Below are positions 1 through 43,290 of a DNA stretch of 43,290 nt, piece after piece; within the stretch, counting starts at the first letter, position 1, and every line of letters begins with the position of its first letter. Origin of the DNA: an archaeon HR04. GTDB lineage: Archaea; Thermoproteota; Nitrososphaeria; Nitrososphaerales; Nitrosocaldaceae. Location of the stretch: positions 1 through 43,290 of the forward strand of contig BEHG01000001.1 in NCBI GenBank assembly GCA_002898655.1. Direction: 5' to 3'. Below the pieces are notes generated by a model, which saw only the letters and a program-made list of their open reading frames with translations, searched no databases and had not been told where the DNA came from. A program made the translations under genes and the position numbers.

Positions 1-90
1 AAATAAACATGAGCAGAAGGTATACACAAAACACTTTTTCTCATTTATCAATCAGTGAGTAAGTATCTTTATCCATTCTCATCAACCAAG

Positions 91-100
91 CTTAAATATT
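91..100 (+). promoter_or_regulatory. TATA-like element for a leaderless gene
   Basis: An AT-rich box (CTTAAATATT) is centred about 25 bases before the ATG at 120. This is the usual archaeal TATA-to-start distance, so transcription probably begins at or next to the start codon. No Shine-Dalgarno sequence lies before the ATG. Confidence 0.45.
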
Positions 101-119
101 CCAGATAAGAGATATACTT

Positions 120-761
120 ATGGTAAGTAAAGGGATATTGGTAGAGTTGAGCATATTATCCATGATAGTACTTACCTTACTTGAGATAGTACTACTCACA
201 AACATCTCACCATCCATGCTCTGGTTAGTGTATATGATTGCTCCCATGCTTACAGTACCCATGGTGCTAGCAGTTGTATGGAAGAGATCATTTGCTACAG
301 TTATAATGGCTATAGGGCTGCTATGCATGCTTGGCTCTATGATGCTATTACCCCATATACTATCAATAGGGATCATAAGCAAAGATAAGTTCTATACTGC
401 ATCGTTAAGATCGTTCCTCTTGGGTATTGCTATGGTAGCAATAAGTATGATCATGGTGTACAAACCAGAGATGCTCTACGCTAGGAACAGGCCTAGGGAT
501 GATGATGAGGATAACATAAAGGTATGGGATGGGAGTAGTAGTAGCAGCAGTAGTAGCAGCAGGATGGCTAGTAGTAAATTACTCATACCATTACGCAAAC
601 TCTTGGATGATAGAGAGAATATGCTCTTGCCAATGTATAGGTATGTACTTGTGATCATAGATGGCGTAACATATCTTGTATCGCCAGATGATTACGTTCC
701 TGTTGGTAGTATGGTGGTTAGAAGGGATGGTATGTTCATAGGGGTGCGCAAGGTATTGTAG
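120..761 (+). CDS. Membrane protein with C-terminal small beta domain, unknown function
   Basis: I do not recognise a named family for this 213-residue protein. Residues 1 to about 115 hold four hydrophobic segments suited to membrane helices. A charged linker with a run of nine serines follows (about residues 139-147), encoded by AGT/AGC triplets near 534-563. The last 40 or so residues look like a small cytoplasmic beta-barrel, loosely like the C-terminal domain of NfeD proteins; that comparison is a guess from pattern only. The gene has its own leaderless-type promoter and converges with a tiny minus-strand ORF. The serine run is probably a disordered spacer. Confidence 0.7.
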   Translation: MVSKGILVELSILSMIVLTLLEIVLLTNISPSMLWLVYMIAPMLTVPMVLAVVWKRSFATVIMAIGLLCMLGSMMLLPHILSIGIISKDKFYTASLRSFLLGIAMVAISMIMVYKPEMLYARNRPRDDDEDNIKVWDGSSSSSSSSSRMASSKLLIPLRKLLDDRENMLLPMYRYVLVIIDGVTYLVSPDDYVPVGSMVVRRDGMFIGVRKVL

Positions 762-857
762 GTAGATATGCAGAAGTGTATAGATAGGCAAATAGATGGA
801 CAAGTAAGTACGGTGATCTAAAGATAAAAGAAAGGGTTGGTTTAAGTACTAGATATG

Positions 858-1034
858 CTACCCTTCAATCTTCTCCTCTCCTTTAACATCTCTACTGATA
901 CCTTCCTCTTCCCTCCTACCCCCACCTCTAGCTGCCCTTATACTGAACCATATTGCAGTTGATGCAGCAAAGGTACCAGCCATAGCATACATATGTGCTA
1001 TGAATGCCTCTGCCATTACAAATATTATGAGCAT
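858..1034 (-). CDS. Very small single-span membrane protein (58 or 52 residues)
   Basis: This ORF is short and easy to miss. From the ATG at 1034 it encodes 58 residues; an internal ATG at 1016 would give 52. The N-terminal half (MAEAFIAHMYAMAGTFAAST and on through AIWFSI) is a plausible membrane helix. The C-terminal half is strongly charged, with a GGGRREEE patch. A TATA-like stretch lies on the minus strand around 1050-1075. Composition (hydrophobic helix then charged tail, no stop over 58 codons) argues for a real gene, but no family is recognised. It converges on the membrane protein at 120-761. Confidence 0.45.
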   Translation of the reverse strand: MLIIFVMAEAFIAHMYAMAGTFAASTAIWFSIRAARGGGRREEEGISRDVKGEEKIEG

Positions 1035-1395
1035 TAGATATATTAGATTTAGTTAGTAAAAATATGCTTTTTATGATACTTTCCATATTCTAACGATTAT
1101 AATAAATATCCATATTCTAGCATAGAATTGTTATTATCATAATGGTAGTGTCAAGTGGATATAAAGTTTTCCCTTCAAATCTTTGTAAATTCCTATCTGA
1201 ACAAGGTCTAAAAGGAGAGAACAACATAGAAGTAACTAATATTATATTTCTCTCTAGTAGAGAGAAAGAAAAAGGAGAGGGAGGGAAGGAAGGAAGGAAA
1301 GAAGAAGGAGGAAAAGGAAAGGAAAGAATAGTAAAAAATAATGTTGCCTTATACACATACCTACCCTTATATACCACTTCAGCACTATCCTACTT
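1035..1395. repeat. Intergenic stretch with a 70-nt pure purine tract
   Basis: The space before the gene at 1396 holds no convincing gene. Its main feature is an uninterrupted A/G run at 1259-1328 made of GGAA, GAAG and AGGA units. An ORF can be drawn through it, but its protein would be almost entirely Lys, Glu and Gly, which is what such a repeat gives in any frame. Confidence 0.6.
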
Positions 1396-2085
1396 ATGCA
1401 GAGCAATGAAGAGTTGAAGAAGAGGCTATTAGATATGCTTGAGCAGGATAAGGAGTTCAGATATGCTGTAGCAGGAGCAATAGGCTACAAAGAGATACTG
1501 GATAGGATTGTTGCTCTAGAAGAGAGGATGAATGAGAGGTTTGCAAAGGTGGATGAGAGGTTTGCAAAGGTGGATGAGAGGTTTGCAAAGGTTGAGGAGG
1601 ATATAAGGGATCTTAGGAAGGATCTGAACGATCTTAGAAGGGATATGCAGGAAGGGTTCAGGAGGCATGATGAGGAGTTTGCTAGGATAAGGAGGGATAT
1701 AGGCGAGATAAGGAGGTATATGGAGAGAACATCTCTAACGCTAGAGGAAGAGGCTAGGGATGTTATATCCTATAGGCTAAAGGATAAAGGGTTAACATTA
1801 AGCATATCTAGATTAGAGTTACCAGATATTGAAATAGACATATATGGTATAGATACTGAATACTGTATAGTAGGAGAGGTTAAGACTAGAGCAAGTCCAA
1901 AGGTTATAGAGGAGGTTGATAAGGATATTGAGATGTTATGCTCTAAATACCCATCATACTTGAGGAAGAGGATAATAAAGGCGATATATGCTATGCAGGT
2001 AACACCAGATGCGGTTAAAGAGGCAGAGAAGAGAAAGATATGGGTAGTCACTGCTACTAAGGATCTTACACCATTAGTTATTTGA
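1396..2085 (+). CDS. Coiled-coil PD-(D/E)XK nuclease-like protein
   Basis: The 229-residue protein starts with a long charged coiled coil (about residues 33-112). It includes three perfect-frame copies of a seven-residue unit, ERFAKV(D/E), at residues 47-67, encoded by a 21-bp tandem repeat at 1534-1596. The C-terminal half has the PD-(D/E)XK core: an acidic IEID strand ending at D148, followed by a strand containing E161-V-K163. Archaeal proteins with this layout (DUF3782-like) are common and often linked with mobile or defence regions, but their substrate is not established. The reading as an active nuclease is inference from the motif. The heptad number could vary by slippage. Confidence 0.75.
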   Translation: MQSNEELKKRLLDMLEQDKEFRYAVAGAIGYKEILDRIVALEERMNERFAKVDERFAKVDERFAKVEEDIRDLRKDLNDLRRDMQEGFRRHDEEFARIRRDIGEIRRYMERTSLTLEEEARDVISYRLKDKGLTLSISRLELPDIEIDIYGIDTEYCIVGEVKTRASPKVIEEVDKDIEMLCSKYPSYLRKRIIKAIYAMQVTPDAVKEAEKRKIWVVTATKDLTPLVI

Positions 2086-2541
2086 ATAATAACCTATATC
2101 TTATATTATGCTCATCTCACCATGTCATACCCCTTCCTTACTTACTCTACTCCCCACACTCTCTACTCCCTTTGTAATGAAGGTTTACATCCAGCCTAAT
2201 AGAAAGATAGGGAGAAGGGTAGTCAGCGTCTTCTTATCACGATCAGAATAATATGCTATCATCATCTACTCCTTTTATCCATCAATCTATCATATTCATA
2301 AGAAGCAAATGATAAACAACTATGAAGCAAGACTATGCTAATATCCTTCTTTCCTTTATCCATGCCTTACGCATAATCTCCATTATCCTATAACTTAGTT
2401 CATAACCTTGGCTTCACCTATGCCTGCTAAATGCATTAACGAACCTAGATGGTAGAGCATAGTTATAGCCATCAGCCTTTATACGCAAGCCAAGCTAGTA
2501 CTCTGCTATGCTCTTGTAATTGTACATATACCAGAATATAA
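2086..2541. other. Intergenic region, no supported gene
   Basis: This 456-base stretch lies between the PD-(D/E)XK gene and the 3' end of the minus-strand tRNA. I see only short broken reading frames on both strands. One minus-strand fragment near 2320-2400 looks weakly protein-like but has multiple stops. Confidence 0.5.
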
Positions 2542-2710
2542 TGGTGGGGCCGCGGGGATTTGAACCCCGGACCGCCAGCGTTCCAGCATGTGAGCATTGA
2601 GCATGGTCCCCAGGTTCACCACCATCCTTCATCTGCCAGCATATTAGTTCTGGTATCCTAGACCAAGCTCTCCGCCAGCATGCATATAGCATGCTGTAGA
2701 CGACGGCCCC
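2542..2710 (-). tRNA. tRNA-Pro(GGG) with three introns, encoded CCA
   Basis: The acceptor stem GGGGCCG (2710-2704) pairs with CGGCCCC (2552-2546). The T arm CGGGG-TTCAAAT-CCCCG is perfect, and A73 plus CCA are encoded (2545-2542). The cloverleaf closes only if three segments are removed: intron 1 at 2697-2670 (28 nt, after position 13), intron 2 at 2649-2615 (35 nt, between 30 and 31) and intron 3 at 2607-2581 (27 nt, canonical 37/38). The exons then give a 76-nt tRNA with anticodon stem CCAGC/GCTGG, loop CTGGGGC, anticodon GGG and G37, which fits proline. Each intron can form a bulge-helix-bulge-like core with cuts after the second bulge base, and intron 1 also forms a perfect 8-bp internal stem. 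The gene lies just 7 bases past the stop of the kinase-like gene, with its promoter inside that gene. The isotype is less certain than the tRNA itself. Confidence 0.85.
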
Positions 2711-2717
2711 TTAGCAC

Positions 2718-3710
2718 TCATCTACAAGCACTACTCTCTTTATAAAATTTTAAACCAAGTAATGTAAGGAGTTCATTAAACCTCTCCTTACACATATCCA
2801 ACCTATACATCCTCAAGGCATCAACTATCCTACTCCTATCCCTGCATAGACCTAGCGTATCTGCAACTGCTCTGCCCTTCCCAAACAATAGGTAGTTTGC
2901 TGCAGATGTTACATTTGTTACCCTCCTGCTCATGCTTGAACTCTCAAAGTCTATTATGCATGCCTTGCTTCCTATTATCACATGCCTATCCATCCTACCC
3001 AACTCCCCATGGTCAAGCCCTATGCTATCGAGGAGGAAGCACTGCTCTAGTATATCCTTCAAGATAGACTTTACGTATGTATAGTTATTGCAATTATCTT
3101 TATTGGCATAATAGTTGTGGTTCCCTGCTACTCTATCCTTTGCCCTATCACTACTACTATCACTATTACTACTATCGCTACCATTCCCAAATTCCCTAAC
3201 AAACTCAATCATATGCATCCCATCTATCAACTCCATAGCAAGTAGGTTCCTGCTGTATGCTATCAGCCTTGGACCAATACCAACACCATTAGCTATGGCA
3301 AGCATCCTTGCCTCATGCTCCATGCTTATCCTACCTGAATCTGTCCTCATCATCTTGAGTGCTACAACCATCTCATTGCAAGCATCATCTAAACTCCTGC
3401 TGCTAATGTTATTACTACTACTCCTCCTACTACTACTACCATTCCTTACACTATATTTTACACTGCTATTCTTATCAAGTACTGCCTTTACAACTATGCT
3501 GGTACAGCCTTTGCCTAGTATATGCAACCCATTTACAATACTCTTACCTTCAAACAATATCCCCTTTACTCCAATGGACTCAATCTCCTTCACCCTATCC
3601 TTTGCAATCTCTACACTGCTGCTAGGATACACTACTATATCTATGAATGGTTCTCTGAGCAGATGCTCGATTGGTACTATGCTACTCTGCTGCAAATGCA
3701 AACCTATCAT
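2718..3710 (-). CDS. Kinase-like protein of the archaeal predicted Ser/Thr kinase group
   Basis: This 330-residue protein resembles the small archaeal predicted Ser/Thr kinases (COG2112 type). There is a Gly-rich GKGCTSIVVKA loop near residues 67-77, a VALKMM lysine strand near 116-121, a catalytic-loop-like HGELGRMDRHV and an IDFESSS metal-binding strand replacing DFG. Two disordered inserts interrupt the fold, one Ser/Arg/Asn-rich between the loop and the lysine strand and one Ser/Asp/Asn-rich after the hinge; both come from AGT/AGC-type triplets (near 3398-3446 and 3138-3190). The start overlaps the end of the CCA-enzyme gene by 29 bases, so the two are co-transcribed and translation may be coupled. 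Substrate unknown. Confidence 0.75.
   Translation of the reverse strand: MIGLHLQQSSIVPIEHLLREPFIDIVVYPSSSVEIAKDRVKEIESIGVKGILFEGKSIVNGLHILGKGCTSIVVKAVLDKNSSVKYSVRNGSSSRRSSSNNISSRSLDDACNEMVVALKMMRTDSGRISMEHEARMLAIANGVGIGPRLIAYSRNLLAMELIDGMHMIEFVREFGNGSDSSNSDSSSDRAKDRVAGNHNYYANKDNCNNYTYVKSILKDILEQCFLLDSIGLDHGELGRMDRHVIIGSKACIIDFESSSMSRRVTNVTSAANYLLFGKGRAVADTLGLCRDRSRIVDALRMYRLDMCKERFNELLTLLGLKFYKESSACR
2738..2754 (-). promoter_or_regulatory. TATA element of the tRNA gene, inside the upstream ORF
   Basis: On the minus strand the sequence TTTAAAATTTTATAAAG is centred about 35 bases upstream of the first tRNA base. It lies within the last codons of the kinase-like gene, so the tRNA can be transcribed on its own. 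Confidence 0.55.
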
Positions 3711-5211
3711 TTACAAGCATATACTCTACTATCTTCTTTACTGCAGATGCTACTGCAACAACATCATCATCCCTGCTACTACTCTTCATTAACATCTCTA
3801 CCTCCTCCCCTGCATATATCTTGAACCCATTACTCCTTATATCATCCATCAGCCCTTTACTTATCCCACTACCCTCTAGATTACTCATTATGTTATCTAT
3901 CAACTGCCTAGCATTATGGAACCTTCTCTCTGCCAATGCTAGCAACCTACCATCCTCATTGCTTATCCATAGCAGCATATCCCTATTCTTTGAGATGAAC
4001 CTTTCAGCATTATTAGCATCGAATACCTTTGGGCCATGCTTAAGCACTATACGTGGTATACTTTGTGATTCTAGCATGAATGATATGAATGCATTTGAGC
4101 CATCTGTATGACATGTGTATCTTAAAACCTTGAAGCTGTTGATGGAGAGTTGCTTTGCTATAGCACTTGCACTACTCTTCAACTGCCCCCATATTATATC
4201 TTCACTCCTTGGAGAGTGCTTGAAGTGCACTACAAGGATGTTCCCAACCTTGCTATGATCTATCATCCTTTGATAATCAGCAGTAGTGTATGTGAAGTAG
4301 TTGATGCTAGGACTCCTCAGGAAGTTCCTTGCTGAGAGTATGAACCTACCAACGCTCTCATATGATATTGCTAAGCCTAGGTTCCTGCTTGTATCAATTG
4401 GATCAAGTATTATTATAGGGCTATTACCCATCTGCATCCCTCTTACTGCTCTAGCATCTACGCTTCTACTGTTGTTGCTACTACCATCACTACTACTGCT
4501 ACTACTACTACATCTGTTACTGCTACCATCTATACCATACTCTCCCCTATACATTGCTGAATCTACTGCTATAACCTCCTTCTCCCTCCATCTAGATGCA
4601 CCCTTTAGTGTGTTGAGGAATGAGCCATACTTGAGTATAAGAACCTCACATACATAGCCAGAGAACCCCTCCACTGCTATCTCTGCACCGTAAACGCCTA
4701 TCACCTTCATGAACCTCTTGAGTAACCTAACCTCCCTCCTCTTTGCATCATCCAATGCTTTGAGCATGTACTCTGTATGGTAAGGGCTCCTATCTGCTGC
4801 ACTCCTCCACCTCCCTATCTCAACATCATAGCATGGCACAACATTTACCCTAACCCCATCCATAACTGCTTCAACGTATGGATGCTGTGCATATCTAAGG
4901 TAAGGGTTGATATCATGTAACGCCCTTAAACCAACATCCATTGCTACTGCTTCAAACCTCTCCTCATCCACATCTGGCCTTATCTTCAGGAATATATCGA
5001 TATCAACACTCTCAGCAAGCCAGGTATCCTTTGCATAAGAGCCAACGAGAACAACACCGCTAACCTCTCTATACCCTACTGCAATCTCCTTGACCCTCTT
5101 GCTATATATATCTGCTATATACTCTACCCTTCTCCTATCATCTATGCTTGGTTCAACCAACCTGTACGCTTCCCTGATAACCCCATCAAGCTCAGATGCT
5201 GACATGTACAA
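3682..5211 (-). CDS. cca: CCA-adding enzyme, archaeal class I tRNA nucleotidyltransferase
   Basis: The enzyme adds or repairs the CCA end of tRNAs. The nucleotidyltransferase signature GSYAKDTW is at residues 57-64, followed by the D70-x-D72 carboxylate pair. The central AADRSPYHTEYM motif (138-149) is also typical of class I enzymes. At 509 residues it is longer than the usual 440-460, mainly because of a Ser/Asn-rich insert at about 229-252 encoded by AGT/AGC triplets. The position that normally carries the third catalytic Asp (consensus VDVVPCY) reads VNVVPCY here, with Asn123. The gene follows the 2'-5' RNA ligase gene by 26 bases and overlaps the kinase-like gene. Family assignment is firm; the effect of Asn123 is unknown. 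Confidence 0.93.
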   Translation of the reverse strand: MYMSASELDGVIREAYRLVEPSIDDRRRVEYIADIYSKRVKEIAVGYREVSGVVLVGSYAKDTWLAESVDIDIFLKIRPDVDEERFEAVAMDVGLRALHDINPYLRYAQHPYVEAVMDGVRVNVVPCYDVEIGRWRSAADRSPYHTEYMLKALDDAKRREVRLLKRFMKVIGVYGAEIAVEGFSGYVCEVLILKYGSFLNTLKGASRWREKEVIAVDSAMYRGEYGIDGSSNRCSSSSSSSDGSSNNSRSVDARAVRGMQMGNSPIIILDPIDTSRNLGLAISYESVGRFILSARNFLRSPSINYFTYTTADYQRMIDHSKVGNILVVHFKHSPRSEDIIWGQLKSSASAIAKQLSINSFKVLRYTCHTDGSNAFISFMLESQSIPRIVLKHGPKVFDANNAERFISKNRDMLLWISNEDGRLLALAERRFHNARQLIDNIMSNLEGSGISKGLMDDIRSNGFKIYAGEEVEMLMKSSSRDDDVVAVASAVKKIVEYMLVNDRFAFAAE

Positions 5212-5237
5212 ATCCTCTTACCTTGCTCACCTATTCA

Positions 5238-5846
5238 TTATTTGCTATCCAACCTGCTGGATGCCTTTACACTGAACATATCCGTATATATAGGTCCTTC
5301 ACGCATCAGATCGCTCTTCTTCACCTTTATCTCATCCAGCGTATCGCTACCAAAGTATGTACTGCTATGCTTGCCTATGGCAGTTGCAAGAGCATCACTA
5401 CCACCAACATCTTCACTTCTCCTAGACCTTCTACTGCTATTACCTTCCTTAACTCTAAGTAGTGTGATATGTGGTGTGAACTGCTTATCACTCTTGAAGC
5501 CTAAAGGCTTGAGCCTATCCTCAACCCCCATTGCTATATCTGTGAGTTTAGATGTAGTATTGGGATCAACACCAACCCAGATGATCCTAGGATGCTTCAT
5601 ACTAGGGAATGCTCCCACACCTCTATACACAACGTTCACTGGCTCAAAGATCATCTTTGAGAGCCTCTCCTTTACCCTCTCAAGCATGCTAGAATCTATC
5701 TCACCAAGGAAGAGCAGGGTGAAGTGCAACTGATCCTTACTCACTGGTTTTGCATTTAACCCTAGGTTCATGAACTCTCTTTGCACTTTAAGCATATTGG
5801 CTATTGAGCCCTCATCCTTTACATCCATTGCAATAAACACACGCAT
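5238..5846 (-). CDS. thpR: 2'-5' RNA ligase / RNA 2',3'-cyclic phosphodiesterase
   Basis: This is a 2H phosphoesterase of about 202 residues, acting on 2',3'-cyclic phosphate RNA ends (and known from the family for 2'-5' ligation in vitro). The two family motifs are present: HFTL in the N-terminal half (LHFTLLFLGEI) and HITL in the C-terminal half. The start MRVFIAMDV is typical; a second ATG six bases earlier at 5852 is possible. A TATA-like CTAAAATATAG lies about 25 bases upstream of 5846. An Arg/Ser-rich insert follows the second motif. It is the first gene of an apparent operon with cca and the kinase-like gene, linking it to tRNA 3'-end metabolism. Confidence 0.9.
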   Translation of the reverse strand: MRVFIAMDVKDEGSIANMLKVQREFMNLGLNAKPVSKDQLHFTLLFLGEIDSSMLERVKERLSKMIFEPVNVVYRGVGAFPSMKHPRIIWVGVDPNTTSKLTDIAMGVEDRLKPLGFKSDKQFTPHITLLRVKEGNSSRRSRRSEDVGGSDALATAIGKHSSTYFGSDTLDEIKVKKSDLMREGPIYTDMFSVKASSRLDSK

Positions 5847-5940
5847 GATCATACTTCTTTCTATCTAAAATATAGCCCTAACTTACCTACCTATCTACCT
5901 ATCTACTATGTAAAGGCTATAATAATGGTTGCAGAGAGGT

Positions 5941-6594
5941 ATGGTATTGAAAAAGGAGAAGGATAAACCCTTAATAGTATGCATAACTGGATTACCTGGT
6001 TCAGGCAAGACAACGGTAGCAGATGCACTCAAGGGTATAGGGTTCACTGTCATAAGCATGGGTGATGTTGTAAGGAGGGAGGCTAAGAAGCGAGGTCTTG
6101 AATTGACGGATGCAAACCTTGGCAAGGTCATGCTTGAGTTGAGGAGCATCCATGGTCCAGATGCCATAGCCATGCTTGTTGGTGAGGATATAAGGAGGTT
6201 GAGTGCAGATGAAGAGAGTGAGGGTGATGGGGAGAGAGGCAAGGGTAACGGGAAGGGCAACTGCTACTTTGCTGTAGATGGGCTAAGGAGTATCAGAGAG
6301 GCTGAGAGGCTCAAAGAGTACGGTGCTGTTAAGGTACTTGCAGTTCATGCATCAAGGGAGAGGAGGTTCAACTTCCTTCTCAAGAGGGGGAGGAGCGATG
6401 CACCATCAGATATCAAGGAGTTCTATGCAAGGGATAAGCGTGAGATTGATGTTGGTATAGCGGAGGCTATAGCGTTATCAGATGCAATAGTTAGCAATGA
6501 TACAAGTAAGGATGAACTTGTAAAGAATGCTATTAGCGTTGTTCAACGTTGGGTTGAAGAGTACAATAGAGATGGCAACCAATCATTCAATTAG
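5941..6594 (+). CDS. UPF0200 / dephospho-CoA-kinase-like P-loop protein
   Basis: The 217-residue protein has a P-loop near the N terminus (GLPGSGKTT), a DVVRREAKKRG helix and the LRSIHGPDAIA segment characteristic of the archaeal UPF0200 family, which resembles nucleoside and dephospho-CoA kinases. The true substrate is not established. I chose the ATG at 5941 because GAGAGG sits directly before it; a TTG at 5929 in frame would add four residues. A Gly/Glu/Lys-rich low-complexity insert (about residues 89-104) interrupts the middle. It precedes the UPF0201 gene, a pairing known in archaea. Confidence 0.8.
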   Translation: MVLKKEKDKPLIVCITGLPGSGKTTVADALKGIGFTVISMGDVVRREAKKRGLELTDANLGKVMLELRSIHGPDAIAMLVGEDIRRLSADEESEGDGERGKGNGKGNCYFAVDGLRSIREAERLKEYGAVKVLAVHASRERRFNFLLKRGRSDAPSDIKEFYARDKREIDVGIAEAIALSDAIVSNDTSKDELVKNAISVVQRWVEEYNRDGNQSFN

Positions 6595-6711
6595 AGAGGA
6601 AGATGACGTATGTAAGGGAGGATGAAGAGGGGAGAATGATGAAGAGGATGATGGCTTGCTCATCATTCATCTACTTATTCTAAAACGTATTATTACCTAT
6701 CTTAATATGAT

Positions 6712-7134
6712 GTGTGTATGTCTGATAACAGTTTGGAATCAAGATTGGTAGATATTGGGATTGAGTGTAAGGTATACCCATCTGAGGACCCAAGCAAGGT
6801 TATAAAGGCTGTAAAGAATGTAATAGATGGACTTGAGCCTGTTCATGAGGATGATATGGTTAGGGCAAGGGCATCTCTAAGCATAGATGCATTATCAAAG
6901 ATGAAGAGGCAGATACAATCAAGGCAAGTGATGGATACATTCAGGAGGATTATGCTTGAGAATGAGGGTGAGGATGGTTACTCCACATGGCTGTATTTGA
7001 ACAAGCAGGCTGCATATGCTGGCTCCATAGTTGTATGTGAGGATGCAGATGAGTCTCCATTAGGACCAATAAAAGTAACGATAAGGAGTAGAGGGATGAA
7101 GGTTAGAAGGGTAATAGATTGGTTGACAAGATGA
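6712..7134 (+). CDS. UPF0201 family RNA-associated protein
   Basis: A 140-residue archaeal protein of the UPF0201 / COG1325 family, earlier described as a predicted exosome-associated protein. Support comes from the typical length, the N-terminal YPSEDPSKVIKAVKNV stretch, the central LSKMKRQIQSRQVMDTFRRIML helix and the C-terminal SPLGPIKVTI motif. It lies 117 bases after the UPF0200 gene on the same strand. The start at 6712 reads MCMSDN; the second ATG at 6718 is equally possible. Exact function is not known. Confidence 0.8.
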   Translation: MCMSDNSLESRLVDIGIECKVYPSEDPSKVIKAVKNVIDGLEPVHEDDMVRARASLSIDALSKMKRQIQSRQVMDTFRRIMLENEGEDGYSTWLYLNKQAAYAGSIVVCEDADESPLGPIKVTIRSRGMKVRRVIDWLTR

Positions 7135-7389
7135 TGAAAGAAGTATGAATGGCAGATAAGATTATCTAGCATAACCGATCTAATGAGGGGAATTATATAG
7201 ATGCTCTTTTGATACAGTTTGTGTGATGCATGAATTAAACACCACTGTAGTAGATGGGGATTAACTTAACTTTTATCCTTATAATCCTAATATCTCGAGA
7301 TTATAATGTAGGTTCTACAATAATAATCATGAAATTATATATAACAAATTCCGATATATATATACAGGCATTCGCTATAATATTACTCG

Positions 7390-8100
7390 ATGATGAAGGT
7401 ATTGCTCATAACTGTAGGGATAGCATCTGCTGCAGCACTTATTGCAATATCAATAATATCATCAGGTTATAATAGCCAGATCAGTTATAATAATAGTAGG
7501 AGCATTATCAATGATATAAACTCGCATAAGTTCATACCAATAAATGAGAATGCTAATGTAAAAGGCTATATATCTTCACTACTGAAGAGTTATCTATCAT
7601 GGGATGAGCTTGTGAAAGATAGCACTACAATAATAGTTGGTAAGGTTATAAAGGTTAGAGGTTCGCTTGTGGAGAAATCTGAAGTTGTATATGGAGAAGG
7701 GAAGAGGATTGAGTACGGTATTCCTCATACATTCTCTGATATTAAGGTAGAGAGAGTGTTAAAGAGTACTAATAATATTACGGAAGGAGATACAATAATA
7801 CTACAACAATTAGGAGGTATGTTAGATGAAGAGAATATGGTAGTAACGGATGTGGATATACTTGTTAAAGAAGGGGAGAGATATGTTATGTTCTTGGGGG
7901 AACAATTACCTAATGATTGGCATGGTTTAGTTACCTATGGGGGAATCACAATATATACAAGATACATTATAATTGATGATAGAGTATATTCAATGAATTA
8001 TATTTATCCTGATAAAGGAACAGGTAATAACCTTCAGGTTAATGGTAAACCATTAGACGAGTTCATCAAAGAGATAACAACAATTATAAGAGGTAGATAA
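7390..8100 (+). CDS. Exported protein of unknown function, N-terminal anchor
   Basis: The 236-residue protein opens with a hydrophobic segment (about residues 3-24) that is a signal peptide or membrane anchor, then an Asn/Ser-rich stretch and a globular part. The core runs IIVGKVIKVRG, then DIKVERVLK, then EGDTIILQQLGG, and VKEGERYVMFLG. This beta-rich pattern recurs in secreted proteins of archaea and bacteria without a known activity. It is followed after three bases by the metalloprotease-like gene, so the two form an operon. The upstream region is very AT-rich with several TATA-like boxes. Codon use is visibly richer in A and T than in the surrounding housekeeping genes, suggesting an accessory origin. 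Confidence 0.65.
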   Translation: MMKVLLITVGIASAAALIAISIISSGYNSQISYNNSRSIINDINSHKFIPINENANVKGYISSLLKSYLSWDELVKDSTTIIVGKVIKVRGSLVEKSEVVYGEGKRIEYGIPHTFSDIKVERVLKSTNNITEGDTIILQQLGGMLDEENMVVTDVDILVKEGERYVMFLGEQLPNDWHGLVTYGGITIYTRYIIIDDRVYSMNYIYPDKGTGNNLQVNGKPLDEFIKEITTIIRGR

Positions 8101-8103
8101 TTC

Positions 8104-9318
8104 ATGCATATATGGATTTTAATAATAGCATTTCCTGCATTATCTCTCATAATATTTGAATATAATGAAGTAAACGCATATTCACGTTACCAGTGTGTTG
8201 TCCCTGCATTACTCACATGGCAATCAGTCAATTTACCAAGCGATTATCTTCAAGCTGTAAGATTAGCAGTAGTTAATTGGAATAATGTTCCTAGCGGGTT
8301 ATCATTAAGTGAAGTTTCTCAGGATGGCAATATTTTGATTAAACGTGAGAATAAAGGCGATAATAGGACTCCTGGCATAACCTATTTTGCGCAATGTGAT
8401 GGTACTAGACGACCTTTGCCTGTAATAATTGGATTGAATAGTTATTATCTAGATGGATATGATATCTTGCGTAAGCAAAATGTAGTTTCGCATGAACTAG
8501 GCCATGCAGCAGCTGGACTTGCTCATAATATTGGTACTTCTACCAATTCCAAGGCAACACTCATGTATGAGAATGATGATAGTTATAACATCTATAAGAT
8601 ATTTGCTCCTACACTAGATGAGATAAGAGGTACTCAAAATATCTACGGAACTACAACTCCAACATCAACATGCACACCATTCACTAAGAATGGTAGTGTT
8701 ACATACAATGGAACATGCTCATCTAACAATCCAGCATTACCAATAAATCTAAAGGTATTGCAAGCAGGGAATAACAACTATGCTTTTGCATCCCAATACT
8801 CTAGCAGTCAAGCATTACCAACTGTAGGAACAGTAATGATGACTACTAAAGTAAATGCGAATACACCACATCACTTCTCTATGGGCATATATACAACATC
8901 TAATTTTGGGGATCCTTATAATAGGATGATAACGGTAAGACTGGACAAATCTGTTAGGAATGGTATACAAACATCTTATATAGATACTGGAGGGAATCTA
9001 AAGATAGAGTATCTATGGCAAGGTACTATATCAACATCATCAACATACTTTCTACAGATAGTTATCCAGCAAGATTCATTCTCAAGCCCTGCTGGTGTAT
9101 ATGCATATCTGGATGATGGAGGAGGTTCAACACCACCAACATATCTAGGCTCCAAACTAGTTAGATCTGGCATACTATGGAATTCTTATAATGTGTATTA
9201 TGCAGTTGGTGCATGGTCTGATAATGAGTATAGACTGCTCTCAGACTACACTGTAAGGGAGAGGGAGTATTATAATAGGTTGAGATCATACAGTTGGCCA
9301 TATTCCAGTTATAGCTGA
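8104..9318 (+). CDS. Secreted metzincin-like zinc protease with C-terminal beta-rich domain
   Basis: A signal peptide spans about residues 1-25 (cleavage likely after VNAYS or nearby). The zinc-site motif HELGHAAAGLAH covers residues 130-141 and the Met-turn TLMY is at 152-155, as in matrixin/M10-like proteases. The spacing is one residue longer than the canonical HExxHxxGxxH, because there is an extra Ala codon before the Gly. Residues of about 175-404 look like a beta-sandwich, rich in Ser, Thr, Tyr and Asn, perhaps substrate- or surface-binding. The protein probably acts outside the cell. It is downstream of, and likely co-expressed with, the exported protein at 7390. Whether it is catalytically active is uncertain. 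Confidence 0.75.
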   Translation: MHIWILIIAFPALSLIIFEYNEVNAYSRYQCVVPALLTWQSVNLPSDYLQAVRLAVVNWNNVPSGLSLSEVSQDGNILIKRENKGDNRTPGITYFAQCDGTRRPLPVIIGLNSYYLDGYDILRKQNVVSHELGHAAAGLAHNIGTSTNSKATLMYENDDSYNIYKIFAPTLDEIRGTQNIYGTTTPTSTCTPFTKNGSVTYNGTCSSNNPALPINLKVLQAGNNNYAFASQYSSSQALPTVGTVMMTTKVNANTPHHFSMGIYTTSNFGDPYNRMITVRLDKSVRNGIQTSYIDTGGNLKIEYLWQGTISTSSTYFLQIVIQQDSFSSPAGVYAYLDDGGGSTPPTYLGSKLVRSGILWNSYNVYYAVGAWSDNEYRLLSDYTVREREYYNRLRSYSWPYSSYS

Positions 9319-9428
9319 TGGATTTACCAAAGAGGAGAGAAAACGAATTGATGGAGATAAGTAGATCATATATTAGATAGGATACTTGATGAATATATGA
9401 TGACTTATTTACGAACATCTTTATATGA

Positions 9429-10355
9429 TTATTGATCAGATGATGGGTAAGGCACATCTATAACCATCATATCCTCTGCTGCAACTACATTGCTATGCAG
9501 TATCGATGCCTCCTTAACCAACTTGCTCACATCATCATATCTAGCACTAAAGTGTGTAAGCACAAGCATCTTCACACCTGCTCTAGAGGCTAGTTCAGCA
9601 GCCTCCCTAGCAGTTGAGTGCATGGTCTCTAATGCTCTATCCTTCTCATCCTCGCTGAATGTTGAGTCAAATACTAGAAGATCACAACCCTTGAAGAACT
9701 CCTCAAGCCTCTTATTTGCCCTAGTATCGCCAGATATGCCTATCCTCCTACCTCTTCTCCTAGGTCCTGTAACATCACTAGATCTAACAAGCCTTCCATC
9801 TACTAACACATCCTCCCCATGCTGTAGCCTATGCCATAACCTACCCTTAGAGACACCTAGTGCCATAGCCTTCTCAGGATAGAATACCCCAGGCCTATCA
9901 TGCTCCTCTATGCAGTATGCATATGAGTTTATAGAATGCTCTGCTTTGCATGCCTTTACAGTGTACTCCTTCTCCTTCACAACTACACCCTCCTCCCTTA
10001 CTGCAGTAAAGTACACATCATACGTTAGGTTAACGTTAAGAAGCCTTGTATTCACATCTATGTACTCCTTGAGTATATCTGGTCCATATATGTAGAGAGG
10101 CATATCTCTACCATTCAATGCTAAGGTCTGCATGAAGCCTAATAAGCCTAGAACATGATCACTATGCATATGCGTTATGAATACCTTCATCCTTCTATTA
10201 GTGCCTAGCCCACTCTTCAGAAAGTTCCTCTGCATCCCTTCTCCAACATCGAATATGAGAAGTTCCCCTCCTCTCTGCACAGCTATGGATGTTAAGCCTC
10301 TCTTTGCTGTAGGTACTGCTGAGGATGTGCCTAGGAAGATTATCCTGAGTTGCAT
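9429..10355 (-). CDS. rnz: Ribonuclease Z (tRNA 3' endonuclease)
   Basis: RNase Z cleaves the 3' trailer from tRNA precursors. The 308-residue protein begins LRIIFLGTSSAVPT, followed by the metallo-beta-lactamase motif THMHSDHVLG near residues 61-70. Later ligands are seen in the AEHS, GISGDTR and LTHFSARY segments. Length matches the short form found in archaea. It is the last gene of the minus-strand operon that begins with queC, 13 bases after prs. The operon therefore joins a tRNA-modification precursor pathway with tRNA maturation. Confidence 0.93.
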   Translation of the reverse strand: MQLRIIFLGTSSAVPTAKRGLTSIAVQRGGELLIFDVGEGMQRNFLKSGLGTNRRMKVFITHMHSDHVLGLLGFMQTLALNGRDMPLYIYGPDILKEYIDVNTRLLNVNLTYDVYFTAVREEGVVVKEKEYTVKACKAEHSINSYAYCIEEHDRPGVFYPEKAMALGVSKGRLWHRLQHGEDVLVDGRLVRSSDVTGPRRRGRRIGISGDTRANKRLEEFFKGCDLLVFDSTFSEDEKDRALETMHSTAREAAELASRAGVKMLVLTHFSARYDDVSKLVKEASILHSNVVAAEDMMVIDVPYPSSDQ

Positions 10356-10368
10356 GATATATCACGTA

Positions 10369-11415
10369 TCATGTAGTAGATATACTACCTCTACTACCCC
10401 TACCCCTACTCTCACTATTACTGCTATTACTACTACTGCTACATTCCATGCCTACCTTGCTACTAGCACTGCTAGTGCTGAGTATGCTTAGCACTGCTGA
10501 TGCTGCCAATGGAGCAACATCCACTATCTTGCTCACCCTATTTGGTACAGTGTTTGTAGCAACAACATCACTTGCTCCACCCTCCTTTATCCTCTCAAGT
10601 GCACCATCCAGCATCAGTGCATGGGTGCATGCAACATATACCCTCTTGCACCCATGCTCAAGTAATGCTCTAACAGCCTCTGCAACACTGCTTCCAGTGC
10701 TTATCATATCATCCACAACTATCGCTACCTTACCCTTCAGATCATCCCTCATCTTGCTAAGCATCTCATGATCAATCTTTATTGCTCCAGTTATCCTATC
10801 CCTGCTCTTCCTTAACGCTATAGAGTTGCAATGTAGCATATCTGCCAATGCCTCTGCCCTATCTGCTCCACCAGCATCTGGAGATATGCTTAGAACATCC
10901 TTAGCCTCTACACCCTCCCCTGCAAGCCTCTTCTTGAAGTACTCAGCAAGTAATGGTACTGCAGATATGTTATGCACAGGTACTGTAAAGTATGATAATG
11001 CTAGGCTGCTATGTGCATCAAAAGTTATTAGCGCATCTATAGCGTATGAGGAGATTATCTTTGCTATAGCATCTATGCTAACTACCTCACCAGCAAGGAA
11101 CTCTCTATCCTGCCTTGCATAGCCTAGATAGGGTACGACTGAAACAGTTCTAGATGCTACCCTGCTAACCTTCGAGAGGATGAAGAAGAGTTGCATCATA
11201 TGAGCATCTACTGGAGGGTGTGTTGATTGTACTACAACAACATCATCACCATCTATAGCATCTGCTATCCTTATCTTGCTCTCCCCATCTGGGAACACTC
11301 TTAGATCAACATCGACAAGCCTTACATGCTCATCCTTATCTGCTAGAGTATCTGCTATCCCTTTTGCCATATCTTTAGATGCTGGACCTGCTAGGATGCT
11401 TATGCCCATGCACAA
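10369..11415 (-). CDS. prs: Ribose-phosphate pyrophosphokinase (PRPP synthetase)
   Basis: The enzyme makes PRPP from ribose 5-phosphate and ATP. Family signs include RVFPDGESKIRI near the N terminus, VVVQSTHPPVDAHMMQLFFI, VPYLGYARQDREF, and the PRPP-binding loop VVDDMISTGSSVAEA. The core of about 300 residues is followed by a roughly 35-residue Ser/Asn/Gly/Arg-rich tail encoded by triplet repeats. The start may be the ATG at 11415 or at 11409 (MGISILAG). It lies 17 bases after folE in the archaeosine-precursor operon; its presence may simply reflect nucleotide metabolism, since PRPP is not a direct substrate of the preQ0 enzymes. Confidence 0.92.
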   Translation of the reverse strand: MCMGISILAGPASKDMAKGIADTLADKDEHVRLVDVDLRVFPDGESKIRIADAIDGDDVVVVQSTHPPVDAHMMQLFFILSKVSRVASRTVSVVPYLGYARQDREFLAGEVVSIDAIAKIISSYAIDALITFDAHSSLALSYFTVPVHNISAVPLLAEYFKKRLAGEGVEAKDVLSISPDAGGADRAEALADMLHCNSIALRKSRDRITGAIKIDHEMLSKMRDDLKGKVAIVVDDMISTGSSVAEAVRALLEHGCKRVYVACTHALMLDGALERIKEGGASDVVATNTVPNRVSKIVDVAPLAASAVLSILSTSSASSKVGMECSSSSNSSNSESRGRGSRGSISTT

Positions 11416-11432
11416 ATCTATGCTACTATACT

Positions 11433-12191
11433 TTATATATTATACATCCTTGCACAACTACTGCTATCCATAAGCAATGATAATACCTGCTCCCTAACCT
11501 CCCTATTCTCGAACTCTCCCCTATATGCTATGGTTAGTATCCTACTGTTGTTCTTAACGCCCCTCATACGCATGCACATATGGTCCCCTTCAACCACAAC
11601 CAGCACCCCTTTAACCTTATCCTTCAACTCATCAGCTATCTGCTTGGTCATCCTCTCCTGTATCTGAAGCCTCTTTGCATACTTCTCAACAAGCCTTACC
11701 AATTTGGATATGCCGAATACCTTGCCATCTGGTATATAGGCTATATGCACCTTACCAAAGAATGGGAGTATATGATGCTCACACATGCTGTAGAACTGTA
11801 TCTCCCTTGCTACAACAACATCGCTCTCCTCGCTGAATGTAACATCCAACTCAGAGTCCATATCATAGCCAGAGAAGATCTCAGCATACATCTCTGCAAC
11901 CCTCTCTGGTGTATCCACCAGCCCTTCCCTATCTGGATCCTCTCCAAGCTCTATGATTAGTTGCCTTATGAGCCTCTTTATCCTTGCAGTTGAGTGCCTT
12001 TTGCTGGTAGAACCTCTCCTCTCTTTACCATCGCCATTGCTACTCTTAGCCTTCTCATCGATGCTGTTGCTCTCCATCTTCCTTATACTCCTATTTCCCA
12101 TATCTACATCAGCAGTAGTACTCTTATTATTACCGCTATTAACATGAGCATGCTCATAGTTGCGATCATCACTATTGCTAACCTTTCTCAT
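11433..12191 (-). CDS. folE: GTP cyclohydrolase I (type IA) with disordered N-terminal extension
   Basis: The enzyme converts GTP to dihydroneopterin triphosphate, the first step to preQ0 and archaeosine. Conserved segments are [17 protein letters not shown], the zinc-site [18 protein letters not shown] and [10 protein letters not shown], and the [13 protein letters not shown] helix. The core is of normal size (about 180 residues). Before it sits an unusual 65-75-residue hydrophilic N-terminal extension rich in Ser, Asn, Asp and Lys. The ATG overlaps the end of queE by 4 bases, which supports this start and translational coupling. Many archaea use the unrelated type IB enzyme instead; this is the IA form. 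Confidence 0.93.
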
Positions 12192-12904
12192 GGTATGCCC
12201 ATCACCTTATGCATCTGTGGTATTATCCTAACATTGGGATAGTACTGATGTACAGCATCGTAAATGGCTAGCATATGCTCCAATGTAGGCTCATTAACAC
12301 CATTTACAGGCTGAAGTACAAATCCATCTATAGCCTTGCCTGTATCCCCTTCAAATATCATCCTTGCCAGTTCCTCTACCTCCTCTCTCTTGCTTAGACT
12401 GCTAAGCACTACCTTTATGTATGTTACCTTCCTGCTAGCAATAGCATGCCTTAGGCATAGCATCTCATTCTCAAGCAACCTAGTGTAATGCTTATCATCT
12501 ATGGCATTAGAGTCCTTAAGCTTGAACTCTATCTTACATATATCTATATATGGTAGTACATGCAAGAACCTTGATACATCATAGCATGATGACTCAAGAT
12601 ATGTCTTGAGCAGGAGTTCATCCCTAACATACCTTGCCAGTTCCCTAACTGCCTCATGCTGTAGCAATGGCTCGCCTCCAGTGAAGTTAGCCTTGAATGT
12701 ACTCCTCTCAACCTTCCTTGCTATGATTGTTTTAGCCTCATCTATGCTATAGTATGTACCATTACCAATGCTCAAGGCATATGGGGTATCACAATAGAAG
12801 CATCTAAGCGGGCACCCTGCAAGCCTTATGAAGAGGGTTTTGGTACCAAGGTAAATGCCTTCTCCCTCTATACTTGTAAATACCTCACTTATGCTTACCC
12901 TCAA
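12188..12904 (-). CDS. queE: 7-carboxy-7-deazaguanine synthase (radical SAM)
   Basis: QueE forms the deazaguanine ring of preQ0. Residues 1-28 ([14 protein letters not shown]) and the iron-sulfur motif C31-x3-C35-x2-C38 in [11 protein letters not shown] identify it. FTGGEPLLQ (about residues 73-81) is the SAM-binding glycine-rich segment, and the C terminus FVLQPVNG fits the family. Length, 238 residues, is normal. It is 14 bases after queC and overlaps folE, so the three are one transcript. QueD is not in this window and should lie elsewhere. Confidence 0.94.
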
Positions 12905-12918
12905 CCTAATATCTGAGA

Positions 12919-13665
12919 TTATGCTTTGAGCATCTTATTTAAATCTAATACCGCATAAAGCGTCTTATCCTCTATCCCTGCATCCTTGAATGCTCTAATC
13001 CTGTTCATGCATGACTCACATGAACCGCATTGCACCTTGATAGTCTTACCATCAACCTCAACCTCTCTGCCATCTGTATAGCAACTCCATGTCTCAAAGA
13101 GTAGATTACCAAGCATTCTATAACCTGCTCTTACAAGATCTGCCTTGCTCAGCCCTTCAACTGCTGGACTCCATATCCTAAGCCTCTTCCTTAACCCTTG
13201 CTCTATCCCATCCATCTCTGCAAGGTTAAGAACATCCTCCATGCTCTTGGCAAATACTACCCTACAGTCTGGATAGTTCTTCTCATCATCTGTATGTGCA
13301 CCATATGCTACTAGAGCAGCATTTATGCTGAATGCCCATGCCCCTGCTATTGTAAGGAATACAGCATTCCTTGCTGGTACAACTATACTGTAATCGAATC
13401 TATCTGGTATGCTACTACTACTACTCCCATCTCCAGTTAGGATATTGCTATCCTTGTAGAGGGACTTCATAAAGCCTATATCTACTATACGATGCTCCCT
13501 AACCCTTATATGCTCTGCAATGCTCCTAGCCCTCTCTACCTCCATCCTGCTCTTCTGCCCATAGTAGAATGTTATTGCATACAGTTCATAACCCTTCTCC
13601 TTCAAGTATGCTGCTGTACATGCAGAGTCAAGTCCTCCACTGAGTATGCAGATAGCCTTCTCCAT
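12919..13665 (-). CDS. queC: 7-cyano-7-deazaguanine (preQ0) synthase
   Basis: QueC converts carboxy-deazaguanine to preQ0 using ammonia and ATP. The PP-loop SGGLDSA is at residues 9-15, PARNAVFLTIA and YGAHTDDEKNYPDCR follow, and the zinc cysteines are in the C-terminal WSCYTDG and QCGSCESCMNR segments. A short Gly/Ser run (about residues 79-85) reflects an AGT-type triplet repeat. It is the first gene of the operon queC-queE-folE-prs-rnz. In archaea preQ0 feeds archaeosine at tRNA position 15, so the pathway end product is inferred to be archaeosine. Confidence 0.95.
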   Translation of the reverse strand: MEKAICILSGGLDSACTAAYLKEKGYELYAITFYYGQKSRMEVERARSIAEHIRVREHRIVDIGFMKSLYKDSNILTGDGSSSSSIPDRFDYSIVVPARNAVFLTIAGAWAFSINAALVAYGAHTDDEKNYPDCRVVFAKSMEDVLNLAEMDGIEQGLRKRLRIWSPAVEGLSKADLVRAGYRMLGNLLFETWSCYTDGREVEVDGKTIKVQCGSCESCMNRIRAFKDAGIEDKTLYAVLDLNKMLKA

Positions 13666-13792
13666 ACTGAAGTTAAGATGTATGATAAAGATTAAGCTAA
13701 CTCTTATCTACTCATCACCCCTAATGGGGAGTATGTGTTTTAACATATTATATTTCATGTAATCTCTTGCTAATTCATACTTATAGCAAGTA

Positions 13793-14024
13793 TTAGATGT
13801 ATAGCCTTACTATGCTCTCTATGAACTCTATGCTCACAGAATACTCTACTCCATACTTTCTCATTGAGATGTAGATCAGTTCATCAAGAATAAGCATATC
13901 TGTATATGGTTTACTGTTTAGCACTATATCCATTAGAATCTCTCATAAACAGCCCTATCTGTGGTGAGGGTATTAAGATATATCAACAGGTTTGAATCTA
14001 TGAATACTTGCTATATTTATACAT
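13793..14024 (-). pseudogene. Decayed PIN-domain (VapC-type) toxin
   Basis: Just after the antitoxin gene, in shifting frames, the minus strand encodes a PIN start VFIDSNLLIYLNTLTTDRAV (from 14007) and, after one frameshift near the YERF-stop, LMDIVLNSKPYTDMLILDEL and IYISMRKYGVEYSVSIEF, ending with a stop at 13793. The first PIN aspartate (FID) is preserved. The natural ATG at 14024 is out of frame by one base. The C-terminal half, which should carry the remaining acidic residues, is missing. So there are two frame changes and a truncation; no working toxin can come from it. Confidence 0.7.
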
Positions 14025-14301
14025 CCTCATCCTTCTTCTCTTCCTCATACTCCTCTAGATATATTGAGGCAAGTGATCCATGCTTAGGCTCCTTTCTAGA
14101 TACAATCATGCCTAGTCTTTCAGCATGATCCTTCAAGGCTCTCCTCAACCTCTCTTGGTCAACACTCCTAACAGGCTTCAGGACTATCCCATCCCTAACC
14201 TCAACGATCACCTCATCTCCTTCATCTATGCCAGCAAGTTCCCTTATAGCCTTGGGTAGTATTATGTAACCCTTTCTACCAATCTTCAGTCTAATTGTCA
14301 A
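14017..14301 (-). CDS. AbrB/MazE-type antitoxin (VapB-like)
   Basis: A 94-residue protein with an N-terminal SpoVT/AbrB DNA-binding fold: IGRKGYIILPKAIRELAGIDEGDEVIVEV (residues 6-36, written here in part) is the swapped-hairpin motif. The C-terminal half is a charged helix that would bind a toxin. The gene is intact, while the PIN toxin that overlaps its end is broken. It may now act as a lone regulator, or protect against a related toxin elsewhere; both are inference. Confidence 0.8.
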   Translation of the reverse strand: MTIRLKIGRKGYIILPKAIRELAGIDEGDEVIVEVRDGIVLKPVRSVDQERLRRALKDHAERLGMIVSRKEPKHGSLASIYLEEYEEEKKDEDV

Positions 14302-14625
14302 ACTATCTACCTTTAGTTGAGTGAGGAGTCAAACTAATAAATGTTCAATATATTACTGATCCATACAATAATACTAGGTTATGTAGATGAGGATTATTGA
14401 AAGGCTATTATATGCTTAGATGATGCATTAAGGGTTGCTAGAGACGACCTTCTGGTAAGAATGCAAAAAGTCAACCACATTGTACTGGTAAGCCATACAG
14501 CAGTTCTTTGATAGGGGATGTATGTTAATGAGTCTACTTACTAACTAAATGCTCTTCTCCCCTCCTATGCATAGCATGAGAAAGCAACAATCTTATATCA
14601 TACCATCTTCATATGAACGAAGGCT
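14302..14625. other. Intergenic region, possible gene debris
   Basis: This 324-base stretch has no intact gene. A plus-strand frame at about 14410-14510 reads as ICLDDALRVARDDLLVRMQK and a few more residues, without a start and with stops upstream. It may be a remnant of a degraded gene, in line with the broken toxin next door. Confidence 0.4.
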
Positions 14626-15687
14626 ATGGATGCTATAAGGACCATTAAGGTACTTGGTAGATGGTCTCTTAACAGGCTACAAGGCAAGAGGATGCCTCTC
14701 ATAGCAGTATTCAGCATGACGCACTACTGCAACTATTATTGTGCAATGTGCCCATTTGGTGATCCAGATAAGGATGCACAGATCAGGCTAGCAATGCACA
14801 GGGATCTTAGCACTGAGCAGTGGATGCGTATAATGAGCAAGGTTGCTCCCTATGTTATATGGAGCATAGTTGAGGGAGGAGAGCCTACGAGCAGGAAGGA
14901 TATACTTGAACTACTAGAGCATCTTAAGGGTTTAGGTTTACCAGTTACAATGATAACCAATGGCTCATTACTGCACACCTTAGACCTTGATAGACTCAAG
15001 CAGTGTGTTGATTACATATGCTTAAGTATAGACTCTCTACTGCAGGAGTCATACTGTAGGGTTAGAGGTGTAAAGCCTGAAACCTTCAAGAGGGTTATGA
15101 GCAACCTTATGCTACTCAAGGATCATAACATAAAGCATTACATAAACTCAGTTATAACGAAGTGGAATGCTGAGGAGTTCATAACACAGGAGTACTTCGA
15201 TATCGCTAGAAGCCTTGGGATAAAGACTGTAAGTATGACGTTCGTTGAGGATAGGTCTGATGTAAACTACTCATTGCTACCAGATAGGGATACAATGGTC
15301 AAGGTATGTAATAGCATATTGGATTACATGAGGAGGCATGATGAGCCATTCATCCTTATTCCTCCACTATACTGGGAGCAGATTATAGAGTATGGTAGAG
15401 TGTTATTCGATGAGTGTGGTGTATGGAAGAGCATATTCGTTAATGCTGATGGTACTGTTATGGTTCCATGTTGGAAGTACAAGGATAACACCTACAACCT
15501 TATGGAGTATGATGTAGAGTATGTATGGAGCAGGGAAGAGTGGGCTGAGGTTAAACATTGTAGGGAGTGTGATGTGCTAGCATGTATATGGTACTCATCC
15601 CAGAGTCCTTCTGTTATTGCAAATGGATATATGCGTGGTATAAGAATGTTGCTAAGAAAGCATCTAGGCTTATACAATTCTTTATAA
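14626..15687 (+). CDS. Radical SAM protein with SPASM-like C-terminal cysteines
   Basis: The iron-sulfur motif C35-x3-C39-x2-C42 (CNYYCAMC) is followed by VEGGEPTSRKD (SAM-binding glycines) and the TNGSLL and SIDSL strands of a radical SAM barrel. The C-terminal part has further cysteines (VPCWKYKDN, then KHCRECDVLACIW), which fits a SPASM-type auxiliary cluster or a reduced version. Proteins of this kind modify peptides or cofactors, but no precursor peptide is recognisable nearby, so the substrate is unknown. Length is 353 residues. It precedes the DUF1646 transporter by about 80 bases on the same strand; a functional link is possible but not shown. Confidence 0.85.
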   Translation: MDAIRTIKVLGRWSLNRLQGKRMPLIAVFSMTHYCNYYCAMCPFGDPDKDAQIRLAMHRDLSTEQWMRIMSKVAPYVIWSIVEGGEPTSRKDILELLEHLKGLGLPVTMITNGSLLHTLDLDRLKQCVDYICLSIDSLLQESYCRVRGVKPETFKRVMSNLMLLKDHNIKHYINSVITKWNAEEFITQEYFDIARSLGIKTVSMTFVEDRSDVNYSLLPDRDTMVKVCNSILDYMRRHDEPFILIPPLYWEQIIEYGRVLFDECGVWKSIFVNADGTVMVPCWKYKDNTYNLMEYDVEYVWSREEWAEVKHCRECDVLACIWYSSQSPSVIANGYMRGIRMLLRKHLGLYNSL

Positions 15688-15739
15688 TCATTGTTAGAAT
15701 ATTACCTTTGAATAACAAAATTGTATCTTCATTCAGAAG

Positions 15740-15747
15740 ATTTAAAG
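15740..15747 (+). promoter_or_regulatory. TATA-like element of the DUF1646 gene
   Basis: The box ATTTAAAG is centred about 23 bases before the ATG at 15766. It lies inside the longer TTG-started reading frame, which argues against that upstream start. Confidence 0.4.
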
Positions 15748-15765
15748 GCAGAAACCATTTATATA

Positions 15766-16833
15766 ATGGAGAATTATACGAAGGGCATGGTATTTGATGG
15801 TCTTGTGATTCAGATAGCAGCACTTACAGCACTTATAGCAATACCAGTTGTATCGAAGAAGGTTGAGCATAACATAGAGTACTTCTTCCTTGCTGTAGGG
15901 ATAGTAGCAGTAAGCATAGTAGGGATATGGTCCATACACTTGCTTGAGGAAGCACTGCTACATCCTGTCATGATAGGTAGCATCCCAATAGGGATAACAC
16001 AGGTTGTGCTCATCGCAGGATTAATCTTCTACTACAACAAGGATAAGGTTGCAAGGTTTGCATTTAGGCTGAATAACCCTCTTATGCTAGCAGTGATTGT
16101 CTTTGTATTAGGTATAGCAGCAAGTGCAATATCAGCCATAGTTGCATCAGCTATCCTTGCCGAACTCCTAGCACTATCACAGTTCCCTAGGAATGTTAAG
16201 GTTAAGGTTGCCATAGCATCAGCATTTGCAATAGGTATAGGGGCTGCACTACTACCAATTGGTGAACCACTATCCACAATAGCAATAGTCAAGTTGAAGG
16301 GAGAACCTTACAATGCAACATTCACATTCCTGCTAGAGAACCTATGGGATCTAGTCATACCTCTAGTAGCATTATTCTCTCTGCTAACATACTTTTACGC
16401 AAAGCGTAGCAGTAAGGAGGCATACATAGCAGAGTATGAGACCAATGTTAGGGATGTTGTTATGAGGGCAGTGAAGATCTACGCATTCATATTTGGTTTA
16501 ACACTACTAGGAGAGTTCTTCAAACCATTGGCAGAGCCTGTAGCTGCTTTAGGTATTGTAGTGCTCTACTTCTTTGGTCTCATCTCTGCTGCTGCTGATA
16601 ATGCAACACTAACAGCAGCACTTGTAAGCCCAGAGATGGAGTTGGGTGAGATAAGGGCATTCATGATCTCACTTGTCATAGCAGGAGGTCTGCTCATACC
16701 TGGAAATGTACCAAATATAATATTTGCAAGCATCCTCAAGATAGGGTTTAAGGAGTGGGCTAGACTTGCTATACCTATAGGCATGGTGGTCTTTCTTGCT
16801 GCTGGTGCTGCAATCATCGGTTTTGGCTTGTGA
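15766..16833 (+). CDS. DUF1646 family predicted cation/ion transporter
   Basis: A polytopic membrane protein of 355 residues with about ten hydrophobic segments. The N-terminal VVSKKVEHNIEYFFLAVGIV, the central GAALLPIGEPLSTIAI and the C-terminal IPGNVPNIIFASILKIGFKEWA match the DUF1646 family, which is distantly related to NhaD/arsenical-pump-type ion transporters. The two IPG/LPIGEP loops are likely substrate-lining re-entrant hairpins. Transported ion unknown. The reading frame extends upstream to a TTG at 15721, but the promoter position favours this ATG. Confidence 0.8.
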   Translation: MENYTKGMVFDGLVIQIAALTALIAIPVVSKKVEHNIEYFFLAVGIVAVSIVGIWSIHLLEEALLHPVMIGSIPIGITQVVLIAGLIFYYNKDKVARFAFRLNNPLMLAVIVFVLGIAASAISAIVASAILAELLALSQFPRNVKVKVAIASAFAIGIGAALLPIGEPLSTIAIVKLKGEPYNATFTFLLENLWDLVIPLVALFSLLTYFYAKRSSKEAYIAEYETNVRDVVMRAVKIYAFIFGLTLLGEFFKPLAEPVAALGIVVLYFFGLISAAADNATLTAALVSPEMELGEIRAFMISLVIAGGLLIPGNVPNIIFASILKIGFKEWARLAIPIGMVVFLAAGAAIIGFGL

Positions 16834-16917
16834 TATAAAATATGATGGTCTAGCAATAATATTTGATTGGTATGATATTCTCATTGATTAGTAATAAGAA
16901 GCATATATCATTTATAT

Positions 16918-17910
16918 TCAACGATGTATAGATGCCCCATCTGCAACCTTGCAAGCCTTAACATAACAATCTATACCTTCTCTTGAATATGCATCATCTA
17001 CAGCTTCTACTACATCCTTTATATCTCCACTCCTTGCATCTGCAATTATAAGTATTGATGGTCCTGCTCCACTTATAGTTACTGCTAGAGCACCAGCATC
17101 TAGCGCTGCTCTCTTTACACTAGCATAAGCAGGGATAAGGTGCATCCTTGCTGGCTCAACTATCACATCTCTCATCATAGCATCTGCTATAAGCCTTGTA
17201 TCCTTCATCAAGAACCCTGCAACAAGCATACTTGCATTTGCTACATTGCTAACCATCTGCCTTAACTGCACCTTATCTGGGAGCACACTTCTAGCAACTC
17301 CTGTCTTGCCTTTAGGTACATCAACCTTTGGTGTTGCTACACAGAGCAGTAGATCATCTGGAGGCTCTACCTTCACTGCATACAATGGCTCCTGCCTAAC
17401 TATAACAAACCCTCCAAGGAGTGATGCTGCAACGTTATCATAATGCACAGTGCCAGCAGATGCTATCTCGCCTTGAGCAGCATGCCTCAAGAGCGTTAAA
17501 TCATCAAGCCCTAGCCCATACATAGCATCCAATGCTTTAACTGCAGCAACGGCAGATGCAGCACTACTCCCAAGTCCATACCCTGCTGGTATGCCTTTGT
17601 TTATCCTAACCCTTATCCTATCCCTTATGTTGTATGCATTCATCATACTCAAGAGTGCTAGACCAGCGGAGTTGTGCTCTACAGCATCTGGTATATGCTC
17701 AGTACTCATGCTAGAACCACCTACCTCTATTGTAAGTGAACCAGTATTGGTGGTATTACTCCCATCACTACTGCTATCAAGAACCAACTCAACCTCATCA
17801 CTATAAGCATCTAGTGCAAGTCCAAATACATCGAAACCAGGACCAAGATTTGCAGTTGATGCTGGTGCAGATACCTTAACCTGTCTATACAGTGCCCTTC
17901 TAAGCATCAT
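16918..17910 (-). CDS. thrB: Homoserine kinase (GHMP family)
   Basis: The enzyme phosphorylates homoserine in threonine synthesis. GHMP motifs are clear: SAPASTANLGPGFDVFG (residues 14-30), the ATP-binding GIPAGYGLGSSAASA (106-120) and GALAVTISGAGPSILI near the C terminus. A short Ser/Asn/Thr insert at about 46-58 lies between the first strands and is encoded by triplet-type sequence. At 330 residues it is slightly longer than usual. The start overlaps the GPN-GTPase gene by 11 bases, so they are co-transcribed. Other threonine genes are not in this window. Confidence 0.92.
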   Translation of the reverse strand: MMLRRALYRQVKVSAPASTANLGPGFDVFGLALDAYSDEVELVLDSSSDGSNTTNTGSLTIEVGGSSMSTEHIPDAVEHNSAGLALLSMMNAYNIRDRIRVRINKGIPAGYGLGSSAASAVAAVKALDAMYGLGLDDLTLLRHAAQGEIASAGTVHYDNVAASLLGGFVIVRQEPLYAVKVEPPDDLLLCVATPKVDVPKGKTGVARSVLPDKVQLRQMVSNVANASMLVAGFLMKDTRLIADAMMRDVIVEPARMHLIPAYASVKRAALDAGALAVTISGAGPSILIIADARSGDIKDVVEAVDDAYSREGIDCYVKACKVADGASIHR

Positions 17911-18682
17911 TCATCTCATCCCCATCCTCAACATCCTCCCCTTCCTTTAGCATCCTTGCTAATACTGCTGTAAGATTAACCATCCCCTCATATGTGAGGC
18001 TTGATACTGCTAATAAACCCATTGATATCCCCTGCCTCCTCAAGCCCTTTAGTAGCGATGTACCAAGAAGGTAGAGTTCGCTATCCTTCTCTCCTTGCAA
18101 GGCATACTCTAACCTTGCTGGATCAGCAGAGCACTCTATCAACTCAGCAAGCCTATCCTTCTTGATGAGATCTATCTTTGAGAGTACGTTAACCTGTGCT
18201 AGACCAAGCCTTAGCCTTATAGATGTTGCTAGTAATTCTATTGAGAGCATGTTCAATGGGGAGTTTATAAGCATTGGATCGAAGAGGAAGATGGATGCTT
18301 TAGCATCACATCTGAACTCCCTTGCAAAGAACATACCACTTGCTCTATAAGCAAATAACTCCATCTGCCCAGGTGTATCAACTATAACATAATCTGGATT
18401 GAGTTCATCAACCTTCCTCTGTATCTCATCAAGCCTATCTGCTATGAGATCACTTGCAAGTATCAATGCACCATTTGGACCAAGTCTGTACTTGCTCATC
18501 ATCTCATCTATGCTAACATATTCTCTAACATCAACATCTGGCTCATAGGGAAGATCTATAACCCCTGGATCAAGGTTCAAGGTTACTGCATATGCACCCT
18601 TGCTTGTATACCACTCAACCAGTCTAGATGCTAAGGTTGACTTGCCAGATCCTGCAGTCCCAAGTATGAATACACCATACAT
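17900..18682 (-). CDS. GPN-loop GTPase
   Basis: A 260-residue GTPase of the GPN family. The P-loop GTAGSGKST (about residues 8-16), LNLDPGVIDLPYEPDVDVRE, the hallmark LGPNGALI (about 67-74), DTPGQMELFAYR and the NVLSKIDL specificity segment are all visible. Eukaryotic relatives assist RNA polymerase II assembly; the archaeal role is not settled. It is read divergently from the flippase-like gene, with a shared AT element between them, and overlaps thrB at its 3' end. Confidence 0.92.
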   Translation of the reverse strand: MYGVFILGTAGSGKSTLASRLVEWYTSKGAYAVTLNLDPGVIDLPYEPDVDVREYVSIDEMMSKYRLGPNGALILASDLIADRLDEIQRKVDELNPDYVIVDTPGQMELFAYRASGMFFAREFRCDAKASIFLFDPMLINSPLNMLSIELLATSIRLRLGLAQVNVLSKIDLIKKDRLAELIECSADPARLEYALQGEKDSELYLLGTSLLKGLRRQGISMGLLAVSSLTYEGMVNLTAVLARMLKEGEDVEDGDEMNDA

Positions 18683-18700
18683 AAGGGGAGGGAAGAGAGC

Positions 18701-18712
18701 AAATTATTTAAT
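18701..18712. promoter_or_regulatory. Shared central TATA element for a divergent gene pair
   Basis: The sequence AAATTATTTAAT lies between the GPN-GTPase ATG (18682) and the GTG of the flippase-like gene (18735). Its centre is about 24 bases from one start and 28 from the other, right for leaderless transcription both ways. Confidence 0.5.
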
Positions 18713-18734
18713 CCTTCTTACAGTATAGGATAAT

Positions 18735-19715
18735 GTGAGGAGAGGGTTAGGGAGGGTTATAGCGATAATAGCAAGTGTAGTACCACTCATACTAATAAGC
18801 CTCTTCCTCAATGTAGGTGTTGAGGATATACTATCTATAGGCTTACTCCCATTCATAGTATCATGCCTTATAGCATTAGCAAAGCTGCTCATCCAAGGTC
18901 TAAGGTTCCACTACTACGTTAGATCATTCATTGGGGATGGTGTTGCAAAGATGTCAAGCAGTGTACAGATAAGGATGGGTAGTGAGTTCGTTACCCTTAC
19001 AACACCATCATACACTGGAGGGGAGTGGGTCAGGGTTGCATGGCTATACAAGAATGGTGTACATTCAGGTAAAGGACTCTGGATAATAACCATAGAGATA
19101 ATAAGCGATGTTCTTGTAGGGAGTACCTTAGCATACATTGCAATGGTAATAGCCTTTGGTGCACACAACTATGTTGTATCAACTGCAATATTGGTTATAA
19201 CAACACCTGTATTCATCTCCTACCTTATACTGCTAACACTCTCAGCCAAGAAGACACTTCAGATGCCTAGATTTACAAGACCATTGCTTACAAGGCTCTT
19301 TGGTATAGAGAAGGGTGAGAGATGGACCAATATTATGAACGATAGCCTTAGGGTATTATGCGAGACATCAAGGATGTACCTAAAGAGATCATCATTAAGG
19401 ATATTTGCTGTAGGGCTAGCATTAACATTCGTAGGGGCAGCATTGCATGCTTTAACATTCATGATAGTTGCTAGTACAAAGGCATCCATAGGCTTCTTTG
19501 AGTCACTTGTGATGGTTGCTGCTGCAATATCCATAGGTACAATACCAATAAGTCCTGGAGGCTCTGGGCTAACAGAGTTAGGGATAGCATACTACCTCAA
19601 CACATTCAACATAGACCCAGCAGCATTTGGGGATGTTATCATAGTGTGGAGGATAGCATCATACCATGTACCTCTCTTTGTAAGTTGGGCATTATTGGTA
19701 CGCTCTCTGAGGTAG
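18735..19715 (+). CDS. UPF0104 / flippase-like (LPG-synthase TM region) membrane protein
   Basis: This 326-residue protein has about eight membrane segments. The N-terminal LLIQGLRFHYYVRSF, TTPSYTGGEWVRVAWLYKNG and the C-terminal SIGTIPISPGGSGLTELGIAYYL are hallmarks of the family related to the membrane part of lysylphosphatidylglycerol synthase, which includes AglD-like archaeal proteins. Proteins of this group are thought to handle lipid-linked substrates. The start is a GTG at 18735, placed about 28 bases after an AT-rich promoter element. Specific substrate unknown. Confidence 0.85.
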   Translation: MRRGLGRVIAIIASVVPLILISLFLNVGVEDILSIGLLPFIVSCLIALAKLLIQGLRFHYYVRSFIGDGVAKMSSSVQIRMGSEFVTLTTPSYTGGEWVRVAWLYKNGVHSGKGLWIITIEIISDVLVGSTLAYIAMVIAFGAHNYVVSTAILVITTPVFISYLILLTLSAKKTLQMPRFTRPLLTRLFGIEKGERWTNIMNDSLRVLCETSRMYLKRSSLRIFAVGLALTFVGAALHALTFMIVASTKASIGFFESLVMVAAAISIGTIPISPGGSGLTELGIAYYLNTFNIDPAAFGDVIIVWRIASYHVPLFVSWALLVRSLR

Positions 19716-19753
19716 CAGCAGTAGCAATGGTAGTAGCAATGGTAGTAATGGTG

Positions 19754-19801
19754 GTAAGTAAGCAAATAAGCAAGCAAGCAAATAAATAAATAAGAAGCAA
19801 G
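19754..19801. repeat. AAGC/AAAT tetranucleotide repeat tract
   Basis: The stretch between the flippase-like gene and the permease is built of AAGC, AAGT and AAAT units, preceded by a GTAGTAGCAATG-type triplet tract at about 19713-19753. It is the approximate reverse complement of the tract after the permease (22128-22174). Confidence 0.75.
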
Positions 19802-19885
19802 TTACTATAAACTTCCTTACTGCTCTTACCACATAGAAAGATTGACTCATATACCTTATAGGGTAGATGCATTCTGTATGTAGAT

Positions 19886-22096
19886 ATGGCTACACATGAG
19901 CCTAAACTTGTACGAACTCTAGGTCTACTTGATGTGGTAATGATAGGAATAGCAGCCATGATAGGAGGGGCAATGTTTGTGCTTGTAGGTCCTGCAATAG
20001 GGCTTGCTGGTCCTGCTGTTGTCATAGCATTCCTCATGAACGTTGTTATAACCATCTTCACAGCCATGTCATATGCAGAGTTAGGCTCATCGATACCAGA
20101 GGTTGGAGGAGGGTATAGATGGATAAGAGAAGGATTGCCTAGACCTATGCCATTCGTAAATGGCTGGTTAGGATGGTTTGCCCATATAGTTGCTACAAGC
20201 CTTTACGCTGTGAGCTTTGGTACGTTCATGCAAGGCTTGTTTGCTCTTGCAGGTATTACTGTTGATCTGCATAATATGGATAAGGTATTTGCTACCATAG
20301 CAATAATTGCATTAGCATATGTTAACTTCAAGGGCGCATCACCTACAGGCAAGACAGGAATTATCATAACCTTATCGCAGTTAGCAATAGCATTAGCATT
20401 CATCATCTCTGGCCTCTACATCATGAGTACAAAGCCTGAATGGACCGTTCAGTTCTCTGACTTTGCACCAATGGGAGTTGCTGGTGTACTTGCTGCAATG
20501 GCATTAACATTCGTTGCATTTGAGGGATATGAGGTTATAGTGCAAGCTGGAGAGGAGGTTAGGAACCCAAGGAGGAACATACCAATTGCAATATTCATCT
20601 CAATAGCATGTGTAGCAACCATCTACAGCCTTATAGCAGTTACTGCTATAGGAGCAACTAATACAGGCTCAGATATGCCAGCATGGAGGTTCATAGGCAT
20701 CCATGGCGAACTAGGCATTATGAAGGCTGCAGATACATTCATGCCATTCGGTGCACTAATGGTACTTGCAGGAGGTATGGTATCTACGCTTTCTGCCCTT
20801 AACGCTAGTATATTCTCCTCAGCAAGGGTAGCACTTGCAATGGGTAGATACTACAACCTTCCCCATGTGCTTAGTATGATACATGCTAAGAATAGAACAC
20901 CATATGTAGCAATAATGGTCTCTGCAGGGATAATACTACTCATCGCATACTTCTTCCCATTGCAAGAGATAGCAAAGGCTGCAGGGCTGATCTTCCTAGT
21001 ACTCTTTGCTCAAGTCAATGCTGCAGTGATAAACATAAGAAGGTTGTATGCAGAGAGGCTTGAGTATGGGTTCAAGATACCACTCTTCCCAGCAATGCCA
21101 ATGATAGGTATACTCTTGAATATAGCATTGGCACTTTACATAATAGTAACACAGCCTATAAGCCTGCTGGTTATGGCTGCATGGATAGCAATAGGGCTAG
21201 TGATGTATAGAGTGTATTCATTCAAGCAGGAGGTTGAGCATACTGCTCCATTGCTTGCATCTACTGGCTACTTAGAGAGGAAGGACTTTAGGGTACTTGT
21301 ACAATACATACCAGAGGACCCCATAAAGCTTATAAAGTATGCTCTAAAGGTTGCAGAGAGCGCTGATGGAGAGGTTAACATACTTAGGGTTATAACTATA
21401 CCATACCAGATGCCCTTATCTAGCGGGATAGCATTCGTGGATGATACTATAAGATCATTTGCTCCAGTGAGGAGTGTAGTTGAGGAGAGGAAGGTACCAT
21501 ACCATTACTTGCCAAGGATAGCCCACGATGCAACTGATGCTATACTTGCAAGTGTTGAGGAGCAGAGGATAGATCTGCTAGTGTATGAACTAGATAGATT
21601 CAAACGTAACAGGAGGCTACAGATGCTACTTACATGTGATGCTATGCTTGTTAGGGATGTGAAGGGTATAGATGGGAGCAAGAAGGTGCTGGCATTCTAC
21701 GATGATGAGGGGGAGCACTCAAGACTTGTACTCAAATGCATTGAATGGATGAAGGATGCAGAGAGGTCAGTAGTATATCTGTCTAGGCTGGAGGGTATAG
21801 AGTATGTTAATGAGAAGGATAGGCTGAAGGCTCATGGGTATAAGGTTGTAGAGGCTAGCATACCAGATAGGATGAGTGATAGGTGGCTTACAAACCTCAT
21901 CGTAGAGAAGGTTAAGGTGCATGAGCCAGATACTATAGTGCTCCCTGCAACCCTGCTTGGTATAGATGTGATCAACAGCATGAGCATAGTTAGGGCATTG
22001 AACATGGTTAACTGTAATGTTGTAGTTGTAAGACACTTTACAATACATCTTATGCATCAAGCAAAGGTTATGCTCAAGAGGATACTTCAGAGGTAA
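19886..22096 (+). CDS. APC-family amino-acid permease with C-terminal UspA-like domains
   Basis: The first 430 or so residues form about twelve membrane helices of an APC-type amino acid/polyamine permease. Typical are GLLDVVMIGIAAMIGGAMFVL, SYAELGSSIPEVGGGYRW and the FVAFEGYEVIVQAGEEVRNPRRNIP segment. From about residue 460 to 736 the protein is soluble, with repeated alpha/beta units (YIPEDPIKLIKYALKVAES, then KVLAFYDDEGEHSRLVLKCI) like two UspA-type nucleotide-binding domains, a known architecture that may regulate transport. The substrate cannot be read from the sequence. The gene is a single transcript flanked on both sides by tetranucleotide repeat tracts in opposite orientation. Confidence 0.88.
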   Translation: MATHEPKLVRTLGLLDVVMIGIAAMIGGAMFVLVGPAIGLAGPAVVIAFLMNVVITIFTAMSYAELGSSIPEVGGGYRWIREGLPRPMPFVNGWLGWFAHIVATSLYAVSFGTFMQGLFALAGITVDLHNMDKVFATIAIIALAYVNFKGASPTGKTGIIITLSQLAIALAFIISGLYIMSTKPEWTVQFSDFAPMGVAGVLAAMALTFVAFEGYEVIVQAGEEVRNPRRNIPIAIFISIACVATIYSLIAVTAIGATNTGSDMPAWRFIGIHGELGIMKAADTFMPFGALMVLAGGMVSTLSALNASIFSSARVALAMGRYYNLPHVLSMIHAKNRTPYVAIMVSAGIILLIAYFFPLQEIAKAAGLIFLVLFAQVNAAVINIRRLYAERLEYGFKIPLFPAMPMIGILLNIALALYIIVTQPISLLVMAAWIAIGLVMYRVYSFKQEVEHTAPLLASTGYLERKDFRVLVQYIPEDPIKLIKYALKVAESADGEVNILRVITIPYQMPLSSGIAFVDDTIRSFAPVRSVVEERKVPYHYLPRIAHDATDAILASVEEQRIDLLVYELDRFKRNRRLQMLLTCDAMLVRDVKGIDGSKKVLAFYDDEGEHSRLVLKCIEWMKDAERSVVYLSRLEGIEYVNEKDRLKAHGYKVVEASIPDRMSDRWLTNLIVEKVKVHEPDTIVLPATLLGIDVINSMSIVRALNMVNCNVVVVRHFTIHLMHQAKVMLKRILQR

Positions 22097-22127
22097 GATT
22101 TTGACTTGCCTAGTGCTTACCTATCTT

Positions 22128-22174
22128 CTTGCTTGTTTGCTTGTTTGTTTGTTTGTTTACTTGTTTGCTTGCTT
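22128..22174. repeat. CTTG/TTTG tetranucleotide repeat tract
   Basis: About eleven imperfect four-base units (CTTG, TTTG, TTTA) lie between the permease stop and the 3' end of the minus-strand gene at 22186. The T-rich plus strand could help end transcription of the permease. Confidence 0.75.
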
Positions 22175-22185
22175 GGCTAATAATA

Positions 22186-22587
22186 TCACTCTTCCCCTAC
22201 ATCCTCTCCTACACTCCCCTCATAGCCCACATCATCAAGAGGTTCAAGTGAGTAGAGTTCAAATCTGTATACTCCATCCATATTAAGGTTGAAGTTCTTC
22301 CTAAGATACTCTGCAAGCCTATCGCTTATAGAAGCCTTTAGTATCCTCAGCCTATATGTGTAGACTATACCCTTCCTAAACTCATCCATGTTCAGGGTAT
22401 CGCTAACCCTAGCAGTTATTATATACTTCCCATTTGGGAGCCTCTCGTAGAAGTTTATATCTACCAGTCTTCCCTTCCCATCTATATCAAGGAAGTAACC
22501 AGTACCTTCCCACTCACCTTCAAGCTTGAAGCTCGAATCTGTTATGGAGTTTATCTCATCCTCAGCCCACTTTGGTAACTCGTTCAT
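22186..22587 (-). CDS. Conserved-looking protein of unknown function
   Basis: A soluble acidic protein of 133 residues with alternating beta and alpha character. It starts MNELPKWAEDEINSI and carries a central FEYE-like beta region (GRLVDINFYERLPNGKYIIT). The last 20 residues are acidic and disordered. No motif or family is recognised. It is a single minus-strand gene converging with the permease. Codon use and absence of low-complexity in the core support a real protein. Confidence 0.6.
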   Translation of the reverse strand: MNELPKWAEDEINSITDSSFKLEGEWEGTGYFLDIDGKGRLVDINFYERLPNGKYIITARVSDTLNMDEFRKGIVYTYRLRILKASISDRLAEYLRKNFNLNMDGVYRFELYSLEPLDDVGYEGSVGEDVGEE

Positions 22588-22845
22588 ACCATGATATGCA
22601 TCTGAACTATATTAAACCGTATCCTTGGTAGGTGAGGATGATATGTTTAGCATATGTTAGAATGTTATGACCTTTGATATCTTTCGCTTATCAATCATCA
22701 ACCAATCAAGATGATGATCTATACTATCCTCCACATTATTATTGCACATCCATAACTCATGTTACTTTCTTATCTTACATACATACATACCTACTACTAC
22801 TATTACCTATCACTACTACTTGCTACTACTGCTACTAATGTTACC
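22588..22845. repeat. Intergenic spacer with ACT/GCT triplet tract
   Basis: No gene is supported. The right half (about 22780-22850) is a run of TAC, ACT and GCT triplets that begins directly after the stop of the zinc-ribbon gene, and resembles the serine-coding tracts seen in genes, here untranslated. Confidence 0.55.
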
Positions 22846-23037
22846 TTACTTCTTACTCATCCACCACTCTAGATACTCTGCCTCCTTGCTACTCTTCCTT
22901 CTTGGCTTTAACCTATCCCTTATATCATCTAACTGCTCCCTTGTAACGTATAGCCCGCAGTTCCTGCATATGAAGTGCTTGGTGCTAACCTCATACAGTA
23001 GATCCCCATTGCACTCAGGGCATGTATTTGCCAACAT
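22846..23037 (-). CDS. Small zinc-ribbon protein
   Basis: A 63-residue protein with two cysteine pairs, CPEC (near residue 6) and CRNCG (near 25), spaced like a TFIIB/rubredoxin-type zinc ribbon. A charged helical tail follows (QLDDIRDRLKPRRKS). I chose the ATG at 23037 because a TATA-like sequence on the minus strand lies about 23 bases before it; the ATG at 23043 adds two residues. Divergent from the OB-fold protein gene. A nucleic-acid-binding role is plausible but not shown. Confidence 0.65.
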   Translation of the reverse strand: MLANTCPECNGDLLYEVSTKHFICRNCGLYVTREQLDDIRDRLKPRRKSSKEAEYLEWWMSKK

Positions 23038-23132
23038 TAGCATTACACCTCCATCTATAAAAATACTTACCTGTAGAAGGTAGAGAATCGTTAAGGCAAG
23101 TTTAATTAACTAATCTGCACTAATCTAATAGG

Positions 23133-24875
23133 TTGGATACAGAGAGTATAGTTGCAACGATATTGAAGCATAGACCAGATCTAAGCAAGGAAGATGTGCT
23201 AGCCATGGCTAGGGAGAAGATGAGGAGTATAGGTGCTGGATACCTTACAGAGCAGGGGGCGTTATTCCTTGTAGCAGCAGATCTAGGTATAAGGATAGAT
23301 GAGGAGTTGATGGGCAGGATTAGAATGACTAGTAGTAGTGGTGCATCTGTTGCATTGAAGGACCTCTACTCTGGTGCAAGGGATGTTAGCATAACTGCTA
23401 GGGTCATGAAGATATATCCAGTGAAGAGGTATAGCAGGAGCAATGGTACATCCTCAAGGTTAAGGAGGTTGGTTGTTTATGATAACGATAAGAGCATAAA
23501 CGTGAACCTCTGGGATGATGCTGCAGATGCTGTTGAGAGGCTTGGTATAAAGGCTGGGGATGCTATAAGGATATCAAGGGCATATGTTAAGAGCAACTTG
23601 AATGGGAGCCTTGTTATAAACACTGGTATGAAGAGTAGTGTAGAGTCTACTAGTTCTGCTGATTATGATGGTACAAGTAAGGGTATGGATAGCACAGGTA
23701 TGGGGATGGGGGTAGAGATAATGGGGCTTGAGGATATTGCTATTGATGTTAGCGATGTTGCATCCTTAGATGGGGATAATCTGGTTGTTACAGGCATACT
23801 CTGCTCCAATCCTATGATCTCTACATACAGGAACAGGGATGGTGAGGAGAGCAGGGTTATGAGCATGCTACTCCAAGGCAGAGCATCCAGGGTTAGGGTA
23901 GTCATATGGGATATCAACTATGCAAACCTTGCAAGGATGATTCCTCTTAACTCAAGGGTACTGGTAGCAGGAGTTAAGGTTAAACGTGATGGAGAGAGGG
24001 TAGAACTCCATGGTGATGCTGGGAGTATAGTAAAGATCCTCAGGCATAAAGGATACACTAGCAGTGATGATACCCATGCTGGCGTTGATGAAGGCTATCT
24101 TGGCTTGATGAAGTTAAGGATACTTGCCATAAATAGTGTTGAGGATGATGAGCATTACAGGAAGAAGGAGAGTAGTGCTGCTACTCTGGGTAATAGCAGC
24201 AGTAATAGCAGCAGTAGTAGTATTAGTAAGTATGCTATAGTGATGGTTGAGGGTGAAGAGAGGAGCGATGAGGCTGAAGCAATGTACCTTCTAGATATCT
24301 CAAAGTATGGAGGCGAAGTAAGGATGAGAGAGGGGGTGAGTATAGAATGTATACCTAGCAGGATTCTAGGCTACACAATATATTTGGATGAGGATTCGTA
24401 TATAGCAGTTAGAGAGGATGAAGGTAGTGAGAAAGGGAGAGGTAGAGGAGCAGTGCACGAGCATATAAGCAAGATAGCAGATGTTGAGGAGGAGCATCTA
24501 TACGCTATTGAGGCTATAGTGCTAACGATGCCTAAGGTTGATGAGGTAAGGCTCAGGGATGGAAGGATGAGTAGGCGTGCAGAGGTTCTTGTGGGGGATG
24601 ATACAAGGGAGGCAAGGCTGATTGCCTGGGATAGGCAGGTAGAGAGTATAGAGGCTCTAAGGATTGGGGAGAGGATAAGGGTCTATGGTGTAGTTGCCAA
24701 GAGAAGGGCAGAGATGATGACGATGAGGAAGGATAGAACCAACGATAATAACTATGGAAGCGAAGGTGGTGATGATGATGGTAGTGCTAACATAAGCAAT
24801 GACTCTGATAGTAGTAGTGATGTTTACGAGCTCCATGTAAGGAACTTCACTGTTATAAAGCATGATGTAGGTTAG
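23133..24875 (+). CDS. RPA-like multi-OB-fold single-stranded DNA-binding protein
   Basis: The N-terminal 55 residues (RPDLSKEDVLAMAREKMRSI, then LTEQGALFLVAADLGI) are a helical module seen at the start of archaeal RPA-like proteins. Three or so OB folds follow, recognisable by DVSITARVMKIYPVKRY, VVYDNDKSINVNLWDDAADAV, VRVVIWDINYANLARMIPLNSRVLV and EARLIAWDRQVESIEALRIGERIRVYG. Long Ser/Asn/Asp/Gly-rich linkers at about 165-190, 345-365 and 545-565 separate them, so the 580-residue length exceeds the folded part. It likely coats single-stranded DNA in replication and repair. The start is a TTG about 29 bases after the TATA-like AGTTTAATTA (23098-23107). It converges with the Lhr-type helicase. 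Confidence 0.8.
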   Translation: MDTESIVATILKHRPDLSKEDVLAMAREKMRSIGAGYLTEQGALFLVAADLGIRIDEELMGRIRMTSSSGASVALKDLYSGARDVSITARVMKIYPVKRYSRSNGTSSRLRRLVVYDNDKSINVNLWDDAADAVERLGIKAGDAIRISRAYVKSNLNGSLVINTGMKSSVESTSSADYDGTSKGMDSTGMGMGVEIMGLEDIAIDVSDVASLDGDNLVVTGILCSNPMISTYRNRDGEESRVMSMLLQGRASRVRVVIWDINYANLARMIPLNSRVLVAGVKVKRDGERVELHGDAGSIVKILRHKGYTSSDDTHAGVDEGYLGLMKLRILAINSVEDDEHYRKKESSAATLGNSSSNSSSSSISKYAIVMVEGEERSDEAEAMYLLDISKYGGEVRMREGVSIECIPSRILGYTIYLDEDSYIAVREDEGSEKGRGRGAVHEHISKIADVEEEHLYAIEAIVLTMPKVDEVRLRDGRMSRRAEVLVGDDTREARLIAWDRQVESIEALRIGERIRVYGVVAKRRAEMMTMRKDRTNDNNYGSEGGDDDGSANISNDSDSSSDVYELHVRNFTVIKHDVG

Positions 24876-25020
24876 GTTAGTTAAGTAAGAGTCTGGATGG
24901 GTAGATAGCATGTATAGAGTCGATCAAATCAAGCATAGATCAATTGATAAACAAACATTAACCAATCAACCTACAACCAACTATAACTTACTTTCCTAAT
25001 CTAATCCCAACCATTCAACA

Positions 25021-28000
25021 TCAATCATCCCAGAATCCTCTAGTGGTTATATACTGCCTCTCAGCCTCGTATATGCGCTTCAGAAGCACATCCTCCTGCT
25101 CATAAGCATAGTCCCTTAGTATCCTTGCTGCAGTATCAACACCAACTCCATATCCAGATAGTACAAGTAGCGCCCTCTTCCCGAATGTATGCACCAAGGA
25201 TGCAGCCTTCCATGCTCTCCTGAATCTACGCTCCTGCTCACCATCAAGTCTAGCATTCCTAACCTTTAGTAGTATAGCATTATACGTATCATCATCATAT
25301 GGATGTATTGCAGCAACTATCCTTGAGTTACACTTCAAGCATGCTATATGCTCTGGAGCATTGCTAACCTCGACAACACTGCTTGATGCACACTTGAGGC
25401 ATACAAGTCTATGCTTGCTCTTCATAAGCCTATCCCTTACCATCTCTATCACTGCTTGCTCATCACTCAACGGATTTGAACAAGCTCCAATCCCAACCTT
25501 GTTCCTCTCCATGATAGGCTCTGCAAGGGAGGAGAATGAACTATTACTATTACTATCCTTATCCTTATCACTCCCAGCACCTTCTCTTACATCCTTCCAT
25601 ACCATCTTGATGGTCCCATCCCTTAAACCCTCTATTACTTCCTTTGTACCATCAACATCATACTTCTCATGTAATACCTCCCTTAGTGCTTCCCTAACTA
25701 TCGGTGTATTAGCATACCTCTCATAGATCATCCTTGCTATCCTCTTATCATACACTGCATTGGCATCAACTAGACCAAAGCGCTTCGCTACGTTCCATAT
25801 ACTCCAGTTGAGGTTATGTGTATCCTTGAGTGATACCCTTATTACCTCCTCAAGATCATAATCATCAATAAAGCAGTCCATTATATGCTTCTTGCCTATC
25901 CTTGCAGTTGAACTGAGCATTATCCTATAGGGATCAGACCTTACATTAACTACATATCCTAGGTTTGATGATATTATTGTTGAGAGTAGTGATGCTAACG
26001 TATTGTTTATCCTTGTGCCTAAACATGCATGTATTATCACAAGGTTAGGGGAGTATTCTATAACCAATCTCTTATCATCTGGTATGGTGTTACCTAACTC
26101 CCTGTACGCATTGATCAGTACCTTGCTCATCACACAATTTATTCTGCCTTGCACTACAAGCCTCCTCATCCTACCTACAAGTTGTGCAGTTCTATGATCA
26201 ACTGGTATCATCTCACCACTCCAATATGGTACGTTCATGCTCATAGCATAGTAAGGTTCAACATTAACCCTCATCCTAGCATGGTCTACTGCAAGTATCC
26301 TCCACTGCATACCCTTGAGTATGAAGATGTTGCCCTGCTCCCCATAATCGCCCACAAACTCCTGATCTAGAGAGCCTATGACCTTATTGCTTACAGTATC
26401 TACAACATCGAACTTGAGTACATCTGGTATCATGGATGCATTATCATAGTAGTATGCTCTAGCCTTTGCAGCCTTGAATACCAACCTATCTCTATCGAAC
26501 CTTACTATACCATTCTTGCTGAGGAGTTCTAGACAATCTATCACATCATCGATGCTTGTATTCCTGAACTGGTACGCTTGCCTTACCAATGCTAGTGCTT
26601 CCTCAACACTAACCTCTACACCCTCCTCCTTCCTCTTCCTCCTCTTCCCACTATTGTTATTATGGCTATAATCCTTATCATCATCCTCATCTATACCATT
26701 GTAACGTTCCAATGCTAGCCCTACAAGATGGTGTGCAAGTACATCTAGAGGAGATTCATGGACCCTCTGCTCCTCAACATCCCCCTCTGAGAGCCTCTTT
26801 AGTATTGCAAGAGCCTCTATCTCATCATCAGCGTTGTTGGTGAATATCACACCATTGGCTGACTCTCTAGATCTATGCCTACTCCTTCCTATCCTCTGAG
26901 CCATCTTGGATACCTGTCTGGGAGAGCCGTAGTGTATAACAGTGCTTATGGAGCCAACATCTATACCAAGCTCCAGCGAGGATGTGCATACAACAACGTT
27001 GGTCTGTTCTACTGTATCGTGACTGTTATTATCTTCATGTATATTGCCCTTATAATCATAACCATCCCTACACCTAAGCCTACTCTCAGTCTCCTCCCTA
27101 ACCTCTCTAGAGAGTGAGCCATGGTGCACATCCACGCTTATTGTAGGATCGTTTATACCTTGCATTATGCTTGCAATGTACTCAGCCTCATCCCTTGTAT
27201 TTGTGAATACTAGTATGGATTCTCTACCGCTTCTTCTATTCCTCTTTATATATTCTATTATATGCTTTGCTACCTCTGCTATCTGTGCATCTACATACAC
27301 TACATCAACATTGTACTTGCGGAGGGAATCATCAACTATCACTGCAGATTTATTACCCCTCTCCCTTCCTCTACCATTATCTGTATAGTTGCTAACGTAG
27401 GATATGAACTTGGCTGCAGCATCTAGATTGCCTAGTGTTGCACTCAACCCAATCCTTACTACCCTTCTACTCGACAACCTCTCAACCCTCTCAAGGCTCA
27501 AGGCTAGGTGTGCCCCACGCTTATTTGCTAGTAGTTCATGTAGTTCATCTACAACTATCCATTCTAGAGTATGGAATGCTTTAGCCATCTTCCCTACCAG
27601 CATTATTGCTAGAGTCTCTGGCGTAGTTATGAGTACGTCTGGAGGATTATCCTGCATCTTCCTCCTCCTATAACTACTTGTATCACCATGCCTAACATCA
27701 ACACTCAAGCCTAGCATCTCAGCATAGCGTACAAGCCTCCTAAGCATATCCCTATTCAATGCCCTTAGCGGGGTTATGTAGAGTACCTTTATCCCTTGTA
27801 CCTTTATCCCTTCCTTATCCTCACCATCATGATAAGCCTCTGCTACCATGGTAAGTATGGGTATCATTGCAGCCTCTGTCTTACCTGCGCCTGTAGGTGC
27901 AACTATAAGTGAGTCCCTCCTCCTAGCAAGTATTGGTATACTCTTCCTTTGTATAGAGGTTAGTCTAGCATAACCTAGCCTATTGAACATCCCCAATATC

Positions 28001-28089
28001 TTGCCCTCTACCTCTCTGTAAGTGTTATTGGTGTTAGTGTAGTTAGTAGAGTAGTATTGATCTATGGTATGTGAACCCTTACCATCCAT
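25021..28089 (-). CDS. Lhr-type superfamily 2 helicase
   Basis: A 1022-residue DNA/RNA helicase. Motifs in order: the Q-like TSIQRKSIPIL, Walker A APTGAGKTEAA (near residue 70), TPLRALN, TTPETLA, DELHELL (motif II), LSATLGN (III), VFTNTRDEAEYIA (IV), HHGSLSREVREETE, CTSSLELGIDVGS and QRIGRSRHR (VI). The C-terminal half matches the Lhr core extension and includes a four-cysteine zinc motif (CLKCASS...CLKC). Low-complexity Asp/Asn/Ser inserts occur around motif V, near residues 470-485 and near 850. I chose ATG 28089 rather than an in-frame TTG at 28113. Lhr proteins are linked with DNA repair; role here by family only. Confidence 0.9.
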   Translation of the reverse strand: MDGKGSHTIDQYYSTNYTNTNNTYREVEGKILGMFNRLGYARLTSIQRKSIPILARRRDSLIVAPTGAGKTEAAMIPILTMVAEAYHDGEDKEGIKVQGIKVLYITPLRALNRDMLRRLVRYAEMLGLSVDVRHGDTSSYRRRKMQDNPPDVLITTPETLAIMLVGKMAKAFHTLEWIVVDELHELLANKRGAHLALSLERVERLSSRRVVRIGLSATLGNLDAAAKFISYVSNYTDNGRGRERGNKSAVIVDDSLRKYNVDVVYVDAQIAEVAKHIIEYIKRNRRSGRESILVFTNTRDEAEYIASIMQGINDPTISVDVHHGSLSREVREETESRLRCRDGYDYKGNIHEDNNSHDTVEQTNVVVCTSSLELGIDVGSISTVIHYGSPRQVSKMAQRIGRSRHRSRESANGVIFTNNADDEIEALAILKRLSEGDVEEQRVHESPLDVLAHHLVGLALERYNGIDEDDDKDYSHNNNSGKRRKRKEEGVEVSVEEALALVRQAYQFRNTSIDDVIDCLELLSKNGIVRFDRDRLVFKAAKARAYYYDNASMIPDVLKFDVVDTVSNKVIGSLDQEFVGDYGEQGNIFILKGMQWRILAVDHARMRVNVEPYYAMSMNVPYWSGEMIPVDHRTAQLVGRMRRLVVQGRINCVMSKVLINAYRELGNTIPDDKRLVIEYSPNLVIIHACLGTRINNTLASLLSTIISSNLGYVVNVRSDPYRIMLSSTARIGKKHIMDCFIDDYDLEEVIRVSLKDTHNLNWSIWNVAKRFGLVDANAVYDKRIARMIYERYANTPIVREALREVLHEKYDVDGTKEVIEGLRDGTIKMVWKDVREGAGSDKDKDSNSNSSFSSLAEPIMERNKVGIGACSNPLSDEQAVIEMVRDRLMKSKHRLVCLKCASSSVVEVSNAPEHIACLKCNSRIVAAIHPYDDDTYNAILLKVRNARLDGEQERRFRRAWKAASLVHTFGKRALLVLSGYGVGVDTAARILRDYAYEQEDVLLKRIYEAERQYITTRGFWDD

Positions 28090-28178
28090 AATAACCAACC
28101 AACCTATCTGCAAGCAATATAACGTATGAGATGTATGAATAGTTATCTATATGGCATGATAGCAAACAAAATCTTTAC

Positions 28179-28184
28179 AAAAAA
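28179..28184 (-). terminator. Oligo-T terminator after the blue-copper gene
   Basis: On the minus strand a run of six T residues begins about 8 bases after the stop codon of the copper-protein gene. Archaeal RNA polymerase commonly ends at such runs; no stem-loop is evident. Confidence 0.45.
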
Positions 28185-28191
28185 GAGTTAG

Positions 28192-29136
28192 TTAGTAGTT
28201 GCTCATAGGCATATGCAGCCTACCCTTGAACCTGCTCATAGCTACTGCTATACCTGCTATTGATGCGAATACAGCAACTATGCCTATTGGGAACTCTGGC
28301 ACAACGGATATGCTCAAGGTTGATTTACCACTATGCTTTGTATCGAATGGCTTGTTTATACCAGTGCCTAGCACATTTATATCTATTGTGTATGCCCCTG
28401 TGCTTGTAAAGTTAACCTTCTGTTCTGCTTTGCCATCATGAGTATGCTGCTCAGTCTTGCTACTAACTGTATTGCCATTAGCATCAACTACAGCAAAGTC
28501 GTAGTTAACATGCTCTATCAACTTACCACTAGCAGGGTCTATGAACTTTATGTTGAAGGTTACCTCCTGTGGTGGATCAACCGTTAGCATGTTATCTGAG
28601 GCAGTACCAGCACTGAACTCAACCTCAACCTTCACTGAGTTGTTATCTGTAGTTAAGGTTATAAGCCTAGTCTCTGCAGGGGGAGCAGCAGCCTCAACTA
28701 TAACCCTACCTATCATCCATGGATGTACATAACATAGATATGGGTGCTCACCAACCTCTTCAAGAACAACGCTCCACTTACCATTTGGTAGCACTAGTCC
28801 AGAGTCGAACTTTGGATCTCCCAACTTCCATGTTGTTGCATCTAGAGGATTGCTTGCAAATGCTACTGTATGGCTTGCTGTATCCTTGTTCACGAATGTT
28901 ACAGTACTCCCTGCTGGAACAGTTAATGTTGATGGTTTAAAGCACTTATCGCTTAACATCTTCATCCAATCTCCAGTTGGTGAGTATGCTGGATTGCAAG
29001 CCATGTTCTGTGAACCTACTGGCATCTCTATTATGAACTCTGCTGCACTTGTCTGCTTGACATTGCCATATAATGTTAGTGATGCTACTGCTATGCTCAG
29101 TATCCCTAGGGTGAGGATGTTGTAGTTATGCTTCAT
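28192..29136 (-). CDS. Secreted/anchored plastocyanin-type blue copper protein
   Basis: A 314-residue exported protein. Residues 1-32 are a signal peptide ending TSAA. The cupredoxin domain (about 34-150) carries the type 1 copper ligands H89, C135, H138 and M141 in SHTVAF and YLCYVHPWM. A second beta-sandwich domain (about 155-270) follows, then a C-terminal membrane helix after PEFPIG near residue 285. This layout is typical of the numerous copper electron carriers of ammonia-oxidising archaea; a role in periplasmic-like electron transfer is inferred. The frame extends to a TTG at 29151, but the promoter spacing supports the ATG at 29136. A T6 run follows the stop. Confidence 0.92.
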   Translation of the reverse strand: MKHNYNILTLGILSIAVASLTLYGNVKQTSAAEFIIEMPVGSQNMACNPAYSPTGDWMKMLSDKCFKPSTLTVPAGSTVTFVNKDTASHTVAFASNPLDATTWKLGDPKFDSGLVLPNGKWSVVLEEVGEHPYLCYVHPWMIGRVIVEAAAPPAETRLITLTTDNNSVKVEVEFSAGTASDNMLTVDPPQEVTFNIKFIDPASGKLIEHVNYDFAVVDANGNTVSSKTEQHTHDGKAEQKVNFTSTGAYTIDINVLGTGINKPFDTKHSGKSTLSISVVPEFPIGIVAVFASIAGIAVAMSRFKGRLHMPMSNY

Positions 29137-29160
29137 TGTTGTACTATTCAAGCAACCATT

Positions 29161-29170
29161 ACTTAAAGCT
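29161..29170 (-). promoter_or_regulatory. TATA-like element of the blue-copper gene
   Basis: AGCTTTAAGT on the minus strand is centred about 29 bases before the ATG at 29136, which decides between that start and the upstream TTG. Confidence 0.45.
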
Positions 29171-29214
29171 TACATCTTATATTACATGTAGAAAGCAAGA
29201 TTAAACATACATTG

Positions 29215-30096
29215 CTAGATATCAACTATTCCCCTCTCTACTATCTTGAAGAGTGCCTTATTGCTCTTAACCAATGGCTGCAGTAGTGTTGCCCTGAATA
29301 CACTTCCATCAACAATTGCTCTCATACCCTCTTCATCCTTCATCCTACTGCTAAGCCTCTCAAGCCTAACCTTAAAGTGTGCAAACATGGATACAGATCT
29401 ATCCATTATCTGCCTCTCCCTCACCTCCTCTTCATCTAAGCCAGTAACAGTGGTAGCATCAACACCCTCATGCTCATCCCTTGCACTAGATGCAACCCCA
29501 TTGGTTACGATTACTGCAGTATTCCTAAGCACTGCTCTAAGGGCAAGGTCATGCATGAGCCTCATTAGCCTGAGGTGCCCTTCAGCACTCTTGCTCCCAT
29601 ACTCCAACCTGAATAACGATGGGGAATCCTCCACTATAAGAAATGATACACCATGATCATACCTCTCATACATACTATCTACATAGCTTAGTGAAGAGAA
29701 TATATCATCAACATGATATGCTCTCTGTACATAGATCCTATCCATTATGCCTATTATGGCATTGATATCAGCATTGTATCCAGATCCACCATCTCTAGAG
29801 TTCATGTGTGTATTATTGCCATGCTTGCTCCTACCTCCCTCCCCTACTTTACCTTCTCCCCCATCCATCCTAGCCTTATAGATATCGATGATCCTCTCAG
29901 GTCTAAAGTCACCCTTTACATCCACAATGAACACCCTTGCACTCTTGCTAGCCATTGCAGAGTTCAATGCTAGTTGCATGCAGAGTTGTGTCTTGCCTGA
30001 GCCTGAAGCACCAAATACACAGTAGAGTAGACCTCTCCTCACTCCTCCTAACAGTAGTGCATCTAATGCTCTAGATCCTGTGCTTATAACCTGCAT
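29215..30096 (-). CDS. RadB-like RecA-superfamily ATPase
   Basis: The 293-residue protein starts with STGSRALDALLLGGVRRGLL and the Walker A GASGSGKTQ (about residues 29-37), then VFIVDVKGDFRPERI and a Walker B-like VSFLIVEDSPSLF, an arrangement of the RadB/KaiC-type recombination ATPases. A Gly/Ser/Asn-rich insert at about 78-105 interrupts the core. RadB proteins are RadA paralogues with auxiliary roles in recombination; here the name rests on motifs only. It is divergent from the LSm gene, sharing one TATA element. Confidence 0.75.
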   Translation of the reverse strand: MQVISTGSRALDALLLGGVRRGLLYCVFGASGSGKTQLCMQLALNSAMASKSARVFIVDVKGDFRPERIIDIYKARMDGGEGKVGEGGRSKHGNNTHMNSRDGGSGYNADINAIIGIMDRIYVQRAYHVDDIFSSLSYVDSMYERYDHGVSFLIVEDSPSLFRLEYGSKSAEGHLRLMRLMHDLALRAVLRNTAVIVTNGVASSARDEHEGVDATTVTGLDEEEVRERQIMDRSVSMFAHFKVRLERLSSRMKDEEGMRAIVDGSVFRATLLQPLVKSNKALFKIVERGIVDI

Positions 30097-30117
30097 GTAA
30101 GAGATTAGATGCTAGTA

Positions 30118-30129
30118 AGATTTTTATCT
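30118..30129. promoter_or_regulatory. Symmetric TATA element between radB-like and LSm genes
   Basis: AGATTTTTATCT has palindromic ends and reads as a TATA box on either strand (AGATAAAAATCT on the minus strand). Its centre is 27-28 bases from both the ATG at 30096 (minus) and the GTG at 30151 (plus). Confidence 0.6.
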
Positions 30130-30150
30130 TGGGGTATGCTCATCTTCCTA

Positions 30151-30411
30151 GTGAAGTCTTTGTCAAATCAACAACAGCAACATCCCAAGAAACCATTGGT
30201 GGTGCTGCAGAGGGCAATAAACAAGAAGGTATCTGTTAGGCTGAAGAACGAGGCTGAGTATAGAGGGAAGATGAGTAACGTTGACTCTTACATGAACCTC
30301 ATCCTTGAGGATGCTGAGGAGTTCAATGGCTCAACTCATCTTGCAAACTACGGCAAGGTTGTTATAAGGGGCAACAACGTGCTCTTCATAAGGCTTGAGG
30401 ATGAGCTGTAG
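30151..30411 (+). CDS. Sm-like RNA-binding protein (LSm)
   Basis: The Sm1 and Sm2 motifs are clear: RAINKKVSVRLKNEAEYRG and MSNVDSYMNLILEDAEEF, then the C-terminal GKVVIRGNNVLFIRLED. Archaeal LSm proteins form ring oligomers that bind U-rich RNA. The open frame extends upstream to an ATG at 30109, but promoter spacing points to the GTG at 30151, giving 86 residues, a normal LSm length; a TTG at 30160 is another option. The N terminus has a short Gln run. Confidence 0.88.
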   Translation: MKSLSNQQQQHPKKPLVVLQRAINKKVSVRLKNEAEYRGKMSNVDSYMNLILEDAEEFNGSTHLANYGKVVIRGNNVLFIRLEDEL

Positions 30412-30516
30412 GTAAGTAACTGTACTAGTGATGAACATACAGTAGCAGTAATAGTAGTAACAACAGTAGTTAGTTAGCAAGAGATAATGCAAGAGTAGAT
30501 AGATAGAGTAAGGAAG

Positions 30517-30527
30517 ATTTTATAATA
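30517..30527 (+). promoter_or_regulatory. TATA element of metK
   Basis: ATTTTATAATA is centred about 27 bases before the ATG at 30549 and fits a leaderless start there. No room exists for a riboswitch leader. Confidence 0.5.
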
Positions 30528-30548
30528 CCCTTCCATGGTGTAGCCTTG

Positions 30549-31688
30549 ATGAAGCAACTATTCACATCAGAGTCTGTTACAGAGGGGCATCCAGACAAGG
30601 TATGTGATCACATCGCTGATGCTATACTGGATGAGTATATGGCACAGGATAAGTACTCTAGGGTAGCTGTGGAGATCCTTGCAACTGCTGGGTTGATGGT
30701 TGTTGCAGGGGAGGTTACAAGCAGTGCACATGTTGATATCCCTAGGGTTGTAAGGCAGGTTGTGCAGGATATAGGCTATGGTAGCAGTGACTCTGGTCTA
30801 GATCTTGAGAGGTGTAAGTTGATAACATCACTCCATGAGCAGAGCCCAGATATAGCAAGAGGTGTTGTTAGAGGGGATAGCATAGGTGCTGGGGATCAAG
30901 GCTTGATGTTTGGCTATGCATGTGATGAGACTGAGGAGTTTATGCCAATGCCCATAATGATTGCAAACAAACTCTGCATGAGGTTAGCAGAGTTGAGGAA
31001 GAAGAATATAATACCATGGCTCAGACCAGATGGAAAGTCACAAGTAACCGTTGAGTATGATGATGGTGTAGTGAATGGCATAAAGGCAATAGTGCTATCT
31101 GCCCAGCATGCTCCAGATGTTGATATAGAGACTGTAAGGAAGGAGTTGATTGACAAGGTTATAATGCCAGTATGTAATGAACTTATAGACAGCAGTACAA
31201 GGTTCTACATAAACCCAACTGGGCGGTTCGTTATAGGAGGTCCAGCAGGAGACACTGGATTGACAGGGAGGAAGGTTATAGTTGATACCTATGGAGGGGC
31301 ATGCAAGCATGGGGGAGGGGCATTCTCTGGCAAAGACCCTACAAAGGTTGATAGGAGTGCATCGTACATGATGAGGTACATAGCGAAGAATATAGTTGCA
31401 TCTGGGCTAGCGAGGAGGTGTGAACTACAGGTAGCATATGCAATAGGTGTTGCAGAGCCAATAGCGTTGTATGTAAATACATTCAACACTGGCAAGGTAT
31501 CGGATGAGGAGTTGAGTACATACATAATGAGGAACTTCAACCTAACACCAGCAGGGATAATAGACTTCCTTCAGTTGAGGAGACCAATATACAGAAAGAC
31601 AGCAGTGTATGGGCATTTTGGCAGGAATGAGCCAGAGTTCACATGGGAGAGGCTGGATAGTGTTGATCTGTTCAGAAGATTAGTATGA
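30549..31688 (+). CDS. metK: S-adenosylmethionine synthetase, bacterial-type MetK
   Basis: The enzyme makes SAM from methionine and ATP. The 379-residue sequence is of the classical bacterial/eukaryotic type: [19 protein letters not shown] at the N terminus, [28 protein letters not shown], and [20 protein letters not shown]. Most archaea instead use a divergent enzyme (MAT of archaeal type), so this suggests an ancient transfer or a lineage feature. The start is the ATG one codon after a TTG at 30546. Tandem ATGAT and GTAGG repeats follow the stop. Confidence 0.95.
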
Positions 31689-31753
31689 TGATATGATATG
31701 ATATGATGGGTAGGTAGAAGGTAGGTAGGTGGATAGGGTAGGATAGGATGGAT
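31685..31753. repeat. Short tandem repeats after metK
   Basis: About three copies of ATGAT-type units lead into GTAGGTAG/GGATAG units. They lie wholly between the convergent metK and RIO2 genes. Confidence 0.7.
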
Positions 31754-31798
31754 CAGCAATAGGCTCACAAGCAGTTCTATTTATTATTATTATACTAT

Positions 31799-32680
31799 CT
31801 ATCTACATTCTTCATGCAGGGTAACATGGGCTATAGCCATATTCACATCATACTCTAGCCTAAACCTCTTACTGAAGAAGCGTATTATATTGTTAAGATC
31901 CCTCTCAAGCAATGCCCTGGCATTTGGATGCTTCCTTGCATCTACGCTCTGTGGCCAATCTATTATCCATACCTTGCCATTAACATCGTAGAGTATGTTG
32001 TACTCACTAAGATCTGCACTTACCATCCCTATGGAGTACGCTACCCTTATATTCTCAAGCACATCCTCAAGCACATGTCTAGGATCATCAAGGTTTGTGC
32101 ACTCTACAAGCCTAACACCATCTATGTACTCCATTACAAGGGCATGCCTTGCTAATGCTATAGCCTCTGGCACACTTGCACCTGCAACCCTTAACCTCCT
32201 CAGAGATTTGAACTCCTTCATTGCAGTCTCGATACTGGCAAGTAGCCAGCTATGCACATCCTTCAGCATACGCTTCCTTACTACACTCCTAAAGCTTACC
32301 CTACCTATCCTGAAGAACTTCACAGCAAGCATCCTACCATGATCATCAACAGCCTCAAGCACATCAGCCTCCTTCCCCATCCCTATCATTCTACCTACAC
32401 TTGCTATAACACCTCTATCTGCAAGTTCCTTAAGCGCTAGAACATCCAGCCCAGAATATACAAGATGGTAACCCTTGCTAGGACCCTTGTATATAAGGTT
32501 CTTCTCGTTGAGCCTCTTCAAGGCATAGCGTACCTTGTCTATGTGCATCTTAGCGCTGATTGCTATCTTCTCCTCATCAACACTCTCATGCTCCCTTAGC
32601 ATTCTAGCAAATGCCTTAAGTGCTTTAACCTCCTCATCCTCAAGTTCCTTTACATACCTAGCCATATCCAGCATCGACAT
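31799..32680 (-). CDS. RIO2-type atypical kinase/ATPase
   Basis: RIO2 takes part in small-subunit ribosome maturation. An N-terminal winged helix (about residues 1-90, typical of RIO2) precedes the kinase fold with GMGKEADVLEA, the lysine strand AVKFFR, the catalytic segment ADLSEYNILYD and the metal-binding IDWPQ. The residue two before the catalytic Asp reads Ser (VSADLSEYN) where RIO2 proteins usually show His (VHADLS or VHGDLS). Length, 293 residues, is normal. The gene is divergent from cbiD across 54 bp. A second ATG at 32674 is a possible start. Confidence 0.92.
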   Translation of the reverse strand: MSMLDMARYVKELEDEEVKALKAFARMLREHESVDEEKIAISAKMHIDKVRYALKRLNEKNLIYKGPSKGYHLVYSGLDVLALKELADRGVIASVGRMIGMGKEADVLEAVDDHGRMLAVKFFRIGRVSFRSVVRKRMLKDVHSWLLASIETAMKEFKSLRRLRVAGASVPEAIALARHALVMEYIDGVRLVECTNLDDPRHVLEDVLENIRVAYSIGMVSADLSEYNILYDVNGKVWIIDWPQSVDARKHPNARALLERDLNNIIRFFSKRFRLEYDVNMAIAHVTLHEECR

Positions 32681-32704
32681 ATGCTAATGATGATCTTGCT
32701 CACA

Positions 32705-32720
32705 ATAATATAAAATAAAT
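32705..32720. promoter_or_regulatory. Central AT-rich promoter element between RIO2 and cbiD
   Basis: The AT-rich stretch AATAATATAAAATAAA-T lies between ATG 32680 (minus) and ATG 32735 (plus), with TATA-like boxes readable on both strands at about 25-30 bases from each start. Confidence 0.45.
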
Positions 32721-32734
32721 AGAATAGAGATTTA

Positions 32735-34051
32735 ATGGATGATGATGATAGTTGTATGAGTAGTGATGCTAATTCTGATTCTATCCCTACCTCTACCTCT
32801 ACCCCTACTACCAACTCTGATACCAATACCTCTATTAGTGTTGATGATCCCATGCTGAAGGAGATTGAAGAAGAGCAGGAGCAGGAGTTGCCAAGGGATA
32901 TACTGGAGAAGAAGAGGAAGGGTCTACTAAGAACAGGGTATACAACAGGTACATGTGCAACAGCAGCAGCAAAGGCAGCACTCATATCACTTATGAGTAG
33001 AGGTAGAGAGTTACCAGCAAATGTAACAGTTACCCTACCAAAGGGCAACAAGGCTACATTACCAGTTAAGGAGTGTATCTTTGTTGCTAATGCTGATGAT
33101 AGTGATAGAGAGTATGCTGTATGCACAGTTGTAAAGGATGCTGGAGATGATCCAGATGTTACACATGGTGCAGAGATAGTTGCTAGGGTTGAATGGCTTG
33201 ATGGTGAGCCTGAGAGGATAGAGGTTACAGGGGGCAAGGGTGTAGGGGTAGTAACAAAGCCAGGACTTGGGCTTGAGGTAGGAAGGCATGCAATAAACCC
33301 TACACCAATGCGTATGATAATCAATGCTGTTAGAGAGGTTGCATCTGAGCATCTTAAGCAGAGGGGCGTGAAGGTTACAATATCAGTGCCTAGAGGCGAG
33401 GAACTGGCAAAGCAGACAGATAACCCAAGGTTAGGGATAGTTGGGGGTATAAGCATCCTAGGTACTACAGGGATAGTTGTACCATACTCAACCGCATCAT
33501 TTGCAGCAAGTATAAAGCAATGCATAGATGTTGCAGTAGCCATGGGTGATTATACAATAGTGCTTACAACTGGAGGAAGGAGTGAGGAGTTTGCAAGACA
33601 GGTTATACCAAACCTGCCTGATCACTGCTTCATTCAGATGGGTGACTTTGTTGCATACTCTGTGAGGCAGGCAGCGATGAAGGGTATAAAGCATATAATC
33701 ATTGCAGGGTTCATAGGCAAGCTCTCAAAGACAGCAAAGGGTATCAAGCAGACACATGTTAAAGGCTCCCATGTTGATATGGAGTTCCTTGCTGATGTTG
33801 CCAAAGAATGCAATGCAAGCATGGAGTTGTATGAGCAGATAAGGAATGCAAATACTGCAAGGCATGTTATGGAGATAGTTATGGCTAACAATCTACAAGG
33901 TTACTTTGATAGGTTGTGCAGGAAGGTATGTGAGAGGCTAAGTTCTTACGTGGAGGATAAAGCAAGTATAGAGTGCATAATGTTCGACTTTGATGGTAAG
34001 ATAATAGGTAGGGCAAGTAAGAGTATGAAGGAGAAGGAGGTTTATATGTAA
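32735..34051 (+). CDS. cbiD: Cobalt-precorrin-5B C1-methyltransferase
   Basis: CbiD acts in the anaerobic cobalamin pathway. The signature RTGYTTGTCATAAAKAAL starts at residue 66, then VTLPKGNKATLPV, DDPDVTHGAEI, GGKGVGVVTKPGLGL, AINPTPMRMI, and TTGGRSEE. Before this lies a 60-residue N-terminal extension rich in Asp, Ser, Thr and Glu, produced by triplet-type sequence and not part of the fold. The gene starts the cluster and overlaps cbiG by one base (TAATG), so the two are coupled. Confidence 0.95.
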   Translation: MDDDDSCMSSDANSDSIPTSTSTPTTNSDTNTSISVDDPMLKEIEEEQEQELPRDILEKKRKGLLRTGYTTGTCATAAAKAALISLMSRGRELPANVTVTLPKGNKATLPVKECIFVANADDSDREYAVCTVVKDAGDDPDVTHGAEIVARVEWLDGEPERIEVTGGKGVGVVTKPGLGLEVGRHAINPTPMRMIINAVREVASEHLKQRGVKVTISVPRGEELAKQTDNPRLGIVGGISILGTTGIVVPYSTASFAASIKQCIDVAVAMGDYTIVLTTGGRSEEFARQVIPNLPDHCFIQMGDFVAYSVRQAAMKGIKHIIIAGFIGKLSKTAKGIKQTHVKGSHVDMEFLADVAKECNASMELYEQIRNANTARHVMEIVMANNLQGYFDRLCRKVCERLSSYVEDKASIECIMFDFDGKIIGRASKSMKEKEVYM

Positions 34052-35247
34052 TGGATGTGTATGCAACTACAAATACAAACCATAATCATAACCATCATGA
34101 TCATGCTACTAATGCTAAGAAGGGAAGGGTAGCAGTAGTTGCAATAACGAAGCACGGGCTAGAGATAGCAGGAAGGCTGAAGAGCATCATGCGTGAATGG
34201 GATGTATATGCTCCTGAGAAGTTCAGATCATCTCCAGTAACAAGCATGATGGTGGAGGTGAACTGGTACAATGAGCCTAGTGCAGCGCTTATAGCAAGGC
34301 TCTTCAACTCTTACAATGCCTTAATCTGCATATTCTCCCTAGGGGCAGTGATAAGGATGATTGCACCATACATAAGGGATAAGAGGAGTGATCCTGCTGT
34401 ACTTGTTATAGATGATGCAGCAAGGTTCGTTATAAGTGCATTATCTGGGCATCTAGGAGGGGCAAATGCTCTAGCAAGGCTTGTAGCAAGGATACTAAAC
34501 TCTACCCCTGTTATAACTACTGCTGCAGATGTGAATGAGACTATTGCTGTTGATCTACTAGGCAGTGAGTTTGGATGGCGTATAGATGAGGCTAGTGAGC
34601 ATAACATAACCATGTTGAGTGCTGCAATGGTTAATGAGGAGCCAATAGGCATATACCAGGATGCTGGAGAGCGTGGATGGTGGAGTAAAGAGTTGCCGAA
34701 GAATGTAAGGATATTCAATAGCATAGATGAGCTTAATGCTTCTGGACTCAAAGCACTCATCATAACAGATAGGCTGATAGATGATAGTAGATATGCTGAA
34801 CTCCTTGGTAGGGCAGTTGTTTATAGACCGAAGAGCTTGGTTGTAGGATTAGGGCTACATTGGGATACTAGTAGTGATGAGATTGCAAAGGGTATAGAGC
34901 ATACATTCAAGGATGCTATGCTCAGCATTCACTCAATAAGGTGTATAGCAACTCTAGAGAGAGGGTATGAGGTTAAGGGTCTAAAGGAGTTCAGTGAGCG
35001 TACAGGGATACCAGTTGAGTACTACACAAAGGATCAACTTGCATCCATACAAGTTCCTAACCCATCAACGCTTGTAAAGATGTATGAAGGTACACCTAGC
35101 GTTGCAGAGGCAGCAGCACTTGCAGGTGCTTCAGGTAAAGATATGGAGAAGGATAGGAAGAAGGGTGAGTTGGTGGTAGAGAAGCGCAAGTTCCCTCCAA
35201 ATCTAACGGTTGCTGTTGCAAGGATAATATATGATAGTCAGCAGTAG
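34051..35247 (+). CDS. cbiG: Cobalt-precorrin-5A hydrolase
   Basis: CbiG opens the delta-lactone ring of cobalt-precorrin-5A. Recognisable segments include ALICIFSLGAVIRMIAPYI, the LSGHLGGANALA motif, TTAADVNET and, in the C-terminal domain, SLVVGLGLHWDTSSDEI and RTGIPVEYYT. The first 22 residues are rich in His and Asn (NTNHNHNHHDHATN) and could bind metal; this is inference. Length, 398 residues, fits a complete two-domain protein. The stop is embedded in an AGT/AGC triplet tract that runs on untranslated (35240-35288). Confidence 0.93.
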   Translation: MDVYATTNTNHNHNHHDHATNAKKGRVAVVAITKHGLEIAGRLKSIMREWDVYAPEKFRSSPVTSMMVEVNWYNEPSAALIARLFNSYNALICIFSLGAVIRMIAPYIRDKRSDPAVLVIDDAARFVISALSGHLGGANALARLVARILNSTPVITTAADVNETIAVDLLGSEFGWRIDEASEHNITMLSAAMVNEEPIGIYQDAGERGWWSKELPKNVRIFNSIDELNASGLKALIITDRLIDDSRYAELLGRAVVYRPKSLVVGLGLHWDTSSDEIAKGIEHTFKDAMLSIHSIRCIATLERGYEVKGLKEFSERTGIPVEYYTKDQLASIQVPNPSTLVKMYEGTPSVAEAAALAGASGKDMEKDRKKGELVVEKRKFPPNLTVAVARIIYDSQQ

Positions 35248-35288
35248 TAGTAGAGTAGTAGTGTAGTAGTAGCAGCAGTAGTAGTAGG
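35240..35288. repeat. AGT/AGC triplet repeat spanning the cbiG stop
   Basis: Units of AGT, AGC and TAG continue from the last codons of cbiG into the spacer before cbiX. A stop codon inside a triplet tract means that slippage or point changes could lengthen the C terminus. Confidence 0.7.
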
Positions 35289-35344
35289 TATAGGAGTATA
35301 GTTGTGAAGGGTTTAAGTATAATGTAGGTAGGAATAGATGGTCG

Positions 35345-36118
35345 ATGAGGAAGGGTATACTCCTAATAGATAGAGGTAGCAACGATCCAGATGTACTCCT
35401 CGAACTCTCAGAGTTGTGTGCAATGGTTAGGGATGAGTATATGTATTATGATCATGCTACATTTGCACTACTTGAGGTTACTTCACCAACCATAGAGGAT
35501 GCAATGTTAGAATCTCTAGGCTATGGTGTAGAGCATCTAACTATAGTTCCATACTTCCTCTACCCAGGATTAAAGATGAAGGTTGCTGTGAGTAAGAGCA
35601 TAAAGGTGGCAAGGGACCTAGGTTTAGAGTATACAGTTACTGATTGCTTGAACTACCATGATGAGTTGATAGAACTTGTTAGGGCAAGGGTTGATGAGGC
35701 TATTAAGGGCATAGGTTCGTTCAATTATGGGGAGTGTGATGTACTCCTCATAGGTCATGGGAGTAGCGATAGTGATGCAAGGAGGGTATTCAGGCTTATA
35801 GGTGATAGGTTAAGGCAGTACTACAGGAACCTTGGTATATGCTTCCTAGAGTTGGATGAACCAAACATACATGATGGTATAAAGATGATGCTTGAAGGAG
35901 AGCCTAAACTGCTAATACTCATGCCATACTTTCTGCATAATGGTGAGCATATGAAGCATGATATAAGGGAGGAGGTGGATTCAGCATTGGAGGAGTTCAA
36001 GCCATCATGCAATGTTATAATGGCTAAGCATCTAGGCGTTGATAGAAGGATAGTCAAGGTTATAATGGATAGGATAGGTGAGGCTGGTAAACAATCTACT
36101 TCTAGCATCTATAAATAA
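35345..36118 (+). CDS. cbiX: Sirohydrochlorin cobaltochelatase, two CbiX domains
   Basis: CbiX inserts cobalt into the corrin precursor. The 257-residue protein is a fusion of two CbiX-like halves. The C-terminal half keeps both metal-site histidines: LIGHGSSDSDAR (H138) and YFLHNGEHMKHDI (H202). In the N-terminal half the same places read LLIDRGSNDPD (R10) and YFLYPGLKMKV (K77), so that half has probably lost catalysis and serves structure. The gene is 97 bases after cbiG and on the same strand as cbiD and cbiC. Confidence 0.9.
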   Translation: MRKGILLIDRGSNDPDVLLELSELCAMVRDEYMYYDHATFALLEVTSPTIEDAMLESLGYGVEHLTIVPYFLYPGLKMKVAVSKSIKVARDLGLEYTVTDCLNYHDELIELVRARVDEAIKGIGSFNYGECDVLLIGHGSSDSDARRVFRLIGDRLRQYYRNLGICFLELDEPNIHDGIKMMLEGEPKLLILMPYFLHNGEHMKHDIREEVDSALEEFKPSCNVIMAKHLGVDRRIVKVIMDRIGEAGKQSTSSIYK

Positions 36119-36161
36119 AGAGAAGGATGAGATGGGTAGTAGGAGGTAAGAAGTAGAGAGT

Positions 36162-36215
36162 AGGGAAGGGGAAGGAGGAGAAGAAGGAGAAGAAGGAGGA
36201 GGGAGGGAGAGAAAG
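36162..36215 (+). repeat. Polypurine tract directly before cbiC
   Basis: Fifty-four uninterrupted purines (GGAGAAG and GGAGG units) end two bases before the cbiC start. It contains many Shine-Dalgarno-like GGAGG copies, so it may also act as a strong ribosome-binding region. Confidence 0.6.
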
Positions 36216-36217
36216 CA

Positions 36218-36868
36218 ATGTCAAAAGGGGATGAGATAGAGGAGAGGAGCATGCAGATAATAGAGGAGGAGGTAGGTAGTGCTAAATACAACTACGCTAG
36301 TGATGAGTGGATTGTGGTAAGGAGGATAATACATGCGACTGCTGACTTTGATTACGCTAGAAGCAATATAGACTCTATAGTCTTCAGCAGGAATGCTATA
36401 GCAAGTGCGCTCTCTGCAATTGGGAGGAGGTGCAGCATAGTATGCGATACAGACATAATCCCTGCAGCACTTAACAAGAGCGCACTGAATGCTTTGGGGC
36501 TTGAGTGCATATCTAGGATATCGGACCAATCTGTTATAGAGGAGGCTAGGAGGAGTAATAGAACTAGGGCAGAGGTTGCTATGAGGATGGTAAGGGATCA
36601 TATAAGTGATGGTATAGTTGCAATAGGTAATGCACCAACTGCACTGTATGAGTTGGTAAGGATGGTGAGGGATGATGGTGTAAAGCCAATGCTTGTTATA
36701 GCACTTCCAGTCGGGTTTGTATCTGCGGTTGAGAGCAAGATTATGATGATTAATGTTGCAGACGAGCATGGTGTAGAGTATATATCCAACAGGGGTAGGA
36801 AGGGAGGGAGTACAGTAGTAGCAGCAATACTCAATGCACTATTCAAACTGTATATGCAAAGAAGGTAA
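36218..36868 (+). CDS. cbiC: Cobalt-precorrin-8 methylmutase
   Basis: CbiC moves a methyl group to form cobyrinate. The catalytic-histidine segment RRIIHATADFDYA (H39), the CDTDIIPAALN region, AIGNAPTALYEL and the C-terminal RGRKGGSTVVAAILNAL identify the family. The size (216 residues) is typical. The N-terminal 15 residues are charged and variable. It follows cbiX by about 100 bases and converges with cbiA. Confidence 0.93.
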   Translation: MSKGDEIEERSMQIIEEEVGSAKYNYASDEWIVVRRIIHATADFDYARSNIDSIVFSRNAIASALSAIGRRCSIVCDTDIIPAALNKSALNALGLECISRISDQSVIEEARRSNRTRAEVAMRMVRDHISDGIVAIGNAPTALYELVRMVRDDGVKPMLVIALPVGFVSAVESKIMMINVADEHGVEYISNRGRKGGSTVVAAILNALFKLYMQRR

Positions 36869-36913
36869 ACCATTGTAATAAATGGCTACGTGTAGAATTT
36901 GGTGGCTATTCTC

Positions 36914-38314
36914 TTATCTTCTTGAGTATATCTTGCATGAGGCTATGAACCTCTCAACAAGGTTCTTGTGTGAGAAGTGTAGATGCATGTATGATGCAAG
37001 TGTGTTATGCACCATGAACCCATCCCTGCTGCCATCAACACCCTTCCCCCTCAACATCTCATACGCAAACCTGCTATCCCTTGCTATATCTACTAGAGTT
37101 GAGTAGTGGAACTCATGACCCCTAACCATGCTTCCATGCTCTGCAAGTATGCATGGGTTACTTACCCTAGCCTCTGTATAATTTAGCGTTAACCTTCTAT
37201 CCATAATTGTATCAGCATCTACAAGCCCAACCATATCATGCTTTGAGCCATCTTGATCAGTTATGCTTCTGCTTAGATACATAAGCCCACCACACTCAGC
37301 ATACACTGGCATGCCATCCTCAGCATGCTCCTTTATTCTACGCATCATCCTGCTATTACTTGCAAGCAACTCTGCAAGGACCTCTGGGAAGCCTCCCCCT
37401 ATGTAGAGACCATCACACACTGGTGGCTCCTCATCCTTGATGGGGCTAAAGTATACAACCCTAGCATATCTTGAGAGCATCTCTAGGTTATCAGCATAGT
37501 AGAAGTTGAATGACTCATCCAATGCAACTCCTACTGTGACTGTATGATCCTTTATGCTTGATACCTCCATGCTTGTATGCTTGAGTGTGAGTGCTTGTGC
37601 ACGCTCTGCAACAGCAATTATCCCATCAACGTTAAGATGCTCGCTAACATACCTTGCAGTTGCCAATGCATCATCCCTTGCATCCCTACTCTCATGAGTT
37701 GGTACAAGCCCAAGGTGCCTCTCCTTCAACATTATATCCTTGTTGCGTCTAACCACACCAAAGACTGGTATACCCTTCTGCTCAAGTGCATCCTTGCAGT
37801 ATCTTGCATGCCTATCCCCTGCAACGTTGTTGAGTATAACACCCTTGACCTTAACTGCTCTATTGAATTCAATGAACCCAAGGGCCATTGCAGCAACAGA
37901 CCTTGCTGCTTTGCTAGCATCGATAACAAGTATAACTGGACTATCGAGCAGGGTAGCAACATGTGCAGTGCTTGCATAATCATCCATGCCAGATAGACCA
38001 TCGTATAGCCCCATAACCCCTTCTATCACTGCTACATCTGCATTGGATGAACGCATTGCATTAATGAAGATCTCAAGCAGATTATCCTCGCCCATCAACC
38101 ATGGATCTAGATTCCTACTTGGTATACCAGTTATGCTTGTATGATATGAAGGGTCTATGTAGTCTGGCCCAACCTTGAATCCTTGAACCCTGTAACCTTT
38201 AGCCTTGAGAGCATGCATCAAGCCTATGGTTATGCTGGTCTTGCCAACTCCACTGTTTGTTCCTGCTATAACAACCCTTGCATGCTTATGCCTTTCAGCA
38301 TCATAGATGCCCAT
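36914..38314 (-). CDS. cbiA: Cobyrinate a,c-diamide synthase
   Basis: The enzyme amidates the a and c side chains of cobyrinate with glutamine and ATP. The N-terminal ATPase part has GTNSGVGKTSITIG (residues 18-31) and VGPDYIDPSYH; EGVMGLYDG follows at about 99-106. The C-terminal glutaminase part has YIGGGFPE and the nucleophile C341 in YAECGGLMYLS, and ends with a conserved-type HLHFSHKN. Length, 466 residues, is normal and there is no low-complexity insert. It is transcribed opposite to the rest of the cluster, with a TATA-like TTTATTTAAAC about 27 bases upstream of the start. Confidence 0.94.
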   Translation of the reverse strand: MGIYDAERHKHARVVIAGTNSGVGKTSITIGLMHALKAKGYRVQGFKVGPDYIDPSYHTSITGIPSRNLDPWLMGEDNLLEIFINAMRSSNADVAVIEGVMGLYDGLSGMDDYASTAHVATLLDSPVILVIDASKAARSVAAMALGFIEFNRAVKVKGVILNNVAGDRHARYCKDALEQKGIPVFGVVRRNKDIMLKERHLGLVPTHESRDARDDALATARYVSEHLNVDGIIAVAERAQALTLKHTSMEVSSIKDHTVTVGVALDESFNFYYADNLEMLSRYARVVYFSPIKDEEPPVCDGLYIGGGFPEVLAELLASNSRMMRRIKEHAEDGMPVYAECGGLMYLSRSITDQDGSKHDMVGLVDADTIMDRRLTLNYTEARVSNPCILAEHGSMVRGHEFHYSTLVDIARDSRFAYEMLRGKGVDGSRDGFMVHNTLASYMHLHFSHKNLVERFIASCKIYSRR

Positions 38315-38383
38315 ATGCTTGATTGATTAGCATGGTTTTTATTTAAACTTCAGGTTAGCAGGATACTTGAGGATGAGAAGGTG

Positions 38384-39100
38384 ATGGAGCAAGAACATGA
38401 GGAGGAGAAGGAGGAGAAGAAGCAGGAGCAGAATAGAGCAAGAGTAGATGGTAGCAGTAAGAGGATGGAGGATATGAAGTGTAGTGGTAGTAAGGGTTAT
38501 GGAGAAGGAGGAGGAGAAGGAGGAGAAGAAGAGAAGAAGAAGGAGGAGAAGGAAGAAAAGAATGCAAGAGGTAGGAGGGGCCTTATCATAGTCTACACTG
38601 GCAATGGCAAGGGTAAGACCACAGCAGCACTTGGCATGGCAGTTAGAGCAGTAGGCCATGGCATGAGGGTTCTCATGGTACAGTTCATCAAGGGCTCTTG
38701 GCACTATGGTGAGATGGATGGTGCACTGAGGCTTAGGCCAGAGTTCGAACTAATAACAGCAGGGAGAGGCTTTGTAGGCATAATGGATGATAACCTTCCA
38801 AGGGAAGCACATGTAGAGGCTGCAAGGGAAGCGTTAAGGGTAAGCATGGAGAAGATACTCTCTGGCATATACGATATAGTGATACTGGATGAGGTTAACT
38901 ATGCTGTAAGGTTAGGGCTTATAAGTATAGAGGATGTACTTGAACTTATAAGGATTAAGCCATACAGTACAACACTTGTCCTTACAGGCAACTATGCTGA
39001 TGAAAGGGTCTTAGATATTGCTGATCTGGTTACTGAGATGAGGGAGGTTAAGCATCCGTTCAGGAAGGGAGTGAGAGCACTCAAGGGTGTTGACTTTTAG
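38384..39100 (+). CDS. cobO: Corrinoid adenosyltransferase (CobA/CobO type) with charged N-terminal tail
   Basis: This enzyme transfers the adenosyl group of ATP to reduced corrinoids. The P-loop VYTGNGKGKTTAALG begins near residue 70, followed by MVQFIKGSWHYGEM, DIVILDEVNYAV and LVLTGNYADERVLDIADLVTEM. The first 62 residues, rich in Glu, Lys and Gly, are low-complexity, encoded by a purine-rich GGAGAAG tract; the core of about 175 residues is complete. The start is the ATG at 38384, just after a GTG. It is divergent from cbiA. Confidence 0.93.
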   Translation: MEQEHEEEKEEKKQEQNRARVDGSSKRMEDMKCSGSKGYGEGGGEGGEEEKKKEEKEEKNARGRRGLIIVYTGNGKGKTTAALGMAVRAVGHGMRVLMVQFIKGSWHYGEMDGALRLRPEFELITAGRGFVGIMDDNLPREAHVEAAREALRVSMEKILSGIYDIVILDEVNYAVRLGLISIEDVLELIRIKPYSTTLVLTGNYADERVLDIADLVTEMREVKHPFRKGVRALKGVDF

Positions 39101-39160
39101 TTAGTTGTTGCTACTGTTGTTGTCATTATCGTTGGTTGGTTGATTGGTTGGTTAATTAGC
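39098..39160. repeat. GTT/GGTT repeat tract after cobO
   Basis: TAGT, TGTT and GGTTGGTT units fill the space between cobO and the eIF2 alpha gene. No gene is seen in the spacer. Confidence 0.65.
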
Positions 39161-39234
39161 AAGCTAGACAACCAGAGAGCAAGTAGTTAGATCGTTAGCA
39201 ACATTAAATTATAGAGGATCAATGCAAGGATGGT

Positions 39235-40041
39235 ATGAGGTATAAGCAAGATCAAGCACTGCCAGAGGAAGGGGATCTTGTAATGGCTACTGTGCAAGAG
39301 GTCTTCCCTCAAGGCGCATATGTTACACTTGATGAGTACGATGGGCTGTTGGGCTTCCTACATGTATCAGAGATAGCAACCGGATGGATAAGGAATATAG
39401 AGCATTACGTTAGGCCAAAGCAGAAGGTAGTGCTCAAGGTGATAAGGGTTAACAGAGCAAGGAGGGAAGTAGATCTCTCGCTTAGGCAGGTTACTAATGA
39501 GGAGAGGAGGTTAAAGGTTATGGAGGTTAAGAGGGCAGAGAAGGCTAATGCATTCCTTAGCATCATAAGGGAGAGATGCTCAAGCATGAGCGATGATGAG
39601 TTTGATAGATGTGTTAGCCTTATCAGGGATGAGTATCCTATGCTCTACGATATGTTTGAGGATGTTGCAAGGAAGGGTACAAAGGTCCTTGAGGAGTTGA
39701 ACCTCCCAAAGGAGATGGTTGATGCTATCGTTGATATAAGCAGTAAGATACCATTGCCTAAGGTAGAGGTTGGAGGTATAATGGAGATAACATGCTCTAG
39801 GTCAGATGGAATAGATGTTATAAAGGATGTGCTTACAAGTGTAGAGGGGAATAGGCATAATGCTGATGTGAGCATAACCTATCTAGGTGCACCAAAGTAC
39901 AGGCTTGTTATAAGTGCAGAAAACTTCAAGGTTGCAGAGAAGGCATTGAACTCTATACTCCAGAGCATTCAGAAGGGTATTGAGAAGAAGGGAGGCACGT
40001 TCAAGTTCACCAGAGAGGAGTCAAGGAAGGGTGTAACATGA
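39235..40041 (+). CDS. Translation initiation factor aIF2 alpha subunit
   Basis: The alpha subunit of the factor that brings initiator tRNA to the ribosome. The S1-type OB domain is at the N terminus (GDLVMATVQEVFPQGAYVTL, then GFLHVSEIATGWIRNI and RREVDLSLRQVT), then a helical domain and an alpha/beta domain containing DVSITYLGAPKYRLVI. Length, 268 residues, is as expected. A TATA-like ACATTAAATTATAG (39200-39213) lies about 27 bases before the start. The end overlaps nop10 by 4 bases, the usual archaeal arrangement. Confidence 0.96.
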   Translation: MRYKQDQALPEEGDLVMATVQEVFPQGAYVTLDEYDGLLGFLHVSEIATGWIRNIEHYVRPKQKVVLKVIRVNRARREVDLSLRQVTNEERRLKVMEVKRAEKANAFLSIIRERCSSMSDDEFDRCVSLIRDEYPMLYDMFEDVARKGTKVLEELNLPKEMVDAIVDISSKIPLPKVEVGGIMEITCSRSDGIDVIKDVLTSVEGNRHNADVSITYLGAPKYRLVISAENFKVAEKALNSILQSIQKGIEKKGGTFKFTREESRKGVT

Positions 40042-40226
40042 AGCACTTGTTGAGGAGATGCTACACCTGTAAGATATATACTCTAAAGCAGGAGTGCCCA
40101 AGATGCCATGGTTTAACCCATGATCCACACCCACCAAAGTTCTCACCAGATGATAGGTATGCTAGGTATAGGATAGCAGATAGATATAAGGCTGATAGTG
40201 ATGGATGTAGCAAGAGTGAGGGATGA
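40038..40226 (+). CDS. Nop10, H/ACA RNP component
   Basis: A 62-residue protein with the zinc-ribbon cysteines C8/C11 (RCYTCKIYTL) and C20/C23 (CPRCHG) followed by the conserved HDPHPPKFSPDDRYARYR. Nop10 is part of the RNA-guided pseudouridylation complex. Translational coupling to the aIF2 alpha gene is suggested by the 4-base overlap. The last 12 residues are variable. Confidence 0.95.
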   Translation: MKHLLRRCYTCKIYTLKQECPRCHGLTHDPHPPKFSPDDRYARYRIADRYKADSDGCSKSEG

Positions 40227-40308
40227 TGGTTCAGATGATTGACACCATCCATCAATAGATGTTATAACAAATAGATAGATGATGGTGGTGGTGATGGTGG
40301 TGTTTCTG

Positions 40309-40992
40309 CTAGTAATCATCAACAGGCTTCAGTATGTGAACATTGCACTCCTTTACCATGCTCTTGAACCTCTCAGCATCCCTCTGAGAGCCTACTATTG
40401 TACCATAGTGCATTGGTATAGCGATCTTTGGCTTCACCATACCTACAGCCTGAACAGCCTCATCTGCAGTCATAACATAGGTTCCACTAACAGGAAGCAA
40501 TGCTACATCTATGTTTGAGAGGCTCCTCAACTCTTCTACAGCATCGGTATCCCCAGCATGGTATATCCTTACACCATCAACTGTGACCACAAACCCAACC
40601 ATGCCAGCATCCTTTGGATGGAAGGGCTTCCTGGTATCTGGGTTTATCTTGTTTATGTTGTATGCTGGTACAGCCTCAACTGCTATCCCTTGTACATCAA
40701 CCTTATCCCATGGTTTAACTACCTTTACCTCCTTAACCTTTACACCTCTCATCCCATCAGCACAACTCTTGGTTGTAACTACTGTGGTCTTATCTGCTGC
40801 TATAACCTTCCTTGCATCCTCTATGCTAAGATGGTCGAAGTGTTCATGTGAGATGAGCAGTAGATCTGCCCTATCCCTTGCTTCCTTCCTCAACTTGTAG
40901 GGGTCTATGTATATTACTGCACCAGAACTACTACTAATCTTGAATGTATCATGCCCAAGCCATGCTATCCTTACACCCTTGTACTCAAGCAT
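40309..40992 (-). CDS. UPF0173 metal-dependent hydrolase
   Basis: A metallo-beta-lactamase-fold hydrolase of 227 residues. The metal motif SHEHFDHLS is near residues 48-56, with YHAGDTDA and the C-terminal IPMHYGTIVGS as further ligands. This family is widespread in bacteria and archaea, and its substrate is not established. It is read towards nop10 and lies downstream of the PIN endonuclease gene, 35 bases away, so it may be co-transcribed with it. Confidence 0.88.
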   Translation of the reverse strand: MLEYKGVRIAWLGHDTFKISSSSGAVIYIDPYKLRKEARDRADLLLISHEHFDHLSIEDARKVIAADKTTVVTTKSCADGMRGVKVKEVKVVKPWDKVDVQGIAVEAVPAYNINKINPDTRKPFHPKDAGMVGFVVTVDGVRIYHAGDTDAVEELRSLSNIDVALLPVSGTYVMTADEAVQAVGMVKPKIAIPMHYGTIVGSQRDAERFKSMVKECNVHILKPVDDY

Positions 40993-41027
40993 ATGCTTAC
41001 TTACCTTAGAATACTTAAAAACTTATA

Positions 41028-41471
41028 CTATGCTATGGTTAGTGTATCATCCTGTAGTGTTATTATACCTGGGCACCTTCCTCTCAACCTCTTGATCATC
41101 TCTCTATCAAGGGTTGCAACATAGCACCCAGCAGATTCAGCATATCCAACTATGAGATCATCTACATCACTACTAACACCCTTTGCACTCTTCCCTTCTG
41201 TATCACTAACCTTACTGATATCTATCATCCTAGCCTTAGATCTGAACCTAGCATCGTAGATGAGCTTTAGTGCAGCCCTGGCCTCTCTAGCCCTCTTCAC
41301 GCCTGCATCAATAGCAATCCTCTCAAGTTCCCTAACAACAACATCAGGGATAAGGAACTCAACCCTGCCTAGTTTAACCTCTAACCTATCCATACCCTTG
41401 ATGGGTATGTTTGCCATTGCAATGATGAAGCTTGTATCAACCAGCACTTCAACCATATTTACCATCATCAT
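41028..41471 (-). CDS. FCF1/Nob1-like PIN-domain endonuclease
   Basis: The 147-residue protein has PIN acidic positions in VLVDTSFIIAMAN (D12), PDVVVRELERIA (E48 region) and SSDVDDLIVGYAESAGCYVATLDREM (D105/D106, D123 regions). A short Ser/Lys insert lies at about 91-99. Proteins of this type next to the aIF2 gamma gene are common in archaea and thought to act in rRNA maturation, and the order eS6 - aIF2 gamma - PIN is a conserved block. Start at 41471 with two alternative ATGs close by; a TATA-like box lies about 27 bases upstream. Confidence 0.88.
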   Translation of the reverse strand: MMMVNMVEVLVDTSFIIAMANIPIKGMDRLEVKLGRVEFLIPDVVVRELERIAIDAGVKRAREARAALKLIYDARFRSKARMIDISKVSDTEGKSAKGVSSDVDDLIVGYAESAGCYVATLDREMIKRLRGRCPGIITLQDDTLTIA

Positions 41472-41565
41472 TAGTCATCAATTCATCTTTACTCATAAAT
41501 TACAGGAAGGAGTAGAGAGTATATCAATACACCAATCCACCAATTCATCCATCCATCCATCAGTT

Positions 41566-42849
41566 CTACACTATCATACCAGCACCTATCAGCCTCCACC
41601 TATCTGCTATCCTCCTACTTATTGCTACCCTGCTCTTTGCTATTGCACATACAGGCCTCTTCAGCTTTACATTAAGCCTACTATCATGTACAGATTTGAC
41701 GGTTGCTAGAACAACAGCAGTACCTATGTTGAGCCTCAAAGACTCATTCACCCTCACTGGCTCAACCTTGATGAGATCTTGTGTACCAACTGCAGTATCA
41801 AAGAGATCACTATCTATGGTAAGTTCATCGAGCTCCTTTGGTAGCCTACCAGGCTTGCCTACTACAGAGCCTACCAGGGAATCGCTCTTTGTGTATGCTG
41901 GATCTAACTTTGTACCTATAGCAATAAGTCCACTAGGTCTAACAAACTCAACATGCCCTGCACCAGTTACTAGGCTTACAGCCTTGGTAACTATAGGCTC
42001 GTATGAACCCTTTCTCTCATCGTATATCCCAGGTCTTATCTCTATCTCATCCCCAACCCTCAACTCCCCTTGCAGTAGTGAACCTCCAACTACCCCTCCC
42101 TTGAGATCGGTTATCTTTGTTCCAGGTTTATTTACATCGAAGGATCTGAGAACATGCATTATAGGATCGAGTGAGGGGTTCCTTGATGGTGTTGGTATGC
42201 TCTCCTCTATAGCCTGTATCAACGCATCTATGTTCACCTTCTGTTGTGCAGATACTGGTATTATCTGCACATCCCTACCTCCATCACCATCCTCACCCAT
42301 GTACTCTGCTATGAACTGCTTTATGCTCTCGTAGTTTGCTTTAGCATCATCATAACCTACAAGGTCTACCTTGTTCTGTACAACAACTATATTCCTTATG
42401 CCTAGTATCCTCAGTGCCATCATATGCTCCCTTGTTTGTGGCTTAGGTACTGGCTCATTTGCTGCTATAACAAGTATAGCACCATCCATGAGTGCTGCGC
42501 CAGATAGCATATTTGCCATCAGACTCTCATGCCCTGGCGAGTCTACAAAACTTACTACCCTGCTCAACTCACATTTATTGCTACACCTGCTGCATGATGG
42601 GGATGTTGAGTAGCACTCTGGCGCACTGCATTCTTTGCATCTATAGAATGCTGCATCTGCATAACCAACCTTTATTGTTATGCCCCTCTTCAACTCCTCA
42701 CTATGAGCACTTGTCCATACACCAGTTATTGCCTCCACTAGCGTTGTCTTGCCATGATCAACATGACCTGCGGTACCTATGTTCACACATGGTTGATAAC
42801 CATACTGCTTCACATACCACTCTGGAAGGGTATCTCTCCAGTTCAACAC
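41566..42849 (-). CDS. Translation initiation factor aIF2 gamma subunit
   Basis: The GTPase subunit of aIF2. The G1 motif GTAGHVDHGKTT is at about residues 25-36, then switch 1 (RGITIKVGYADAAFY), the four-cysteine zinc knuckle (CKECSAPEC, CSRCSNKC), VDSPGHE and NKVD. The remaining residues form the two beta-barrel domains. The 427-residue length is normal. The likely start is GTG 42849 or the TTG next to it. It is between eS6 (upstream) and the PIN gene (downstream). Confidence 0.96.
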   Translation of the reverse strand: MLNWRDTLPEWYVKQYGYQPCVNIGTAGHVDHGKTTLVEAITGVWTSAHSEELKRGITIKVGYADAAFYRCKECSAPECYSTSPSCSRCSNKCELSRVVSFVDSPGHESLMANMLSGAALMDGAILVIAANEPVPKPQTREHMMALRILGIRNIVVVQNKVDLVGYDDAKANYESIKQFIAEYMGEDGDGGRDVQIIPVSAQQKVNIDALIQAIEESIPTPSRNPSLDPIMHVLRSFDVNKPGTKITDLKGGVVGGSLLQGELRVGDEIEIRPGIYDERKGSYEPIVTKAVSLVTGAGHVEFVRPSGLIAIGTKLDPAYTKSDSLVGSVVGKPGRLPKELDELTIDSDLFDTAVGTQDLIKVEPVRVNESLRLNIGTAVVLATVKSVHDSRLNVKLKRPVCAIAKSRVAISRRIADRWRLIGAGMIV

Positions 42850-42970
42850 ACTTGCTAATGATGAGGGATGGTATTAACCTTTGTATATGTATATGTATGG
42901 GTTGAGAGCAACTAGCAAGCAAGTAATTGATCCAAGATCTAACATAAACCAGATATATGCTTGAGACTAG

Positions 42971-43015
42971 CGTACAGGATTGATCTTATGTATCGTACAG
43001 GATTATCTTATGTAT
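42971..43015. repeat. Tandem direct repeat, two near-identical 22-23-nt copies
   Basis: Copy 1 (42971-42993) and copy 2 (42994-43015) both start CGTACAGGATT and end ATCTTATGTAT, and differ by one inserted G. They lie between eS6 and aIF2 gamma. Purpose unknown. Confidence 0.75.
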
Positions 43016-43019
43016 GTTA

Positions 43020-43290
43020 TCAGTTGGTCTGTTGAGCACTCTGCTCTTGCTCTTGCTCTTTTGTTGCTTCTCCTTGTACTTGCCCTCCTCCTTCTCTTTC
43101 CCTCTCATCCCTATCGCTCTTCACTTCCTCAACAAGCACAGCATTTATCTGGTATATATCCTCGCTTATCACATTACCTCTAACCAACTTCCTTACCCTC
43201 TCACCCTTCCTAGCCTTCCTTAACCCTATACCCTTGGTTAAGAGTACATACTTCTTAACTGCACCATGGACATCTGGTCTCATCGGTACT
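43020..43290 (-). CDS. Ribosomal protein eS6, C-terminal part (cut by window edge)
   Basis: The visible 90 codons begin in the middle of the protein; the ATG at 43283 is an internal methionine. [20 protein letters not shown] and [20 protein letters not shown] are hallmarks of eS6, with the following IYQINAVLV strand ending the fold. A 35-residue charged tail rich in Glu, Gln, Asp and Arg follows and is longer than the short tail expected of many archaeal eS6. The gene's start lies beyond the right edge. Confidence 0.93.

Follow-up and report, generated by a model that had tools for sequence, protein, structure and literature searches.

Does a stretch of DNA in which standard tRNA finders see no tRNA nevertheless encode a working one, and if so, how would the interrupted transcript be made whole? 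The window analysed here is a stretch of 43,290 nt of contig BEHG01000001.1 from archaeon HR04, and an earlier note on it had proposed that a tRNA-Pro(GGG) gene, split by three small introns, lies on the minus strand at 2710-2545. The same note took the host for a likely thaumarchaeon, which agrees with its genus, Candidatus Nitrosocaldus. Nitrosocaldus is a heat-loving, ammonia-oxidising archaeon. From the evidence set out below we hold with great confidence that the locus is a functional Nitrosocaldus tRNA-Pro(GGG) gene, the precursor of which carries three bulge-helix-bulge (BHB) introns that would be cut by EndA and joined by RtcB.

Structure and detection of the gene

Excision of 2697-2670 (28 nt), 2649-2615 (35 nt) and 2607-2581 (27 nt) leaves a 76-nt tRNA-Pro(GGG) with discriminator A73, GGGGCCGTCGTCTAGCTTGGTCTAGGATACCAGCCTGGGGCGCTGGCGGTCCGGGGTTCAAATCCCCGCGGCCCCA, and on the minus strand the exons and introns read exactly at the coordinates and lengths that had been proposed. 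Exon 1 (2698..2710) supplies tRNA positions 1-13, GGGGCCGTCGTCT, with the same letters in all 7 genomes compared, and is followed by intron 1 (2670..2697) at site 13/14 in the D arm. Exon 2 (2650..2669, AGCTTGGTCTAGGATACCAG) runs from A14 to G30, intron 2 (2615..2649) divides the anticodon stem at 30/31, exon 3 (2608..2614) holds positions 31-37, C CTGGGG, with the anticodon GGG and G37, and intron 3 (2581..2607) occupies the canonical site 37/38. The remaining positions, 38-73, lie in exon 4 (2545..2580), which encodes the 3' strand of the anticodon stem, the variable loop, the T arm, the acceptor and the discriminator A. In the spliced molecule the acceptor pairs 7/7, the D stem 4/4 (two G-U), the anticodon stem 5/5 and the T stem 5/5. 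A CCA is encoded in the genome directly after the discriminator (2544-2542, minus strand); it is not conserved, with TCA at that place in one congener (L038). About 29-36 nt upstream of tRNA position 1 stands a TATA-box-like TTTATAAA (2739..2746, minus strand), a putative promoter element, and a stretch resembling it also precedes the Pro(GGG) gene in congeners.

ARAGORN found no tRNA in the unspliced window and none when only intron 3 was excised. With all three introns excised it returned tRNA-Pro(ggg) with a full cloverleaf, bearing out the claim of a 76-nt cloverleaf with anticodon GGG and G37. Rfam gave no match for the interrupted gene at the gathering score, and a whole-genome search with RF00005 matched only its 3' part, at 16.1 bits. 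Ordinary annotation misses such genes, as the raw window yields no tRNA. The N. cavascurensis genome paper reports 29 tRNA genes in a 1.58-Mb genome (PMC5797428), against 40 tRNA-model hits, some of them overlapping or duplicate, in the complete Nitrosocaldus genome G001 (1,577,284 bases); if G001 is that species, interrupted tRNA genes are probably missing from its annotation. Many other tRNA genes of G001 also require intron removal, several with apparently two introns each.

Conservation of the introns and their joins

The decisive evidence for the introns is their conservation, which we rank above the shuffling result given below. Six Nitrosocaldus genomes (the host's and five others) were compared together with one genome of a sister genus, G006, and introns occur at the same three Pro(GGG) sites in 7/7. 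The six Nitrosocaldus genomes agree at every one of the 76 exon bases but not in their introns, which span 28-33 nt (intron 1), 25-47 nt (intron 2) and 20-27 nt (intron 3). The corresponding introns of G006 measure only 22, 13 and 12 nt; the two shortest (L040, G006:C33), at 30/31 and 37/38, are without a real inner helix. Sites 13/14, 30/31 and 37/38, as originally assigned, are also confirmed by genes that have no introns at all: in a Methanomethylicota MAG (L102), a Thaumarchaeota MAG (L146) and a Nitrososphaerales MAG (L175), an intronless Pro(GGG) of nearly the same sequence as the host exons spans the three sites uninterrupted and displays the same joins. Alignment with free intron jumps, using as references the tRNAs that ARAGORN called in the loci compared, returned the same three introns when applied to the G001 gene.

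Bulge-helix-bulge motifs and splicing order

In each intron a central helix can be formed between the last four exon bases ahead of the 5' bulge and the four intron bases that lead into the 3' bulge. For intron 1 this is TCGT(2703-2700)/GCGG(2675-2672), with bulges CT|A and AG|A, an 8-bp inner stem and no outer helix (HBh'-like). Intron 2 has TACC(2655-2652)/GGTG(2620-2617), bulges AG|A and AA|C and a 4-bp inner stem without a strict outer helix, and intron 3 has CTGG(2613-2610)/CTGG(2586-2583), bulges GG|A and AA|C and an inner stem that is offset. The cores and the 8-bp stem are thus as the earlier note had drawn them. In 21/21 introns (7 genomes x 3) the central helix pairs 4/4 and is flanked on each side by a 3-nt bulge. 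Compensatory change is seen in one lineage, G006, where the second pair of the intron 2 central helix, which has one exonic and one intronic partner, has gone from A-U to G-C, and where one pair of the intron 1 inner stem has likewise gone from C-G to U-A. When the intron letters were shuffled, 4/4 central pairs at all three sites arose in about 2 per 100,000 trials.

None of the three introns has the strict hBHBh' motif with both an outer and an inner helix. Introns 1 and 2 take the relaxed HBh' form, in which a central helix and inner stem are present and the outer helix is absent, while the outer helix of intron 3 is the anticodon stem, reduced to 1 bp in the full precursor as against 5 bp once intron 2 has been removed. 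The suggestion that intron 2 has a weak outer helix, and that splicing order may therefore matter, is well founded on both counts. Because intron 2 splits the anticodon stem, it most likely leaves before intron 3, and splicing is likely to be ordered accordingly. According to PMC8450103, archaeal tRNAs can have as many as three introns, and some of these lie so near each other that one may need to be removed before the motif of the next can form. For such ordered splicing the Nitrosocaldus gene would be a well-defined natural example, as its intron 2 interrupts the outer helix of intron 3.

Predicted folding was a poor guide to these motifs. In ViennaRNA ensembles of the Nitrosocaldus precursors the central helix of intron 3 was sampled at ~0% and that of intron 1 at only 5-46%, and local folds of introns 2 and 3 of the window gave pairings other than the BHB motif. 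The local fold of intron 3 in G006 is exactly the BHB motif. Since the intron 3 motif goes unrecovered in Nitrosocaldus and is recovered exactly in its relative, folding energies are weak evidence here.

We propose that the gene would be transcribed as a precursor carrying all three BHB introns, that a heteromeric (alpha-beta)2 EndA would cut every motif behind nucleotide 2 of both its 3-nt bulges, and that RtcB would then ligate the exons. The relaxed motifs of introns 1 (13/14) and 2 (30/31) would be recognisable without the tRNA fold, and intron 3 (37/38) would behave as a canonical anticodon-loop intron with the anticodon stem as its outer helix.

Splicing enzymes

A heterotetrameric splicing endonuclease has been linked to non-canonical introns (PMC4090602; PMC4033280), and two PF01974 endonuclease genes are present in most Nitrososphaerales genomes searched. 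Read by eye, one EndA of G001 keeps the Tyr, His, Lys active-site pattern and the other is without the His and Lys; judging by these residues, the latter is likely a structural subunit. The closest solved chain to the catalytic protein is 3p1z_B, a tRNA-splicing endonuclease, and this subunit aligns over nearly its full length with crenarchaeal EndA chains (PDB 3p1z, 3ajv, 2zyz), whereas the second, non-catalytic PF01974 protein is only distantly similar to them. The host's own assembly, which is 68% complete, holds one of the two EndA genes, the catalytic one. RtcB was found in 7/7 genomes, and the complete genomes among the congeners encode it together with both EndA subunits, the catalytic and the non-catalytic. 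The catalytic EndA gene and rtcB lie ~3 kb apart in both G000 (G000:C24:7890-12307) and G001 (G001:C1:472370-476774).

Pro(GGG) introns across Nitrososphaerales

Beyond the family of the host the same isoacceptor varies widely. In several other Nitrososphaerales families the Pro(GGG) gene has no interruption and nearly the sequence of the host exons. G008 and G034 have a single intron in the D arm, again at 13/14; G017 and G032 have a pair, at 30/31 and 37/38; and within family f10 many genomes have just the one at 30/31. The recurrent border GGTGA(A/G)|CCTGGGG suggests, from its letters rather than from a tree, that the 30/31 intron may be old in the order. For G032, G013, G009 and G025, intron boundaries initially placed by hand yielded poor central helices and were set aside; in G032 a boundary with the exon ending GCCAC, likewise chosen by hand, was better. 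A further Pro(GGG) candidate (L298, G013:C102) shows roughly three insertions, which seem to lie in the D arm, the anticodon loop and the variable loop.

The most heavily interrupted gene comes from a single assembly of another Nitrososphaerales family, G022 (L328, G022:C30:38739-38916, minus strand), where four BHB introns of 49, 16, 17 and 20 nt are predicted at 15/16, 20b/21, 30/31 and 37/38, each with a 4/4 central helix. Spliced in silico, it gives 76 nt that ARAGORN calls tRNA-Pro(ggg) and that equal the tRNA of the window up to the variable loop. On the strength of this prediction we consider it reasonably probable that the limit of three introns per archaeal tRNA fails in Nitrososphaerales. 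The phrase 'four introns' was not found in the literature on archaeal tRNA that was searched, which consisted mostly of papers outside subscription. If the four introns are real, an old 30/31 intron would have been the core around which further introns accumulated across the order, with the three of Nitrosocaldus marking one stage of that process. A single isoacceptor that ranges from no intron to four within one archaeal order would provide a series for studying the gain and loss of tRNA introns.

Alternative readings

It could be argued that the locus is a decayed tRNA pseudogene, or the remnant of a mobile-element attachment site, that merely resembles an interrupted tRNA, as might be expected of a gene that standard tRNA finders miss. 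However, the exons do not differ among the six species of the genus, and the cloverleaf they form remains perfect; this conservation largely refutes such an origin. The compensatory changes in the introns speak against it too, as does the complete congener genome G001, where the tRNA hits include a single Pro(GGG) gene. We regard decay as extremely improbable and the functional, three-intron gene as the reading to retain; this single-copy gene is probably essential. Within that reading one boundary can be drawn in two ways. Introns 2 and 3 can each be joined in only one way and the join of intron 1 slides by one base, A2697 and A2669 being interchangeable, so that a cut one base further 3', after A14, would move the site to 14/15 and leave the mature RNA unchanged. 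We place the site at 13/14 because the BHB geometry fits that cut, which gives the 4/4 central helix and two 3-nt bulges in 7/7 genomes, and we think the shifted position unlikely.

A different question is whether the 30/31 intron has been kept across families for a function of its own, such as guiding a modification or controlling the order of maturation. Its site and border recur in families f1, f10, f12, f14 and f17, which speaks for such a function, yet its length (13-47 nt in f1 alone) and loop sequence vary and several families are without it. Such a function seems to us slightly less likely still than the shifted cut.

Relation to known archaeal tRNAs and genomic neighbours

A tRNA-Pro(GGG) with three introns is of a type already known from published archaeal tRNAs. 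Triple-intron precursors have been described for tRNA-Glu(UUC) of Pyrobaculum calidifontis and tRNA-Pro(UGG) of P. islandicum (Sugahara et al. 2008, as relayed in PMC4390854). These Thermoproteales genes resemble the present one in having three small BHB introns in one gene, one of them also a tRNA-Pro, but belong to another archaeal lineage and have other anticodons. Candidatus Caldiarchaeum subterraneum has an intron-rich tRNA set, with canonical and non-canonical introns and several in some tRNAs (PMC3293823); its multi-intron genes are those for Leu(UAA), Glu(CUG, as printed) and Thr(GGU), not Pro (PMC3293823). Thaumarchaeota tRNAs with multiple non-canonical introns, modelled in tRNAscan-SE 2.0 (PMC8450103), share lineage and intron type with the Nitrosocaldus gene; in the passages on them the Pro(GGG) gene and its conservation in Nitrosocaldaceae are not singled out. 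The earlier note had called triple-intron tRNAs rare and known mainly from Thermoproteales, which made one in a thaumarchaeon worth remarking. The triple introns in a thaumarchaeon stand, whereas the claim of rarity is to be softened, since multiple non-canonical introns in Thaumarchaeota are already published (PMC8450103) and the 30/31 intron of Pro(GGG) is widespread in the order.

The present analysis adds that the three introns are kept together in all members of the family compared, that those of the sister genus can be as short as 12 and 13 nt, and that the splicing order lends itself to testing. It also points to a 30/31 intron that seems to be old within Nitrososphaerales and to the G022 gene, with four predicted introns against a published maximum of three.

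As to the surroundings of the gene in the window, a 330-aa open reading frame (2718-3710) between the tRNA and the gene for a CCA-adding enzyme had no Pfam match. Two genes for tRNA-end enzymes lie upstream of the tRNA on the same strand: at 3682-5211 that of the archaeal CCA-adding enzyme, and at 5238-5852 that of a LigT/2'-5' RNA ligase-like phosphoesterase.
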